Assembly: GCA_008501765.1 (NCBI GenBank)
Contig: QQUE01000002.1
Location: 1,114,336-1,178,335 of the forward strand
From: Calditrichota bacterium
GTDB taxonomy: Bacteria > Zhuqueibacterota > Zhuqueibacteria > Zhuqueibacterales > Geothermadaptataceae
Direction: 5' to 3'
DNA: 64,000 bases
The notes beneath the pieces are model-generated. The model made no database searches, had not been told where the DNA came from, and worked only from the letters and a program-made list of their open reading frames with translations. The position numbers were made by a program, and so were the translations under genes. Below, piece after piece: positions 1 through 64,000 of the stretch (its first letter is position 1; each line of letters begins with the position of its first letter).

Positions 1-706
1 AATGGAAATCTGTACCGAATTTATAAATGGTATTTTCTATGGGAAACGCCTGAAAAATCTCCCCGTTTTGATCAAAAGTAAGCAGTGGACGTTTGGGAAC
101 AATTGTTTTGTAATGCAAAATTTCCTGCACAATTGGCGGCATTAGCGAAAAACTGCGACTCGCATTGCCATTCCTTTGTGTTACTAAAATTGTGGTGCCG
201 TCGGTAGAAACGGGCAAATTGAAATAATATTGATTGGCAGATGATATCCGAAAAGAGGAGGCTCCTTTGGGTGCATCGAGCATATGGAGGTATTTTCCAG
301 CCAAATTAAAAACGAATATTTTATGCCTGCGGAGGTCAAAAATATGGAAATTGTTCTCTGAATCCAGTTCAACTTGCCAGGGCTGACCAAAGTTTTTAAT
401 AAATTTATCTGCCGGCCTGAGCTGCTTTATAAATTTTCCACCGACATCGAATAAATAGGCGCCAGCTTTGTCCCCGCTTGTGAGGACACAAAATTGCCTG
501 CTGGGCAGGAGCAGTGCGTCAACAATATCTTCGATTTCTGTACTGCGAGGAAATTGCATGACAATTGATTTTTCCTGTTGGAATATTTCGGAAAAACTAT
601 TGGCATTTTTAATACGCTCGACTTGCAAATCAAGAGCTGTTTTTTTACAGGAAAAAGCCAGTGACAGTGTGAAGATAAAAAAAATGTAACGGGAAAATTT
701 ATTCAT
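1..706 (-). CDS. Putative lipoprotein, beta-propeller-like (3' end beyond window)
   Basis: An open frame runs on the minus strand from an ATG at 704-706 to the left edge with no stop, giving 235 codons. The N-terminus (MNKFSRYIFFIFTLSLAFSC) is a lipoprotein signal with an LAFSC lipobox, so export and lipid anchoring are likely. The rest is rich in short beta-strand patterns of the kind F-V-F-D/N-x-x-G-K-Y/F-x-x-x-L (for example YLFDVGGKF, FVFNLAGKY). That pattern is typical of blades in 6-bladed propeller (NHL-like) lipoproteins of Bacteroidota-type bacteria. The fold is inferred from strand pattern only and the C-terminus is missing. The start overlaps the stop of the upstream gene by 8 bp, so the two are probably co-transcribed. 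Confidence 0.7.
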   Translation of the reverse strand, partial: MNKFSRYIFFIFTLSLAFSCKKTALDLQVERIKNANSFSEIFQQEKSIVMQFPRSTEIEDIVDALLLPSRQFCVLTSGDKAGAYLFDVGGKFIKQLRPADKFIKNFGQPWQVELDSENNFHIFDLRRHKIFVFNLAGKYLHMLDAPKGASSFRISSANQYYFNLPVSTDGTTILVTQRNGNASRSFSLMPPIVQEILHYKTIVPKRPLLTFDQNGEIFQAFPIENTIYKFGTDFH

Positions 707-1133
707 CAATATCCTTCAACCTTGACGTTTGCAAATAATCCCTGTATGATCCGGATTCAATGCGCGGCAGGCTCTCGACAGACTGGTTATAAATATAGAC
801 CTGAACTTCCCAAGACTGATTGCCATTTTTTGCCCGGCAGGTTTCCCTCTTAAATAAACTACGCTTTGGATGTTCCAGGTTGAAACCTTCAATGAAATCA
901 ATTGTTGACAAAACTGTCCATGGCTCATTTAGTTGGTAAATTTCACCCTGAAGATCATTTGTCCTTGAAAGAAGCGCAGCAGGGAACGCACCTGTATCAT
1001 ACAATTGAGCAGAAATGGTCGCTTCACTGATAAACTGGGCTCTGTTGGAAGCATCCAAAAAACTGGAGTGGGCCATGCCTTTTAGGAAGGTTCCGTATAC
1101 GAAAAGGTACGTTGGTTCAGGAAATTCACTCAT
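699..1133 (-). CDS. Gamma-glutamylcyclotransferase / AIG2-like family protein
   Basis: The 144-residue protein begins with the family hallmark LFVYGTFLKG (residues 10-19), the substrate-binding YGTL-type loop. It continues with GEIYQLN and TIDFIEGFN, where the Glu-Gly pair matches the position of the catalytic glutamate in the gamma-glutamylcyclotransferase fold. Length is typical of the small bacterial members. Family members release 5-oxoproline from gamma-glutamyl compounds, but the substrate of bacterial AIG2-like proteins is often unknown. It sits directly upstream of the lipoprotein gene, overlapping it by 8 bp. The family call is firm and the substrate is not. Confidence 0.85.
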   Translation of the reverse strand: MSEFPEPTYLFVYGTFLKGMAHSSFLDASNRAQFISEATISAQLYDTGAFPAALLSRTNDLQGEIYQLNEPWTVLSTIDFIEGFNLEHPKRSLFKRETCRAKNGNQSWEVQVYIYNQSVESLPRIESGSYRDYLQTSRLKDIDE

Positions 1134-1357
1134 AGATGTTTGTGTTTATTTGGTGTCAAATGGCGAATATAGAAAATTATACAGGCAATGTCAAATGACG
1201 CTCTGATAATTTTGTTTTTAATTCAGTTACGAGTGGCCATTGCATATGAAGAGCGAAGGCAAAATACGAATTAAATCAATAAAATGACTATGTAACTTTA
1301 TTCGAGCAATGATGTTCCAGTCCATACATTTGCCTGGTTTTTCTAATTACTGCAGCG

Positions 1358-2395
1358 CTAGCGTGGTTCCAGTTCGACGTTTTCCGGTTCCGGTTGTTCG
1401 CTCTGATTCGTCGCATCTTTTTGTTCAAGTGCATCTTTAAAGTGCAGATTTTCTTTCCAAAAATAGATAAAGCCGGCCAAAGTCATGGGGATGTAGTTCG
1501 ATAAATGCAAAATGATCGCAAAACTCGAGGCAGCATTGGCATCGATTCCGAACAATGCCAAACCCTGAATGCAAAAATAATGATAGGTCCCGACAAATCC
1601 TGGTGAGGCAGGAATCATGATGCCAATGCTGACCATTACAAGCAAAACCAGGCTGGCAATCATAATCGAGGCGCCCTGCGGAACAAGGTCGAAAACATAA
1701 AAAGTTACGTAGACCATGCCTGCATAGAGCAACCAGAGTAGAATGCTCTGAATGAGAATAATGCCATAGTGATCGGATTTTCGCAAAACCTCAAAACCCT
1801 GCAAAAAGGACCGCATCATGCGGTAAATCGTTTTTTTAATTTTATAGGGAAGAGGAGTGGAAAGCCTCCAGACGAAGTGCATCGTTTGCTGCGTTTTCCT
1901 TAAAAGCATCACAATGAAAAAGATGAGCGAAATAGCGCCAAGGAAAATAAAAAAACCGGCTTGTTCAATCCTCTCGGGAAATTCATGAAAGAGGACAGTG
2001 ACTCCAAAAATGACCAGTAATGATAATACATCGATGATTCGTTCGACGAGAATTGTGGCAAATGAACTCGCTTTGGAGATATTGGCGGATCTCCCGATGG
2101 CAAAGGCACGCATAAATTCGCCGAGCCGAAGCGGGAAAACATTGTTGGCCATATAACCAATCATCATTGCCGAAAAAAGTTTATTCGTCGGCACAACTTT
2201 TATCGGATTCATGAAAAGTTTCCAGCGGTAGGCCCGAATGATGAGGCTTAAAAACATAAACCCAAGCCCCGGAAGCAACCACCAGTATTTGGCGTTTTGT
2301 AAAGTGGAAACCATTTCTTTGATATCAACAGCATTGAATGCCATATACAGGAAGATGGCGCTAATCGCTATTCCGAAGAATATCTTTTTCTTCAT
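1358..2395 (-). CDS. Flippase-like integral membrane protein (lysylphosphatidylglycerol synthase TM / UPF0104 family)
   Basis: The 345-residue protein has about eight hydrophobic segments, beginning with one at residues 4-22. Family signatures seen include IIRAYRWKLFM near residue 52, GYMANNVFPLRLGEFMRAF near residue 80 and ATILVERIIDVLSLLVIF near residue 115. The segment PASPGFVGTYHYF near residue 262 is also characteristic. This matches the PF03706 membrane domain found in MprF and AglD-like proteins. Members without the aminoacyl-transferase domain are thought to move or modify lipid-linked intermediates; the substrate here cannot be told. A hydrophilic acidic tail follows the last membrane segment. 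It stands alone on the minus strand, 224 bp from the gene downstream. Confidence 0.88.
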   Translation of the reverse strand: MKKKIFFGIAISAIFLYMAFNAVDIKEMVSTLQNAKYWWLLPGLGFMFLSLIIRAYRWKLFMNPIKVVPTNKLFSAMMIGYMANNVFPLRLGEFMRAFAIGRSANISKASSFATILVERIIDVLSLLVIFGVTVLFHEFPERIEQAGFFIFLGAISLIFFIVMLLRKTQQTMHFVWRLSTPLPYKIKKTIYRMMRSFLQGFEVLRKSDHYGIILIQSILLWLLYAGMVYVTFYVFDLVPQGASIMIASLVLLVMVSIGIMIPASPGFVGTYHYFCIQGLALFGIDANAASSFAIILHLSNYIPMTLAGFIYFWKENLHFKDALEQKDATNQSEQPEPENVELEPR

Positions 2396-3214
2396 AGAAG
2401 GCCGTTTTTTTACAATAAAAATTTCTAGTTATCAACTCAGGAAAAGTTGTGGGTGGATTTTGTAGTCGTGCAATAATACCAGCATTTGAACAGGTACGCA
2501 TATTAAATATCCTATTTTATATTGCGTGTTAAAAAGAATGCGAAATATAGCCACGGGTCATGCATTTGTCAAGAAAATTCAATAAAAAGTATTTCCAGGT
2601 GCAACTGATTAAAAATTGCAATTAAACCTCAATTCCAAATAAATAATTCAGATGTTTAAAATGGACAATTATTTGTGCGCAGAAAATGAATATTTTAATG
2701 CAATTTAAGGGCTTTAGAAAAGAGACAGCCTGTTTCATGTTCCTTACCATGTCTCATTAATTAACATATAGCGGGCAAGAATAATGCAGAAATTAATCGC
2801 GAAGAACCCGCAAAACAGGCAAATTTCCAGTATTTAATAAAAAGGCTCAGTTTTGAATTCTTAAGATAGTTTTGCAGAACAGGCAAAGTAACGGCTCAAA
2901 TTATGTATTACTGCTCGATTAAAATGATCTATATAATTTACAGTATTAACAATGATTTAGAATAATTGTTCCGTACGATTGTAAGTTTTTGCAACGAATT
3001 GATTTTTCCCTAGATGAAAACAATCGTCGTCCTCGACCTACAGTAATCACAGGATTATTTTAAAAAAATATCAGATTTTGCATTTTGATTAATTGTGCAA
3101 AGCATTGCCAAAGAAAAATAAAATGGTTGTGGCATTGAAGTTGCGTTACCTCAACTCACGCAAAAATCATTTCATCCCGGCCAATCACTAATTTCTATAA
3201 ATCAGGATAACGCA
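2396..3214. other. Long AT-rich intergenic region
   Basis: No credible gene or RNA is visible in this divergent stretch of about 820 bases. It is markedly AT-rich and must hold the promoters of both flanking genes. A 14-base motif, GCAAAACAGGCAAA at 2810-2823, recurs with one mismatch as GCAGAACAGGCAAA at 2874-2887. The two copies are 64 bases apart. Its meaning is unknown. Confidence 0.5.
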
Positions 3215-5380
3215 ATGAAAAAGCTCCTGAGCATTTTCGTGCTGCTAAATTTTGCAGCAACGCTCGTTCTGCCGGATATACTCAAGGCAGCAGCGAATCG
3301 ATTTAAGATACATAATGTGGCTGTTCTCAGTATAAAGCCAAAAGGTGACCTCAATTCTGATGACGCTCTTCTTTTGACGAGCGAATTGGAACGCCGCCTC
3401 GGCGAGATAAATTTTATTCAAACACTTTCAATGAAAGCGGCAAACAAGAAATTATCCGACTATTGTGTTTCCCTGCAATGCGCGGTGCGCATCGGCCGGT
3501 CCATGAATGCCAATTTTGTGGTTTATGGCATAATTCACCAAATTGACGATTATTTTGCCTGTGATTTTCGAATGGCGAATGTTAGCACCGGAAAATTGAT
3601 CGGCTCGGCATCTTATAAGTTTGATTGTGATTTTGAATCTATGCTCGATCAAATGCGGAATATTGGGCGAAAGCTTGTCGGGTTGAAAACTTCCCTCAAT
3701 ATGCCATTGAGCAGCCGTAGTTTGACCGAGGTTAAAAATGGGAAACGGAATAAAAATCGAAAGAAGAAAGTTGAACTACAGCCAGTAGAAACATTTACTT
3801 CCCAAGCGGAACCAGCCGCACCCGTCGAAACCAAGCCCAAAAACGTTGATGAAATTACCTGGGATGACGCAGCTTATGATGAGCCGTATGATGCTGTATC
3901 TAAAAACAATGTTCCTCAACCTGAAAAGAGTGATGCCGGAAACAGCTCGATAAATAATACAGATCGTCCGCAGACAAAAAAACCGGTTCCATCACAAACA
4001 GATGCATATTTGAATTCAATAACCTGGGATATGGGCGAGGAAGACGATACGACGACCGACAATGCTCCCGAAGAAAAATATGATCCGGGCATAGCTGAAA
4101 AAACGCCTGTGGAAAAAAGTTCTGCACCAGCAGAAACCAAAGGGTTTGCAGATAGCCCTGAAAAGGATTTGAAGCAGCGGGAAAAACCGATAAATAGCGA
4201 ATCATCGCGAGTAACAGCCAATGAGAATAGCTACGAATCCGATGATTTCGGAGCAGATTGGGACGATGCTTATGCAGTCGAAGATACAAAAAACAAGCCT
4301 GAAACAACGGAAAACCCTGCGCAAATTTCGGAAAAATCCAATCAAAGATTGCCTCAGGTCAGTACTGAAAATGAGAACTCGAAAGTTGTGGATACATTTG
4401 ATCAGAACGATTTCGGCGTCGATGATTTTTCCGATTCAGTACCAGAACAATCGATTGATAAAACGCAGAATATTCCAGATGAGCCTGAACCTGTAGATAA
4501 TACGGACCCTTTTTTGGATAACCCGGAAACAGGAGTTGTTGATGCTGTTAGAGAGGATACAAATACAACCGATGACGCAGCCTTGCAAGAGACACAATCT
4601 TTCGCACCAGTAAATCAGAAATTATCTTCGTCCACATTCGAGAAGACGCAAGCATCCATCCCGGAAAAACCGACAAATACAGCTCCTGTTTCGAATAAAT
4701 TAATCGAGATTACCTGGGATGACGACAAAGAACTCAATAAAAATGATGTTTCCGGGCAGTTTGATAATTATGAGATTGATACGGAAGACCGCTATAGCCC
4801 GATTACAGATGACAGGGTAACCGAGTCATCCAGTTCGGAAAATTCTCTGAGCGAAAATATTTGGGCGAATTACCGATCGGCTATGTCGCGATTCGAAAAA
4901 CAATCTCAAACAAATTCCAGCACTGGTAAAGAGAATAACGACCGCCGGATTGCGGATAAAAGTGGGCAAATTCAGGCAACAGATTCATTTGATGATAATT
5001 CGTTCGCATCGGAATCAAACACACAAAAATCAACATCGGCAAGTCTGGCCGAAATTTTCCCGGCTTATTCAGAAAATGAACAAACGACGCCATCGGCAAC
5101 GCCGAAATCAAATTCCGCTGCCCAAACAGAAATATTGGCAGATGATGGATTCCCGCAAGCTGAATTTTTAACCGGCGAAGAAGAAAATACACAAGCAAAA
5201 CCGAATGAAGAGAAATCGGCACGGCAGTTCAAGGTAGGCAAATGGAGTGTTTACAGCCTCATTGCAACCGGGGTTGGCACAGGAATCTTTTTCGCGGCGA
5301 AAAATCTTGGGAAGGGCAACGGTTCATCGGACAATGGGCCTCCTCTTCCAACGCCACCGGATTTTCTCGGTGACGACTAA
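3215..5380 (+). CDS. Acidic disordered protein with CsgG/TolB-N-like N-terminal domain and ITWDD-type motifs
   Basis: A signal-like hydrophobic segment spans residues 5-20. Residues 32-155 resemble the alpha/beta domain used by CsgG/LpoB-type proteins: NVAVLSIKP, a LTSELERRL helix, a SMNANFVVYGII strand and VSTGKLIGSASY. Residues 160-670 are a long low-complexity stretch rich in Asp, Glu, Ser, Thr, Asn and Pro, probably disordered. Short tryptophan-acid motifs recur in it: ITWDD at 214-218 and 499-503, ITWDM at 269-273, and ADWDD at 347-351. A hydrophobic segment lies near residues 679-697, followed by a Gly/Pro-rich tail. I recognise no named family for the full protein. The T9SS protein gene starts 38 bp downstream, which suggests co-expression. 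AGGA lies 8 bases before the chosen ATG. Confidence 0.75.
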   Translation: MKKLLSIFVLLNFAATLVLPDILKAAANRFKIHNVAVLSIKPKGDLNSDDALLLTSELERRLGEINFIQTLSMKAANKKLSDYCVSLQCAVRIGRSMNANFVVYGIIHQIDDYFACDFRMANVSTGKLIGSASYKFDCDFESMLDQMRNIGRKLVGLKTSLNMPLSSRSLTEVKNGKRNKNRKKKVELQPVETFTSQAEPAAPVETKPKNVDEITWDDAAYDEPYDAVSKNNVPQPEKSDAGNSSINNTDRPQTKKPVPSQTDAYLNSITWDMGEEDDTTTDNAPEEKYDPGIAEKTPVEKSSAPAETKGFADSPEKDLKQREKPINSESSRVTANENSYESDDFGADWDDAYAVEDTKNKPETTENPAQISEKSNQRLPQVSTENENSKVVDTFDQNDFGVDDFSDSVPEQSIDKTQNIPDEPEPVDNTDPFLDNPETGVVDAVREDTNTTDDAALQETQSFAPVNQKLSSSTFEKTQASIPEKPTNTAPVSNKLIEITWDDDKELNKNDVSGQFDNYEIDTEDRYSPITDDRVTESSSSENSLSENIWANYRSAMSRFEKQSQTNSSTGKENNDRRIADKSGQIQATDSFDDNSFASESNTQKSTSASLAEIFPAYSENEQTTPSATPKSNSAAQTEILADDGFPQAEFLTGEEENTQAKPNEEKSARQFKVGKWSVYSLIATGVGTGIFFAAKNLGKGNGSSDNGPPLPTPPDFLGDD

Positions 5381-5418
5381 TTTGATGGATTAAATACTTT
5401 TTCATGAAGGAAAAATTG

Positions 5419-8400
5419 ATGCAGCGGATATTATTTCCATGGATGATTTTACTGATTTATATTTTACATATACCGGTCTTCGGCCAAAATGAAAAACCAC
5501 GTATCATTGGCCAGAACTTTCTGGTGAATGGAGCTTCGGTCTCACAGGCAGGAATTGGCGCGGTGACACTGGAACTGATTTTTGATAAAAAAATGGATCA
5601 AGACGGGCAAGCGCATCCAAAAGTATATTTCAGCCAGGATTCCAGCTTCTCTGCGCAGTTGCCTGTGAGTCCATTCTGGGTTGCGGATAGTATTTGGCAT
5701 GGCTTGTTTAATATCAGTTTAAATGTGCCCTCGGCTGGAAACGGCTTGTATAATTTTCGATTTCATGGGGCAAAATCGGCGGCTGGCGCTGAAATGGATA
5801 CAACTTTTGGGCTGGTACCGCTTAAAATCTGCCGACCGGAATTGTCGGTGATTTCGGATCTGGATTTTGGATCAGTGGCCCCGGGATTAAGCCGGCAACT
5901 CAGCCTGGTTTTAAAGAATAAAAGTTGTGATACAATTGTCGTTGATAGCCTCATTACGGTCTCACCTTTTTCTATCGAAAATGCCAAAACCGCACGCTCA
6001 GTTCAAGCGGATGACTCATTGGAAATTCCAGTCAATTTTTCTCCAATGTCACGCGGTCAGTTTTCAGAGACCATCGAAATATATGGTGCGCAGATGCTGC
6101 AGAACAAAATTTCTGCGACGGTTTCAGGCGAGGCTCACGGACCTTTGTTGTCGGTTAGTTCTGAAACCATCGACTTTGGCCGCGTTGATTTAAACAAAGA
6201 TTCGACGCAAAATCTGACAATTCGAAATGTGGCCTCCACTAATTCAGCATTCAATGAATTGCTGCACTTTGAAATATCCCAGTTTCCGGATCCGATAATT
6301 TATTCGCTTTCCCGCATCAGGGGTGATGTTTTGCCGGGAGATTCTGTTGAGGTGGCCATCACATTCCGGCCGCAGGAATCGCGATTGTACAATAATTATT
6401 ATCTGAAATTAGCCACAAATGATAAGTTGCACACAGAAAAGATGATAACGCTCACTGGCTATAATTCGGACCAATCACCACCGACGCGTATCAGCAATCT
6501 TCAAGTCGAGTGGGGTGATATTTATGAGGGATTCATCAATGAAGACGTATTGAAAATATGTTGGGAGAATCCGGGAAGTGCGGCAGAAATTGGGCAAATT
6601 CGCTGGAAATTTTCACAAAGCGCTGCACCGCCGGTAAATAATGATGATCTCGGCAAAGGGGGTGTCCTCAATCTTGGAGAAAATCAGAATTGTGCCTCGC
6701 TTTCATTGGCTGCTTTGAGCCAGGGGAACTGGTATGCCTATCTTTGGCTGGTCGATACCGCTGGTAATTCCGGCTATGAAGATTTTGTCGATCTGCAGTT
6801 TAAACTCGACCTTTCACACCCGGCCACACCCTTGCTTGTTCAGTCCAATATCATGAGTGGCGACTGGGTTTCAGATCTGGATAGTGTCGAAGTTAAACTC
6901 AAATTAGCTTCCGGCGGGCAGATAAGCCAACTCGATGTGGCGCGCGTTTTTATCAAATTTAACAGCCCACCGGAAGATGGATACGATTTTGCCGAGTGGA
7001 GCCGTGTTGGCAGTGTTCAAAATGGGATAGCTGCCTTTAAATTTAAATTCAATCCGACAGAATGTGGGCCTGGCACAATGTATTTTTGGTCGGCAGATTC
7101 AGCCGGCAATTTTAGCAATCTTACGACTCCCCTCGAGTTGAACTACAAAATCGATACCTGTCCTCCGGTAATCACCGGAATAGCCAATACGAGCCTGATC
7201 AGCGCGCGACACGGGCATGCATTTCGCGATACAGTGCATATTGATGATGAACGTGGCGTAAAACGCGTGTGGGTTGAATACCGTGCGGCCGGAACTTTCA
7301 ATACCAAAATAAACGAGGATTCACGCAGGGTTTTTGGAACCGATGATTTTATTGTGACGATTCCGCAGAATGACATCGCTTTGCAAGGAATGGAATACCG
7401 AATTTTGGCTGAAGACAGCACCGCGCTGATAAGTTTTGCAGAAAATGAACAGCAACGGTGTGGCAGTGTCGATTCCGGTTGGGTTGCATTGCCCACTTAT
7501 GTCTCTGGTGATGGGACAAAACCGATGGATGAATCAGGCACAGAACTGCCGCTGACTTCCGGAACAGACTCCACAGATTACCAATTAATTTCAATCCCGT
7601 TTGAACTGGCGGCTCCGCAAATCGACAGTATTTTTGTGGATGATTTAGGCGAATATAAAATTTCCAAATGGCGAATTTTTGATTACAATACGAGTGCGCC
7701 TTCCGGCCAACGGTGGCTTGAAGGCGACAGTGCGCGTCCGTTTATTCCAGGGCGATCTTACTTTATAATCAGCACGGCTAAAAATTTGGTTTATGATACA
7801 GGCCGCGGGAAAACACGATCCACGCTTTGTCCGGACTCTATCGAAGTATTTGAGGGGTGGAACCTGGTTGCTACGCCTTTTAATTTTCCCGTGCATTCGG
7901 ATGCGCTTTCGCTTGTTAACAGTAACTCGCCAATTGTGCTTTACCCCTATAATTCCGGCTGGGAATTCTCAGATATTATGGAGCCCTGGCAGGGTTATGC
8001 TATTTTTGTTCAACGGGCTGCGGGCGCTCCAATAAATGAATCGATTTATCTCGTTGTTCAGCCACGAAAAACTTCCACTTCAACAGCGAAAAGCAATTCC
8101 TTTTTTAGCGAATCTCCGGCTGCTGAGTGGTCGATTAAAATATCGGCGACCGCCGGGAAATCGCGGGATTTACATAATTGGGTTGGAGTCCGGCAACTAA
8201 GCAAACCGGGTTATGATGAATTCGAAAGAGCTGAGCCTCCCCTTATCGGACAATATGTTTCTGTCTCATTTCACCATCCGGAATGGCACCAGCTCACCGA
8301 CCGTTTCAGTACAGATTTTCGCGTGCCAGGCGCTGAAGAATTTATTTGGGAAATTGATATTCGTTGCAATGCACGAAATGAAATTGTCAAACTCAATTTT

Positions 8401-8874
8401 GATTTTGAAGCGAATGTTCCGGAAAATGCCTCCGTTTATTTGATTGATGAGCAGCAAAAAAGTATACAGAATTTGCGAACAACCACTCAGTATCAATTTC
8501 TGGCAGTTACAGAGGGCTCGAAAAAATTAAAATTGGTGGTCGGAAGTGAGGCATTCATTGAAGAGATGGCCGCCGATCTCGCGCTGGTACCGGAGAATTT
8601 CGAACTGCTGCAAAATTTTCCGAATCCATTTAATCCGGAAACGACGATTCGTTTTAATGTGCCCCAAAATGGGCAGGTCAGTTTATTTGTTTATAATCAG
8701 TTGGGGCAAAAGGTAGCCACCCTGATGAATAACAGCGAAATAAAATCAGGCTACCACAGTTTGATCTGGCGCGCCCGTGATGACCGTGGTTTCGCATTGC
8801 CCTCCGGTGTTTACCTCATTCGAATCCAGTTTGAAAATCAAAAAGCAGTGAAAAAAGTTCTGCTGCTGCGATGA
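5419..8874 (+). CDS. T9SS-exported multidomain surface protein (ASH/choice-of-anchor-D-type domains, type A sorting domain)
   Basis: I chose the ATG at 5419 over the in-frame ATG at 5404 because AAGGA lies 7 bases before it. It also gives a compact signal peptide (residues 1-23, ending FGQ). About 1151 residues follow: a first Ig-like/SbsA-type domain (GAVTLELIFDKKMDQDG) and two ASH/HYDIN-like domains with the DFGxVxx...L.I.N pattern. In these, LDFGSVAPG and IDFGRVDLN start strands and SVEVAITFRP closes one. Fibronectin-like segments come next. The C-terminus is a classic type A sorting domain: LLQNFPNPFNPETTIRF, VSLFVYNQLGQKV, LPSGVYLIRI and the final KVLLLR. Such domains direct outer-membrane passage by the type IX system. 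The function of the exported part is unknown. It converges on pelG with 35 bp between stops. Confidence 0.85.
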   Translation: MQRILFPWMILLIYILHIPVFGQNEKPRIIGQNFLVNGASVSQAGIGAVTLELIFDKKMDQDGQAHPKVYFSQDSSFSAQLPVSPFWVADSIWHGLFNISLNVPSAGNGLYNFRFHGAKSAAGAEMDTTFGLVPLKICRPELSVISDLDFGSVAPGLSRQLSLVLKNKSCDTIVVDSLITVSPFSIENAKTARSVQADDSLEIPVNFSPMSRGQFSETIEIYGAQMLQNKISATVSGEAHGPLLSVSSETIDFGRVDLNKDSTQNLTIRNVASTNSAFNELLHFEISQFPDPIIYSLSRIRGDVLPGDSVEVAITFRPQESRLYNNYYLKLATNDKLHTEKMITLTGYNSDQSPPTRISNLQVEWGDIYEGFINEDVLKICWENPGSAAEIGQIRWKFSQSAAPPVNNDDLGKGGVLNLGENQNCASLSLAALSQGNWYAYLWLVDTAGNSGYEDFVDLQFKLDLSHPATPLLVQSNIMSGDWVSDLDSVEVKLKLASGGQISQLDVARVFIKFNSPPEDGYDFAEWSRVGSVQNGIAAFKFKFNPTECGPGTMYFWSADSAGNFSNLTTPLELNYKIDTCPPVITGIANTSLISARHGHAFRDTVHIDDERGVKRVWVEYRAAGTFNTKINEDSRRVFGTDDFIVTIPQNDIALQGMEYRILAEDSTALISFAENEQQRCGSVDSGWVALPTYVSGDGTKPMDESGTELPLTSGTDSTDYQLISIPFELAAPQIDSIFVDDLGEYKISKWRIFDYNTSAPSGQRWLEGDSARPFIPGRSYFIISTAKNLVYDTGRGKTRSTLCPDSIEVFEGWNLVATPFNFPVHSDALSLVNSNSPIVLYPYNSGWEFSDIMEPWQGYAIFVQRAAGAPINESIYLVVQPRKTSTSTAKSNSFFSESPAAEWSIKISATAGKSRDLHNWVGVRQLSKPGYDEFERAEPPLIGQYVSVSFHHPEWHQLTDRFSTDFRVPGAEEFIWEIDIRCNARNEIVKLNFDFEANVPENASVYLIDEQQKSIQNLRTTTQYQFLAVTEGSKKLKLVVGSEAFIEEMAADLALVPENFELLQNFPNPFNPETTIRFNVPQNGQVSLFVYNQLGQKVATLMNNSEIKSGYHSLIWRARDDRGFALPSGVYLIRIQFENQKAVKKVLLLR

Positions 8875-8909
8875 AATATCTGCGGTAAAGTAAGTTAAAA
8901 ATTTTCAAG

Positions 8910-10283
8910 TTATGCCCGGCTGACCTGTTTGATAAAGGTATTATATTCCAGGTCAGCGAGATGGCGGTTTAAATACCAGTAGGCTGTGGATAAAGTGAGA
9001 AGATTCGCAAATAAATAGCCATAGCCATAATATTGAATTCCCAGAATAAGGGAAAATGCCGTCAATATTATATTGCTCACCACAAATACAAAACCTACGA
9101 CCAGCAGTTCCTTTTGAATATCAAAATACATCATAAAAATCATCAGGGTTAAAGCCAGCATCTGCAAGAACAGGGCGATTAGTGCTTTTTCAAAAATCAG
9201 AATACTTAAGTGTGACATGTTTAAAGCGAGGAGAATTTCGTCGGAATAAAACAGGCAAATTATCGTCACCAAACCCTGCACTTTTATGAGTCCGAGTAAA
9301 CTCTCCCGCACTACATTTCCTATTTTTTCCTTTTTGCTTTCAATCAACCCGAGGGATTCTTTGTTGAGAATTGTTTGAAAAAAGGAGCGGAAATAGCTGT
9401 AAAACTCTGTTTCAACTTTAACGAGAAAATATGTATACGAGGGGATTACGGTCAAGTACGCGAGATACATCGCATTATCATAAAGCGAAGACGCGTACAT
9501 GAAAGAGTCGATATTCTCACCGGTTTGGCTGTACCAGAAGATTATTTTATCAACCCAGATACCTAAATTATAAAACAGCCCGATCAGAATGAGTGCCGGT
9601 AGTTTTTTCATAAATGCAAACATCGCCAAAGTTGGCGGCAGCGTACTGTTGAATTCGCTTAAAACCCGCCACAACAGGATGAGAAAGATGAGAAATTGAC
9701 CGACCGCATAACCATGCAACAAACCAGACAATCCAAAAGATTGGGCGAGAAAATAGCCCAGCACGAAACTGATGACAACACCGATAAAAAACGCCCAAAC
9801 GATGCTGGTGAAATTTTTTACAGCGCTCAAAAACACCATCAATTGCCAAACACAGCCAATTATTATAAACAGGCCAAAGGCGGTTAAGCGGTAGAAAAAT
9901 GATGCATTTAACCATATCAAAAAAGGAAGTCCAAAAATAGCCTGTATCAGAATTGTAAACACCAATGCGGTGCTTAAGGTCGGTGCAATGGATTCGTAAT
10001 TTTTAGCAAAAATTAAATCAGATAAGTAACGGCTTAAAAGCAGTTGTGTGGTACCGGTTGCAATGAGTGAAAAGGCAAAAATATAAACGATTGTCACTGT
10101 AAAGATGTCGAATTGCATGGGCTCGATGCCGGATTTGGCAAACAACCCGAGCAGGGCAAGACAAAGGATCGAGAAAAAAATCGGCCCACTGGCGATAGTT
10201 GCCGAATAAACAACGGCGCGAAAATTATCTAAAAAAGTGTCCGGTTTAAACAATCTTTTTAAATGGAAGCCGATGCCTGCCAT
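8910..10283 (-). CDS. pelG: Pel polysaccharide transporter PelG
   Basis: The protein of 457 residues has about 12 hydrophobic segments and starts with the PelG signature MAGIGFHLKRLF, followed by ATIASGPIFFSIL. PelG belongs to the MATE/Wzx-like superfamily and forms the inner-membrane synthase and translocation complex with PelD, PelE and PelF. Length equals the family's usual size of about 455. It is the last gene of the operon, 11 bp after pelF. The operon context (PelF, PelE, PelD, PelB, PelA domains) makes the assignment firm. Confidence 0.95.
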   Translation of the reverse strand: MAGIGFHLKRLFKPDTFLDNFRAVVYSATIASGPIFFSILCLALLGLFAKSGIEPMQFDIFTVTIVYIFAFSLIATGTTQLLLSRYLSDLIFAKNYESIAPTLSTALVFTILIQAIFGLPFLIWLNASFFYRLTAFGLFIIIGCVWQLMVFLSAVKNFTSIVWAFFIGVVISFVLGYFLAQSFGLSGLLHGYAVGQFLIFLILLWRVLSEFNSTLPPTLAMFAFMKKLPALILIGLFYNLGIWVDKIIFWYSQTGENIDSFMYASSLYDNAMYLAYLTVIPSYTYFLVKVETEFYSYFRSFFQTILNKESLGLIESKKEKIGNVVRESLLGLIKVQGLVTIICLFYSDEILLALNMSHLSILIFEKALIALFLQMLALTLMIFMMYFDIQKELLVVGFVFVVSNIILTAFSLILGIQYYGYGYLFANLLTLSTAYWYLNRHLADLEYNTFIKQVSRA

Positions 10284-10294
10284 GTTGTTTCCTC

Positions 10295-11809
10295 TTATTT
10301 GACATGAACAGATTTTTTTGCTTGTTTGTAATTCGTATAAATTTTGCGGTAGCGATTTTCAAGGTTTTTCTGGCTATAAAATTTTGCTACTCGCAAGCGC
10401 CCGCTCTCACCCATTTTTCTGCGCAAACTTGGCGATTCATAAAGTTTAATTATCGCCCTGGTAATCTCCCGCGTGTTTGTTACTCCCGCCAGCAGTCCAC
10501 TCTCACCCAGTGCTTTATCCTCGTCGCCGACACCCTGCAATAATTCCCGGCACGCTCCAACATCCGTGGATACGCAGGGAATTCCGATACAATTCGCCTC
10601 TAAAATAACCAATGGCTGCGACTCACTGATACTCGTCAAAACCATAATATCAATTTTGGGGAAGTATTCTTTAATGTCCACTTTTCCGGTGAAAGTGACG
10701 ATTTCGGACAAATCGAGCAAATTGACTAAACGATGGCAGTCTTCAAAATAAGTGGGTTCCTCGTCAATCGGACCCATGATAAAAACTTTCATATTCGGAA
10801 TGGCGCGAGAGGCACCCTTGCATGCGCGAATTAATGTTTTGACATCTTTGATCGAAACGACCCGCCCCATAAAGCCAATAACAAATGGATCGGCGGAATT
10901 TTTTGGCTGGATCGAAAGTTTGGATAAACCGTCCACATCGACGCCGTTGGGGATTATTCGCAACTTTTTGCGGTCGGCGCCCTCTTCGATTTGATAGCGC
11001 TGGTTGAATTTGGTTAAAGTGATTATTTCATCAGCATAGCTGTAGCACAGGTAGCTGAGCATGCCAAACATCTTGTTCCAGATATGTTTAAAGTGGCTAT
11101 ACGATCGATCGACCCGAATCGTATTAATGTTTTTTTCATATATCCAGTCGGCGCGGCTAATTTCAATTCGTCGCTCGCGTGTATAAATTCCGTGTTCGGT
11201 TAAAAGCAGCGGCTTTTTGTGCTTTATTTTTCCCAGCGTGGCCCACAACCCGGCATAACCTGTCGAAACCGCATGATAAATCCTGGCTTTTGGCAGCTCA
11301 GAAGTCAAGACTTTAAACATCGGTTGGTGGATAAAGCGAATGCTCCAGAAATAATCGATAAAAGAATCGTTGGCGGCTTTGCCATGATAAAGCTCTTTCA
11401 ATAGCGCCCATGATTTTTTGGTGTTGAGAATTTTTGCCGGCGAAAAGCAGCGATTGTCTTTATCGAAAAAATGGGTAAATATTTTCTCAAACAGGCACGA
11501 TTTCTCAACCGGCGATTCGGAATTATGAAAGGATTTTACGGCCTGCCACTGCGTTTTGTCCCGCTTTTTCGCGTGTTTTGCCGGTAGATTTTCACCGTGC
11601 AGATACAGTTCCTCAATTGCAACAACATTGCCGGGAATATCATAGCGGTAGGTTCGGCTTGAGTCTTTATCCGGCATTATTACAGCCAGGGCAAATGTAA
11701 AATCCGGCAGATTTGTAATTAGTTGATGAACCCAACTTGAAACACCACCGGAAACATAGGGGTATGATCCTTCGAGAACAAAACAGATATCTGCTTCTTC
11801 GTGTTTCAT
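10295..11809 (-). CDS. pelF: Pel polysaccharide glycosyltransferase PelF
   Basis: A GT4-type (GT-B fold) glycosyltransferase of 504 residues. The N-terminal EADICFVLEGSYPYVSGGVS is the PelF hallmark. The nucleotide-sugar half shows IGFMGRVVSIKDV and the acidic catalytic-side motif LEANCIGIPCVSTDVG. PelF is the cytosolic polymerase that uses UDP-sugars to make Pel. The frame could begin one codon earlier at TTG, but the ATG at 11807-11809 is preferred: it overlaps the pelE stop as TGATG, indicating translational coupling. The product would feed the transporter encoded just downstream. Confidence 0.95.
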   Translation of the reverse strand: MKHEEADICFVLEGSYPYVSGGVSSWVHQLITNLPDFTFALAVIMPDKDSSRTYRYDIPGNVVAIEELYLHGENLPAKHAKKRDKTQWQAVKSFHNSESPVEKSCLFEKIFTHFFDKDNRCFSPAKILNTKKSWALLKELYHGKAANDSFIDYFWSIRFIHQPMFKVLTSELPKARIYHAVSTGYAGLWATLGKIKHKKPLLLTEHGIYTRERRIEISRADWIYEKNINTIRVDRSYSHFKHIWNKMFGMLSYLCYSYADEIITLTKFNQRYQIEEGADRKKLRIIPNGVDVDGLSKLSIQPKNSADPFVIGFMGRVVSIKDVKTLIRACKGASRAIPNMKVFIMGPIDEEPTYFEDCHRLVNLLDLSEIVTFTGKVDIKEYFPKIDIMVLTSISESQPLVILEANCIGIPCVSTDVGACRELLQGVGDEDKALGESGLLAGVTNTREITRAIIKLYESPSLRRKMGESGRLRVAKFYSQKNLENRYRKIYTNYKQAKKSVHVK

Positions 11810-12888
11810 CAAACCAATTCCTCTTTCTGATATTGCAATGCTCCGCCAGACTCACTTTCCAAATTCAAATCGGTCCACCAGGCCACGGTTTCGGCACAAA
11901 TTTCTGGCAGATCCCCACATTCATTTATCGTATGACAGGTTTTTTTAACATGTTCGTATTTTCCCTGGGCAAAATAGGTCTCGGCCAGCCATATTTTCGG
12001 ATTAAAATCCTGTGGATTCTTGGTGACCAGCCCATTGAAAATCGACTCAGCTTCCTCATACCGCCGCGATTTTAGCAAAAGACGACCCAATTCAATATCG
12101 ATCGTTGCGTCATCCGGAACGAGTTTGTGGTATTTCATGTAACTTTCAATTCCCAGATTTTGATAATAGGAGAGCAATGAATCATCGAGCACACCGAGAT
12201 GGCAATAAAGATCGAAAGAGCGCGCTAATTCGAGTATTAATTCCGGTTTTTGGGGTGTTTCTGCGACGGCGTTTTGCAAAGATTCTATTTTTGCGACCGT
12301 TTTTTCTTCAATCCCGGTCAGAGCTGAGGCGGCGAGAATTTTCACATCTGTCGTCGACTGATTAACGACCGATTGCAGAATACTTACCGCAGCTTTATTT
12401 CCGAGACGGGAGAGTTTTTGAATTGCTGTTTCTTCCAACCGCTCATTGCCACTGATAAAAATATCTTTCAGTGCATCGATGTTTTGTTCGGAACGGATGA
12501 ATCCAACCACATCTTTTCCAAGTTCTTCCATGATTTCATCGATGTGGCCCGGGAGTTGGGAATCATCAAATTCAAAATAATCGTCCTGATTGAACCGCTT
12601 TTTTCGCGTGCCGGCATAAACCAGAAAAATTCCGGGCATGCCATACACCGGAATAAACAGAGCCACAGCCCAGGCAATAAGCAGAAAGTTGTAATTCACA
12701 GCCTGGCTTGCTTTTTGAGCCAAGTAGAGAAAAGTTATAAATAGCACACTGATGCCCATATGAGCGATAATAGCCAGGTAAAATAAAAAATCAGTCAATC
12801 CGGTCAGCCAGTAAAACAGAATGAAATCACCAAAAATACACAGCAGCAGTAATACAATGGTTCCTGTTTTCGATAATGCTTTAATCAT
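11809..12888 (-). CDS. pelE: PelE-like inner membrane TPR protein
   Basis: This 359-residue protein has three or four hydrophobic segments in the first 90 residues (TIVLLLLCIFGDFILFYW and following). A soluble part follows with a HEAT/armadillo-like stretch (AIQKLSRLGNKAAVSIL) and TPR-like helices near residues 245-325 (ELGRLLLKSRRYEEAESIF, ETYFAQGKYEHVKKTC). That layout, and the position between pelD and pelF, match PelE, which bridges PelD and the rest of the synthase. Sequence conservation of PelE is low across phyla, so the call rests on architecture and synteny. It starts 2 bp after the pelD stop. Confidence 0.85.
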   Translation of the reverse strand: MIKALSKTGTIVLLLLCIFGDFILFYWLTGLTDFLFYLAIIAHMGISVLFITFLYLAQKASQAVNYNFLLIAWAVALFIPVYGMPGIFLVYAGTRKKRFNQDDYFEFDDSQLPGHIDEIMEELGKDVVGFIRSEQNIDALKDIFISGNERLEETAIQKLSRLGNKAAVSILQSVVNQSTTDVKILAASALTGIEEKTVAKIESLQNAVAETPQKPELILELARSFDLYCHLGVLDDSLLSYYQNLGIESYMKYHKLVPDDATIDIELGRLLLKSRRYEEAESIFNGLVTKNPQDFNPKIWLAETYFAQGKYEHVKKTCHTINECGDLPEICAETVAWWTDLNLESESGGALQYQKEELV

Positions 12889-12890
12889 GA

Positions 12891-14471
12891 TTATCCCCTG
12901 TTTTCCATGCTCAAGAATGAGATGTCTTCGAAATCATCGCGATTTTCATCAATGAAGAGAATGTCATTAAAGCCTTCCGGCACAGATTCTGTTTGCGGGG
13001 TGGTTAAGTTGCGTAAAAAATCCATATCACTCTGCTGCAAACGTGTGTTGAATTTTTCATCATTAAATAACTTCTCTGCCGCTTTTTCAAAATCACTGAC
13101 CGTTGTGTAAGATTTTTGAAAATCACTCAGTGCTGTCCGAATTTCTAAAGAATCATGCGAGTTCGCAAAAGGTTTGAAATGAAAATTGGTAATCTCTTGC
13201 ATTAAATTTTCGATAAGTTGCTGCGTTTTGGTTTTGTCATCGCCGGTGAAAATAATGGCAAAAGTGTCGGGCCATTTGTAGCGGCCAACGATCACCGTTT
13301 CACTGAGTTGTTTCTTGAAAATCATGCCAAGAACCATGTATAAATCGTTCCGCGTCTCCCGCGACATTTCGTTAAATCGATGGATGCGAAACAGCGCCAG
13401 TGACAGAATCGAGTTGAATCGATGAGCGCGCGCTATTTCGTACTCAAGCCGTTTTTGAAAATAGGGATAAGTAAAGGTGTTACCACCGCTTTCAGGATCG
13501 AGAATTCGCTCTTTTTCTGCTTCCTGAAATTGCAGCCGCTTATCAATCAACGTCGACACCCAGTTGCCAATGCGACTAAAAATGCGCATGGCGTGGTGAT
13601 TAAAAACGAGAAACGGCAGCCGTTCAATATTTATCACACCGATAATTGACTCATCCCGGCGTTTAATGGGCACGGCCATCATTATCGGCTGCTCACCGGT
13701 TTTCGTCCATTCTTTTTCAGAATCGGGTTGATGAATGCTGACGATTGTTTTTTTCAGCACTAATTCGCCGATGAGGCCGTCGGTTAAATTCAAAGTATCC
13801 GGGAGTTGCGTTAAATGTTCCGGATCAACTCTTACCTGCAATTTGAGCTTGTTGCCTTCCATCAAATAAATCGATGCCACTTGAATTTGTAAATGTTCAA
13901 CCAACATGTCGAGTATTTTGAGATAAAGTTCCTTATTGTCGGAAGTATCAATTTGATTCAGGCGATCAAAAAGGGAGAGCAAGGTCGAAGTCTGGGTAGC
14001 GATGCGTTTTTCCAATTCCTGTTTGGAGGTGGAAACAGCCACAAGCAATACGTTCAGATCTTCCAGACGGGCATTGGTAGCGTTAAAATCTTTATCAAGT
14101 TTCGCTTTCTGTTTTTTGTAAAGGGATCGAATTTCCCCGATTATGCCACCAGCAAGAATGAAGAGAAAGGGGATACGAAATCCAAAGTGCGGGAAATGCA
14201 TGGATTGAAAATCGATGATTCCAGTTTGTGCAGCAAAATATATGTAGAGTATTGCTGCGGCACCCCCGGCAATTAAGCCTTGCAACAACCCGTAACGGGA
14301 GGCGATGAGCAAAACTGTAATCCAATGGGGATTTGGAAAAACGCCGACAAAGCCCAATTGTTCCGGGTTGAAAATCAAATTGAGAACATGCAAAACGGCT
14401 GTAAATATCAAGATTTCCAGCAAAAAGAAATAATCGCGAAATTGCCTTTGAAGCAGTTTTAAGTTTTCCAT
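12891..14471 (-). CDS. pelD: PelD-like GAF plus degenerate GGDEF membrane protein
   Basis: Residues 15-120 hold about four membrane segments, 125-170 a coiled coil, roughly 180-310 a GAF domain (VASIYLM, VPIKRRDESIIGVINIE) and 330-480 a degenerate GGDEF domain. This is the PelD layout. In Pseudomonas PelD activates the synthase by binding cyclic di-GMP at an RxxD I-site placed just ahead of the dead active site. Here the dead site reads RYKWPDTF (residues 397-404). The aligned I-site positions read SETV (390-393), so the arginine and aspartate are both absent. Either c-di-GMP is bound differently or another signal controls this Pel system. The identity is supported by neighbours on both sides. 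Confidence 0.9.
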   Translation of the reverse strand: MENLKLLQRQFRDYFFLLEILIFTAVLHVLNLIFNPEQLGFVGVFPNPHWITVLLIASRYGLLQGLIAGGAAAILYIYFAAQTGIIDFQSMHFPHFGFRIPFLFILAGGIIGEIRSLYKKQKAKLDKDFNATNARLEDLNVLLVAVSTSKQELEKRIATQTSTLLSLFDRLNQIDTSDNKELYLKILDMLVEHLQIQVASIYLMEGNKLKLQVRVDPEHLTQLPDTLNLTDGLIGELVLKKTIVSIHQPDSEKEWTKTGEQPIMMAVPIKRRDESIIGVINIERLPFLVFNHHAMRIFSRIGNWVSTLIDKRLQFQEAEKERILDPESGGNTFTYPYFQKRLEYEIARAHRFNSILSLALFRIHRFNEMSRETRNDLYMVLGMIFKKQLSETVIVGRYKWPDTFAIIFTGDDKTKTQQLIENLMQEITNFHFKPFANSHDSLEIRTALSDFQKSYTTVSDFEKAAEKLFNDEKFNTRLQQSDMDFLRNLTTPQTESVPEGFNDILFIDENRDDFEDISFLSMENRG

Positions 14472-14488
14472 ATTACAACTTCTAATTT

Positions 14489-17400
14489 TTAATAAAAGTA
14501 TCCTAAATTGAGAAGAAACTGATAGGTATAGCCGTCAACTATCGTTTCTCTTTCGGTTCCGTAGCTCATTTGACTACGCAATCGCAAATTATGTAAAAGC
14601 ATGTATTCCAAATTCAAGTCGCCGTAATAACTCAAGTCGGCACGATTTGTTCGGTAGCCAAAACTGCCGCCGAGATCAAAGAAGATTCGCTCTTTCGAAA
14701 AGCTAAAACGGGCTCCAAGATTGTGTACCGTTTCGTTTTGCAAATAAGCGGCAAATTCGTGGGATAACGGAATCCCGGCATATTTGTAACCATACAGATT
14801 ATACGAAAAAAGGAATCCCGGTAAAAAATTGAAGTAGACATCGGATTGTAAATTAAATTGGTCCAGCCAGCCCATGGCTAAATCTGATGCCAGGAGTTTG
14901 TTGGCAAACCGGCCAATGGATGCATGAACATTCCAGGTGTGCGCAGGATGAAAATTCCCGTTGATTTTAAAGCCACTTTGGCGGCCTCCCAATATGTCCG
15001 CGTAATGAAGATCGCGCCAGGTTATGTTGTAATATAACTGCAGCGCCAGCGCATCGGAAGTGCGGTAAAACCAGCTTGCAACAGCAGTCGCTGTCAGATT
15101 CTGTTGTGAATTGCTACCGGTAATTCCGAGAGCCGATTCCATTCGCAAGCGATCGTTGAGGCGGGATTTCACACCGAGTGCCAATTGTTTGTAGTTTTCC
15201 GCGGAACCGGGGCTGTCATTGTCCTGTAAATTTACCTGATCACCACGGAAAAAGAATTGCCCGGCCGAGGTTTTTGCGAAAGCACATATAACCGAATATA
15301 TTTTTCTTTCGAAGCGGTTACTTTGCTGCTCCTGCGAAATTTCTGTGGCAATTGCTTGCGCATTGTCCCGCCGCAAACGAAATAAACGCGTGCGCGCGGC
15401 CTCGTTTTCGGGATCGATTTTCAGGGCAACTTCGAGCTTTTCCTTTGCCTGAACCCAATCTCCCAGTGTGGCATGCAAGTCAGCCATATCCAGCATTTGG
15501 CCACTGTTCAATGCGCCTTCTTTCTCCAGCGAAGCCAAAACGCGCAATGATTTTCTAATTTCGCCTTTTTTATAATAGAGCACGCTCTGCAGTTGCAGCG
15601 CCTGTATATTTTGGGGATATATTTTGCGCAGCGAATTAAGTATTTCCTCGGCATCGTCAAGTTTTTGTGCTGTGAGCATCGTCGCGATATAATCCAGTTG
15701 CACGTAGAAGTCGCTCGGCGAATTTTGTAGTAATTGGTCATAGATTGAACGGGAAGCGGTTAGTTGTCCCTGGCCAGCTAAAATGCGCGCTTTGGCGAGA
15801 TAGGTATCCTTGCTTCGAAGTTCAGTTTTTAACAGATTCAACGCCGTGCTGAACTCTTGCGCAGCCTGGTTTTTCTTGTTTGTTGCGTGGTAAACCTCGG
15901 CTAAATGATAGTGGCTTTCGTAATCTCCCCGATAATCCCGATGAAATTTATTGATAATTTTAATGGCCATTTGCGGCCGGTTGTTCCAGGCATAAGCCAG
16001 CCCGATCGTCCGTAAAATCGCACTGTCTGCGGGGGTGGTTTTTATAATTTGCTTCGCGGAATTTATGGCTGCATCAAACATTGCAGACTGGAAATAAAAG
16101 AGCATGATTTTCTTTTGTTCGGAAAAGGATGAAATATCTTTTGGCAACGCTGCACGCATCGCTTTTTTATCACCGAGTTTCCAATAGAGCATTGCCATCT
16201 GCAATTTATCGTCAAGAGTTTCGGCGTGCTTTTCTGTCCATTTTTTATATTGATCCAGCGCTTCGGCATATTTTTCATTGCGGATCAATTCATTGCGGAA
16301 TCCGAGCTGATAATCCGAGTTTTCGGGAAAATTTTTCGCTAACAACCGATAGCAATGCAGCGACCGCTCGTATTTGTTTTCCTGAAGAAAAAAACGGATG
16401 CAGGATTGCAGATAGTTTTCATCTGCAATTTTGTGAGATCGTATTCCCTGCCAAAGTTCCTCACTGGCACGTTCATTTTGCCCGTCAGCTATCAGCGCGT
16501 AAACCAGGTTTTGCCGTGCATCAACATCGGTCGGATCGCGGTTAATTATTTCTGTAAATTCCGCAATCGCCGGTTTAATCTGATTTGTTTTAAATAGAGC
16601 AGCCGCCCTGTTTCTGCTGTAATCGGGTGAAGAAATTTGGAGCTCCACCATTTGTTGATGCAACGAAATGAGACTTTTGTACTGTTTGTGAAACTGGTAG
16701 CTCTGCAATAAATATTCGATTGTGCTCCTGCTGGTATCGCCCAGATTGAAAGCGAAGCGGTAGGCAGACTGGGCTTGCAACGGTTCATCCATATTTCGCA
16801 GCAGGCGACCCATTTCCAGGTAAAATTCAGGATCCGCAGGATTGCGGCTTTGTTGGTTTTTAATATGAAAGAGCGCTGCATGCGGGTTGCCGACGTGTAA
16901 AAATAATTCTGCCAAATCCTGTTGCAGCCGGCTGTTTTCCGGATCCGATTTGAGATGATTTTCTAAATAACTGATCGTTTTCAGCGGTTCGTATTGCCGG
17001 GCAACTTCTAAAAAACGATCCATGGTTGCCCGGTTTTTTGACTCGTGGCTGGCGAAATGCTGCAAATGGGGTAAGGATTTTTTTGCATCATTGCTCCAGT
17101 CGTAAATTTGAATGAGCTTTTGCCGCGCAATCCGGTTTTTACTGTTTGTTTGCAGGATATCTTCGAAGATTTTCGCAGCTTGCTTTTTGTTGCCGTTGGC
17201 CAGATGCAAATCTCCAAGTAATATGCGCGCCTTCGAATCGGCGGGAATGGCAGCCAAATATTTTTCAATGTAGGGAATGGCATCAGAATAATTTTTTATG
17301 GATCTGTAAAGAGCGCCCGTTCGATACAAATAATCCGTGTTGTTGGGATTTTCATCGAGCAATTGACGGTAGTGTTCAATGGCTGGCTGCGGTTGTCCGT

Positions 17401-17812
17401 TCCAGGCGTAAAGTTCGGCCAATTGTTGGCGTTGATTTTGATTTTCAGGCTCAATTTTCACCAGTTGATCAAGAATACCTATCATTTTGTTTTTATTCTC
17501 ATCCTGCTGGTAAAAGCGAAACAGATTTTCCAGAACTGCTTTGGATTTCAGGCCGAAAGTGGAGGCTTGTTCAAAATGGTATCGCGCTTCGGCTGGCCTC
17601 TCTGCCAGTAAAAAAACTTCCGCGACTTCCCGGTGCAAAAAGGCATTTTCCGGCTGGACATTTAACATTTTTTCGTACATCTGCAGCGCTTCATCCAGCT
17701 TGCCGGCTTTTATATGCAAATCAATCAGCCGCGTATCGGAAGCATAAAGAATAACCGCTGCTCCCAAAATACCGGATAGAAAGAGCACGATCCACCGCTT
17801 CTTAATTCCCAT
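14489..17812 (-). CDS. pelB: PelB-like TPR and outer-membrane beta-barrel exporter
   Basis: About 1107 residues. A hydrophobic N-terminal anchor (WIVLFLSGILGAAVILYA) is followed by many TPR repeats up to about residue 800, for example GKLDEALQMYEKMLNVQPENAF, each with the TPR A-helix pattern. The last 280 residues have amphipathic beta-strand alternation and end in an aromatic-terminated strand (FLLNLGYFY), as expected for an outer-membrane barrel. PelB guides Pel through the periplasm and outer membrane; the size is close to the Pseudomonas protein (about 1190). The ATG at 17810-17812 has GGAG seven bases upstream and overlaps the upstream hydrolase gene by 11 bp. No PelC lipoprotein gene follows it. 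Confidence 0.9.
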   Translation of the reverse strand: MGIKKRWIVLFLSGILGAAVILYASDTRLIDLHIKAGKLDEALQMYEKMLNVQPENAFLHREVAEVFLLAERPAEARYHFEQASTFGLKSKAVLENLFRFYQQDENKNKMIGILDQLVKIEPENQNQRQQLAELYAWNGQPQPAIEHYRQLLDENPNNTDYLYRTGALYRSIKNYSDAIPYIEKYLAAIPADSKARILLGDLHLANGNKKQAAKIFEDILQTNSKNRIARQKLIQIYDWSNDAKKSLPHLQHFASHESKNRATMDRFLEVARQYEPLKTISYLENHLKSDPENSRLQQDLAELFLHVGNPHAALFHIKNQQSRNPADPEFYLEMGRLLRNMDEPLQAQSAYRFAFNLGDTSRSTIEYLLQSYQFHKQYKSLISLHQQMVELQISSPDYSRNRAAALFKTNQIKPAIAEFTEIINRDPTDVDARQNLVYALIADGQNERASEELWQGIRSHKIADENYLQSCIRFFLQENKYERSLHCYRLLAKNFPENSDYQLGFRNELIRNEKYAEALDQYKKWTEKHAETLDDKLQMAMLYWKLGDKKAMRAALPKDISSFSEQKKIMLFYFQSAMFDAAINSAKQIIKTTPADSAILRTIGLAYAWNNRPQMAIKIINKFHRDYRGDYESHYHLAEVYHATNKKNQAAQEFSTALNLLKTELRSKDTYLAKARILAGQGQLTASRSIYDQLLQNSPSDFYVQLDYIATMLTAQKLDDAEEILNSLRKIYPQNIQALQLQSVLYYKKGEIRKSLRVLASLEKEGALNSGQMLDMADLHATLGDWVQAKEKLEVALKIDPENEAARTRLFRLRRDNAQAIATEISQEQQSNRFERKIYSVICAFAKTSAGQFFFRGDQVNLQDNDSPGSAENYKQLALGVKSRLNDRLRMESALGITGSNSQQNLTATAVASWFYRTSDALALQLYYNITWRDLHYADILGGRQSGFKINGNFHPAHTWNVHASIGRFANKLLASDLAMGWLDQFNLQSDVYFNFLPGFLFSYNLYGYKYAGIPLSHEFAAYLQNETVHNLGARFSFSKERIFFDLGGSFGYRTNRADLSYYGDLNLEYMLLHNLRLRSQMSYGTERETIVDGYTYQFLLNLGYFY

Positions 17813-18701
17813 GAGCAAACTCCTGTGCCGTGTAGTAAATTGTGCTCAATGACGGATCGCTTAAATACGGAATAAATCCATTTTTTTCAGCCAGTTCAAA
17901 AGTGGATTTTTTTATATATTCTTGGCTTTTTGACGTGTAGTCCAATGTTAAAACCAGCCCCCCATTTTGCTGAAAATCATGCATCATTTTCATGTATTCC
18001 CGGTAAACGGCTGGACTGCGCAAAGCCGCCAATCCTGAATTAGCATTGTACTCGGTGAGTACAGATTCGGCGAGCAGCCCATCAACGGCGGACGCGAATT
18101 GCGGCAGCATTGAAAAACCACGGTTGGCAATTATCAGGATGCCGGGATTATTTTTACGAATCGCGTGGATGAGTTCGATCATCGCATTTTGAGCTCCGAC
18201 GACCGGTTTTTCGAGTTTGTGCCGTTCCAAATACTCTGCCGAGTCGATGGTATCGAGAAATAATCCATCAAAACCCTTGGCCAAGATGGCGGGAATTACG
18301 GTATCGGTTATTAAATTTTGCCACTCTGCTGTGCGAATATCAGCAAAGAAACCTCCAAAGGATGTTTGTTCATTTAAAAGCGCTGATGTTCCTTTAACCA
18401 TCGGCCAATACCAGCGTGTCGGGTGAATTTCCGCCAGGCTGAGGTACCCGAAAATTTTTGTTCCCGATTGTTTGATCGTCGCGAGATCTGTCTGTGCGTC
18501 CGGATCCAGAACCGCCAGATCGAATTTGGAAATTTTGGATACTGGTACATCAAAACCATAATAACAGACCCATGATTTTACCTCCTTTAATCGATCTTTT
18601 GGAGAGCGGATATTTTTTACACACGACAAAAAACTCATACTAACGATTAGTCCGGTTAAAATTATGGGGGAAATTAAATTTTTCATAACGTGCATTTTCA
18701 T
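17802..18701 (-). CDS. PelA-type glycoside hydrolase domain as a separate lipoprotein (endo-alpha-1,4-polygalactosaminidase-like)
   Basis: A 299-residue protein with a lipoprotein signal (hydrophobic 8-24, SFLSC). The mature part is the TIM-barrel hydrolase domain that forms the N-terminus of PelA in Pseudomonas (GH114/GH166-type). Motifs visible are GYLSLAEIHPTRWYW, GFDGLFLDTIDSAEY and VDGLLAESVLTEY, containing the acidic residues expected of the active site. It would cleave Pel, a galactosamine/GalNAc polymer, during processing or release. The gene starts in an ATGA overlap with the stop of the deacetylase gene, so the two halves of PelA are made as separate, coupled proteins in the reverse of the fused order. 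Confidence 0.88.
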   Translation of the reverse strand: MKMHVMKNLISPIILTGLIVSMSFLSCVKNIRSPKDRLKEVKSWVCYYGFDVPVSKISKFDLAVLDPDAQTDLATIKQSGTKIFGYLSLAEIHPTRWYWPMVKGTSALLNEQTSFGGFFADIRTAEWQNLITDTVIPAILAKGFDGLFLDTIDSAEYLERHKLEKPVVGAQNAMIELIHAIRKNNPGILIIANRGFSMLPQFASAVDGLLAESVLTEYNANSGLAALRSPAVYREYMKMMHDFQQNGGLVLTLDYTSKSQEYIKKSTFELAEKNGFIPYLSDPSLSTIYYTAQEFAHGN

Positions 18702-20755
18702 GTTTGCACGATCGAAATGTCTATTTTTACCAAACCGCGAATCTCACAAGTCACGCGCAGGTCGCCTTGCTCATTGGTCATAAATTGCTGCTGAATCCCA
18801 TTAATCAGAACCACATATTTCTGCCCGGATTGCAGATTGCAAAATGTAAAATGGCCTGGGCCAAAACCACGGACTTCGAATTGAATTTTATTTTCCAAAT
18901 GAAAATAATTTTGCAGGCTGTGGGAAGATTTCTTTAAATAAATTGCTGTTACCGGCTTTTCCGAAAGCGCGATGCGGCTTTTTTCCGCGTTGCCAAGATG
19001 GATGTATAGCGATCCCTGGTATTTGTTGAAACCGATGACGTTGGCTGATTTTTTCAAATCCGGTTGCAATTCACAATGGTCAAAACGAATTGTTTTGCAG
19101 TGTCCATTGTTTTCAACTTCCCATTGCCATTTTCCGGTTTTTTTAAATTGTGATGCAAAAAAACCCTGCACGATTTTTAAATAGTCACTGGCAAAAACCG
19201 GGGCGATATCATTTTTAATGGATTGATCGAGTATATTTTTTAAAGCCATCAATGCAGCCCATTTCTCGCCACTGTAGTAGTGGTAATATACATCGATGGG
19301 ACGCACTCGACGTGGAGATTCCGTGTTTTTATAAGTTTTCAGCACATTCAGATAGCCGTAAAAAGGTCCCGTCCATTCGCCGGTATAAATATTTTCGTTG
19401 GAATTGGATGCATAATACTGCATTTGCGTGCCAACAGGTACACTGAGCGGCGCCACATTTGAATAGGAGAGATTATCATTGTCAAAGACCGTATCGCCCC
19501 CATTCATATTGAGAATATTATTTTCATCGCAATATTTGATCGCTTCCGCAGTGGGTTCACAATTGCCACTCCAAAAGAAGATTTTTGCTTTTTTCCCTGG
19601 CGGTGCAAGACGGTCGTTTATATAATCAATCGAAGCGGTTATTTCTTTTTCCGCATCAAAAGTATAGCCGGGAATCTCCAGATGCTGGCGTTCATATTCG
19701 TTTTTGTGGGCGTAATTTTTATCCCAGTAAAACGGGTGGGAGTAGGAATGACTGGCAAGCTCAACATTTCTTAAAGCAAATATGGATCGTGCAATTTTAT
19801 CAAATCTTTTATTTTGCAGAAGCTCAGCGACAACAATCGAAACACTCACCGGCAGGTTGTATTTCTTCAAAATTTCATCACGAATTATTTCGCCACAATA
19901 AAATCCATCTTCAATTTCGGATAGCGAAATCAGCGCATCACCGTCAATGTGCGAAAACCAGATTCGACTGCCATTGCGTGTTGTAACATCCGGCTTCGGA
20001 ATATTTTTCAGATCAAAAGCACGTGCGAGAAACGCGAATGGATTTATGCGCCATCGGCGTTTGAATGTCTGAGGATCATCATAAATTATATACGGCGAAA
20101 GGGCAAATCCACCCCAATCTGTAAAGGCTATTATTACGCTGCGCGATTGCGGGGAATTTCGTTTTTGCAGAATCAGAAGTCGTTCGATATTTTTGTTTTC
20201 CGGATTGATGCGGATGTAGTAAGGCAATTCATTTTTTAAAGTGCGTTCAAATTCAACCAACTTCGGCAATTTTTTAAATACTTCGATGATCGCTGGGTTG
20301 TCATCCCAGGAATCATCATCACAGGAGAGGCCCAGTGTTTTAAAAAACGTGGTACTAATTTCCTGTGTAATGGCAATTTGATCGGGCTGGAAACCGGCCA
20401 GTGAGCCGAAATGAACATATTTTTTGCCGTTTTGAATTTGCCGGGGGAGCCACTGCATAAATTCTTTTTTGTTGACGAGCCGGTTGTGCTCAAACCATGA
20501 AAGAATACCACGGTATTTGTCGATAGATTTTTCTGCAGGCATGCCCTGATCGATGTCCCAGTAATCTACAATGCAGCCGAGGTGATTCAGCACCATTTCG
20601 ACATTTTGGTGAATACGTGTGTGTTTCGGATTGATCTGCTGCCGGCTGGAATAGAGGGCAAGAATGTGGCGCTTAACCGGAGTATTTGCCCAGCATGAAA
20701 AAGCTGTCAGGTAAATGAGCAGAAAAAGAAAAACTTTTAAATATGAAATTCTCAT
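18698..20755 (-). CDS. pelA: PelA-type Pel deacetylase (hydrolase domain missing)
   Basis: This 685-residue protein has a signal peptide (residues 5-23). Residues 28-230 form a Rossmann-like domain (HILALYSSRQQINPKH). A polysaccharide-deacetylase (CE4-like) domain covers roughly 255-540, with the HIDGD motif and SHSYSHPFYW, which supply the metal-binding Asp and two His. The C-terminal 130 residues are beta-rich. PelA deacetylates Pel in the periplasm, making it cationic. The N-terminal hydrolase domain of Pseudomonas PelA is absent here and is encoded by the next gene. This is the promoter-proximal gene of the operon. Confidence 0.92.
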   Translation of the reverse strand: MRISYLKVFLFLLIYLTAFSCWANTPVKRHILALYSSRQQINPKHTRIHQNVEMVLNHLGCIVDYWDIDQGMPAEKSIDKYRGILSWFEHNRLVNKKEFMQWLPRQIQNGKKYVHFGSLAGFQPDQIAITQEISTTFFKTLGLSCDDDSWDDNPAIIEVFKKLPKLVEFERTLKNELPYYIRINPENKNIERLLILQKRNSPQSRSVIIAFTDWGGFALSPYIIYDDPQTFKRRWRINPFAFLARAFDLKNIPKPDVTTRNGSRIWFSHIDGDALISLSEIEDGFYCGEIIRDEILKKYNLPVSVSIVVAELLQNKRFDKIARSIFALRNVELASHSYSHPFYWDKNYAHKNEYERQHLEIPGYTFDAEKEITASIDYINDRLAPPGKKAKIFFWSGNCEPTAEAIKYCDENNILNMNGGDTVFDNDNLSYSNVAPLSVPVGTQMQYYASNSNENIYTGEWTGPFYGYLNVLKTYKNTESPRRVRPIDVYYHYYSGEKWAALMALKNILDQSIKNDIAPVFASDYLKIVQGFFASQFKKTGKWQWEVENNGHCKTIRFDHCELQPDLKKSANVIGFNKYQGSLYIHLGNAEKSRIALSEKPVTAIYLKKSSHSLQNYFHLENKIQFEVRGFGPGHFTFCNLQSGQKYVVLINGIQQQFMTNEQGDLRVTCEIRGLVKIDISIVQT

Positions 20756-20833
20756 TGGATTAACATGTTTGTATAAATTTTTCGAGAAGTGAATGGCTTT
20801 TCATACTCCACTCAAATTCGAAATCTATGCGAG

Positions 20834-20907
20834 AAAATTGTCATTATTTTTAATAAATTATCGGGTGCTTGAGCGGTGGGATGACATTAATGATAAAATT
20901 GTCATTA
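20834..20907. promoter_or_regulatory. Candidate operator repeats upstream of the Pel operon
   Basis: AAAATTGTCATTA is present at 20834-20846 and again at 20895-20907, 61 bases apart and 79 to 152 bases before the Pel operon start codon. The second copy is also half of an inverted repeat, ATGACA (20881-20886) and TGTCAT (20900-20905). Repeated identical sites in front of a regulated operon suggest transcription-factor binding. The factor is unknown. Confidence 0.35.
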
Positions 20908-20972
20908 ACTCATGTTCTCTGGTAGTTTGATAAGTGGATTATTCGTTTGCAGGAATAGAATAGTGGGATTGC

Positions 20973-21004
20973 AAAACGCACAGAGTTGTATATCTGTGCG
21001 TTTT
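20973..21004. terminator. Symmetric hairpin, probable bidirectional terminator
   Basis: A perfect 12-bp stem, AAAACGCACAGA (20973-20984) against TCTGTGCGTTTT (20993-21004), encloses an 8-base loop. The stem carries A-tracts on one side and T-tracts on the other, so either strand would end in U-residues. It lies about 275 bases beyond the stop of the M1 peptidase gene and before the Pel operon. Confidence 0.6.
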
Positions 21005-21124
21005 CAGGGCTTGGATTTGATTAAATTCAGTGTGGTTTAATAATTAAAACTCAATTGAATATAGTAACCCGTTGTACAAAATTAGCTCTATTCATAAGCA
21101 CTAATCTCATATAATTCAATTGTC

Positions 21125-21157
21125 ACACCGGTTTGCGTTTTATTGCAATACCGGTGT
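21125..21157. repeat. Hairpin downstream of the M1 peptidase gene
   Basis: ACACCGGT (21125-21132) pairs with ACCGGTGT (21150-21157), with a further inner TTGC/GCAA pairing. There is no U-tract on the minus-strand side, so terminator function is uncertain. Confidence 0.4.
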
Positions 21158-21186
21158 CCTCCAAGTCTGAGCTTAATGCATGCGTT

Positions 21187-21214
21187 CCCGGTATTTCACG
21201 CTGTGAAAACCGGG
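21187..21214. repeat. Short palindromic repeat, copy 1
   Basis: A 28-base hairpin has outer arms CCCGGT/ACCGGG and inner arms TTTCAC/GTGAAA. Its 20-base core, GTATTTCACGCTGTGAAAAC, is repeated exactly at 39526-39545, where the outer arm bases differ but remain paired. Conservation of the core with changes in the outer arms points to a dispersed REP-like unit. Confidence 0.5.
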
Positions 21215-21279
21215 ATGACTTTTAAGCGAACTTGTTATAATTCTATGCGAGCATCCTTTTTACATAACGGGTTATAGTA

Positions 21280-23607
21280 TTACTTTTCGGTTTGCATTTC
21301 TTTTTCGAGCTGCATAGGATTTTTACCTGACCTTCTTTTCATTTTATAAAGCTGAAATCGCGATGGTATATTTTGTGGTGGCCAATAGTTGTTGCTTGTT
21401 TCAACATCCGCTGTTGCGAGAAACGGATCAAGTACAATTTGCCGAACTTCTTTTTCGAAAACGAAAACTTTGGTTACTTTGTCATGGTTAAGTTTCCAAA
21501 TCTCTGCCGGGATATGTTGCATTTCGTGGGAGCCATCAGTAAAATCGAATTTTAAAATAAGTGGCATCACCAGGCCACCTTTATTTTCGAAGGTCAATTC
21601 ATAATAATTTTTCTTTGAACCAAGCAGTTCTTTTTCCAATGAATCCAGCGAGGTGAGCATACGATTATACTGGCGTTGGTCCATGCTGTTGACTTCGAAT
21701 TTATCGTAAGTATCATAAAAATCCAACATGCTCGTATCTTGTTCCGTGATTGTTTGCGCAATGAGCGTTTTGTTACGCCGCACACTGATGCCTTTTTCGC
21801 GGTTTTGTTCCTGAAGACGTGTAATCGGTTTTTCAACTTCTGGATTTTGCGTATCTAAATTAAACCATCGCACATTTGCCAACGCGATATCAACATGGTC
21901 GGTACTGTAAAACCAGCCACGCCAAAACCAGTCGAGATCGATGGCTGAAGCATCCTCCATCGTGCGAAAAAAGTCAGCAGGAGTCGGGTGGCGGAACATC
22001 CAGCGCTCTGAATACTCTTTAAATGCGAAATCAAACAATTCCCGCCCCATGATAGTTTCCCGCAACACATTGAGCGCCGCAGCCGGTTTTCCATAGGCAT
22101 TCATACTGAAATCGAACAATGACTCTGAATTTGTCATTATTGGCGTGAGTTTGGTTTTCTCGGTTTTCATATAATCGACAATTTTGTGGATCGGGCCACG
22201 GCGGGATGGGTAGTCACGCTGCCATTCCTGCTCAGTGAGATATTGCAGAAAAGAGTTAAGCCCCTCGTCCATCCAGGTCCATTGCCGCTCGTCGGAGTTG
22301 ACAATCATCGGGAAAAAATTGTGCCCAACCTCGTGAATTATAACGGATAACATGCCGAATTTCGTACGAGCAGAATAGGTGCCGTCAGGCTCCGGGCGGC
22401 CACCATTGAAGCAAATCATCGGGTATTCCATGCCGATAAATTTTGAGTGAATAGATTGTGCCACCGGATAAGGGTAAGGGAAAGTAAATTTGGAGTAGGT
22501 TTTTAATGTGTGTGCAACAACGCGTGTCGAATATTTTTCCCACAGCGGGTTGCCTTCTTTTGGATAAAAAGACATGGCCATGACTGTACGGTTGCCAAAT
22601 TTTACACCCATGGCATCCCAGATAAATTTTCGCGAGCTTGCAAAAGCAAAATCACGTACATTTTTCGCCGCAAATTGCCAGGTTTTTTTCTTTGTCGCAT
22701 GGCCTTTTTCGGCGTCGCGGGCTTCTTGCTCCGTAACAATAAAAACCGGGGTTGCGCTATCGATCGATTTTTTCAACCGCTGACGCTGTGTGGCATTTAA
22801 AACTGTGTTGCCATTTTGCAATTCTCCGGTCGCGGAAACAACGTGATCCACCGGAGCTGTGATAGCGACATTATAATCACCAAAAGGCAGGGTAAATTCT
22901 CCACTCCCGAGAAATTGTTTGTTTTGCCAACCTTCCACTTCATTGTAAACCGCCATGCGTGGGTAAAACTGCGCGATAATATACAAGTAATTGTCATTTT
23001 CTTTAAAATATTCCATACCTGAACGGCCGCGTACTTTTGCGCGATCGTTGATATTGTACCACCATTTTAGTTTAAGGTTAAAGTTTTGATTCGGGAGGAG
23101 GGGAGTCGGTAAATCGACACGCATCATCGTATTATTGACCGTAAATGGTAGATCACGATTGTTTTTGTCACGAACGAATTCAATTTTAAATCCACCGTCA
23201 AAATCAAACTCGAGCGCTTTCATTCGCCAAGTACTCATTTTTTCGGTTATTTCGCTGGTACGAATTTTCAGTGCATCCGAATCTTTTGAACGGATATTTT
23301 GATCGAGCTGCAACCAAAGATAAGTTAATGGATCGGGAGAATTGTTGAAGTAAGTGATTGTTTCTTCACCATAAATCCGTTGGTTTTCATCGTCCAGTTC
23401 AATCGCAATTTGATAATCTGCCTTTTGCTGGTAATATTGGTGCCCCGGCGCCCCTGAAGCAGTGCGGTAAACATTTGGGGTCGCCAGTTCCTGTTTCAGT
23501 TGGCGGAATTTGTTTTTATTCAAATTGTTTTCCTGCGCAGACGCAGTACTGAAAATTAACGAAATGACAATGAGAGACAGACAGAACTTCGTTGACACAG
23601 ACTTCAT
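21280..23607 (-). CDS. M1 family zinc metallopeptidase, exported
   Basis: The start is placed at the ATG 23605-23607, which gives a clean signal peptide (MKSVSTKFCLSLIVISLIF, cleaved near SAQ) and 775 residues. The longer frame adds 27 residues with four cysteines and no signal character. The gluzincin motif HEVGHNFFP with the distal glutamate in WMDEGLN gives zinc ligands His425, His429 and Glu448 and base Glu426. GMEYPM upstream resembles the M1 exopeptidase motif. Mature enzyme is likely periplasmic or outer-membrane associated, cleaving peptides. It lies 17 bp after the HupE-like gene, in a cluster resembling one seen in Bacteroidota. Confidence 0.92.
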   Translation of the reverse strand: MKSVSTKFCLSLIVISLIFSTASAQENNLNKNKFRQLKQELATPNVYRTASGAPGHQYYQQKADYQIAIELDDENQRIYGEETITYFNNSPDPLTYLWLQLDQNIRSKDSDALKIRTSEITEKMSTWRMKALEFDFDGGFKIEFVRDKNNRDLPFTVNNTMMRVDLPTPLLPNQNFNLKLKWWYNINDRAKVRGRSGMEYFKENDNYLYIIAQFYPRMAVYNEVEGWQNKQFLGSGEFTLPFGDYNVAITAPVDHVVSATGELQNGNTVLNATQRQRLKKSIDSATPVFIVTEQEARDAEKGHATKKKTWQFAAKNVRDFAFASSRKFIWDAMGVKFGNRTVMAMSFYPKEGNPLWEKYSTRVVAHTLKTYSKFTFPYPYPVAQSIHSKFIGMEYPMICFNGGRPEPDGTYSARTKFGMLSVIIHEVGHNFFPMIVNSDERQWTWMDEGLNSFLQYLTEQEWQRDYPSRRGPIHKIVDYMKTEKTKLTPIMTNSESLFDFSMNAYGKPAAALNVLRETIMGRELFDFAFKEYSERWMFRHPTPADFFRTMEDASAIDLDWFWRGWFYSTDHVDIALANVRWFNLDTQNPEVEKPITRLQEQNREKGISVRRNKTLIAQTITEQDTSMLDFYDTYDKFEVNSMDQRQYNRMLTSLDSLEKELLGSKKNYYELTFENKGGLVMPLILKFDFTDGSHEMQHIPAEIWKLNHDKVTKVFVFEKEVRQIVLDPFLATADVETSNNYWPPQNIPSRFQLYKMKRRSGKNPMQLEKEMQTEK

Positions 23608-23624
23608 AACTCGACTCCAATGAC

Positions 23625-24200
23625 CTATTGTTTGAGTAATAAAAAGAACGCGGTGACAGCAACGGTTGCAGATACAATATTTGACCAAATTTCGTGTTTT
23701 ATTTTACAGATAATCGTGAAAAACCAGGTGATGATTCCAAATGCGATGACAATTATAATTTGACCTGCTTCGACACCAATATTGAAACTTCCCAGAGGTA
23801 TGAACAGTTTTTCATCAGGGTTTAGCAGCAGTATCAAATAATTCGAGAATCCGAGCCCATGAATGAGACCAAAAATCAGCGCAATGAGATATTTACTGTG
23901 ATAAAGTATATTTTTCCCGACTTCCGGTTTGGTGATAAAATTTCCTACGCTGGTGATTAAAATTGTAATCGGGATAAGAAATTCTATAAAATCTACATCG
24001 ATGATGACAATTCGAAAAGTTGCTAACGCCAGGGTGAGTGAATGTCCGATTGTAAAAGCGGTAACCAGAATCAAGATTTGGCGCCACATAGATAACGGAT
24101 ATGCAACGCAGAGCGCAATGACGAACAGAATGTGATCAAAACTGTCTATCGCTAATATGTGCTCGATGCCCAATCGAAAATAGAGATTAATTTCTGACAT
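23625..24200 (-). CDS. HupE/UreJ-like membrane protein
   Basis: A 191-residue protein with about six membrane segments. The N-terminal region GIEHILAIDSFDHILFVIAL carries the H-x(3)-D-x(2)-DH pattern of HupE/UreJ_2 proteins, and FTIGHSLTLALA and FGLIHGLGFSNYL supply further conserved His residues. HupE/UreJ members are linked to nickel or other metal transport near hydrogenase and urease genes, but this subgroup usually lies beside M1 peptidases with no such enzymes. Metal transport is therefore only a possibility. A DUF6702-like gene is divergent upstream. Confidence 0.82.
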   Translation of the reverse strand: MSEINLYFRLGIEHILAIDSFDHILFVIALCVAYPLSMWRQILILVTAFTIGHSLTLALATFRIVIIDVDFIEFLIPITILITSVGNFITKPEVGKNILYHSKYLIALIFGLIHGLGFSNYLILLLNPDEKLFIPLGSFNIGVEAGQIIIVIAFGIITWFFTIICKIKHEIWSNIVSATVAVTAFFLLLKQ

Positions 24201-24376
24201 TTCTAATTTTTGAATCTTTATTCCGATGATTAATTTTGATCATTTAATAAAAATGGTTATTTTTTTTGCAATATACAAACGAAACTAGATGATTTTTTTT
24301 GAGAATACAATCTCCAAAATCGAATTACATCGAATGAAAATTCTGTTATTAGTCCATTAAAAACAGGTAAGGAAGA

Positions 24377-24889
24377 ATGCAAAAAATAAAAAAATGGTAC
24401 GTCATTTTAATAGGCTGCCTGTTATTATTTTCTTTCCGCCACGAATTTTATGTTAGCATTTGCACGGTAGAAGAGAATGTGAACAGCAAGTCACTCGAAT
24501 TGTCATTTCGGATATTTACCGATGACCTTGAAAAAGCCATTTCTGAGGCAAGTGAAGTGAATTTAAGATTGGGTACTGACAGGGAGGCGGCTCTGGCTGA
24601 TAGCATTCTTTTTGATTATATCAAACAACATTTTCGCTTGAAAATAAATAACACCCAGCCGGTTCTGCTTTGGGTGGGCAAAGAAATAACTGTTGATTTG
24701 ACCTGGATTTACATTGAAATCCCACCCATAGAACCAGTGCGTCATATTTGGCTAAAAAACCGGCTGTTGCTGGATTCATTTGAGAGTCAAAAAAATATTG
24801 TTCATTTTCGAATCGATGGGCAACAAAAAAGTCTGTTGTTTGGGAAGGGAAAAAAAGTGGATGAGTTACGTTTCAAAACCCAGGAATGA
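24377..24889 (+). CDS. DUF6702-like exported protein
   Basis: 170 residues with a hydrophobic N-terminal segment (WYVILIGCLLLFSF). The mature part starts HEFYVSICTVEENVNSKSLE and has FRIFTDDLEKAI, then IKQHFRLKINN. This layout fits the DUF6702 family of Bacteroidota, short exported beta-rich proteins commonly adjacent to HupE/UreJ-like and M1 peptidase genes. Function is unknown. The gene is divergent from the HupE-like gene with 176 bp between. AAGG lies 8 to 9 bases ahead of the ATG. Confidence 0.7.
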   Translation: MQKIKKWYVILIGCLLLFSFRHEFYVSICTVEENVNSKSLELSFRIFTDDLEKAISEASEVNLRLGTDREAALADSILFDYIKQHFRLKINNTQPVLLWVGKEITVDLTWIYIEIPPIEPVRHIWLKNRLLLDSFESQKNIVHFRIDGQQKSLLFGKGKKVDELRFKTQE

Positions 24890-24930
24890 TTTGTTAATCA
24901 TCCCTGGGAATTCGTTTTATTGCGAAAGAT

Positions 24931-25356
24931 TTACTCCGTATGAGATTCTTCCAGTTTCTGGGATTTCTGGTCGGAATTGTATTTTCCTATTATTTGCTTT
25001 TTAATGTTATTTAGATGTTTAATAAGTTTATCAGCTTCAGGGGTGTTCCGCTTTTTTAGGGCTTCGATTGCTTTATTTAATTCAATTAGCCAACCATCAA
25101 AATTTCTACTTATAAGGTGTGCTGACGCTAAAATTCGAGATTTTTCTGCTTCAGGAAGGTTTTTCGCATATTTTACAGCGCCAGGGATATCTTTGTTTTT
25201 TAAACATTTGACAGCCAGGTCAAAATGTTTTTGGTGTGAATAAACGCCCGGTGCGCATGCGGTGCCAAAGAAATATATCGCCAGGAGAGCCAGAATTACA
25301 CGCAGAATTCTTGAATGCCATCCTGCGTTTTTGCTTCGACTGCTTGAATATTTCAT
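24931..25356 (-). CDS. Small putative lipoprotein
   Basis: The ATG at 25354-25356 has a strong GGAGGG site nearby and gives 141 residues; a longer frame upstream lacks support. The N-terminus is basic, then hydrophobic (ILRVILALLAIYFFGTAC), with Cys as a likely lipidation site. The mature part is helical and charged, with AVKCLKNKDIPGAVKYAKNL and a second helical pair resembling a TPR-like unit (FDGWLIELNKAIEALKKRN). I recognise no family. Confidence 0.65.
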   Translation of the reverse strand: MKYSSSRSKNAGWHSRILRVILALLAIYFFGTACAPGVYSHQKHFDLAVKCLKNKDIPGAVKYAKNLPEAEKSRILASAHLISRNFDGWLIELNKAIEALKKRNTPEADKLIKHLNNIKKQIIGKYNSDQKSQKLEESHTE

Positions 25357-25826
25357 GGTTTCCCTCCATTGTAAAATTTCTTCAAAAGTAATTTTTTTTG
25401 GAGAAGTCGGACTATAAATATGCAATGGTGGTGCCAGGTATAAAACTGTAAATTTTCATTAAAATTATACACTTACAACTCGCTAATTTTAAAAAAGTTA
25501 GATTGGTTAGTAACACACTGATCAATTTTGATTGCGGTCTTCCTGTGACCATATTCACTAAAATCGGTGGGGATTCCTCCATACTTATTCATCAGTATGT
25601 TTCGTCTTATTCACAATATCGAAAAATATATCTAAAACTTAATTTAGAATGGGAAGATTGTTTACTTTTTGAGTTAATTTTTGGGATCAAAAGTTGAAGT
25701 TCTTTTAGTCAAGTCTGTTGAACTTAATAGGTTAGATGGTTTTCCCGTTTCCCCGGGATTTTTGTAATTGGTGATAACATATCTGCTCATCCTGCAATTT
25801 TAAACAAGATGAGCAGATCGGGTGTA
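25357..25826. other. Intergenic region between lipoprotein gene and giant T9SS gene
   Basis: Nothing convincing is encoded here. A plus-strand frame at 25503-25697 lacks a ribosome site or family resemblance. The only structure seen is the hairpin next to the end of the 1889-residue protein gene, listed separately. The promoter of the lipoprotein gene should lie near 25400. Confidence 0.5.
25781..25818 (-). terminator. Hairpin after the giant T9SS gene
   Basis: ATCTGCTCATC (25781-25791) and GATGAGCAGAT (25808-25818) form a perfect 11-bp stem with a 16-base AT-rich loop, starting 9 bases after the stop codon of the minus-strand gene. The following minus-strand bases are AT-rich but do not form a clean U-run. 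Confidence 0.55.
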
Positions 25827-28800
25827 TTAGCGCAAGAGCAGCATTTTACGCACGGCCATAAATTTACCGGCTTTTATCCGATAGAAATAGAGGCCACTGG
25901 CAAATCGGGAGGCGTCAAAAGTAATCGTGTGACGCCCGGCATTCTGTTTCTTATTTACGAGTAATTTAACCTGACGGCCGAGTATATCATAAATGGCAAT
26001 TTTAACTAAAGTGGGTTCAGCTAAAGCGTATTGAATTTCTGTTGTCGGATTAAAGGGGTTTGGAAAATTCTGTTCCAGACGAAATTCATCAGGAATTGAT
26101 TTTTCTTCAACAATTCCAGTTACGGATGTACCGTAACCTAAAGTGAAAAAATCACCGGCGGTCAAGTTTATATTTTCAAAGCTGATGATAGATTCCTTGA
26201 ATTGCGCCGCAAAAGTATAAACCTGCGCTTTGCTAAAATCACCGTTTGAGCTGACAAGCACCGCGTAATTTTTCTCGTCCCGGGAACTGAAATCAGGGAC
26301 GTCTTTCAGATCAAATGCGATGCGGACCGCCCCAACTTCGCCAGACTCGTTAACTCGCCAAACTCTGTTGAGTCGTTGCAGCAATGGCGCTGGAACATCG
26401 GAGTTGCTTTGCAAATTACTTCCATCATTTCCCCAAAAAAGAAAACTTTTATCTGATAAATCAGCGCTTTGTTGAACGAGAATATCGCTGTGATGCGTCC
26501 CGGATTTTTGATTGAGTCCGGAAATATCGTCCCGCCCAAATCCTGCGACCATATTGCCAAATCCCGCGATGCTGAAATAATTATTCGACTCAAAAGGAAT
26601 AGGAATACAATATTTTACCGACAGGTAGTTTTCGACATTTCTCCGTTCTTGCGGCGAAAGCGTCCTGCGGTAGACGATTATTTCAGCAATACATCCGTTA
26701 AAATAAAATCCTTGCGAAGTACCGCCGATAAACGTCGCCGAGTTTGTTGAATAAAATAGCCCGGCTTCCCCATCGGAATAGGCCTCGGTACCATCGACAA
26801 AAACAGACCTTTTTCCTGCTTCGGCGGAGGAAAACATCGACCAGATAAACGGGTGATTTTCGATGCGCGTGCGTGCGGTTTTATTGAGATTGCCAACGAC
26901 GCGTTGTCGGTCCCCAACGATAAAATCACTTTGATACTCCGGTGTTAAATCCGGCGTGGCAGCTTCAAAACGAGTGCTATTATTGCCGTACTGTGCAATT
27001 TGGATGGCATCTCCGAGGCGGCAGGTTTTGTTGACGATAAAAACACTCATCTCGCCAACGGTATCGGCATTTGCAAACAATCCACCGGTGATTGTGAGAT
27101 AATCGCCATCACCGAAAAAACAGATTGTCGGATAGCCGTTAATCATATCGCCCGGATTGAGGCTGTAAAACGGCTGCCGGTCACCATATGCTTCCGCAAC
27201 AAAGTGATTTGGACTTTGGTCTATCCAGCGTGTGATCAGCCCGTTGTTGATTGTTGTTGAAGTTGCTGTATCGGAACGCAACCACAGAACCAGATTCGCG
27301 CTCACACCACCCGGTGCATAGCGATCGTTATCCCGATAATCGACATCTCCGCTCAAGGAGACATCAAAATCAGCGTCTTTTAAAAATGTGGCGGGATCAG
27401 TAATTCCTGCATTTGCTGGTCCGAATCGCGTCGGGTCAGCATCAATAGCATCATCCAGTCCATCCAAATCGATGTCCCGATTTGTGAAAGCAGAAAGACC
27501 GGATTCCAACTCGTCCCGAATGCCATCCTGGTCGCTGTCTTTATCGACAAAATCCATTAAGTTGTCATTGTCGTAATCGGGCAAATTGGTGAGACCGCCC
27601 GGTTCATAACTATCATCCAGTCCATTTTGGTCGTTGTCCTGCCCGGATAATCCAATGTATGCGTTTGTTTTCTGGGCTTCAATATTATCCGGAATACCAT
27701 CGTTGTCGCTGTCAAGATCGTGAGAATTGCCGATTTTATCGCCGTCAATATCACTTTCCCGCTCAAGAGTATCGATAATTCCATCATTGTCATCATCAAT
27801 ATCAACGAAGTCAGCGATGCCATCCAAATCGGTATCATGATTTTTATCGGGATCGAGATAATCTGCGAATCCATTTTGATCGAGGTCGACAGCATCATCG
27901 GGTTGACCATTTTTATTCGGATCATTGCCCTCCCGCGCTGAGCTCAGGCCATCGCCGTCGTCGTCCAAATCCAGATAATCGGGCGTACCGTCATTATCAA
28001 AATCGCGGGCGTCTTCGGGATCAAAATCTGGATCATTATCAGGATTTGGCTCCTCAAAAAATGTGAGCACGCCGTCATTGTCATCATCACTGTCCAAATA
28101 ATCAGGAATTCCGTCGCCATCGCTGTCGTCGGCATCGTCAGGAACTCCGTTAAAATTGGGATCAACACCTTCCATGTCGGTCCTGACATGGTCGCCGTCA
28201 TCATCCCAATCACGATAGTTTACATCTTCAGTTGTGCGGGCATCCTGGTCTGTATCCAATAAATCATCCGCTGGTGAGTTCAAATTTGCATTAATTGGCC
28301 CGAAGGCTGTGTCGTCCGGATCAATTGCATTGTCGAGCCCATCCCTGTCATCGTCATTGCCGGAAAGTTCTGGTAATCCCGACTCGAAGTTATCTTCGGG
28401 GCCGTCATCGTCTGCATCGATATCGAGAAAATCATAATTATCCCGCGTATCCGAATTCATCGGGGAAATACCTTCACCGTATGCATCATCAATTCCGTCT
28501 CCGTTGCTGTCAGTACCACTCGGTTTTTTGTAACTTAAAGTGGACTGGCCTTCGATATTGTCGGGAATGCCGTCGTTGTCGCTGTCCAGATCCAAACTGT
28601 TGGGAATGCTATCGCCGTCGAAATCAGCGTCTCCTTCGATCGTATCTACAATTCCATCGCCATCGTCGTCTTTGTCCTGCAGGTCAACAATGCCATCGCC
28701 GTCCGTATCCGATGAGCTGTTGGGATCAAGATAATCGGGGATATTGTCGCCGTCCGTGTCTGTCGCGTCGGTTGGACGGCCGTTCCCGTCTGGATCGTTA

Positions 28801-31496
28801 CCTTCCCTGGCGGAAACGATGCCATCGCCGTCATCATCCAAATCGAGATAGTCTGGAGTTGAATCTCCGTCCGTATCCTGGGCGTCGTCGGGCCTGGAAT
28901 TTTTATCTGCATCGGGATTTTCAAAGCGTGTTTCAACGCCGTCACCATCATCATCACGGTCCAAATAATCGGGTGTGCCGTTGCCGTTTGAATCCTGTGC
29001 ATCCACAGGATCTCCATCGGTATCATAATCAGCGCCTTCGTGAAACGTGCCAAGTCCGTCGCCGTCGTCATCGTAATCCCGCCAGTCTGCGTCTCCAGTT
29101 GCATAAATATCTTTATCCCAATCCTGAAATGTAGCGGATGGATTTGAAATACCGGCATTTACAGGGCCGAAATTTTGGTCGTCGGAATCAACGGCATCGT
29201 CGAGTCCGTCATTGTCTCTGTCTATGCCGGTAACTTCTGGCAAGCCGGATTCAAAATTGTCGTATAAGCCATCGCTGTCGCAGTCAAAATCGAGATAATC
29301 CGGATCACCGTCTCCGTCTTTATTTACCGGGGATAAACCACTAACGCCGTACACATCATCGATGCCATTTTGATCCGTGTCGATATTTGTTGGGGCTTTA
29401 TATCCAATGGTCGTTTGTGCCTCGATATTATCGGGAATGCCATCGTCATCAGAATCGAGGTCAACGCTGTTGTTTAAACCGTCGTTATCAAAATCATCGT
29501 GGCCTTCGGTATTGTCGAGAATGCCATCTCCGTCGTCATCAGCGTCAGCATCATCCGGGATGCCATCGCCGTCTCGGTCGGGCACATTGTTATCAGGATC
29601 GAGATAATCGGCGAGCAAATCATTGTCCTGATCCTGGGCATCCTCCGGATTTCCGTCATTATTTGGATCATTGCCTTCCTCGTTCGAAAGTGCGCCGTCA
29701 CCGTCATCATCTTTATCCCGAAAATCGACGTCGCCACTGTTTTCAGCATCCCTATCTGTATCAAGCAGATGGGAAATTGGTGCATTTATACTCGCATTGG
29801 CTGGGCCAAATTGGCTGTCATCAGCGTCGATTGCTGCATCAAGCCCGTCCTCATCAGCATCAGTCCCGGAAGCTGGTGGCAAACCGGATTCGTATAAATC
29901 GAAGACGCCATCTGCATCGCTGTCTAGATCCCGAAAATCGGCTAAACCATCGTTGTCGCTATCAACAGGTTTTAAACCCAGGACTCCATAGGCATCATCG
30001 ATCCCATTTTTATTATCATCTTTGCCGGACGGAGGAATATAACTCGCCGTCGGTTGGGCTTCGATATTATCCGGGATTCCGTCGTTGTCGCTATCGAGAT
30101 CAAAACTGTCAACCCGGCCATCGCGGTCGTAATCGATGGAGCCATCGCCTTCGTCGATATCGAGAATGCCGTCGTTGTCATCATCGGGATCGAGCACATT
30201 AAAAATCCCGTCGTTATCCGTATCAAAAACTGTATGGCAGTTATCGTATTCAAATATAAAATCGCCATTATTTGGCATTAACATCCATGAACGAGCGCCG
30301 TGGACACCGGTTTTGGTGGCGCCGATACCATCCTGCACGCCTTTGTGATTGTCGGTTGGGAATTGCCGGATGCGGGTCGTGTCACTATTCCAAAGTTGCA
30401 CGCGGAACGATTTTGAGGCATCTATCAGATAGTAGTCCCAAAGTTGATGATTACCCGGACCATCTTTATAAGTCCGGCCAAGTGATGACCAGCCTGTCCA
30501 ATTTAATTTATTTTGAAAAACCAGATTGACGAAAATTTGATGGCTCCCTTTCACAACTGTGTATTGCGCCCAGCCTGTGCCATCAGGAAATTTGATATAA
30601 GTATTTTTTTTGCGGTTGTCGATAGCCCAGTTTTCAGTTTCACCGGTGAGCGGGCCGAAATAGGCAAATGACAAGCCGCTTGGGCCGGGCAAAATTTTAC
30701 ACACTTCAGCACTATTCAATGATAAAGGACAGCCGTTTTCATCGACGGGTGTGCCAAATGGCGTATCGCTGCATTGATCATCGGCATCCTGCACTCCATC
30801 TCTGTCCGCGTCGTTAAAATTCTCCCGTTCGATGTCAATAACCACATTGTCGATAAAATTTCCAGCCAAAGGATTGCTGCCTGCTGTGGCAATTGAGGCA
30901 AATAGAATTCGCGTCATCGTTTGTCCGGCCGGAACATTATAAGTGCCGCTGTATTCCTGCCAGGCGGATTTTCCGGTGGCGAATTCGCCCTGGCTGGTCT
31001 CAGAACTCGGAACGCCGATTCTCACTTCTAATGTATCAACTCCGATCCGGCCGCGGTGTGAGAACCGCCATGAAATTATATCTCCGGTTCGGGTTTCAAT
31101 ATCCTGAAAAACATTGGCTTGCTGCGTTGCGTTGATTTCAAGAAACTGCTGACCGTTGGCTGCATTCACGCCCAAAAATGCGGAGGACCAGACCTCCATT
31201 AATTGATCATCTGCGCTGGTTTGCCAACCGGGGAGGTGGGTTGATTTTAACATTTTCATCGAATTTGGAACCAGTTGCGGCTGTTCGAAATCGCCGTTAA
31301 TGAATCCATTTGTATCATTTATGTCCAGTGTTGAAGCTGGAATTATTGCCGTATTTTCAACAAAAGGTAGTTCATTCGAAATTGAATGACCATAAAAAAT
31401 CAGAACGAGAACAAATACTGTAAACAGATATTTTTTGCCCTTGTTTTGCTTGACGAAACCGGGGGAGTTCTCCCTAAACCAATAAAAATTTTTCAT
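25827..31496 (-). CDS. Giant T9SS-exported protein with thrombospondin type 3 calcium-binding repeats
   Basis: 1889 residues. An N-terminal membrane/signal segment lies at 23-40, after a basic stretch. Residues 65-220 look like a carbohydrate-binding-type jelly roll (NGDFEQPQ at its start). A first TSP3 repeat follows (DADRDGVQDADDQC) with its usual cysteines. From about 425 to 1395 dense DxDxDGxxD repeats would bind many calcium ions. They are arranged in four large modules, each beginning DSDNDGIPDNIE or a close variant. Residues 1400-1600 resemble a LamG/concanavalin domain (LVLWLRSDTATSTTINNG). The end is a type A sorting domain with LEQNFPNPFNPTTEIQY and final KMLLLR. Probable role: long, calcium-stiffened cell-surface stalk or adhesin. 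The antisense strand of the repeats gives long false frames. Confidence 0.9.
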   Translation of the reverse strand: MKNFYWFRENSPGFVKQNKGKKYLFTVFVLVLIFYGHSISNELPFVENTAIIPASTLDINDTNGFINGDFEQPQLVPNSMKMLKSTHLPGWQTSADDQLMEVWSSAFLGVNAANGQQFLEINATQQANVFQDIETRTGDIISWRFSHRGRIGVDTLEVRIGVPSSETSQGEFATGKSAWQEYSGTYNVPAGQTMTRILFASIATAGSNPLAGNFIDNVVIDIERENFNDADRDGVQDADDQCSDTPFGTPVDENGCPLSLNSAEVCKILPGPSGLSFAYFGPLTGETENWAIDNRKKNTYIKFPDGTGWAQYTVVKGSHQIFVNLVFQNKLNWTGWSSLGRTYKDGPGNHQLWDYYLIDASKSFRVQLWNSDTTRIRQFPTDNHKGVQDGIGATKTGVHGARSWMLMPNNGDFIFEYDNCHTVFDTDNDGIFNVLDPDDDNDGILDIDEGDGSIDYDRDGRVDSFDLDSDNDGIPDNIEAQPTASYIPPSGKDDNKNGIDDAYGVLGLKPVDSDNDGLADFRDLDSDADGVFDLYESGLPPASGTDADEDGLDAAIDADDSQFGPANASINAPISHLLDTDRDAENSGDVDFRDKDDDGDGALSNEEGNDPNNDGNPEDAQDQDNDLLADYLDPDNNVPDRDGDGIPDDADADDDGDGILDNTEGHDDFDNDGLNNSVDLDSDDDGIPDNIEAQTTIGYKAPTNIDTDQNGIDDVYGVSGLSPVNKDGDGDPDYLDFDCDSDGLYDNFESGLPEVTGIDRDNDGLDDAVDSDDQNFGPVNAGISNPSATFQDWDKDIYATGDADWRDYDDDGDGLGTFHEGADYDTDGDPVDAQDSNGNGTPDYLDRDDDGDGVETRFENPDADKNSRPDDAQDTDGDSTPDYLDLDDDGDGIVSAREGNDPDGNGRPTDATDTDGDNIPDYLDPNSSSDTDGDGIVDLQDKDDDGDGIVDTIEGDADFDGDSIPNSLDLDSDNDGIPDNIEGQSTLSYKKPSGTDSNGDGIDDAYGEGISPMNSDTRDNYDFLDIDADDDGPEDNFESGLPELSGNDDDRDGLDNAIDPDDTAFGPINANLNSPADDLLDTDQDARTTEDVNYRDWDDDGDHVRTDMEGVDPNFNGVPDDADDSDGDGIPDYLDSDDDNDGVLTFFEEPNPDNDPDFDPEDARDFDNDGTPDYLDLDDDGDGLSSAREGNDPNKNGQPDDAVDLDQNGFADYLDPDKNHDTDLDGIADFVDIDDDNDGIIDTLERESDIDGDKIGNSHDLDSDNDGIPDNIEAQKTNAYIGLSGQDNDQNGLDDSYEPGGLTNLPDYDNDNLMDFVDKDSDQDGIRDELESGLSAFTNRDIDLDGLDDAIDADPTRFGPANAGITDPATFLKDADFDVSLSGDVDYRDNDRYAPGGVSANLVLWLRSDTATSTTINNGLITRWIDQSPNHFVAEAYGDRQPFYSLNPGDMINGYPTICFFGDGDYLTITGGLFANADTVGEMSVFIVNKTCRLGDAIQIAQYGNNSTRFEAATPDLTPEYQSDFIVGDRQRVVGNLNKTARTRIENHPFIWSMFSSAEAGKRSVFVDGTEAYSDGEAGLFYSTNSATFIGGTSQGFYFNGCIAEIIVYRRTLSPQERRNVENYLSVKYCIPIPFESNNYFSIAGFGNMVAGFGRDDISGLNQKSGTHHSDILVQQSADLSDKSFLFWGNDGSNLQSNSDVPAPLLQRLNRVWRVNESGEVGAVRIAFDLKDVPDFSSRDEKNYAVLVSSNGDFSKAQVYTFAAQFKESIISFENINLTAGDFFTLGYGTSVTGIVEEKSIPDEFRLEQNFPNPFNPTTEIQYALAEPTLVKIAIYDILGRQVKLLVNKKQNAGRHTITFDASRFASGLYFYRIKAGKFMAVRKMLLLR

Positions 31497-31773
31497 TTAT
31501 AATCCTTTCTGACTTACGAAAAAATGAATTCGATTCGTAATTTGGCGCGGTACGCATAAATAGCATCTTAAATAACTTCGGATGAAATTTGGAATTTTCG
31601 ATTTATGTAACAGGAATCTTGCAATTAATTTGTGGGTGAGAGCGCAAAAAAACGGACAATCGCTGATGGACGGACGCAGAGAATTATCTCTACTTTTAAA
31701 AAAGGATTGTATAATTCCCCGCAAGTGTGTATGATAATTTTACTTTCATTCAACTATCAAAGGAATTCATGCA

Positions 31774-32568
31774 ATGCAGCACTATCTTGACTTACTCCGG
31801 CATATCAAAGATAATGGGATTGAGAAATCCGACCGCACCGGCACCGGAACCCGCAGTATTTTTGGCCATCAAATGCGCTTCGATTTGAGCCAGGGATTTC
31901 CGTTGGTGACGACAAAAAAGGTGCATTTGCGCTCGATAATTTATGAGCTGCTCTGGTTTTTGCGCGGCGACTCCAACATAAAATATCTAAAAGAAAACGG
32001 TGTCTCCATCTGGGATGAATGGGCTGATTCAGATGGCGAACTGGGGCCGGTTTACGGTGTGCAATGGCGTTCCTGGCCGGCTGCAAATGGTAAAAAAATT
32101 GACCAGTTCAGCCAGTTACTCGAGCAAATCAAGAAAAATCCGGATTCGCGGCGACATATTTTAAGCGCGTGGAATGTGGGTGAAATTGAAAATATGGCCT
32201 TGCCGCCATGCCACACCCTGTTTCAATTTTATGTGGCAGGAGGAAAATTGTCCTGTCAGCTCTATCAGCGCAGCGCCGATGTATTTCTTGGGGTACCGTT
32301 TAACATTGCGTCCTACGCACTTCTAACGATGATGGTGGCACAGGTTTGCGGCTTAAAAGCTGGTGATTTCGTGCATACATTTGGCGATGCGCATTTGTAT
32401 TCGAATCATCTGCAGCAGGCAGAATTACAATTGTCCCGCACGCCATTTCCGCTGCCACAAATGATTATCAATCCGGATGTCAGCTCGATTTTTGATTTTG
32501 GATTCGAAGATTTTAAAGTGCAGAATTATCAGTGCCATCCACATATTTCAGCGCCCATCGCCGTTTGA
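31774..32568 (+). CDS. thyA: Thymidylate synthase
   Basis: 264 residues, the same length as E. coli ThyA. It converts dUMP to dTMP with methylenetetrahydrofolate, producing dihydrofolate. Seen: the N-terminal [20 protein letters not shown], the catalytic cysteine in [12 protein letters not shown], the phosphate-binding [16 protein letters not shown], and [10 protein letters not shown]. The C-terminal PIAV matches the usual closing tail. folA follows 83 bp downstream on the same strand, a common pairing because DHFR recycles the dihydrofolate made here. AAAGGAA lies upstream of the ATG. Confidence 0.98.
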
Positions 32569-32651
32569 TCTGCATTCTTTGAAAACACGCGATAGCTGCG
32601 CTCAAATTTCAGCGTTAAATTGGGCCAATCGCATTAATTTATAAGGGAATC

Positions 32652-33137
32652 ATGCCACTTTCAATCATTGTCGCGATGGCGAAAAACAGGGTTATTGGCC
32701 GGGAAAATCAACTGCCCTGGCGTTTATCCGACGATTTAAAATTGTTCAAAAAACATACGATGGGGCATTCCATTGTCATGGGGCGAAAAACGTGGGAATC
32801 CATCGGTCGTGCTTTGCCGGGACGGGAAAATATCGTTTTAACACGGGATAAATCTTATGTCGTCGCAGGATGCACGGTGATTCATAGTTTACAGGATTTG
32901 ACCATCAATGCATCGGTTCGCCCGGAGATTTTTATAATCGGAGGGGCTTCGCTTTACGCTGCTGCGCTGCCAAGAGCCAGCCGGCTTTTTCTCACTGAAG
33001 TTGATGCCGAGGTCACGGGGGATGTTTATTTTCCGGAATTTGATCTGGCAGAATGGGATGAACAGGAGCGTTGGGAATTTCAAAAATCTGAAAAAAACGA
33101 GTTTGGTTTTGTTTTTCGTATTTTGAAGCGGCGGTAA
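32652..33137 (+). CDS. folA: Dihydrofolate reductase
   Basis: 161 residues, standard length. It reduces dihydrofolate to tetrahydrofolate with NADPH. Motifs: IVAMAKNRVIGRENQLPWRL with the Trp and substrate-facing region, the acidic residue in LSDDLKLFKKHT, the NADPH-binding VMGRKTWESIG and the FIIGGASLYAAAL loop. It is downstream of thyA, making a two-step thymidylate cycle unit, and 58 bp ahead of the homoserine dehydrogenase gene. Confidence 0.98.
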   Translation: MPLSIIVAMAKNRVIGRENQLPWRLSDDLKLFKKHTMGHSIVMGRKTWESIGRALPGRENIVLTRDKSYVVAGCTVIHSLQDLTINASVRPEIFIIGGASLYAAALPRASRLFLTEVDAEVTGDVYFPEFDLAEWDEQERWEFQKSEKNEFGFVFRILKRR

Positions 33138-33195
33138 CTTGATTTTACGATAAAAACATTTACGAGCCCACAGAAATTAAGGAAATGAAGCAGGA

Positions 33196-34194
33196 ATGAG
33201 TGCAGAGAAAAGCAGTATTGGAATTGCCGTGTTGGGTTTTGGAACGGTTGGACAAGGCGTTGCGGAAATATTTCAGATTAAAAAAGCAGAGTTGGAAAAA
33301 TGCTGTGCAAAAAAATTGAATATCATTGGGGTCGCCTTACGCGACCGGCATAAACCACGGGCGATTTCAATGCCTGAAAACTTGATCACAACGAATCCAC
33401 TCGCGTTGGTCGAGCAGGAAAATGTGGATATTGTTCTGGAATTGATGGGTGGCGTTGCAACCGCCCGGCAATGCATTTTACGCGCTTTGGATCTGGGAAA
33501 ACCGGTGGTCACAGCCAACAAGGCTTTGCTGGCCGAATGCGGTGAAGAAATTTTTACAACTGCGAAAAAAAATGGGCAGCCGCTGGGCTACGAAGCATCT
33601 GTGGCTGCAGGGCTACCGATAATAAAAATTCTCCGTGATGGACTGGCCAGCACAGAAATATCGGAAATTTCAGGGATTCTCAATGGAACAACAAATTTCA
33701 TCCTGTCGCAGATGCAGGAAAAAGGGCAGAGTTATGAAGAAGCATTTACCACGGCGGACGAACTCGGCTATCTGGAAGCCGATCCTGCACTGGATGTCGA
33801 TGGCTGGGACGCGGCCCACAAACTCGTCATTCTGTCCTCGATTGCCTTCAAAAGATATGTAAGTTTGAACGAAATTGAACGCGAAGGCATTGCGAAAATT
33901 ACCCCTGAAAATCTTGCGCAAGCCAAAAATGAGGGAAAGACGATAAAACTCGTTGCTTCGCTTCGAAAAGAAAAGGGCGAATTCAAGCTTCGTGTTCGCC
34001 CGGAAGCGTTGGATAAAAGTCATCCGTTGGCGAATGTTGGGGGTGGCCTGAGCGGCGTAGTCGTGCGCGGCGATTTCATCGGTGAAGCGTTTTTTCTCGG
34101 ACCCGGTGCTGGTGCGCTGCCAACGGCTTCGGCAGTTGTCTCCGATTTAATTGCAATTCTTCGGGATGCAGAGCGTTCGGGTTTTGGGTTCTAA
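33196..34194 (+). CDS. hom: Homoserine dehydrogenase, short form without ACT domain
   Basis: 332 residues. The NAD(P)-binding GFGTVGQGVAEIF opens the protein, followed by VVTANKALLA and the substrate and catalytic region GILNGTTNFILSQM and DELGYLEADPALDVDGWDAAHK, where the family's catalytic Lys and acidic residues lie. It reduces aspartate semialdehyde to homoserine for threonine and methionine synthesis. The regulatory ACT domain of longer enzymes is missing, so feedback control may be different. The TAA stop codon lies inside the 6-bp target duplication of an inserted 163-bp element. Confidence 0.97.
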   Translation: MSAEKSSIGIAVLGFGTVGQGVAEIFQIKKAELEKCCAKKLNIIGVALRDRHKPRAISMPENLITTNPLALVEQENVDIVLELMGGVATARQCILRALDLGKPVVTANKALLAECGEEIFTTAKKNGQPLGYEASVAAGLPIIKILRDGLASTEISEISGILNGTTNFILSQMQEKGQSYEEAFTTADELGYLEADPALDVDGWDAAHKLVILSSIAFKRYVSLNEIEREGIAKITPENLAQAKNEGKTIKLVASLRKEKGEFKLRVRPEALDKSHPLANVGGGLSGVVVRGDFIGEAFFLGPGAGALPTASAVVSDLIAILRDAERSGFGF

Positions 34195-34197
34195 GTA

Positions 34198-34360
34198 GCG
34201 CGAGTTCGATATAAGACGAGTTGGAACAAAACGAATTAATTATAGGATATAGTCCGAAGGCGTCCCGCCGAGGATAACGCACGAAACGCTCGGCGAGACG
34301 CCTTCACTCTATTATAATTATGCTTGGTAAAGAATGTTACAGCTTACATCGAACCCACGT
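34198..34360 (+). mobile_element. 163-bp MITE-like element A, copy 1 (after hom)
   Basis: Imperfect terminal inverted repeats, GCGCGAGTTCGATATAAG at the left and the complement of ACGTGGGTTCGATGTAAG at the right, bound a 163-bp non-coding unit. It is flanked by direct repeats TAAGTA at 34192-34197 and 34361-34366. The left one contains the hom stop codon. The centre is a 16-bp hairpin with one mismatch (34257-34272 with 34289-34304), starting AAGGCGTC. A second copy, also 163 bp and highly similar, lies in reverse orientation at 61132-61294. No transposase is encoded, so movement would need one in trans. Confidence 0.85.
34257..34304. terminator. Strong hairpin within element A, copy 1
   Basis: Arms 34257-34272 and 34289-34304 form a 16-bp GC-rich stem with one mismatch and a 16-base loop. 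It lies 60 bases beyond the hom stop and ahead of a convergent lipoprotein gene, so it may end both transcripts. There is only a weak T-rich stretch after it. Confidence 0.45.
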
Positions 34361-34377
34361 TAAGTAGCACTTCTCAA

Positions 34378-34878
34378 TCATTTTTTAGGCGACTTTGGAT
34401 TGAGAACATAAATATCCGTACTGCCGTTGAATGCGCCAATGGGTATGCCGAGTACAACGCCGGGAATAATGCCACCCGCCAAGAATCCCACCATAAATTT
34501 TTCCTCGGCTCTAAAACTGAAAAAACCCGGCGGATCATCGCCATCCAGAAATCCCGCTATACCTAATCCAAATCCAACTGCCATAAAAAAGCCAAGACCT
34601 TCGGCAGCTCCTTTGCCGCGGTCGATTATGAGAATTTTATGAACTTTTTCCGTACCGGTGGCAAGGCGTTTCGATCCTGTTTTCGGCTCTTGCCAGGATG
34701 TTGAATCTGGAGAAATCTGCAAATTTTCCACTCGAAGACGGCTGCCGTCCTTCATTTCGAGCTTGACAATTTTGTCTTCAAGAATGGAATTGAGCTGGTC
34801 ATAATTTGAAAACTGACGCGAGTGGGTGCATCCGGCTAAAAAAGCCAGAATAATGATTAACAAAAAATGTCTAACCAT
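34378..34878 (-). CDS. Hypothetical lipoprotein
   Basis: 166 residues with a lipoprotein signal (FLLIIILAFLAGC; LAGC lipobox). A short beta-rich segment follows (KIVKLEMKDGSRLRVENLQIS), like a small LSm-type or Sm-fold strand pair. Two Gly-rich hydrophobic segments come next (FFMAVGFGLGIAGFL and FMVGFLAGGIIPGVVLGIPIG) that could be membrane hairpins. I recognise no family. It follows the next entry's gene by 28 bp in the same direction, and its neighbour carries a similar opening segment (ILEMMDGVKLRGKITSIS), so the pair may work together at the envelope. Confidence 0.7.
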   Translation of the reverse strand: MVRHFLLIIILAFLAGCTHSRQFSNYDQLNSILEDKIVKLEMKDGSRLRVENLQISPDSTSWQEPKTGSKRLATGTEKVHKILIIDRGKGAAEGLGFFMAVGFGLGIAGFLDGDDPPGFFSFRAEEKFMVGFLAGGIIPGVVLGIPIGAFNGSTDIYVLNPKSPKK

Positions 34879-34906
34879 TTTTTAAACACTTTCCATTTTT
34901 GATATT

Positions 34907-35791
34907 TTAAAAATTATAGACAAAATCAACATAGGGAGCCAGGAAGAAATCTTCTGCTCCGACAATCGACCACATCGCCAAATCGACGGACATTTTTTCG
35001 CCAAAAAAACGCATTCCAAAGGAAATGAGTGGCTCATCAACTCCAGGGAAAATCCAGTTTTCACTAACGAGGGAAATGCGCTCTGATGTCCGGTTTTCGA
35101 ATCCGAGAACAAGCATGGGTTTATCGGCTAAATCCCCATCCACGAATCCATATCCTGCTCCAAAAGTGAAATTGGCGTCCTCGCCACCCCAGGTATTTAC
35201 GGCGTAGGCAATGCCGGCCACTTCTTCATCGTCGCCCGGAATTTTAATCACCAGCAATCCTGCAGCGAGATTCATTTTTTCCGATTGAATGAGGCCGACT
35301 TTTGGGGTGAAATAAAAAATTTGCCTGTCGATTCCCACGCCAGGAATGAGGGACATGCCGCCGCCCAAGGTGAAGTGGCTGGTGAGTCCGAATGCGATGC
35401 CGGGAAAGAATACATAATAATCTGAAAAATAGCCTTCTTCTGCACCGAGCATCCTGCCTGTGGGCGCGAAAAACAACCGGGTGCGGTTGGGATTGCGAAA
35501 CCAGAGATCGCCGCGCGTGCTTTTTGTGTATTCGATTGTGCGCAGCGATTTTATTTTGGATTTTTCAATGGTTAGCGTGCCCAATGATGAAACGAAGACA
35601 ATTTTATCCTGGCTGATGCTGGTGATTTTCCCTCGAAGTTTCACCCCGTCCATCATTTCGAGAATTTGTACGTCATTGGAATCCGGGATTGTGTATTCAC
35701 CGGAATAGGGGAGCTGTTTTTGAGCTATGAGGGTGTTGGTAAAAAATAACGCTATAAAAATTAAGCCTGTAACAAAAAGATTGAATTTCAT
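34907..35791 (-). CDS. Exported protein, outer-membrane beta-barrel-like
   Basis: The ATG at 35789-35791 has GGAGG upstream and starts a signal peptide (KFNLFVTGLIFIALFFTNTLIA), giving 294 residues. Residues 35-90 form a small beta domain with the DGVKLRGKITSISQDKIVFV pattern. The rest alternates hydrophobic and polar residues with glycine and aromatic girdles (YYVFFPGIAFGLTSHFTLGGGM) and ends in FVYNF, as expected for an outer-membrane barrel of roughly ten strands. Function is unknown. It is the first gene of a pair with the lipoprotein gene downstream. Confidence 0.75.
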   Translation of the reverse strand: MKFNLFVTGLIFIALFFTNTLIAQKQLPYSGEYTIPDSNDVQILEMMDGVKLRGKITSISQDKIVFVSSLGTLTIEKSKIKSLRTIEYTKSTRGDLWFRNPNRTRLFFAPTGRMLGAEEGYFSDYYVFFPGIAFGLTSHFTLGGGMSLIPGVGIDRQIFYFTPKVGLIQSEKMNLAAGLLVIKIPGDDEEVAGIAYAVNTWGGEDANFTFGAGYGFVDGDLADKPMLVLGFENRTSERISLVSENWIFPGVDEPLISFGMRFFGEKMSVDLAMWSIVGAEDFFLAPYVDFVYNF

Positions 35792-35993
35792 AACAGCCTC
35801 CACATGCAAAATAGACGACTTGGTTAATTTGAACTTAACATATTTGAAGGTGGGAAATGTCATCGTGTTGTCAATTTATAGTCCGGTTTCTATCACAGGT
35901 TTGTTGTGATATGGTTGGTATGAATTGATTTGGAACTCAGGAAATAAATTCTGGTTCGACAAAATTGACTATGCACCTTCAGGATTAGGATAG

Positions 35994-36012
35994 AACTACC
36001 GCGCAGGTAGTT
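35994..36012 (-). terminator. Small hairpin after the response regulator gene
   Basis: AACTACC (35994-36000) pairs with GGTAGTT (36006-36012) around a 5-base loop, 39 bases beyond the stop of the minus-strand regulator gene. There is no clear U-tract, so this is a weak candidate. Confidence 0.3.
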
Positions 36013-36050
36013 ATTCTGTTGATTTTCTGTTTTAACCAGACTCCTTTTTC

Positions 36051-36749
36051 TTATTGATTTATAGGATTTTTCACAAACTTATATCCCGCAGCGTGAATTG
36101 TCAGTACATGCTGTGGTTCGGCCGGGTCCTTTTCAATTTTTTTCCGCAATGATAATATATAATTATCCACGGTCCGTGTGGTTGGGAATGCGTCGTATCC
36201 CCACACTTCTTCCAATAAGTCGTCACGGGAAACGACTTCGCCCTCGTGTTCGGCAAAGTATTGTAAAATATGCAGTTCTTTGTTTCCGAGGGTTACAATC
36301 TCGCCATCCTTGCGGCTGATTTCCTGTTTTTTGAAGTCGACTTGAAAATTGCCAAATGCGTAAGTCTCCAGGGATTTCTGGTGTTCACCTGTCCGTCGCA
36401 AGATGGCATTGATACGTGCTAAAACTTCACGAACACTGAAGGGTTTGGTGACGTAATCATCGGCGCCAAGTTCGAGAAGTAGCACTTTATCAAGTTCCTG
36501 GCTTTTACTTGTTAAAATCAGAATGGGTGTGCGCACGCCCTGAGCCCGTAAATCGCGGCAGACTTCCTCGCCATTTTTTTGTGGCAACATTAAATCAAGC
36601 AAAATGAGATCGAGATTTTCCGAGCGCGCGGTTTCAAATCCACGCACGCCATCTCTTGCGGTGAGAACTTCGAAATGCTCTGATTTTAAGCTCTCCACCA
36701 GGCCGGCCATTATCGCCGGATCATCTTCAATTATTAATATGCGTTTCAT
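36051..36749 (-). CDS. OmpR/PhoB-family response regulator
   Basis: The ATG at 36747-36749 opens MKRILIIEDDPAIMAG, the start of a standard receiver; the longer frame overlaps the kinase gene without reason. 232 residues: receiver 1-120 with acidic pair EDD, phospho-acceptor in LDLMLPQKNG, the threonine of LILTSKS and the lysine of YVTKPF. A winged-helix DNA-binding domain follows (VTLGNKELHILQYFAEHEGEVVSRDDLLEEVWG, RTVDNYILSLRKKI). The start lies 23 bp inside the end of the kinase gene, so the pair is translationally linked. Target genes are not evident. Confidence 0.95.
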   Translation of the reverse strand: MKRILIIEDDPAIMAGLVESLKSEHFEVLTARDGVRGFETARSENLDLILLDLMLPQKNGEEVCRDLRAQGVRTPILILTSKSQELDKVLLLELGADDYVTKPFSVREVLARINAILRRTGEHQKSLETYAFGNFQVDFKKQEISRKDGEIVTLGNKELHILQYFAEHEGEVVSRDDLLEEVWGYDAFPTTRTVDNYILSLRKKIEKDPAEPQHVLTIHAAGYKFVKNPINQ

Positions 36750-39210
36750 GGCTCTGCTCCAATGGCAAAAAGAGTGAAAAAGTGCTGCCTTTTTCAGGTT
36801 GGCTTTGCACTTCGATGCGCCCGTTATGCGCATCGACGATTGATTTCACAACCTGCAACCCGAGGCCGGCCCCACCAATGCGCTGCGCTTTTTTATCCCG
36901 GGCCCGGTAAAATGGTTGAAATATATTTTCCAATTCTCGTTTGTCAATCCCAATTCCTCGATCGGTGATTGCCATGACAGCAAAGCCGTTTTTCTCCGAG
37001 GTTTCGATAAGCAATTCACGTACACTTGCGGAGAATTTCATGGCATTGGAGAGAATGTTGTTAAATATTTGAACCAGCCCATCGGCATCAGCAATCACGA
37101 TTAATGGGCTTAAATGCAAGCTCACCTTTATGGTGAAATTTTCCATTTTAAAAATATATTCGAAGGGGACGAGCGCACCGGTAATTATTTTATTTAAATC
37201 AACAGCATGAAATTGAAACGATTTTGTGCCGCGTTCCATTTTCGCAAAATCCAGGACGGTGCTAATGAGACGATTGAGCCGGTCGGCTTCGCCCTCAATT
37301 ATAGCTGAATATTCCCTGGCTTTTGCAAGAGCCGTGTTTTCATTTCCCATGAGCTCGGCAAACATTTTAATGGAAGTCAACGGTGTTTTTAATTCATGGG
37401 TTACTGATGAAATAAACTGGCTCTTCGATTTACTGAGCTCTTCAAGATGGCGGGCGACTTCCTGCTTGAATAAAAGATCCTGCTGCAAATTAATGCGTTC
37501 GATTGTCTGGCTGGTTTGGTTGGCGGCCACGCTGAGCAAATCGATGTCTTCGCGGCTATAGCGAAAACCGGATTTTTTTGGTCCCAGGAGTAAAATTCCC
37601 AAAATATTTTTTTTCTCATCCTGCAATGTGAAAACGAGCGCGGGTTCCGGACTTAAATTTTGCTCAGATTTGAGCACTGCAAATCCCTCCCGGCTTTCGG
37701 TATATCGTGGATTAATCAAAACGGTTGCTTGTGAAATATTGGTTTGATAATCGAACCAGGAATCAAATTCTGAGTAGAGCGGAGGGATATTCTGCGAAAT
37801 CAGGAGTTCTGATTTATTTAAATCATTGTTGTAAATGTAAAAGCCACTGAATTCAGGCAGAATGTTTATATCCACATGCTGCAGAAGAATCTTACCGGTT
37901 TCCGCTATTGTTATACAATTTTTCAGGTCTTCATTGATTCGCAAGAGCGCATCGCGGTAATTATAATGCACGCGGAAAAAAGTTTTATCCACAAATTCCT
38001 GAATTTTTTGACGCAGCGGATCAAAAATGATCGCGATGAAAACCGCGACCACAGCGGAAGAAAGCACAGACAGTTGCACGGTAAAAGTGCTGACAAAGTA
38101 GGCCAATGAACCGATGACGGTGGTGTAAATAGCGGCGATGCACAAAAAAATTAATGCGTAAACCACACTGCGATTAAAGATGATATCGATATCGAGTAAA
38201 TGGTGGCGGATAATTGAAATTGCAAATGTAATCGGAATAACCGAACAGATTAGCAAAACGATATCTTCCGGAACCAGACCGCGTGAAAGAAAAGTTTGCG
38301 GGATCGTCCACAGAAAAATGATTGCACATGAGCCAATGGCAAGTCCCAAAAGAATCCAGCGCAATTTGCGGCGGTCTTCTTCTTCGATGGCACGGAAATA
38401 GGAGTGGACAAAGTAACTCAAGGCAAATAACAGACAGGCAGAGAATATAACCCGAAATCCGTTAAACCAAAAAATAAACCGGTGATACCATGCGAAAGAA
38501 AAATTTAATGTCGCCAGTGAATAGGACAATGTGAGCCACAAAACAAAAATCGAAAAAAACAGGGTTAAAACCGGCAAATATCTTTGAAAAGGATAACGTT
38601 TTTCACGGGGAAAAATGAAGGCAAATTTTATAAACAGGATGGGTGTTGCGGCGTAGGCACTTAAGTAAATTAACTGAAAAAGCTGAGCTAATCCGGTTGG
38701 ATAAATATTATAGGGGCGCCATGGGAAAAAATACATGATCGAAACCGCAAGCATGCTGAAGAAAAAATAGCGTGCTTCCTTTTTCTCCGGTTGTTTCCAA
38801 TGGACAATTATTCCTAAAATGAGAAAAACCAGGCCAAAAGGAATTGCGATGAGCTGATAGCGAATGGAATAAAAGGGTATCAAGCTCACATGTGCCGAGA
38901 ATTCTCGCCCTTCTCTCACGAGTTGCAGTGAAACAATATCGCCGATATTTTGGCCGTCGGTAATTAGTTCGAGTGCTTTTTTTGAGTCGAGCGTATGCCC
39001 CTCGCAATTCAGCACAATATCACCACTTTTCAGCTGGCCTGGCAATGGAATGTGATCCTGTTCTGAAATTTGTAGTTGTCCCGTTGGATTTTGTTCAACA
39101 TGAAAAGGAAGCATTGCCCTTTTTAAACTAAACCAGGTGCCAGCTGCGCAGAGCACGATCACTACCAAAGGAATGAGTAATTGTTTAGGTGAGATTTTCA
39201 CGGCACCCAC
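36727..39210 (-). CDS. Membrane sensor histidine kinase with PDZ, multi-TM, GAF and kinase domains
   Basis: 827 residues. A first membrane segment (10-28) leads to a PDZ-like domain (LPGQLKSGDIVLNCEGHTLDSKKALEL, residues 55-110) facing the periplasm. About seven more membrane segments follow (120-400), then a GAF-like domain (425-580). HisKA has its phospho-acceptor at His605 in SSVTHELKTPLTS. HATPase_c shows N-box FNNILSNAMKF and G-boxes DRGIGI and GGAGLGLQVVKSIV. The PDZ plus 7TM layout suggests sensing of envelope protein state or a small hydrophobic signal. The frame starts at GTG 39210, with a second GTG at 39201 equally possible. Confidence 0.93.
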   Translation of the reverse strand: MGAVKISPKQLLIPLVVIVLCAAGTWFSLKRAMLPFHVEQNPTGQLQISEQDHIPLPGQLKSGDIVLNCEGHTLDSKKALELITDGQNIGDIVSLQLVREGREFSAHVSLIPFYSIRYQLIAIPFGLVFLILGIIVHWKQPEKKEARYFFFSMLAVSIMYFFPWRPYNIYPTGLAQLFQLIYLSAYAATPILFIKFAFIFPREKRYPFQRYLPVLTLFFSIFVLWLTLSYSLATLNFSFAWYHRFIFWFNGFRVIFSACLLFALSYFVHSYFRAIEEEDRRKLRWILLGLAIGSCAIIFLWTIPQTFLSRGLVPEDIVLLICSVIPITFAISIIRHHLLDIDIIFNRSVVYALIFLCIAAIYTTVIGSLAYFVSTFTVQLSVLSSAVVAVFIAIIFDPLRQKIQEFVDKTFFRVHYNYRDALLRINEDLKNCITIAETGKILLQHVDINILPEFSGFYIYNNDLNKSELLISQNIPPLYSEFDSWFDYQTNISQATVLINPRYTESREGFAVLKSEQNLSPEPALVFTLQDEKKNILGILLLGPKKSGFRYSREDIDLLSVAANQTSQTIERINLQQDLLFKQEVARHLEELSKSKSQFISSVTHELKTPLTSIKMFAELMGNENTALAKAREYSAIIEGEADRLNRLISTVLDFAKMERGTKSFQFHAVDLNKIITGALVPFEYIFKMENFTIKVSLHLSPLIVIADADGLVQIFNNILSNAMKFSASVRELLIETSEKNGFAVMAITDRGIGIDKRELENIFQPFYRARDKKAQRIGGAGLGLQVVKSIVDAHNGRIEVQSQPEKGSTFSLFLPLEQSHETHINN

Positions 39211-39523
39211 ACTGAAAAGTTGCGACTAAATCATCGCTAATAAAAAAATTATAAACGGTGGCTATCCCCTGCGGCAGGGTTAATTCAATATGGGTTATAA
39301 AGTCGATAAATGCAATAAATATAAGCGGTGTGTTCGAGGAAAGGATATTGTTTTCGTTGTAGATGATTTCGAGATTTCAAATCAATTTTATCGCAAATAA
39401 TCTGGTATGCAAAAAGTAAGATATTCACTGATTTTCTTTCTGCTCCGCTGCATTTGTCATATCGGGTTGCATATTTTTGCATACTGTGGGCTCCCTGAAT
39501 CCGGGCTAAATGTCAGGAGATTC

Positions 39524-39547
39524 CAGTATTTCACGCTGTGAAAACTG
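39524..39547. repeat. Short palindromic repeat, copy 2
   Basis: It carries the same 20-base core as at 21191-21210 (GTATTTCACGCTGTGAAAAC). Outer arms are CAGT and ACTG, so pairing is preserved although the sequence differs from the first copy. Confidence 0.5.
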
Positions 39548-39551
39548 AAAG

Positions 39552-39590
39552 GACACACACAAATATCTTATTAGTTTGTGTGTGTCTTTT
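39552..39590. terminator. Rho-independent-type terminator
   Basis: GACACACACAAA (39552-39563) pairs perfectly with TTTGTGTGTGTC (39575-39586), with an 11-base loop, followed by TTTT on the plus side. A-residues before the stem give a shorter U-tract for the minus strand as well. It lies between two transcription units that both read leftwards. Confidence 0.65.
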
Positions 39591-39627
39591 ATTGAATACA
39601 ATGAGGTAGCGAATATTATTTTATTAG

Positions 39628-39994
39628 CCTGAATTATTCATAAAGCGCAGTGGATGTGCCTGGCACTTCGTTGATTTTTATAAATTTAACTAAACAAAGT
39701 CTCGGTTATCCAGTTAACTCAGCTTTGCACAAACCCACCCCTGATATGCTGCAAAACGCTACGCTTTTTCGCATATCGTACCCTCCCGGGATGGATTTGA
39801 AAACCGTCTCAGGCTAAATCCCATCCTTGGAGGGGACAGAACGATGCGAACGGCAATGCCGATGAGCAGCGAACAGGGGTGGGTTCGTATTTAGCTGAGT
39901 TAACTGGATAACCAGAAAATTAAGTAGCTTTTAATGACTTTCATAACTTGTAGAAGTGCCAGGCATGTTTTTATCAGTTTATGAATAGATCAGG
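39628..39994 (+). mobile_element. MITE-like element B, interrupted by element C
   Basis: The left end CCTGAATTATTCATAAA and right end, an inverted version with one changed base (ATGAATAGATCAGG), match the intact copy at 60891-61032. The left half runs to about 39700 and the right half resumes about 39923. Internal palindromic arms GTGCCTGGCACTT and AAGTGCCAGGCA are kept. Flanks TTAG and TTGG may be a decayed 4-bp target duplication. The 210-bp foldback element C sits in the middle. Confidence 0.75.
39701..39922 (+). mobile_element. Foldback element C inserted in element B
   Basis: Terminal inverted repeats of 21 bases at 39704-39724 and 39893-39913 begin GGTTATCCAGTTAACTCAGC and match perfectly. 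Further pairing follows inside: ACCCACCCCTG against CAGGGGTGGGT, and CCCTCC..GGATGGATTT against AAATCCCATCC..GGAGGGG. Nearly the whole unit can therefore fold on itself. AAGT is found on both sides (just before 39701 and near 39923) and may be the target duplication. Nothing is encoded. A diverged relative is at 60657-60849. Confidence 0.75.
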
Positions 39995-40131
39995 TTGGTA
40001 TGCCTTACTGGCAATTCATTGATTAAAATTCTGAGAATAACAAAATAATTAAAAGTAACAGACACCCACAGAGAGCATGACCGAGTACCGTGCCGGGGTG
40101 CCTGCTACCGGAGGAAGGAATTGCAAGATAA

Positions 40132-41517
40132 TCAGGTGTTCCCGTCGTGTCCGTTATGATAAAGTCCGAGATCTTTTAGTTTATCACGAAAATGCCCCCG
40201 GTCCATTTGTGCCAATCGCGAGCCTTTGCTAATATTTCCGCCAGCCAACTCAACGATGTGAGCGAAATAGTTTCGTTCAAATGTAAATCGTGCTTCCCGG
40301 AAAGTCTTGCCTTGAAAATCCATATCATTGCCATCCTGTGCCGCTTCATAAATTTTTTCATGAATACCATCGATGTGCAGAGATTCGCTTTTTTCAAAAA
40401 GCATGGCATTGATAATTATGTTTTCCAGTTCGCGGACATTGCCGGGGAAACTGTAATTCATGAGCTTTTTAAGGCAATCCCCATCGATGTTTTGAATTGA
40501 TTTTCCATAAATCCCATTGTATTTTTTGATGACGTGTTCAACGAGTAATGGAATATCCTCGGTACGTTCTCGCAGCGGTGGAATTTTAATAACGAAGCGT
40601 TCCAACCTGTGGAATAAATCTTTCCTAAATTGTTTTTCATCAATTGCTTTGCGCAAGTCACGATTGGTGGCGGCAATTATGCGGACATCCGTTTTGAGCT
40701 GCTCTTTGCCACCAATGCGTTCAAATGTTTTTTCTTGCAGTACTCGGAGAAATTTGGTTTGTATTATACCGTTGAGCTCACCGATTTCATCGAGAAAAAT
40801 ACTGGATTGATGGGCTCTTTCAAATTTACCAATCTTGCGGCTTTGGGCGCCGGTGAAGGCTCCTTTCTCATGGCCAAAAAGTTCACTTTCAGCCAGGTTT
40901 TCGGGGATGGCGCCGCAGTTAACAACGATCAGCGGTTTTTGATCCCGGCTGCTGTGCGTGTGCAGGGCATTGGCGATAAGCTCCTTTCCGGTTCCAGTTT
41001 CACCGAGTATTAAAACGGATTCGTCAGTGTCTGCCAATGCTTCTATTTGTTCGAAAACTTTAAGCAGCCCGGCGCTTTTTCCGATGATATTGGAAAATTG
41101 ATAATTTTCCCTCGCCTCCTGCATTTGATAATAAGTTTCACGTTCTCGCCGGTAATATTCGATTGCCAAGGTTAATTTTTGATCCAGAATATTGAAATCA
41201 ATTGGTTTTGAGAAAAAATCGAAAGCACCATTTTGCCGGGCTAATTCCGGCGTATTGGAATTTCCTTTTCCGGTAAATACGATTATGCAAATGTCGGGAT
41301 AGTCAGCGTGCAGTTTTTTAAGAAGATCATAGCCATCCATATCCGGGAGCACAAGATCGAGCAAGATCACACTAAAATTGACCGTTTCAACAAGAGCGAG
41401 GGCCTCGGCCGCATTGCCTGCATGTTCCGTCCCGAAGCCGGCATGGGTAATCCATTTATCGAGTTTTTGCCGGACTTCCGGTTGATCATCAATAATTAAA
41501 ATTCTGTCGGGGATCAT
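40132..41517 (-). CDS. NtrC-family sigma-54-dependent response regulator
   Basis: 461 residues. The receiver (1-120) has the IIDD acidic pair and phospho-acceptor Asp54 in [11 protein letters not shown], plus FTGKG and FSKPID. The AAA+ domain (140-375) has Walker A GETGTGKE at 172-179, the sigma-54-contacting GAFTGA at 219-224, and arginine-finger region [11 protein letters not shown]. The C-terminal Fis-type helix-turn-helix ends near [22 protein letters not shown]. It would activate sigma-54 RNA polymerase after phosphorylation. It is the last gene of a four-gene set, 93 bp after the hybrid kinase, with a strong AGGAAGGA site before the ATG. Confidence 0.96.
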
Positions 41518-41610
41518 ATCCTTCCTCTCTAAATTTGGAGCATAAAATGTGGATTTTCCTTCCTTTAAGTATTAAATATGTCGCGCAATTGGGCTGATGA
41601 TCAGATAAAA

Positions 41611-44600
41611 TTAAACAGCAGCCAATTTTTTTATCTTTTCCGCATTGGCTAAATAGCGAAAAACAACCTGGTGAATTCTGTACCAGAAGTCACTGTCTAA
41701 AACCAAAAATGAGTCATACAAGGCGATATTAATATCACGCGGCCGTGCGGTTGCTGATGTTAAAATAATCGGTATGCCGGGCAGCGCGCAACGCAATTCT
41801 GCGACGAAATCATCGGCTGAGCAAGTTGCTGAACTGTCTTTGTTCAGATGATAATCGAGAATTACCATATCAAATTTTGTGGACGCGCATTTATTAACTG
41901 CATTGCGCCCAAGTTGGGAGCTAACAACGAAATGCCCGTCATGCTGCAAATGGCGTTTTAATTTTGATAAAACTGTTTTGTCATCATTGACAATCAGGAT
42001 TTGCGCCGGGCGTCCATTTTGGGCTCCGGCGGTAATTTGTTTGCCATTGCTAAAGTTGGCTGCTATTTTTTGTTTGGGAACAGGCAAAATAATTGAGACT
42101 GTTGTGCCAATATTTTTATGGCTTTGCAGGGCCAGCTTTCCATCATGATCCGATTGCACAATCCTTTTTGTCAGCGCCAGGCCGAGGCCGTAACCTTTGT
42201 TTTTGGTCGTTTCAAATGGATAAAAAACGCGATTGAGTTTATCGTTATCAATTCCGCAACCTGTATCTTCAATTTTGATTATATATTTCTCATCTTCGAC
42301 ATGACCACGGACAGTTAATGTTCCCTTTTCACCCATGGCATCAATTGCATTATTTATAATATTAAAAATAGCGCGCGTTATCCTTGCCTTGTCAACTTTG
42401 AGTTCAATTTCACCATTTTTAATAGGTTTCTCAAGATTGATTTTGTTCCATTTTTCGATACCAAATAATGTGAGCGCCTCATCGATTATCTGTTTCGCCG
42501 GGACCAGGGAAAATTCGGGTTTTTCTCCTTCGGTCCGGTTGCTTAAATCAGTTGTGAATTCTTCTATCCGATTGAGGCTGCCCGTGATATCTTCGAGTGC
42601 AGCGTCGATATCTTTCTGCTTGATTTTCCGCTCCTGACCAAGTTTGTGCAGCCACTGTGTTTCAGATGCAATATTTGTAAGAATGTTTTTAATATCGTGG
42701 GTTAAACCGGCAATGGCTTCTTCAATGGCAGCTTTTTCCAGGGCGTAGGATAATTTAACCTGAGTTTTTACCAGCCCCTCCGAGGTTTGTGCATTATGTA
42801 TTGCCAGACCGGCTTGGTTGGCTAATCCGGTTACCAAACGCAATGCAACATCATTGAAATCATTAATTCGATTGCTTTCCATTTTTATCAGGCCGATGAT
42901 GGCATCATCAAAAGTGATGGGTGCCAGCAAGGCTGATTGCACCAATTCCGTGGTGGGTATGAAATGTTTGTTTCTTTTTGTTCTCGGAATGATTCGGTGT
43001 TTTTTTGTGTGCAAAACCTCGCTCTCGATGCTGTTGTTGGATTTATCTTCCGGCGTGAATAGCACTTTTTGATTCAGTGGATTAATTGAGACGTTTGTTC
43101 CGCTTAGCAGGCTTCCGTTTTCGAGGAGAAAAACTGAAATAGTACGGTCTTCGTTGCCACATGCAGCAAATCCTTCTTCGCAAATGGTGCGCAATACTTT
43201 TTTAATTCCAAGGCTGGAGTTGATGGTGCGGCCAATATTATACAGCGCTTCAGTTTCTTTAACTTGTGTCTCACACTTATCGCATAATTCCCCAATTGTT
43301 AGTGCTACAGCGGCATTGCTTGCCACTGTCATCAGTGTTTGACTGTCGTTGGAATCGAAATCCTCCGGTTCGGTACTTTGAATGCAGAGAACTCCCAATT
43401 TTTGATCCCGGAAAAATAACGGGACAGAAATTTCAGATTTCATCCCTTTGGCTAATTTTAGCTTGTTCGGCATCAGATGGATATTATTTTCGATAATTGG
43501 CTTGCCATCCCTCAGTGCACGGGAGACAGAACTCGAACTCAAAAGTGGCAGTTTTTTCTCAAGATTCATCATTGTCAAATCTTCATTGCAGGCTGCACGA
43601 ATATGCAGCGCATCATGATCTTTATCCTGCAGAAAAAGAAACGCCTTTCGGTTGGGACGGCCGATTATGATCAGGCATTCACGGATTGAAAATTCGAGAA
43701 TTTTTTCCAAGCGTTTTTCGTGACTGATAGCATCGCCGATTCCGGAAAGAGAGATGACTTGCTGTGCCTGTTTTTCGGCCAATCCATAGAGGCGGTATTT
43801 TCGGATCGCTGTTGAGGTGAGATTTGCAAGTGTCAAAAAAACCTTATGTTGCATTTCATCGTAAAGAACGGGTTGTCGGTCGCTTATAACCAGACATCCT
43901 AAAATTTCTCCATCAACTTTCAATGGCAGCACGACCAGCGCTTTGATACTTTTCCAAACCGGGCGAAAATTCACCTCTTTTTGTGCATTAATCGAAATAA
44001 ACGTCTCCCCTGATTGCAGTACCCCGCCGAGAACATCATGTTCTTTATCCGGGAACTCTGGTGGTGGATAAAGACGGGCCGGTGCTTTCGGGTGGAATTT
44101 GTAAATAAATTGCCCGTTTTGTTGTTCCCGGAAAAGTATGTAGTTGAAGCTCGAGTTTGTGATGCGCTGAATTGTTTCCAAAATGGCCTCGAACGCTGCA
44201 TTATATTCGATATTCATATCAAGAAAGTGGGTTAATTCTTCCAATAAAATAATGTAGTGACGATATTGCGACATCCTGTTCTCAACGGGTTGCGTTCGAA
44301 TGATGAGAGAGATTTGCTGTGCAAGAATTTCCAGTATTTTTACCTCGCTATCACTAAAAGTGGACGGTTTTCTCAAGGTGATATTCAACACCCCTAATAC
44401 GTTGCCGTTCACCTCGAGCGGGAGTGCGATCATTGCACCGAGATTGTGTTTTTTGGCACTGGCCTGCCCAAGATAATCGGGGCATTCGACTGTGTTTGTC
44501 ACATCATGAATATAGCGGAACTGACCTGTGCTGGCCACTTTTCCGGCGATCCCCTCACCCAGTTTCAGGCGAAAATTGTTGTGAACATCAGGTTCAATAC

Positions 44601-45939
44601 CCACGGACGATTCCACCTTTAAAGTTTTTTTGTCCGGTTCGAGCAGCATGATCGAACAATTTTGTACACCGCGCAACGATGAGCTCAGGTGGTTGAGAAT
44701 TTCATCGTAGGGCTTCGCAGTATTCAATGCCTGAGTGATTGCTTCGCTGTTGGCCTGCAACGTCGACAAGGCACTTTTTGCTTCAATTTGCTCGGTAATT
44801 ACATTAAAGTAGAGTTCACGGGATTTACGAAAGTCACCCTGTTTAAAATATTGATCGGCAATCCGCTCGCTGGTAAAATAGTCCTGGAAAAATTTCTCGA
44901 ATAACGGATTGCGAATACGGTAGTTGCCATTTTTTTCTGATAGTGCGCCAATGCTCACCAATGGCTGCAAATCACGATCATAAAAATGCCCCTGTAAAAC
45001 GCCTGACTTCATAACACGAACCAAATTTTCAACAAGAATATCGTTTTTTTCCAGGCGCCAGATTATATTATCAACAACGCTATCACCCTCCCTGAGAATT
45101 TCGGTGATAATTTTTTTTGCACGTTTTAAACTAAAGGATAATGTTGATCTGTGGATCACGGATTCTTCCAACATTTTGTAACATATTTTTTGAATCAGGT
45201 AACCCATGCCATTTGTTTGTTCAAAAATTAACTGTATAAACCCATGTTGTATGGCGACCTTCATCTGGCAGGCAATATGCCGGATGAGGTTTTCTACCTG
45301 AGAAAAAGTAAAATCTTCAAGCATAATGCGAAAAGTACATTCAGTAAAAACGATTTCGTCCCCCAATTGCAAATCGGATCGTCCAAGGCTTCCAGCAATG
45401 ATAAATTGAAAATTTTGGATATCATTTTCATTGTCGTATGCATGCGACAAACGTAAAAGTTCATTTAAAATATAGTGGAGAAAATTTCTATTTATAGCTT
45501 CCAGCCCGTCAAAAACAAATATAATTTGTTTATCATTCGCCAGTGTTCGGTTCAGTTGTAAAAAATATTGTGACAAGCTGGTTTTGGAGGAGAATATCTT
45601 TTCTTCAAACTCGGATTCAAGCCCCTGGGCCGGAATAAACTGTTTAATATTATTTTGTACCACCTGGCGCAAGTCAAAAAAGGAGCGAAGCCGTTTTGCC
45701 GCAAAATCGACGTGAATGAATGTAGCGTTGGCGTGTGATTTTAAGTAATCATGCTTTATGGTAGAAATGAATGTAGTTTTCCCCACTTTTTTGCTGCAAC
45801 AGAATGAAAGCCAGAATCCACGTTCCAGGGCCGAACAGGCTTTTTTGACTTCTTGTTCACGTTTGATTAAAACCAGATCGTCTTTTTCAATATGCAGCGC
45901 TCTTTTATAAATAAATGGGATTTTGCACATCGGTTGCAC
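41611..45939 (-). CDS. NTPase-GAF-histidine kinase-receiver fusion protein
   Basis: 1442 residues, apparently soluble. Residues 25-340 form a P-loop NTPase of the AAA/STAND kind with Walker A CSKKVGKTT (48-56) and Walker B IIFVFDGLEAI (Asp144). A winged-helix-like stretch precedes residue 370 (VSIGALSEKNGNYRIRNPLFEKFF). Four GAF domains follow (about 410-560, 575-720, 740-890, 910-1065). The kinase core has its phospho-acceptor at His1081 in GLTHDIKNILT, N-box FNIINNAIDAM and G-boxes EDTGCGID and GYGLGLALTKRI. The C-terminal receiver (1313-1442) has Asp1319/1320 and Asp1362, but the usual Lys is not seen near LVLDSDF. The first Gly of Walker A is Cys48. It starts 3 bp after the lone receiver gene. 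Confidence 0.92.
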   Translation of the reverse strand: MQPMCKIPFIYKRALHIEKDDLVLIKREQEVKKACSALERGFWLSFCCSKKVGKTTFISTIKHDYLKSHANATFIHVDFAAKRLRSFFDLRQVVQNNIKQFIPAQGLESEFEEKIFSSKTSLSQYFLQLNRTLANDKQIIFVFDGLEAINRNFLHYILNELLRLSHAYDNENDIQNFQFIIAGSLGRSDLQLGDEIVFTECTFRIMLEDFTFSQVENLIRHIACQMKVAIQHGFIQLIFEQTNGMGYLIQKICYKMLEESVIHRSTLSFSLKRAKKIITEILREGDSVVDNIIWRLEKNDILVENLVRVMKSGVLQGHFYDRDLQPLVSIGALSEKNGNYRIRNPLFEKFFQDYFTSERIADQYFKQGDFRKSRELYFNVITEQIEAKSALSTLQANSEAITQALNTAKPYDEILNHLSSSLRGVQNCSIMLLEPDKKTLKVESSVGIEPDVHNNFRLKLGEGIAGKVASTGQFRYIHDVTNTVECPDYLGQASAKKHNLGAMIALPLEVNGNVLGVLNITLRKPSTFSDSEVKILEILAQQISLIIRTQPVENRMSQYRHYIILLEELTHFLDMNIEYNAAFEAILETIQRITNSSFNYILFREQQNGQFIYKFHPKAPARLYPPPEFPDKEHDVLGGVLQSGETFISINAQKEVNFRPVWKSIKALVVLPLKVDGEILGCLVISDRQPVLYDEMQHKVFLTLANLTSTAIRKYRLYGLAEKQAQQVISLSGIGDAISHEKRLEKILEFSIRECLIIIGRPNRKAFLFLQDKDHDALHIRAACNEDLTMMNLEKKLPLLSSSSVSRALRDGKPIIENNIHLMPNKLKLAKGMKSEISVPLFFRDQKLGVLCIQSTEPEDFDSNDSQTLMTVASNAAVALTIGELCDKCETQVKETEALYNIGRTINSSLGIKKVLRTICEEGFAACGNEDRTISVFLLENGSLLSGTNVSINPLNQKVLFTPEDKSNNSIESEVLHTKKHRIIPRTKRNKHFIPTTELVQSALLAPITFDDAIIGLIKMESNRINDFNDVALRLVTGLANQAGLAIHNAQTSEGLVKTQVKLSYALEKAAIEEAIAGLTHDIKNILTNIASETQWLHKLGQERKIKQKDIDAALEDITGSLNRIEEFTTDLSNRTEGEKPEFSLVPAKQIIDEALTLFGIEKWNKINLEKPIKNGEIELKVDKARITRAIFNIINNAIDAMGEKGTLTVRGHVEDEKYIIKIEDTGCGIDNDKLNRVFYPFETTKNKGYGLGLALTKRIVQSDHDGKLALQSHKNIGTTVSIILPVPKQKIAANFSNGKQITAGAQNGRPAQILIVNDDKTVLSKLKRHLQHDGHFVVSSQLGRNAVNKCASTKFDMVILDYHLNKDSSATCSADDFVAELRCALPGIPIILTSATARPRDINIALYDSFLVLDSDFWYRIHQVVFRYLANAEKIKKLAAV

Positions 45940-45941
45940 TC

Positions 45942-46352
45942 CTAATAGCTGGCAGCTAAATGACGGAATGTGCCCACAACCTCATCATAAGAAACAGGTT
46001 TCTTGAAATAACGGAGCACATTGAGGTTTTTAATTTTTTCTTCGATTTGATGACTTGGAACAGCAGTTAGTACGATGGTTTTGATATCCTTGGCACAATT
46101 GCGAATCTGACCATCTCGAATGTCCTGGAGTAATTTTAATCCGGCCTCACGTTGTTCAAATGGTTTCCGGTTTATCTTGCCGGATGAGAACATGATATCA
46201 AGGCAAATAAAATCGTATTTCTGCTTGTTTAAGCACTCGACGGCTTGCTGGTAACTTTCGGCTAAATCACAAATGATGTGACTTCGCCGCAAAGCAGGAA
46301 AATAGGCATTGACTCCCCATGGTTCGTCTTCAACAAATAAAACGCGAGTCAT
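45942..46352 (-). CDS. Single-domain response regulator (receiver only)
   Basis: 136 residues forming one receiver domain: acidic VEDEP, phospho-acceptor in FICLDIMF, threonine in IVLTAVPS and lysine in YFKKPVS, all present. A somewhat long loop (SSGKINRKPFEQREAG) follows the acceptor strand. With no output domain it most likely shuttles phosphate between the two large kinases flanking it, or acts by protein contact. The start overlaps the upstream kinase stop as ATGA, and the downstream kinase begins 2 bp after its stop. Confidence 0.93.
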   Translation of the reverse strand: MTRVLFVEDEPWGVNAYFPALRRSHIICDLAESYQQAVECLNKQKYDFICLDIMFSSGKINRKPFEQREAGLKLLQDIRDGQIRNCAKDIKTIVLTAVPSHQIEEKIKNLNVLRYFKKPVSYDEVVGTFRHLAASY

Positions 46353-49300
46353 TTCGAACTCCTTTTCTGCTCCTTGGGCAATAAAATGTTCACTGTGGTC
46401 TGGTAATCCTGATAATCACGTATTTTATGCAGGCTGTTCGACATGGGTTTGCTTTCCACATTTATTTCTCCGCCGTGCATATCGATAAATTCTTTGCAGA
46501 TTTTTAAACCGATACCAGTCCCTGAAATATAGCGAATGGAATCCTTGGCTTTACTTCGTAAAAATCCTTTAAAAATTTTTTCCCGCTCTTCGGGTGGAAT
46601 ACCCAAGCCCCGATCGCTTATTGCAATTAAAATTTGAGATCCACTATCATACCCTTTTATATTTATCAACTGCCTGTAGTGTGAATATTTCACGGCATTT
46701 TCGATAATATTATTAAACACCTGCTCGATTTTAGGTTTATCAATAACAATTTTTGGCAATCGGCGAATATTATCACGAACTGCAATTCTTATCCCTCGCT
46801 CCAAAGCACGCAGTTTATAGTTATCTACGCATCCCTGGATGATATCTTGTAGGTAGTGCTTCTGAAAATCGCACCCAACACCAACGCGGGTTTTTTCCGT
46901 AAGAAATAGAGAATTATCGACGTGACGTTTTGCTCGGTAGACTTCTTCCTGAATGATTTGAATATATTTATCGATATCATTGCCGCTATAGGATTCCTGT
47001 AAATGGTCCTTTAAACCACCGATCTGCGTTAAAATATTGTGCAAGGGATTGCGAAATTCGTGGGCGGTTTCTGCAATCGTTGTTTCCAGGCGATCAATGG
47101 CGATCAGTCCATGAATATTTCGAATCGCAATCGCGGATTGGCTGGCGAAGGTATGCAGCACTTTCATGTGTTCCTGAACAGTTTCTTTGTCCTTGTTTTT
47201 AATTTCATCATTGTCTGTGAGATCAATTTGCAGGACACCGATTAGCTCTGATTTAGCGATCAGCGGAATGACGTATTGTGAATTAATTTTTGCCTTGCGT
47301 ACCAAATTTTTATCAAAGCGCAAATCCTTGGCACAATTTGCAATAAACTCAGCTTTTTTCGAGCGAAGGATGGCAGCGCAAATATTTTTTCCGGTCAGGG
47401 GATAAATGGAATCGGATTGTATAGCTTTCCAATTTTCCCCCATGGCAAGTTTCCCCTCAATCGTCTGGTTGTCTTTATTGACCAGCGACAACATACCTTT
47501 ATCAAATCCAACACTTTTTAAGCTTTTAAAAATATGATCGATTGCTTCATCTTCAGTAGCTACGTTTAGCAATTTAATACTGGCTTCGTTGAGCGCGTCC
47601 AATTGTTTTTGTAAATTTAGGCGGACTTTGATATCATCCTTGAGCTTGTTGTGCAAATCGCGATGGGCAAGAGAAAGTCCTGTTAGTTTTGTCAAATGTT
47701 CAACCAGGCGTTTTTCATCATCCGTGATCACTTTGCGAAATTCTTTTGAATATCCAACTTCCAAAGTCCCAATAATTTCCGATCCTTTCAAAAGGGGCGT
47801 TATCAGGCGCACATATTTATCGTGACCAAATTTATTATAGATATATTCATCCAGCCGTTCATCGTAGTGATCGATATAAAATTGTTCACCATGGCGCACA
47901 ACCCATGCCTGAATATCTTTGCTGTCCAGTGAGTGGACCGCCAAATGAAGAAATTCTTTATCCACATTACGGCCGTGGACACTACTGATGGTATTTTTTT
48001 TCTTGTCGATGAGAGAAATCCAGGCGAATTGAAAATCGAGGTCCGATGTGACAGCATCCAGCAGGCTTTCATAAACAACTTCATTGTCAATTTGACTGCT
48101 GACTGTTGTTTGCTGCACCCGTTCTGCTGCTCTCAACCGTTGAATTACCCGGTTCTTAGTTTCAAGCAGGTTGGCATTGTATAATGCAACAGCTGCCTGA
48201 TTTGCTAATGTTTCGAGGTAGGACACATCGGCCTGGGAGAAGGCATTTTTTTCAGCGCTATCGACGCTGTACACACCAAGTTTACGGGATTTTCCTGTCT
48301 CATTATCGTGGTAAGTAATTGGAATTACTATTTTTGAGCGCACGGACGGGAAGATGGCATTCCATTTTATTTCGGGGTCAGAATGGACATCCCCTGAATA
48401 ACAGGGTTTCTGATTCATGAAAACATGACCAGTAAAACCGGTGTCCGCTGGTGTGCCGATATCCGGACATTTCTCTGTCCGGTCTTTTGAGCTCAATGCC
48501 TGAAATTCCAGAGTTTGCTCTTGCTCATTGTATAATTTAAAATAGGCTCGGGTTGACTTGGGGATCTGCAAACCGAATGCTGTAACTTGTTCCAATAATA
48601 AGTCGGAGTTTTTTGAGGTCAGCAATGCTTGTCCAATAGTCAATAAAGCCCGTGATTTACTTAAATCTTTTGCAATGCCGATACTGCCGTTAAATCGACC
48701 AAATTCATCCGAAACCATGCTCACAGAAAGGGCGGCATAAACCGGCTCTCCCTTTTTATTGCACAAGATTGTCTCATAGTTTGAAATGTTGCCGTCCTCA
48801 CTCGCATGTAATTTATCCTTAATATCGCGTGCTCTGTCAAGGTTTGAATTCGTGTCATCAGAGTAGTAAGCTTGCGTTATACTTTTTCCCATTAAATCGC
48901 CGAACATGGTCTGTGCTCCGGGATTCATATAAATGATTTTCCCGAATTTGGAACTGATAATCACCGGGTCCGGTGTGGAATTCACAATTAACTGATGCTG
49001 TTTAAGCTTGTCAATTAATTGCGATCTTTGTAGGGATACCTGCATTTTAGAAGTGAATATTTGTAGCAGTGGTTCATCGAAGTTTTTTGAAAAATAGATA
49101 TTTTTACCGGCTTTCCCGGTGCTATCGAGTTTGTTATAAGCAATCAGAATTCCATCCAGCTGCTCCCTGGTACCAAAAATCGGATTCGCAATTGCCGAAT
49201 AAATCTTTCCCGATTGCAAATATTGATTAGGATTTTCCGGATTATTACTGCCGTATTTATCAGTGGAGTATGGTTGCGCATTGATTAATTTTTTATGCCT

Positions 49301-50044
49301 GAGAACAGTCCCAAGTAAGTTGTTGGACGAGCCATCCAAATTAACGGTTTTCGATATTGTTTTTGTTAATTTCCCTGACCTGGTAAATCCAGCACATAAG
49401 GTTGCTCTTTTATTTTTAACGAACCAAAGGCTACAATATTCCGCATCCAGGAGCTCAATTGTTTGTCGGCCAAGGTAATCGTAATGTTTGGGAATTGAAA
49501 TGCCATCAGGTTCTGCAAGAAATTTATCACTAACCCGTGATAGAACTTCTAATTTTTGCGTCGTTCTTCCTGCATCCCATTTCGCTTCCGCCTCCCCCAG
49601 AAACGATGAACAAATATTGGCCACAGATTCAGTCAACATCTTCCGTGCTTTATCTTCCAGAATTCGATCTGATGATTCAAACAGCAAGAAGCCAACTATT
49701 CGGTGAAGATCATTTTTGATGGGATAGAAGAGTTTGTTTGAATCATCTCTCGTCGTGGATATTCCTTTTAGCGGTAATGCGTTGTAGGTGAGTACAGGAA
49801 ATGGATTTACCGGCTTTCTCAGTGTGGTTTGCAACTTTGCCGGCAGTTCGTTCAAACCAACTGAGCAACTGCTGGTGCAGTTGGTTTTTGGATAGGCACA
49901 TTCACTGCAATAGACACAAGTCAGATGATTTTCTTTTCCATTTAAATGCAATAAAAGCACTGAATCGGAACTGAGCATCGAGATGGTGCTGCTCAAAAGA
50001 TCATGCATGAGGTGCCGGGTTGGTCTTGCACTATGTCGGATCAT
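46349..50044 (-). CDS. Multi-GAF/PAS histidine kinase with N-terminal cysteine cluster
   Basis: 1231 residues without a membrane segment. The N-terminal GAF-like domain contains a cysteine cluster at 43, 46, 49, 56 and 60 (CVYCSECAYPKTNC and following). A second GAF lies near 170-340, a PAS domain near 355-465 (IVNSTPDPVIISSKFGKIIYMNPGA). Three more GAF domains follow near 475-630, 655-800 and 830-975. The kinase core has His995 in ETAHEFRNPLHNIL, N-box FNNIIENAVKYS, and DRGLGIP and GTGIGLKICKEF. It is the first gene of the four-gene set and probably the signal entry point. The cysteines could hold a metal or iron-sulfur centre; that is inference. Confidence 0.93.
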   Translation of the reverse strand: MIRHSARPTRHLMHDLLSSTISMLSSDSVLLLHLNGKENHLTCVYCSECAYPKTNCTSSCSVGLNELPAKLQTTLRKPVNPFPVLTYNALPLKGISTTRDDSNKLFYPIKNDLHRIVGFLLFESSDRILEDKARKMLTESVANICSSFLGEAEAKWDAGRTTQKLEVLSRVSDKFLAEPDGISIPKHYDYLGRQTIELLDAEYCSLWFVKNKRATLCAGFTRSGKLTKTISKTVNLDGSSNNLLGTVLRHKKLINAQPYSTDKYGSNNPENPNQYLQSGKIYSAIANPIFGTREQLDGILIAYNKLDSTGKAGKNIYFSKNFDEPLLQIFTSKMQVSLQRSQLIDKLKQHQLIVNSTPDPVIISSKFGKIIYMNPGAQTMFGDLMGKSITQAYYSDDTNSNLDRARDIKDKLHASEDGNISNYETILCNKKGEPVYAALSVSMVSDEFGRFNGSIGIAKDLSKSRALLTIGQALLTSKNSDLLLEQVTAFGLQIPKSTRAYFKLYNEQEQTLEFQALSSKDRTEKCPDIGTPADTGFTGHVFMNQKPCYSGDVHSDPEIKWNAIFPSVRSKIVIPITYHDNETGKSRKLGVYSVDSAEKNAFSQADVSYLETLANQAAVALYNANLLETKNRVIQRLRAAERVQQTTVSSQIDNEVVYESLLDAVTSDLDFQFAWISLIDKKKNTISSVHGRNVDKEFLHLAVHSLDSKDIQAWVVRHGEQFYIDHYDERLDEYIYNKFGHDKYVRLITPLLKGSEIIGTLEVGYSKEFRKVITDDEKRLVEHLTKLTGLSLAHRDLHNKLKDDIKVRLNLQKQLDALNEASIKLLNVATEDEAIDHIFKSLKSVGFDKGMLSLVNKDNQTIEGKLAMGENWKAIQSDSIYPLTGKNICAAILRSKKAEFIANCAKDLRFDKNLVRKAKINSQYVIPLIAKSELIGVLQIDLTDNDEIKNKDKETVQEHMKVLHTFASQSAIAIRNIHGLIAIDRLETTIAETAHEFRNPLHNILTQIGGLKDHLQESYSGNDIDKYIQIIQEEVYRAKRHVDNSLFLTEKTRVGVGCDFQKHYLQDIIQGCVDNYKLRALERGIRIAVRDNIRRLPKIVIDKPKIEQVFNNIIENAVKYSHYRQLINIKGYDSGSQILIAISDRGLGIPPEEREKIFKGFLRSKAKDSIRYISGTGIGLKICKEFIDMHGGEINVESKPMSNSLHKIRDYQDYQTTVNILLPKEQKRSSK

Positions 50045-50266
50045 AATAGCCCCATTATTAGATCTGATTAAATTGTTCGATGAAAGCGTGCTGCAAGTTC
50101 ACACTATTAAATAAAATAGCGATTAAAAAATACTCGTTTTAATTGCCATTTTTCAAAGAGCTTTGGCAGGTGTATCAGCGTTTCAGGCTGTTTGTTTTAT
50201 CGAGTTCGGAATTAATCTTGATTTAGAAAGAGAAGTGAGGGAAGCGCTGATAATAAATTTAAATAT

Positions 50267-50282
50267 TGCGAAAAATGTGCCA
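50267..50282 (-). promoter_or_regulatory. Candidate sigma-54 promoter for the phosphorelay operon
   Basis: On the minus strand the sequence TGGCACATTTTTCGCA has the invariant GG and GC dinucleotides separated by exactly ten bases. It differs from TGGCAC-N5-TTGCA at one base. It points at the GAF/PAS kinase gene, leaving a leader of about 210 bases. The same operon encodes a sigma-54 activator, so autoregulation would be natural. Confidence 0.45.
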
Positions 50283-50357
50283 GATACGATAATCAGTTTA
50301 ATATATTGATTCTAATAAAATTATATTTTTTCCCCAATTCAAGGATTAAATAAAAAT

Positions 50358-50395
50358 GGTGGGAATTCCCCCATATTTTGGGGAGAAAACCCACC
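50358..50395 (-). terminator. Interrupted palindrome, terminator or activator site
   Basis: GGTGGG (50358-50363) pairs with CCCACC (50390-50395), and inner CCCC pairs with GGGG. In minus-strand sense the stem is followed by ATTTTTATTT, fitting a terminator for the small gene that ends 38 bases earlier. It also lies about 75 to 115 bases upstream of the candidate sigma-54 promoter, a usual place for an activator site. Confidence 0.5.
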
Positions 50396-50433
50396 ACTTG
50401 ACATGTGATAGCAGCGCGGCCTTAATTGTCATT

Positions 50434-50667
50434 TCATCTGCTCCCGCTTGTGTCATTTTTCGGTCGTTTTTTTTCGGGTTCCGCTAATGTGGGATCGTCT
50501 GAATTCGCGGCATCTTGTTTGTCCAATATTTCACCAATTCTGTCGATAGCCCGTATCAGCGAGTCAGCAATTTCGTTTACATCAAAATGAATAATTAAGA
50601 CACCCGATGTCATGAGGTAATAAACTACCAGGTAGCTAATCACAATCATTTTAAATGCACTTTTCAT
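50434..50667 (-). CDS. Small single-span membrane protein
   Basis: 77 residues from the second of two adjacent ATG codons, which sits at good distance from AAGGAGG. One hydrophobic segment (MIVISYLVVYYLMTSGVLIIHF) is followed by a charged, helical, C-terminal part (NEIADSLIRAIDRIGEILDKQ) and a Lys/Glu-rich tail. A much longer frame upstream runs into the RlmB gene and is not credible. I recognise no family. Confidence 0.6.
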   Translation of the reverse strand: MKSAFKMIVISYLVVYYLMTSGVLIIHFDVNEIADSLIRAIDRIGEILDKQDAANSDDPTLAEPEKKRPKNDTSGSR

Positions 50668-50848
50668 CATGGCCTCCTTGCCTTTTAGTGAGTGTAGGCT
50701 ATGGCTTGCCTTGTCTTTATTCAAATCTGGTGCCACAATGATGATGATTGCGTAATACATGGAAAAACAGGAGTTTATGTTTGGATTGTTTTTTCGCTTT
50801 AGAATAATAATTGGTGGGTTTTCACATCGATTTTGGTGCCTATTTACA

Positions 50849-51583
50849 TCACTTCTGAAGCTGCCGCACGCGTTCGTAAAAGAAAACGGCCGCAGCCGTA
50901 GACACATTTAAAGAGTTGACCTTGCCGTGCATAGGTAGGGAGGTGAGGAAATCGCATTTTTCTTTAACCAGCCGGTGCAGGCCTTGTCCCTCGCGGCCAA
51001 AGACAAAACCGGTTGCCATTTTTAGATCGAGCTGCCAAATTCCGGATTCCCCTTCCGAATCTGCGCCAACCAGCCAAAAGCCATTTTTTTGTAGTTCATC
51101 CATAGCGCGAACGAGATTGGGCACTTCAACGACTGGCACGTGCAGCGCGGCCCCGGCGCTTGCTTTTATCGTTCCCGGCGATAATTTTGCCGATCGGCGC
51201 TTGGGAATAATGACGCCGTCAATTCCGGCGCCATCGGCTACTCTTAAAATAGCCCCAAAGTTGTGCGGATCTTCAATCCCATCCAGCAGCACGACCGACG
51301 GTTTGTCTTTTGATTTGACTTTGTCCAGCAAATCTTTCATTGAAAAAGACGGTAAACCATCTAAAAACAAAAGAATTCCCTGGTGGTTTTCCCCATCACT
51401 TTGCCGCAGCAACGTATCTTTGTTTACGCGCTTAACCGGGATACGTTTGGTTCGGGCAAACTCAGTAATTTTCGCGGCAAAATGCCGTTCTGCGCTATCG
51501 AGCAATAAAATTCTGGTTACGGGTAAATCAGCTTCAAGCGCCTCAAACGCTGGCCGTCGGCCGATAATTTTTAATTCAGACAT
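50849..51583 (-). CDS. rlmB: 23S rRNA (guanosine-2'-O-)-methyltransferase RlmB-type (SpoU family)
   Basis: 244 residues. The N-terminal substrate-binding domain starts IIGRRPAFEAL. The trefoil-knot SpoU domain shows the three family motifs: DPHNFGAILRVADGAGIDGV, FVFGREGQGLHRLV and the closing SLPMHGKVNSLNVSTAAAV. It uses S-adenosylmethionine to methylate a ribose in 23S rRNA (G2251 in E. coli), though SpoU paralogues with other targets exist. It follows the PTS IIA-like gene by 9 bp. Confidence 0.93.
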   Translation of the reverse strand: MSELKIIGRRPAFEALEADLPVTRILLLDSAERHFAAKITEFARTKRIPVKRVNKDTLLRQSDGENHQGILLFLDGLPSFSMKDLLDKVKSKDKPSVVLLDGIEDPHNFGAILRVADGAGIDGVIIPKRRSAKLSPGTIKASAGAALHVPVVEVPNLVRAMDELQKNGFWLVGADSEGESGIWQLDLKMATGFVFGREGQGLHRLVKEKCDFLTSLPMHGKVNSLNVSTAAAVFFYERVRQLQK

Positions 51584-51592
51584 ATTTTCTCA

Positions 51593-52096
51593 TTAATCAA
51601 ACTGGCGAACAATCCGGAGAACTTCTCCGGGTTTTGTCAGCCACATAAATTCATTGTAAGTGCCGTCGAAGCGGAACATGGTAGCAATTTGCTTATATAT
51701 TTTCAGATGCAGATCGCCCACTTTTGCCGGTGTAGCAATTATAAAAAAAATGTGCGATAAACCCTGGTCGATCGCTTGGAAATTAATGCCTTCATCCGAG
51801 CGGGCAAAGCCAACCACAGGGGTGCGGATATATCGCGACCGAACATGGGGAATGGCCAGTCCGTCGACCAGGGCGGTGCTGGCTTGCCGTTCCCGGTTCA
51901 CGAAATCTTTGTGTAATTTGCGTTTATGCAGCACAAAATTATCTTTATCCAGAATGTTGACAAACTCTTCAAGATAGCTCTCTTTTTGTTTTTGCTGCCA
52001 TTTTTCGAGGTTTAATTCAGGATTGTCCGGTGGTTCCTCCGGCGGCGCTAAATTCAGCTCAATCATGTCCACCGACATCAGACGCACAAGATTCAT
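51593..52096 (-). CDS. PTS IIA-like (PtsN type) phospho-acceptor protein
   Basis: 167 residues with the fructose/PtsN-type IIA fold. The phospho-accepting His lies in GLAIPHVRS, preceded by NRERQASTALVDG, and SHIFFIIATPAKVGDLHLKI matches the second half of the family. An extra 45 residues precede the domain (LAPPEEPPDNPELNLE), which is Pro/Glu rich. No sugar permease genes are nearby, so a regulatory role like PtsN is more likely than sugar uptake. Confidence 0.88.
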   Translation of the reverse strand: MNLVRLMSVDMIELNLAPPEEPPDNPELNLEKWQQKQKESYLEEFVNILDKDNFVLHKRKLHKDFVNRERQASTALVDGLAIPHVRSRYIRTPVVGFARSDEGINFQAIDQGLSHIFFIIATPAKVGDLHLKIYKQIATMFRFDGTYNEFMWLTKPGEVLRIVRQFD

Positions 52097-52215
52097 TGTT
52101 CTCAGTTCCGTTAGTCACAAAATTCCTTTTTCAAACTTTTAAATTTAACAGTTTGTCACAAATACACCAGTTTTTTATTTAAATGAAAATGGCAGCGTAT
52201 AATTATTGGCTTAAC

Positions 52216-54144
52216 TTACCCATCATTTTCAGGTTTTTTATCATCCTTTTTATTTTTGTTAAAAAGGCCATCCAGTTTTTTCTTTGCTTCATTTTCGAGT
52301 TTCTTTTTTTCCTTCTCAGCTGCGCTTTGGACTTTGCCTGTTTCCTCTGCCAGCTTTACTTCCAACTCTTTCTTTTTAGCCGCCAATTTATCGGTTTCTG
52401 CTTTAATCCTGTTCTCTAAAACAGCCATTTCTTCATCGACTTTAGATTTGAATCCAGCAAGTGCAGCATCCGCTTTTTCCCGGTTTGCAGCCACTTCCTG
52501 TTGTACACGATTTTCTACATCCTGCCGGGCTTTTGTTACATTTTTATCTAAAATATTTTTTAATCTTTGTGACAGTACATTGTCGATATTGGAGCTCAAT
52601 TTGAGCACGCGGTCATCATTTTCGGTTTTAAGTTGCGCACTGATTTCGACGACACGAACGCCATCGAGCACCTCGCGGATAGTTTTTGAAATTCGATTGT
52701 CATCTGATTGCGCATATTTAAACTGAACAGGTTCCGCATGTACTTTTAGATTTAAGTTCATCTGCTCGTCGCGCAAAAATCCGGTAAAATTCAGATCCCC
52801 TTTTTCCGCGACCAATTCCGTTGGTAAATTTTTATTTTCTTTCAATTTCACCGAACCCAACCTGAAATCCTGTGCATCAATCCAGACGGAGTCTTTGGCG
52901 ATTTCGCTCACGTGATCAAGAACGGAGCGTATTTTGTAGCCATTTCCGGCAGATTTTTGAATTTCCAATTCAGCTTTCGTCGGTTCTCCGAATACGGCTG
53001 GCTGATTCGTCAGGCCGAAAATTTTTCCGGAAACATTGTAAGCATTTGAATTCTCTTTTCCAGTTGATCCAGTTAGAAGTATTTTTCGAATGAGGAAATC
53101 TGGAAATTTGTGATGAAATGGAAAATAGATATCCTGCCCGGCAAATCGTTCCGGTTCCGGTTCTTTTTCTGATTCCAATAATATGGCGGCAGCGGGAAAA
53201 TAACGCCGTGCAAGGTTGAGATAATGCAGTAAGTTTTCGATTTTCTCAATTAACGGCGCACCGAAAAGTAGCAACCCGACATCCCGGGTGTCCAGCTCCT
53301 TCAGCCGAGCCAGATTTTTTGCTTTCGATATATCGGCCTGCACCTGTTTTTTTAAATTATCATATTTTTCTGTAACAGATTTGAAGCTGCCCTGTGCACT
53401 TGATTTGTCAGCCTGGATATCATTTTGTAATTTATCAACTTCCTTTGTAATTGCACCGAGGTCTGCAAGCGTTTTTTGTATTTTGAGGATATCCATATTT
53501 TTATCAATGTTCAGCGCATCAATTTTTTTCTTTAATGCATTAATCCGCTCAGTGTAGTTCTGGTTTTTCAGTTTTGCACTGAAAAATTCGCTGCTGCTAT
53601 CTACTTCCTGCGCTAATAAACTGTAGCCGGCAACGGACTGTAATTTATCTATTTGGATTAAGGAATCGATATTTAATTTCCGGGTTAATTCAGCAAATTC
53701 GAGCGCGGGCAGAGCGTGCATTTCCTCTTTGAGCGCATTTTGTGTCTTTGCAAATACGCCAGATTTTTTCGCTTTTGCTGCTTTATTCCGGGGCAAACTG
53801 CCACTCGATTGTCGCGCTGTCCCGCTTTGCACATTTTCGATTCGCATTTCGGTTATAATTACCTTCCTCCAAAACAAAGGTGTGAATTCCAGTTTAAAAT
53901 TGGCCTCCCCGGTTTCGATGAGATTGGTCATTGGTTTGTCTTTGTTAGCAATTTGTAAACGGTCCCAGCCGCATTGCAAATCGAACAAACTAAAGTGCAT
54001 TGCGTCGATTTCAACCCGGGCGCCAAATATGAGCTCACCGGATTTTTCAGTGGCCCTTTCGAGATATTTATTTTGGGTGATGAAATACAGAGCGGCACTG
54101 AAAAGCGCCACGACAATTATAAAAATCAGGGCATTTTTTCGCAT
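52216..54144 (-). CDS. TIGR03545-family protein, AsmA-like with coiled coils
   Basis: 642 residues. A single N-terminal membrane segment (ALIFIIVVALFSAALYFI) leads to an AsmA-like beta region (GARVEIDAMHFSLFDLQCGW). Long charged coiled-coil helices cover 165-280, a second beta region 330-540, and a very Lys/Glu-rich helix closes the protein (560-642). The order and the partner gene match the TIGR03545/TIGR03546 pair seen in marine and FCB-type bacteria. The role is not established; AsmA-like proteins act in envelope lipid transport or outer-membrane protein assembly. Its start overlaps the partner stop (TAATG). Confidence 0.85.
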   Translation of the reverse strand: MRKNALIFIIVVALFSAALYFITQNKYLERATEKSGELIFGARVEIDAMHFSLFDLQCGWDRLQIANKDKPMTNLIETGEANFKLEFTPLFWRKVIITEMRIENVQSGTARQSSGSLPRNKAAKAKKSGVFAKTQNALKEEMHALPALEFAELTRKLNIDSLIQIDKLQSVAGYSLLAQEVDSSSEFFSAKLKNQNYTERINALKKKIDALNIDKNMDILKIQKTLADLGAITKEVDKLQNDIQADKSSAQGSFKSVTEKYDNLKKQVQADISKAKNLARLKELDTRDVGLLLFGAPLIEKIENLLHYLNLARRYFPAAAILLESEKEPEPERFAGQDIYFPFHHKFPDFLIRKILLTGSTGKENSNAYNVSGKIFGLTNQPAVFGEPTKAELEIQKSAGNGYKIRSVLDHVSEIAKDSVWIDAQDFRLGSVKLKENKNLPTELVAEKGDLNFTGFLRDEQMNLNLKVHAEPVQFKYAQSDDNRISKTIREVLDGVRVVEISAQLKTENDDRVLKLSSNIDNVLSQRLKNILDKNVTKARQDVENRVQQEVAANREKADAALAGFKSKVDEEMAVLENRIKAETDKLAAKKKELEVKLAEETGKVQSAAEKEKKKLENEAKKKLDGLFNKNKKDDKKPENDG

Positions 54145-54671
54145 TAGATTTCCCCTATTCTTTGCAGTTTATCGATCCATTTGTACAACGAGGATCCTTT
54201 GATGAGCTGTACAATTTTCCACTTTTGGATACGGGGTTCCAACGTATTCCGGTAATAAACGATAAATTTCTTCATCGCGATGTAGATGGGATAAAGAAAT
54301 AGCAGGGCGCTAACCAGGCTTCCCAGAACAACGGTGTTGTAAAATTTTGTGAGTGGAGCGATCGGTAAGTTGTACAAAGATTCCCATAATCCCTGCAAGG
54401 CTGGAATTTGAACTAATAACAAGAATCCCAAATCATGAAATAGCGGGTCGAAAAACCAGGCGATGAGGCTCGTTAACATAATTCCTACGAAACCTGCTGC
54501 AAGATTGACATTAAAAAGCAGCAGGAGCAACCAGAAAAAGAGCCCGTGCAAAGTGAAAAAAGGCATGAGCCCAATCGCAAATCCGAGTGAAAAACCGGCT
54601 GATACCTGCCCCGGTGTATCCCCGGCACGCAGGGCTTTTAAGAATTTGGCAATAAATTTTAACCAGAACAT
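54144..54671 (-). CDS. TIGR03546-family membrane protein (DUF2062-like)
   Basis: 175 residues. The start FIAKFLKALRAGDTPGQVSAGFSLGFAIGLMPFFTLHG has the family's conserved T-P and F-x-G-x-x-P features. About four membrane segments follow, with DPLFHDLGFLLLVQIP between them. It is the constant partner of TIGR03545 proteins, and overlaps that gene by one base here. The function is unknown; the partner's AsmA-like domain suggests envelope biogenesis. Confidence 0.88.
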   Translation of the reverse strand: MFWLKFIAKFLKALRAGDTPGQVSAGFSLGFAIGLMPFFTLHGLFFWLLLLLFNVNLAAGFVGIMLTSLIAWFFDPLFHDLGFLLLVQIPALQGLWESLYNLPIAPLTKFYNTVVLGSLVSALLFLYPIYIAMKKFIVYYRNTLEPRIQKWKIVQLIKGSSLYKWIDKLQRIGEI

Positions 54672-55145
54672 TGCAATCCTTTCTCGGTTTGTTTTTATTC
54701 ATCGAGAACATGGGTGTCGAAATATTGTGAGGTGAAATTAACTTATTTGGTACAAATTTATCAAAACAGGATAAACGTAATCAGGATTTGGGATAAATTC
54801 AATAATTATCAATTTGTTAGTTGTTGTAATATTGTTAAAATTTTTCGATATCCAAATCAAAAAGTTTTTCATCGCACGATTTCTCTCAATTTCCAGTCTA
54901 AATGATGGGCAATTTTTGCTTTTCCTTTTTACCGATGGCTTTCCTCAGAATATGAAATAGCCCGGGAATGCAATCCCTCGATATAGCATTCATGAATCGG
55001 AGGTTGATGCATTCGGACGAATATTTTCGACAAAAAAATAAAAGTTCCAGCGGCTTTATGTTGATTTTCAAATAAAAAAAAACGATTTTATGCAGCTTGA
55101 AGAAGAATTGATTTAAAATTTATTTCACAGGATTTATACGAATAT
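54672..55145. other. Divergent intergenic region
   Basis: This stretch of 474 bases is AT-rich and holds the promoters of TIGR03546 and the CDF transporter gene. I see no RNA gene, no long hairpin and no repeat family in it. Confidence 0.5.
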
Positions 55146-56084
55146 ATGAGCGCTGAAAAACGATCACCGACAAGTTTACAACAGAGTTCGCATATAGGAT
55201 TGAGAGCGACGCTCAAGGGTGTTATCGCCAATGTATTTCTCGCAGTTATTAAAATTCTTTCCGGGATAATTGGTCACTCGTATGCTCTCATCGCTGATGG
55301 CATCGAATCGATGCTCGATGTTTTCAGCTCGATAATCGTATTTGCAGGATTGAAAATCGCTGCCACACCGGCTGATGAACACCATCATTATGGCCATGGG
55401 AAGGCGGAATCTTTAGCTGCGATGGTCATCTCATTTGCGCTCCTTGCCGCCGCCGTTGGATTGGCTATTCAAAGTGTTCGGGAAATAACCGAACCACATC
55501 ATGCGCCGGCGCCATTTACCTTAGCCGTACTTGTTGTTGTCATACTCATCAAGGAGCTTTTATTTCGCCATGTAGATGATGTTGGGCACGAGATTGAAAG
55601 CTCTGCCGTAAAAGCTGACGCCTGGCACCACCGCTCTGATGCCATCACTTCTGTGGCCGCTTTCATCGGCATATCGGTTGCGTTGATTTTTGGTGAGGGT
55701 TTTGAAACCGCAGATGACTGGGCGGCATTGGTAGCCTGTGCGATAATTGCTTTTAACGGAATCCGGCTTTTGCGATTGTCCATTGCGGATATTATGGATG
55801 AGGTGCCATCCCCGGAAATTGAGCAGAATATTGTTAAAATCGCCAACGAAACAGCCGGGGTGATGAACCTCGAAACCTGCCGTTTGCGAAAAAGTGGATT
55901 TGGCTATTTCATCGATATGCATATTGAAGTGGATGAAAAATTATCAGTGCGTGACGGCCATGAAATTGCCCACACTGTAAAAGATAATCTCATGGAAAAT
56001 TACCCGAATATTCTCGATGTGATGGTTCATGTGGAGCCATTTCCATTTAAAAATCATATAAAAAAGGTGAGCAGACAGGATTGA
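55146..56084 (+). CDS. Cation diffusion facilitator (CDF) metal transporter
   Basis: 312 residues with about six membrane segments in the first 210 residues. The metal site is visible in DGIESMLDVFSS and in AWHHRSDAITS, the HxxxD pattern usual for Zn/Fe/Mn CDF proteins. HHHYGHGKAE adds the His-rich loop with the conserved YGHGK. The last 90 residues form the ferredoxin-like cytosolic domain (DIHIEVDEKLSVRDGHEIAH-type sequence). It exports divalent metals by proton exchange; which metal cannot be told. The next gene starts 9 bp downstream. Confidence 0.95.
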   Translation: MSAEKRSPTSLQQSSHIGLRATLKGVIANVFLAVIKILSGIIGHSYALIADGIESMLDVFSSIIVFAGLKIAATPADEHHHYGHGKAESLAAMVISFALLAAAVGLAIQSVREITEPHHAPAPFTLAVLVVVILIKELLFRHVDDVGHEIESSAVKADAWHHRSDAITSVAAFIGISVALIFGEGFETADDWAALVACAIIAFNGIRLLRLSIADIMDEVPSPEIEQNIVKIANETAGVMNLETCRLRKSGFGYFIDMHIEVDEKLSVRDGHEIAHTVKDNLMENYPNILDVMVHVEPFPFKNHIKKVSRQD

Positions 56085-56093
56085 AATTATAGA

Positions 56094-57215
56094 ATGCGTT
56101 TATTTGCGAATATTATTTTAATGGTGTTTTTTACACATCTATCACTTTTTGCCCAGGAAAATTCCGGTTTACAGGTACAACTTTATGCCGATATGGATGA
56201 TAGCCACCTCGATAAATTCACCCATATTGAAGCGGCTTTCATTTTGTCGGGAATTGATTCGGCGGATAGCTTGCAGGTTTGTTTGAATTGGTATGAAAAT
56301 ATACTGCAAAAAATCCGTGATTATAATTTCAGTTCCTTCGACAAGCCGGCTTTGGCACAAAAAATCTTTGCCATCATGCACAGCACAATTCTTGGGGATT
56401 ACGATCGAGATTCGACGACTTTGCTGGACATCATTCAGCACAAAAAATTCAACTGTGTTTCCGCCACAATTTTATACAACCTCGTCTGTGAAGAAATGGG
56501 CCTGGAAACATCTGCTTTTGAAACACCGACCCATGTTTATACCATTTTCTCAGATTTTGACAAAAAATTTATTGTTGAAAATACCAGCCCGATGGGATTT
56601 AATATTCTTAAAAGTTTGCAGGCCTATTCCCGCTTTTTATTGCCTTATTATCCCGATGACCAGCGACTGAAAATTGGCCTCGATCAGCTTTATGCCTACG
56701 AGAATCGGCACGGCCGGTCGATTGACAACACAGAATTGTTGGGATTGCTTGCTTACAATCAAGCCTATTTTTCAGCTAAAAACAATGCGTTTGATCGTGC
56801 TTATGAATTCGTTTTGACAGCGCAAAGCTTCAATCAGGATTCGCGGTCGAATATTCGATTTGAAAAAGGCCTCTATTTTAGGTGGGGTAAGAAGTGTTTT
56901 GACGAAAAACGATTCTTCGATGCGTTTACCGTTTTTGCTGACGGTTTTTACCGGTATCCTGATAACGAAGATTTTGCGCGAAATACCAAAGCCACTTTTC
57001 AGAACTGTATTCAACAAAGTTGGCAACAGAAAAAATGGAGCGTAACCCGGCAAATCACGGAAGAAATTTTTGAATTGCAGCTACTGGATTTGCAAGACAG
57101 AAACCGCTTAAAATACTTTTTAGACAAATGGTTCTCCTATTTTTTAATCCAGGGGGATAAGGCGAAACAGAATGAAGTTCAACAATTAATTGACTTCGCT
57201 GATGCGCAAAATTAA
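56094..57215 (+). CDS. Exported transglutaminase-like protein with helical repeats
   Basis: 373 residues with a signal peptide (LFANIILMVFFTHLSLFA). The papain-like transglutaminase core is suggested by FNCVSATILYNLVCEEMG (Cys121), ETPTHVYTIF (His147) and FIVENTS, where an acidic or amide residue takes the third position. C-terminal helices (180-360) resemble TPR-type repeats (AYEFVLTAQSFNQDSRSN, FFDAFTVFADGFYRYPDN). Such proteins may be peptidases or may only bind peptides. It is likely co-transcribed with the CDF gene. Confidence 0.8.
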   Translation: MRLFANIILMVFFTHLSLFAQENSGLQVQLYADMDDSHLDKFTHIEAAFILSGIDSADSLQVCLNWYENILQKIRDYNFSSFDKPALAQKIFAIMHSTILGDYDRDSTTLLDIIQHKKFNCVSATILYNLVCEEMGLETSAFETPTHVYTIFSDFDKKFIVENTSPMGFNILKSLQAYSRFLLPYYPDDQRLKIGLDQLYAYENRHGRSIDNTELLGLLAYNQAYFSAKNNAFDRAYEFVLTAQSFNQDSRSNIRFEKGLYFRWGKKCFDEKRFFDAFTVFADGFYRYPDNEDFARNTKATFQNCIQQSWQQKKWSVTRQITEEIFELQLLDLQDRNRLKYFLDKWFSYFLIQGDKAKQNEVQQLIDFADAQN

Positions 57216-57464
57216 CGAAATTGCTAAGACTCCTGCCGCCATTTTAATTGAATATTGTTTTTAATTTATTCACACATTCCATAAAAGTTCAACAAAATTC
57301 TACGCAAAACTCGCAATTTTCCACTAATTTATTAATACATTGGGATATTCTTATATAATTCCTGTTTATCAGTCATTTTTTCGACTTCAGTGCGAAGACT
57401 TTGTTGGTATTGATGTTAGCAAGTAACTTAGGCTGGTAACTTTTATTTTCAGGAGAAATTTTTC

Positions 57465-57983
57465 ATGGCACTTTCTAATCTTGCTTTTCTGGATGTTTTT
57501 GAACTCGAAGATGGACGCTACCGTGGCGCAATTTTGCTGACCTCACCAGATGCTGCCCCTTTGGAGTTCTATCTGTCCGAACCCATCAGGCCAACCGAGG
57601 AAAATAAATTATACTATGGTGCTGTTTTCGAAGAGCACTTGCACGTAAGTGTGCTCGGAAATCCGCTCATCAACCGTGTTCAAAAAGAACCGGATGTTGT
57701 CCTCATTCGCAATCCATTTCTGGAAAAAGTAGCTAAATCTCAAACTTTAGCCCTGGCGCTCGTAAAAGCTCCCGATGTTATTGAAAAAATTGTTGAAGGG
57801 GAGAAGGAAAGAACGGCCGAGATTGAGGAAGGGATTAAAAAATTCGCCACAGAATATGAACTTTTTGAGCCGTTCGAGCGGATTCGAAAAATCGTAGAGC
57901 GATTCCACAACGAGAATCCTTCGATACGACGCACGCGGCCTGCAGAGAAAGTTCCCAGTGCCGTCGAAAGCGAAATGCAGTAA
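57465..57983 (+). CDS. Unrecognised small protein, beta-rich with helical tail
   Basis: 172 residues with no signal peptide. The first 95 residues look like a compact beta domain (LDVFELEDGRYRGAILLTS, KLYYGAVFEEHLHVSVLG). The rest is strongly helical and charged (IEKIVEGEKERTAEIEEG, PFERIRKIVERFHN), ending in a basic, probably flexible tail. AGGAGAAA lies before the ATG, a strong site. It comes 56 bp before a gene with a 12-residue repeat region, in the same direction; the two may be a unit. I do not recognise a family. Confidence 0.75.
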   Translation: MALSNLAFLDVFELEDGRYRGAILLTSPDAAPLEFYLSEPIRPTEENKLYYGAVFEEHLHVSVLGNPLINRVQKEPDVVLIRNPFLEKVAKSQTLALALVKAPDVIEKIVEGEKERTAEIEEGIKKFATEYELFEPFERIRKIVERFHNENPSIRRTRPAEKVPSAVESEMQ

Positions 57984-58039
57984 CACTTATTTGATCCCCC
58001 TTTGCACATTGTGGCCAAAGAAAGCTGAGATCGATCCCT

Positions 58040-59644
58040 ATGGATTTTCCGATTGGCGTAAAACAGAACAGTCGTCGAACACGGCCAAATACCCTGCGTA
58101 CCGTTCCGAAAGGAAAAATGCAATCCGCTTCTGTGCAACGCGTTTATTTTATGCGTTTGCGCAAGCGGCCGTATCGGGAGATTGAATTTGGCATTCTTTT
58201 GCCGGCTCACCTCATTTCTTTCAAACCAAACAAACAATCTGTATATCATAATATAAATCAACAACCTTTCCAGAGCTTGACTCAGGCACGGAGCTATATT
58301 CCGGAGATTGTCGACGACGAAGCCCATTGCCGTAAAATTCAAATCCCGGATCAAAGAGCGCGCTGCTGGCAAGTCGAAATACCTGTTCAAGAAGCATTTT
58401 GCAACCAAATATTTCTCCCTGAAAAAGAAATAAAAAGCGAAATTTATATATTTAAACAGCTTACTGCGGACTGTTTTTCCTGGCAAAAAACACTTCCGGA
58501 AGCCCGATGTAAAAAAGTTGCGCCTGACGCAGATGCCGCACATTTCATCAAAAACAAGACTTTACAGGGTGATTCCCGGGAATTGCACGATCCGATATTT
58601 GCCAGTGAAGCGGAGGTACTGAAAATTCCATTTCCGGATCGCAGAGCAGCCTGCGCACAATTCACATTGCGCGAACCGGAAATTACGCGCGCCTTCACCA
58701 TTCCAATGCTCATTCTTCCGGAGCAAAAACAGATACATAAATTTATTTTTGGGGTATCGTCGCTGCGATTTTACAGTTTGCAGGCCCATCTTCCCAAATA
58801 CACCCTGGAACAAATGATCCCGGCAGAACCGGATCAGCTTTATTTGATTTGTCCGGGAACATTGCAACCAAGCCATACCTACAAAATTCGCAAAAGACAG
58901 CATACGCTTTCTTTTGATATTGAATCTACATTCAATTTTCAGTACGATCACAGCGATATAAAAATTGATCCGGATATTGAAAGAATGCTGATCGGGCCAT
59001 CAGGACCTTCCGCTGTTGATCATTTGCAGGATGGTGAATTGCAGGCGATGCGTGCACGCCGGCATGAGGTGGATTTGTTAGCCGAAGTCAAGACACACAA
59101 AGTGACTTTTAAGGGCAAGGCCGCTTCCGCAAAAAGGCAGCGCCTGATCGAGTTGTTCCAGGATCCACCAATCATCTGTGAAAAAACGGATGAATTGTGG
59201 GCATTTTATCTCGATTTGCAGAATGTCAGCAACATTAAATCCATCTTTTTGAATAATATCGAGGTGCCAGTCGACGATCCAATTTCAATTGAGCTGACGT
59301 CGAATCACATAACATTGATTTTACAGAACGATGGAAAATTTTCCACAAAAATTGGTGGCGACCGATCTTATTACTGGTTTAAACTTGATGAAAAACTGCA
59401 AAGAGGCCTGCGGGCAGAAAATCCAACGACGGGTAATTATCTTTTAGTGGTACCCATGGATTGGAAATGCGACAATCCTGAGGCAAAATGTTTTAATGGA
59501 TTGCCGCAGCAGGATTTGGGATTGGACCATTGGAAGGGTTACCGTGTGCGAGTGAACGGCCGTAACGCGGAATTTCCCAAATTCCGTCTTTTTAACGGAA
59601 TGACCCGCATGTGCCGTTGGCAAACAACAAATATCCCCGAATAA
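58040..59644 (+). CDS. Unrecognised protein with exact 12-residue tandem repeats
   Basis: 534 residues without a signal peptide. Residues 94-222 are made of about eleven tandem 12-residue units. Key positions fall exactly in register: Cys at 97, 109, 121, 145, 157 and 205, small Ala two before at 95, 107, 119, 143, 155, 167, 191 and 203, and Pro six after at 103, 115, 127 and 199. Hydrophobic residues occupy +3 and +5 in most units. This is the pattern of a solenoid such as a beta-helix. Residues 380-480 form a beta-rich region (DELWAFYLDLQNVSNIKSIF) and the last 60 end in RVRVNGRNAEF and RMCRWQ. I recognise no family. The start site is uncertain; an ATG at 58118 is also possible. Confidence 0.75.
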   Translation: MDFPIGVKQNSRRTRPNTLRTVPKGKMQSASVQRVYFMRLRKRPYREIEFGILLPAHLISFKPNKQSVYHNINQQPFQSLTQARSYIPEIVDDEAHCRKIQIPDQRARCWQVEIPVQEAFCNQIFLPEKEIKSEIYIFKQLTADCFSWQKTLPEARCKKVAPDADAAHFIKNKTLQGDSRELHDPIFASEAEVLKIPFPDRRAACAQFTLREPEITRAFTIPMLILPEQKQIHKFIFGVSSLRFYSLQAHLPKYTLEQMIPAEPDQLYLICPGTLQPSHTYKIRKRQHTLSFDIESTFNFQYDHSDIKIDPDIERMLIGPSGPSAVDHLQDGELQAMRARRHEVDLLAEVKTHKVTFKGKAASAKRQRLIELFQDPPIICEKTDELWAFYLDLQNVSNIKSIFLNNIEVPVDDPISIELTSNHITLILQNDGKFSTKIGGDRSYYWFKLDEKLQRGLRAENPTTGNYLLVVPMDWKCDNPEAKCFNGLPQQDLGLDHWKGYRVRVNGRNAEFPKFRLFNGMTRMCRWQTTNIPE

Positions 59645-59652
59645 TCGACTGC

Positions 59653-60420
59653 TCACCCACCGGAAAAACGATTCAGTAAATTATCTCTATACGTTCTTGT
59701 CAGGGTTAATTGCTGCCCGGTTTCCAGCAAAATAATGTAGTCCCCGTGCCAATCCGATTGCAATTTTTTGATGCGTTCGATATTGACGATTTGCGATCTG
59801 TGAATGCGCACAAAAACGGCCGGATCGAGTTTCTTTTCGATATTTGTCATCGTTTCGCGCAGCAGATGGGCTTTTCGCCCAACATGCAAATTTAGATAAT
59901 TTCCTGCCGCTTCAATCCAGTCAACATCACTTAGTTTTAACAAATAAATATCCGAACCGGATTTGAGCATCACACGTTCGAGAAAGCGTGGTTGCCGTTG
60001 AATTTCTCCAACGAGCTGTTGCAGGCGCTGCGTCAGTTCAGCTCCAGTCTTTTGTGCTAATTGTTCCCTGATTCTGCGCAATGTCTTCTCAAACCGTTCC
60101 AGATCGAAGGGTTTGAGCAGATAATCCAACGCATGATGCTCAAATGCTGATATGGCATATTGATCGTAGGCCGTGACAAAAATGACAATCGGCAAAATAT
60201 CCATGGTTAAATTTTGCAGGACTTCAAATCCATCAATTTCCGGCATTTGAATATCGAGAAACACCACGTCCGGCTGCAGCGAAGGCAGGTGCAGCAAAGT
60301 TTCTTTGCCATTTGCAAATTCACCGACGATTTCCATATCCTCAATTTTCTGCAGATAATTGGCGATTTTTTTGCGTGCGAGGGGTTCATCATCGATAATG
60401 GCTATTTTAATTTTGTCCAT
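59653..60420 (-). CDS. LytTR-family response regulator (LytR/AlgR type)
   Basis: 255 residues. Receiver 1-125: IIDDEP, phospho-acceptor in VVFLDIQMPEIDGFE, threonine in IFVTAYDQYAISAFE and lysine in YLLKPFD, the usual LytTR receiver sequence. A charged linker (130-150) leads to the LytTR DNA-binding domain with SDVDWIEAAGNYLNLHV and FVRIHRSQIVNI. No cognate kinase gene is adjacent in the window. It converges with the 12-residue-repeat gene, with only 8 bp between stops. Confidence 0.96.
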   Translation of the reverse strand: MDKIKIAIIDDEPLARKKIANYLQKIEDMEIVGEFANGKETLLHLPSLQPDVVFLDIQMPEIDGFEVLQNLTMDILPIVIFVTAYDQYAISAFEHHALDYLLKPFDLERFEKTLRRIREQLAQKTGAELTQRLQQLVGEIQRQPRFLERVMLKSGSDIYLLKLSDVDWIEAAGNYLNLHVGRKAHLLRETMTNIEKKLDPAVFVRIHRSQIVNIERIKKLQSDWHGDYIILLETGQQLTLTRTYRDNLLNRFSGG

Positions 60421-60656
60421 TGTACCCTGCTAATTTAACCCGGTTGGTGACCTGTTATTAGTTCTTTCAAAATTATTATTTCGTCGCGTAGTAAAACGCG
60501 ATGAATTATCGTACCAAGATATTAAGGAACAAAAGGTTAAATGGCAACAAAAGATATGGTTTGGATAACGTCAAATCGAGCAACATTTAGTTATATAATT
60601 TGATATTTTCATGACGATTGGGTGCAGGAACCGATTTTATTTTCCACTATTCCTCT

Positions 60657-60849
60657 GGTTATCCAATTGGCTCAGCAAGCATTAAGGCTATTTTCCAAAA
60701 GAATAGCACGAATTTACGCGAAAAAATATTTTAAGTTTGCCAGGTAATTCAATAGCTTCAGCTTCAAAATAGATTTACGTTTATTAGCGCTATTCGTAGG
60801 AAGTTTTTTAAAACCAAGGGGTTGTAGTTGCTGAGCGAATTGGAGAACC
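60657..60849 (+). mobile_element. Diverged relative of foldback element C
   Basis: GGTTATCCAATTGGCTCAGC (60657-60676) and the complement of GGTTCTCCAATTCGCTCAGC (60830-60849) form 20-base ends that differ at two positions. They resemble the ends of the element at 39704-39913 (17 of 20 for the left end). The interior is different and not strongly palindromic, and I found no clear target duplication. It looks like an older or different member of the same family. Confidence 0.55.
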
Positions 60850-60890
60850 GTACACTATTCCAATTTGCCTGTTTAAAACATGAAACCTAT

Positions 60891-61032
60891 CCTGAATTAT
60901 TCATAAAGCGCAGTGGATGTGCCTGGCACTTAGTTGATTTTTATAAATTTAACTAAGCAAAGTAACTTTTAAGTGTTTTTGTAACTTGTAGAAGTGCCAG
61001 GCACATTTTTACCAGTTTATGAATAATTCAGG
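60891..61032 (+). mobile_element. MITE-like element B, intact copy
   Basis: A 142-bp unit with perfect 17-base terminal inverted repeats CCTGAATTATTCATAAA, flanked by the direct repeat CTAT (60887-60890 and 61033-61036). Internal arms GTGCCTGGCACTT (60919-60931) and AAGTGCCAGGCAC (60992-61004) form a second inverted pair. It is the same family as the interrupted copy at 39628-39994. Nothing is encoded. Confidence 0.8.
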
Positions 61033-61131
61033 CTATAAAAAGTTTCGTTCTTCAAGTCAGATCGCCGGAAAATATATTTATTACGAAAAAACACCCCGTG
61101 CGGAGGCACAGAATACGCAAATTTTTATTTA

Positions 61132-61294
61132 ACGTGAGTTCGATGTAAGCTGTAACATTCTTTACCAAGCATAATTAAAATAGAGCGGAGGCGTCTCGCC
61201 GAGCGTTTCGTGGGTTATCCTCGGCGGGACGCCTTCGGACTATTTCCTATAAGTAATTCGTTTTGTCCCAATTCTTCTTATATCGAACTCACGT
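61132..61294 (-). mobile_element. 163-bp MITE-like element A, copy 2 (after gatD)
   Basis: Ends ACGTGAGTTCGATGTAAG and the complement of ACGTGAGTTCGATATAAG bound 163 bp, with direct repeats TATTTA at 61126-61131 and 61295-61300. Read on the minus strand the target is TAAATA, and the gatD stop codon is formed by its first two used bases plus the element's first base. The central hairpin is the same as in copy 1. Orientation relative to gatD equals that of copy 1 relative to hom. Confidence 0.85.
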
Positions 61295-62679
61295 TATTTA
61301 TGAAATTTTTTCAAGAACTCTTCCACCTCCGGAATTCCGCCCTGATAGACGAGATATCCATTGTAGGGTTCACCATCGGTAATTTCGTGACTGACAGGCG
61401 TGAGCATGAGTTCTCTCACTTTTTCGAGATCATTTGTTTGACCGAGCGCCCAGCCCAATTTTATATACGCGACTTCCGGCAACATATTTTCTGCTGGAAT
61501 TACGCCCTTTGCTACCATATCGCGCCCGGTTTCGTAGACGAACATATGCACAAATCCCCATAAAGTTTGCACGGTCATATAAATGGCTACACCGGCTTTC
61601 GTCGCCCGCTCAATGGCCGGATAAACGGGTTTGTTCATGTGTCCGAGCCCGGTTCCAGCAATGACAATGCCCTTGTAGCCATTGTCCACCATCGAGTCGA
61701 TGATATCCGGATGCATATTCGGATAGTAGTAAAGCAGGGCGACGCGTTCTTCAAATTTTGCAATAATTTTTACGTTGCGGTCGTTGCGCCGCCGGGCGAA
61801 GGTGCTGTGCAAGTGTGTAATTTTTCCCCGTTCGACCATCGCCAGCGGAATATCGCCAATGGTGCGGAAAGTTGACCGGTAAGATGAATGCATTTTTCGC
61901 ACCCGGGTTCCGCGATGCAACAAGCCGTATTCGTCCGAGGTTGGGCCGAACATGCAAACCATCACTTCGGCGATTTCAGATTCGGCGGCAGTGTAAGTGG
62001 CATGAATTAAATTGAGCGCAGCGTCGGAAGAAGGGCGGTCGGATGAGCGCTGCGAACCGACCATCACGATTGGCACCGGGGGATTCTGCACCATAAAAGA
62101 AAGAGCCGCAGCAGTGTGGTGCATCGTGTCCGTGCCGTGCCCGATAACGATGCCGTCGATGCCATTTTTTATCTCTTTTTCGATCGCTTTGGCCAAGGTG
62201 ATGTATTGCTTTGGCCCCATATTTTCACTAAAAACTGCGAACAGTTTGTCGGTGGATAAATTGCAAATATCAGCCAGTTCCGGCACAGCACCGTAAAGTT
62301 CCCCTGGCGAAAATGCCGGAATGACAGCTCCGGTGCGGTAGTCCAGCCGTGAGGCAATGGTTCCACCTGTTCCCAATAATTTGATGTTGGGCCGGTCAGG
62401 CGAGGTGGGGAATTCTTTTTCCGGAATTTTATAGTGGGCTTCTTTGTACCCGTGTTCTTTCATGTCTTCGATTGAATCGATGGCGATGCCGACATTGTAT
62501 CCCGTGGCGAGTTTTAAAACTATGTGGTTGGCATCATCATTTTCCGAGCGTGGTAAAATAATGCCCTTGAACTCACCGCGGCTCGTGCTCACGTGGGCTT
62601 CGCTCCAGACTCGGATTTTATATTTTTTTAAGGCCGCTAAAGCCCCACCTTTGTAACCTTTAAAAATATCTGCCATCAT
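61294..62679 (-). CDS. gatD: Glu-tRNA(Gln) amidotransferase subunit D (GatD, archaeal type)
   Basis: 461 residues from the first of two adjacent ATG codons, which overlaps the gatE stop as ATGA; the longer frame upstream is inside gatE. An N-terminal small beta domain (1-85; KIRVWSEAHVSTSRGEFKGII) is typical of GatD, followed by an L-asparaginase-like domain. Motifs: LLGTGGTIASRLDYRTGAV, SENMGPKQYITLA, VIGHGTDTMHHTAAALSFM and VGSQRSSDRPSSDAA. The first Thr of GTGGTIAS and the HGTDT pair are the catalytic threonines and aspartate. It releases ammonia from Gln or Asn for GatE. The two genes form a standard gatED pair, but in reverse of many archaea. A 163-bp element sits at its stop codon. Confidence 0.95.
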   Translation of the reverse strand: MMADIFKGYKGGALAALKKYKIRVWSEAHVSTSRGEFKGIILPRSENDDANHIVLKLATGYNVGIAIDSIEDMKEHGYKEAHYKIPEKEFPTSPDRPNIKLLGTGGTIASRLDYRTGAVIPAFSPGELYGAVPELADICNLSTDKLFAVFSENMGPKQYITLAKAIEKEIKNGIDGIVIGHGTDTMHHTAAALSFMVQNPPVPIVMVGSQRSSDRPSSDAALNLIHATYTAAESEIAEVMVCMFGPTSDEYGLLHRGTRVRKMHSSYRSTFRTIGDIPLAMVERGKITHLHSTFARRRNDRNVKIIAKFEERVALLYYYPNMHPDIIDSMVDNGYKGIVIAGTGLGHMNKPVYPAIERATKAGVAIYMTVQTLWGFVHMFVYETGRDMVAKGVIPAENMLPEVAYIKLGWALGQTNDLEKVRELMLTPVSHEITDGEPYNGYLVYQGGIPEVEEFLKKFHK

Positions 62680-64000
62680 TCGCCTCCATCCAGTTTTGTC
62701 CACAATCTTTTCAGTTCCATATTTCCGATAGCGCGGGGACGCAGACGGCCCATAATCCAGGCATTTTGGGCGCCATGATTTTTTCTGCAAATATCTTCAA
62801 ATTTTTCTTTGAGATCTGGAATTGAGGCTAATATCTCATCTTCGGTCAGTTTCTTAAAATCAATAGTCGTGAGAACGGACTCAAAATCCATGTTCGGATA
62901 TTGATAAATGATGGGTAACATTTTTTTTGCGATATCCGGCTGCAGGTTTTCTTTCTCTAAAAAGGAAAAAAGCTGGTAAAGACGTTCGTATTCGAAAATG
63001 GAAGACGGGGTAATCCGGCCTTCGATGTTTTTCAGATTGTGGCCAAATAATGTGCCGACAAATGCCGGGTGTAGTTTGAAATCTTTAATGATTTTTTTTA
63101 CCAGCGGGAACAGATTTTTTTTCAGAATGAAGGCAAAAACATCATCTGGAAATTTCCATTTTCGCATTTGTTTTAAATTTTCGGAAACATCTGCGGGCAT
63201 TTTTTTTTGTAATCTGATGATCGATTCTTCGGCGATGGGCAGCGGCGCCGAATCGGTATCAGGGTACATGCGATCGGGCCCGGGCAGAACCCGTTCGAAA
63301 ATTGTTGTTCCGTCGGGCAAGGATTTTCGTGTTTCATTGGGGACACCTGCAAAAGCGAGGTGGCAGCGTTCTGCTATCGTTTCCAACGCCATTTTCATAT
63401 CTTCATACGGCCCCCAAATTAACAATTGCACGTCATTCTCGCGGCTTTCGAGTTTCTGACGCACAACCGACCAATCGATTCCAGAATTTGACTCCTCTGA
63501 GAATCTTAAATTGGGTTTTTCCAGGCAGGCAATGACTTTGAGCCGGTCGCTGATTTCATCAGCAAAACATTTTCCCGGCTGGGTGAAAAAAGACAGAATT
63601 TCTTTGAAATCAGGCAGGTTGACACCAATTAACGCATATTTATTTTTACGGATATCCTTTTGCGGAATTGTATCATTGGAAAATTTGCGCTCGGAAATAG
63701 CCGTGTGGGAAATCTCCCATTTTTTTTCATCCAATTTTTTATTTGCAAGTATCTGTTTTATCTCCAGCAATGCTTTTTGCCGAAATGCTTCGTTGTGCGT
63801 GAGTTGCGGGATCCAGCTAATATGTGCCACACCTTTTATCTCAACGCGGGTGCCACCGGAAATGCTGACATTCACATCTTGCCGCGCGGCGCCAATTCCT
63901 GTTCTAACTTTCCCCGTGCTGCGCGCCAAAAATCGCAGATAGTGACCTGCTTCCGCTGCTTCTTCCGGTGTGAGCATCTCCGGATAAGTCACCATCTCAA
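62676..64000 (-). CDS. gatE: Glu-tRNA(Gln) amidotransferase subunit E (GatE), N-terminus beyond window
   Basis: The frame is open to the right edge, so roughly the first 190 residues are missing; 441 codons are visible. The first visible residues EMVTYPEMLTPEEA correspond to the GatB/GatE region EIVTxPD. The central part (TGKVRTGIGAARQDVNVSIS, GGTRVEIKGVAHISWIP) is the kinase-type fold used to phosphorylate Glu-tRNA(Gln). An AspRS-like insertion lies in the middle (SFFTQPGKCFADEISDRL, PDRMYPDTDSAPLP) and distinguishes GatE from GatB. The C-terminal helical tail follows. It partners GatD and makes Gln-tRNA(Gln) by amidation. The stop overlaps the gatD start by 4 bp. Confidence 0.94.
   Translation of the reverse strand, partial: EMVTYPEMLTPEEAAEAGHYLRFLARSTGKVRTGIGAARQDVNVSISGGTRVEIKGVAHISWIPQLTHNEAFRQKALLEIKQILANKKLDEKKWEISHTAISERKFSNDTIPQKDIRKNKYALIGVNLPDFKEILSFFTQPGKCFADEISDRLKVIACLEKPNLRFSEESNSGIDWSVVRQKLESRENDVQLLIWGPYEDMKMALETIAERCHLAFAGVPNETRKSLPDGTTIFERVLPGPDRMYPDTDSAPLPIAEESIIRLQKKMPADVSENLKQMRKWKFPDDVFAFILKKNLFPLVKKIIKDFKLHPAFVGTLFGHNLKNIEGRITPSSIFEYERLYQLFSFLEKENLQPDIAKKMLPIIYQYPNMDFESVLTTIDFKKLTEDEILASIPDLKEKFEDICRKNHGAQNAWIMGRLRPRAIGNMELKRLWTKLDGGE

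Follow-up and report, generated by a model that had tools for sequence, protein, structure and literature searches.

A 163-bp IS982-type MITE between genes and at gene ends in a Calditrichota genome, and the REP-like hairpin at its centre

The question raised by this locus is whether a small mobile element can choose stop codons. The window, a 64-kb stretch of DNA analysed as a whole, comes from a Calditrichota genome of 5.9 Mb and contains two copies of a 163-bp repeat, one after a hom-like and one after a gatD-like gene, exactly where the original prediction had placed them (Table 1). The two gene names come from the sequences and from that prediction rather than from a family search. Copy 1 and the reverse complement of copy 2 are 92.6% identical over 163 bp, with no gap. 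The description of the repeat as non-coding and built of inverted repeats is borne out: neither window copy contains an ORF of 80 aa or more, and the element consists of terminal inverted repeats of ~18 bp around a central hairpin of 24 bp. Both flanking 6-bp duplications are perfect, the TATTTA of copy 2 reading TAAATA in the sense of gatD. As had also been claimed, the TAA stop of each gene lies within or across the duplicated site. That of hom is entirely within its duplication, and that of gatD (61294-61296, minus strand) spans the junction, being made of a TA that belongs to the duplication and the element's first A.

Table 1. Coordinates of the two MITE copies, their parts and the adjoining genes in the window
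Feature	Position	Strand	Remarks
hom-like gene (homoserine dehydrogenase)	33196..34194	+	stop within target word; named from sequence
Left target duplication of copy 1, TAAGTA	34192..34197	+	holds hom stop TAA (34192-34194)
MITE copy 1	34198..34360	+	163 bp, IS982-type termini
Left terminal inverted repeat of copy 1	34198..34215	+	consensus ACGTGAGTTCGATATAAG
Core hairpin of copy 1, left arm	34250..34272	+	element positions 53-75, TAGTCCGAAGGCGTCCCGCCGAG
Core hairpin of copy 1, right arm	34289..34313	+	element positions 92-116
Right terminal inverted repeat of copy 1	34343..34360	-	consensus ACGTGAGTTCGATGTAAG read inwards; in copy 1 ACGTGGG...
Right target duplication of copy 1, TAAGTA	34361..34366	+	
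Left target duplication of copy 2, TATTTA	61126..61131	+	
MITE copy 2	61132..61294	-	163 bp, orientation opposite to copy 1
gatD-like gene (asparaginase-type amidotransferase subunit)	61294..62790	-	ends at insertion; named from sequence
Right target duplication of copy 2, TATTTA	61295..61300	+	with element base 61294 forms gatD stop TAA

A second inverted-repeat element is found in the window at 60888-61035, with outer arms at 60888-60907 and 61016-61035 (TATCCTGAATTATTCATAAA) and nested arms at 60917-60931 and 60992-61006 (ATGTGCCTGGCACTT). Similar words occur again in two other stretches of the genome (L047, beside a truncated MITE, and L163), and the element likely represents a second small repeat family.

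Copy number, target word and stop codons

A genome search for the 163-bp unit and a list of its flanking words, with their placement relative to stops, had been proposed as checks, and both were carried out. One search of the genome scored 40 near-identical, near-full-length copies, and the pattern of the right end of the element was found at 105 places, corresponding to about 105 copies. The stretches around 100 of these places and a few others yielded 99 full copies with flanks. The idea that two unrelated, non-mobile repeats came to lie at stops by coincidence is refuted by a family of about 105 copies bearing exact target duplications, and it retains practically no probability. Relatives of ~195-200 bp that share the terminal repeat of the MITE were also seen (L159:3724-3918, L160:3893-4093 and L162:4184-4379). 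At least the one in L160 has another centre, without the core hairpin, and all three are probably older or sister MITE subfamilies.

Exact duplications of 6 bp flank 39 of the 99 copies and those of 7 bp another 28; three copies have one of a different length, and the 29 copies with no exact duplication reflect decay or rearrangement. The commonest duplicated words are TATTTA/TAAATA (20), TAATTTA/TAAATTA (12) and TAATTA (9). An initial T and a final A are shared by 64 of the 67 exact 6- or 7-bp words, and 53 are bounded by TA on both sides; in composition the word is palindromic. The target is an AT-rich palindromic word, TA-N2-TA or TA-N3-TA, giving a duplication of 6 or 7 bp. Since the word ends in TA at both sides, the length of the duplication tracks the spacing of the two TA steps. 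TAARTA, the target first proposed from the window pair, fits just 23 of the 67 exact duplications on either strand and has to give way to this broader word.

A preference of the element for its target can therefore be upheld for the TA-N2/3-TA word, but not for stop codons, which 82 of the 99 insertions do not overlap. In all, 80 insertions lie between genes and 17 overlap a stop, with 2 others touching coding sequence. The window pair, with both copies on stops against 17% genome-wide, is thus unrepresentative. The original prediction had named random flanking 6-mers, or insertions mostly far from stops, as outcomes that would speak against target preference; many insertions do lie hundreds of bases from a stop, yet the 6-mers are not random.

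For this classification and for the expected frequency of stop overlap, genes were called at the empty sites with a simple home-made codon-usage caller (74% coding density), which misses genes, so that some "intergenic" sites of the null are in fact missed genes. Overlap with a stop was seen in 14 of 68 cases against 3.65 expected from the same words elsewhere, in 22% against 6% for well-called gaps of up to 1200 bp, and in 34% against 12% for those of up to 400 bp, an overall excess of 2.5-4 times the motif-matched expectation that may be inflated because the null includes missed genes. Counted per available target word, coding sequence had 2 insertions for ~1,130 words and the stop 13 for 47. 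Downstream of the stop, the first 120 nt had 34 insertions for 303 words, the interval of 120-240 nt 11 for 220, and the region beyond 240 nt 29 for 1,183. Sites within 150 nt of a start were depleted (31% against 71%, gaps of up to 400 bp). The stop itself exceeded the next 120 nt downstream 2.5-fold (p ~0.013).

These excesses are what would be expected if the transposase, or a factor that it follows, truly targeted stop codons or sites of translation termination. We nevertheless consider such targeting improbable. Most insertions are off stops, the word is defined by TA at both ends whether a stop is present or absent, and IS982 elements elsewhere share the same target words; in addition, the excess shades into the downstream region, and the null is weakened by the missed genes. 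An AT-rich target combined with survival fits the gradient across genes, stops, downstream regions and starts better than stop recognition does: insertions in genes and promoters are lost, and the survivors are therefore found between genes, downstream of them or on a stop. The 2.5-fold excess over the adjacent 120 nt points to a small extra preference, for which survival does not fully account and which the genes missed in the null may inflate. The claim that the element can settle harmlessly at gene ends was sound. Reading inwards from either end, each of the three frames meets a stop within 17 nt: at the junction (TA|A), at nt 4 (TGA) or at nt 15 (TAA). What appeared to be a stop-codon-targeting element is accounted for by a simple target word plus survival.

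Kinship with IS982

The 163-bp repeat is very probably a non-autonomous MITE of the IS982 family, with IS982-like ends, no gene and a TA-N2/3-TA target, whose spread would be driven by a transposase and filtered by survival. Its terminal repeat (ACGTGAGTTCGAT...) is IS982-like, and IMG/VR was searched with ACGTGAGTTCGAYRTAAG as the query. In one IMG/VR contig (L178), an element bounded by the MITE terminal repeat, with three mismatches at one end, encodes an IS982-family transposase of 309 aa (246 bits to NCBIfam IS982, 229 bits to PF13612); its flanking words, TATTTA and TAAATA, are not a direct repeat. Three more IS982 elements (L266-L268) have homologous termini and duplications of TGATTA, TATTTA and TAATTA. 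At L178/L265 and L266-L268, 18-bp ends homologous to those of the MITE thus surround IS982-type transposases, and in a genome belonging to the same class an IS982 remnant terminates in ACGTGAGTTCGACGTAAG. The MITE shares with the family its homologous termini starting with AC and its target duplications (TATTTA, TAATTA and others, 6-7 bp in the MITE versus 6 bp in the IS982 elements), and it is short and transposase-less.

A search of the window's genome with PF13612, the IS982 transposase, gave no match, and no full-length IS with MITE ends was found in the stretches of it that were examined, where distant pairs of ends were neighbouring or interrupted MITEs. The family therefore looks orphaned in this genome, and how it was mobilised is inferred from its relatives. 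Such a MITE commonly shares its genome with a parent IS982, but this is not obligatory, and orphan MITEs exist. The DDE_Tnp_1 family was rejected as a parent: the only match to it in the genome is an IS5-like IS with unrelated ends (CTAAGAGCCTATCCGAAAACCTC; L163:1417-2347). A large orphan MITE family of Calditrichota is now tied to IS982 transposases.

Ends of the ACGTGAGTTCG type were also seen in four viral contigs of IMG/VR (L171, L173, L179 and L180), some as short inverted pairs, and ATTA or TTTA flanks occur at such ends in several viral contigs. This suggests a wide distribution of IS982-type MITEs among phages or prophages.

In the sequence of events that we propose, the MITE would have been cut at the AC of either end by an IS982 transposase that can no longer be detected in this genome. 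The enzyme would then have joined it to the target at two TA steps, one on each strand, with a spacing of 6 or 7 bases. Words of the TA-N2/3-TA kind would abound near TAA stops and in AT-rich DNA between genes. Insertions disrupting a gene or a promoter would have been lost, leaving survivors that are intergenic, downstream of a gene or on its stop. At a stop, the duplication (TAA...TA or ..TA|A) would leave the reading frame with its proper end, and the termini of the element would add stops in all three frames. The central hairpin would be a separately conserved REP-like module, present also in other Calditrichota MITEs with unrelated ends.

The core hairpin and its carriers

The similarity of relatives to the element falls mainly in its central positions 53-116. 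In one genome of the same genus (G002), the core sits in the same IS982-type shell with diverged spacers. In two genomes from another family of the class (G031 and G037), the ends around it are GTAGAGGCTGTCCAAAAAG or GGGCTGTCCAAAAAGC, which match at 19/19 and 16/16 positions; several loci are of this kind. A second genome of the genus (G001) has it between CTGTTTAGCCT ends at three loci, which have the same ends and are each individually weak, and at a single G031 locus (L229) it lies between TAGTGATGGACCGAAAA and TAGTGATTGACCGAAAA (16/17). Judged from these sequences, the core has at least two secure unrelated shells, a third that is likely and a fourth seen in one copy. Cores with no recognised shell were found in G001 (L202 and L203) and in an Ignavibacteriae genome (L245 and L249). 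Exact matches to core words in Paenibacillus, Rhodoblastus, Belnapia and Methylorubrum were rejected as chance, all four having no second arm. In G002, one stretch (L239; G002:C753:4047-5915) holds six core units, mostly arranged in tandem with a spacing of 176 bp, and two others (L241 and L238) hold tandemly repeated half-cores such as GTGTGTTACGCTCAGCGGGACGCTTTCGCTCT, in the manner of the REP singlets of BIMEs.

Across 20 cores compared, the primary sequence of the arms (TCCGAAGGCGTCYCGCCGAG...CTCGGCGRGACGCCTTCG) is retained, and the loops vary in length and sequence. With so little change in the primary sequence, covariation is essentially nil (term 0.14). The same constraint is seen within the window's genome, where 83 gap-free copies were compared with their consensus. 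The two arms differ from it at 0.7% and 0.6% of sites, compared with 4.4-4.5% for the spacers, 3.9-5.8% for the ends and 3.5% for the loop. This makes the arms 7-fold less variable than the rest of the element, with a sharp drop at the arm borders. Rare changes, which would mostly be later than insertion, number 23 in the arms, where the rate of the spacers predicts 59 (p ~1e-7). As the copies were picked by their right end, independently of the core, the choice of copies does not account for this conservation. Gene conversion homogenising the centre of the element may be a source of the low variation, given that the loop is poor in rare changes as well (9). The conservation of the core suggests a function, which could be that of a recognition site for a protein or transposase, or of a hairpin acting as RNA or DNA.

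One such role would be that of a bidirectional terminator, or of a stabiliser of mRNA 3' ends, for which the element is kept at gene ends. Its enrichment downstream of genes and between convergent genes, the conservation of the arms in dispersed copies and a folding z-score of -4.7 are consistent with this role. We regard it as quite unlikely, however, since an intrinsic terminator scan of the element (loops of 3-8 only) made no call and no T-tract follows the arms, orientation relative to the upstream gene is unbiased (31 vs 25), many copies are far from gene ends, and it is the primary sequence, not pairing alone, that is conserved. An Rfam covariance-model search gave no match up to E=1.

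A somewhat better candidate is a REPIN, a REP doublet spread by a RAYT Y1 transposase, with the IS982-type ends added later. REPINs have two conserved inverted arms and a variable loop (PMC3116915), and the core shares both this organization and their pattern of conservation. The repeated half-units and tandem arrays of G002, and the free-standing cores of G001 and the Ignavibacteriae genome, could be read in the same way. On the other hand, none of the four Y1 transposase loci of the window's genome, nor any of six in relatives, is flanked by a core, the nearest case being one half-arm with four mismatches in L169, and a RAYT was accordingly rejected as the origin of the core. Cores are present in G001, yet no Y1 gene was detected in that genome. 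There is also no unpaired GTAG or CGTC end tag, the arm starting with TAGTCCGAAGGCG. A REPIN origin is therefore rather unlikely, and we call the core REP-like without filing it as a REPIN.

Our own reading, which we put forward tentatively, is that the hairpin core could be an independent module with a sequence-specific function, captured repeatedly by MITEs with unrelated ends and kept unchanged by selection in every one of ~100 dispersed copies of this genome, so that it is the hairpin that would be spreading, with the transposon ends as interchangeable carriers. As an IS982-type MITE, the element is of an ordinary kind with a clear target word, and its stop-codon pattern is mostly the product of that word and of survival. 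The less expected finding, and the one worth following, is a hairpin that outdoes the ends of its carrier transposon in conservation and is common to unrelated MITE shells. With the same core in different carriers, their comparison makes the purpose of selection on REP-like hairpins, an old question, testable.

Comparison with known systems

Members of the IS982 family have conserved 5'-AC ends and target duplications of variable length, 7 bp in IS1187 (PMC7335449). The MITE resembles IS1187 of Bacteroides fragilis and the elements of L178 and L266-L268 in its AC-starting, ACGTGAGTTCG-like termini, and those of L266-L268 also in having TA-rich 6-bp target duplications. It differs from them in size and content, the ISs being ~1 kb long with a transposase and the MITE 163 bp without a transposase gene. 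An IS982-derived MITE is already known in Cardinium, where MITECca01 is likewise short, gene-less and multi-copy, with IS982-type inverted repeats (PMC9769881). However, MITECca01 is ~240 bp long and is found beside its intact parent ISCca4 (PMC9769881), whereas no IS982 transposase was detected in the genome studied here. The MITE described here is further set apart by its centre, a REP-like hairpin conserved across shells.

The core itself is closest to REPINs and REP doublets, which are also extragenic and high in copy number, with conserved inverted arms and a variable loop (PMC3116915). In contrast to these, it borders no RAYT gene inspected, has no GTAG or CGTC tag, and is enclosed in the ends of a DDE transposon. 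REP dimers within longer palindromic tracts have been described, namely GTAG-15 in A. variabilis and CGTC-1 in H. neapolitanus (PMC3733652). In these, as in the present element, a REP-like dimer is regularly found inside a palindromic shell; each REP family there has one kind of tract (PMC3733652), whereas the core reported here lies within several unrelated MITE ends in different genomes.
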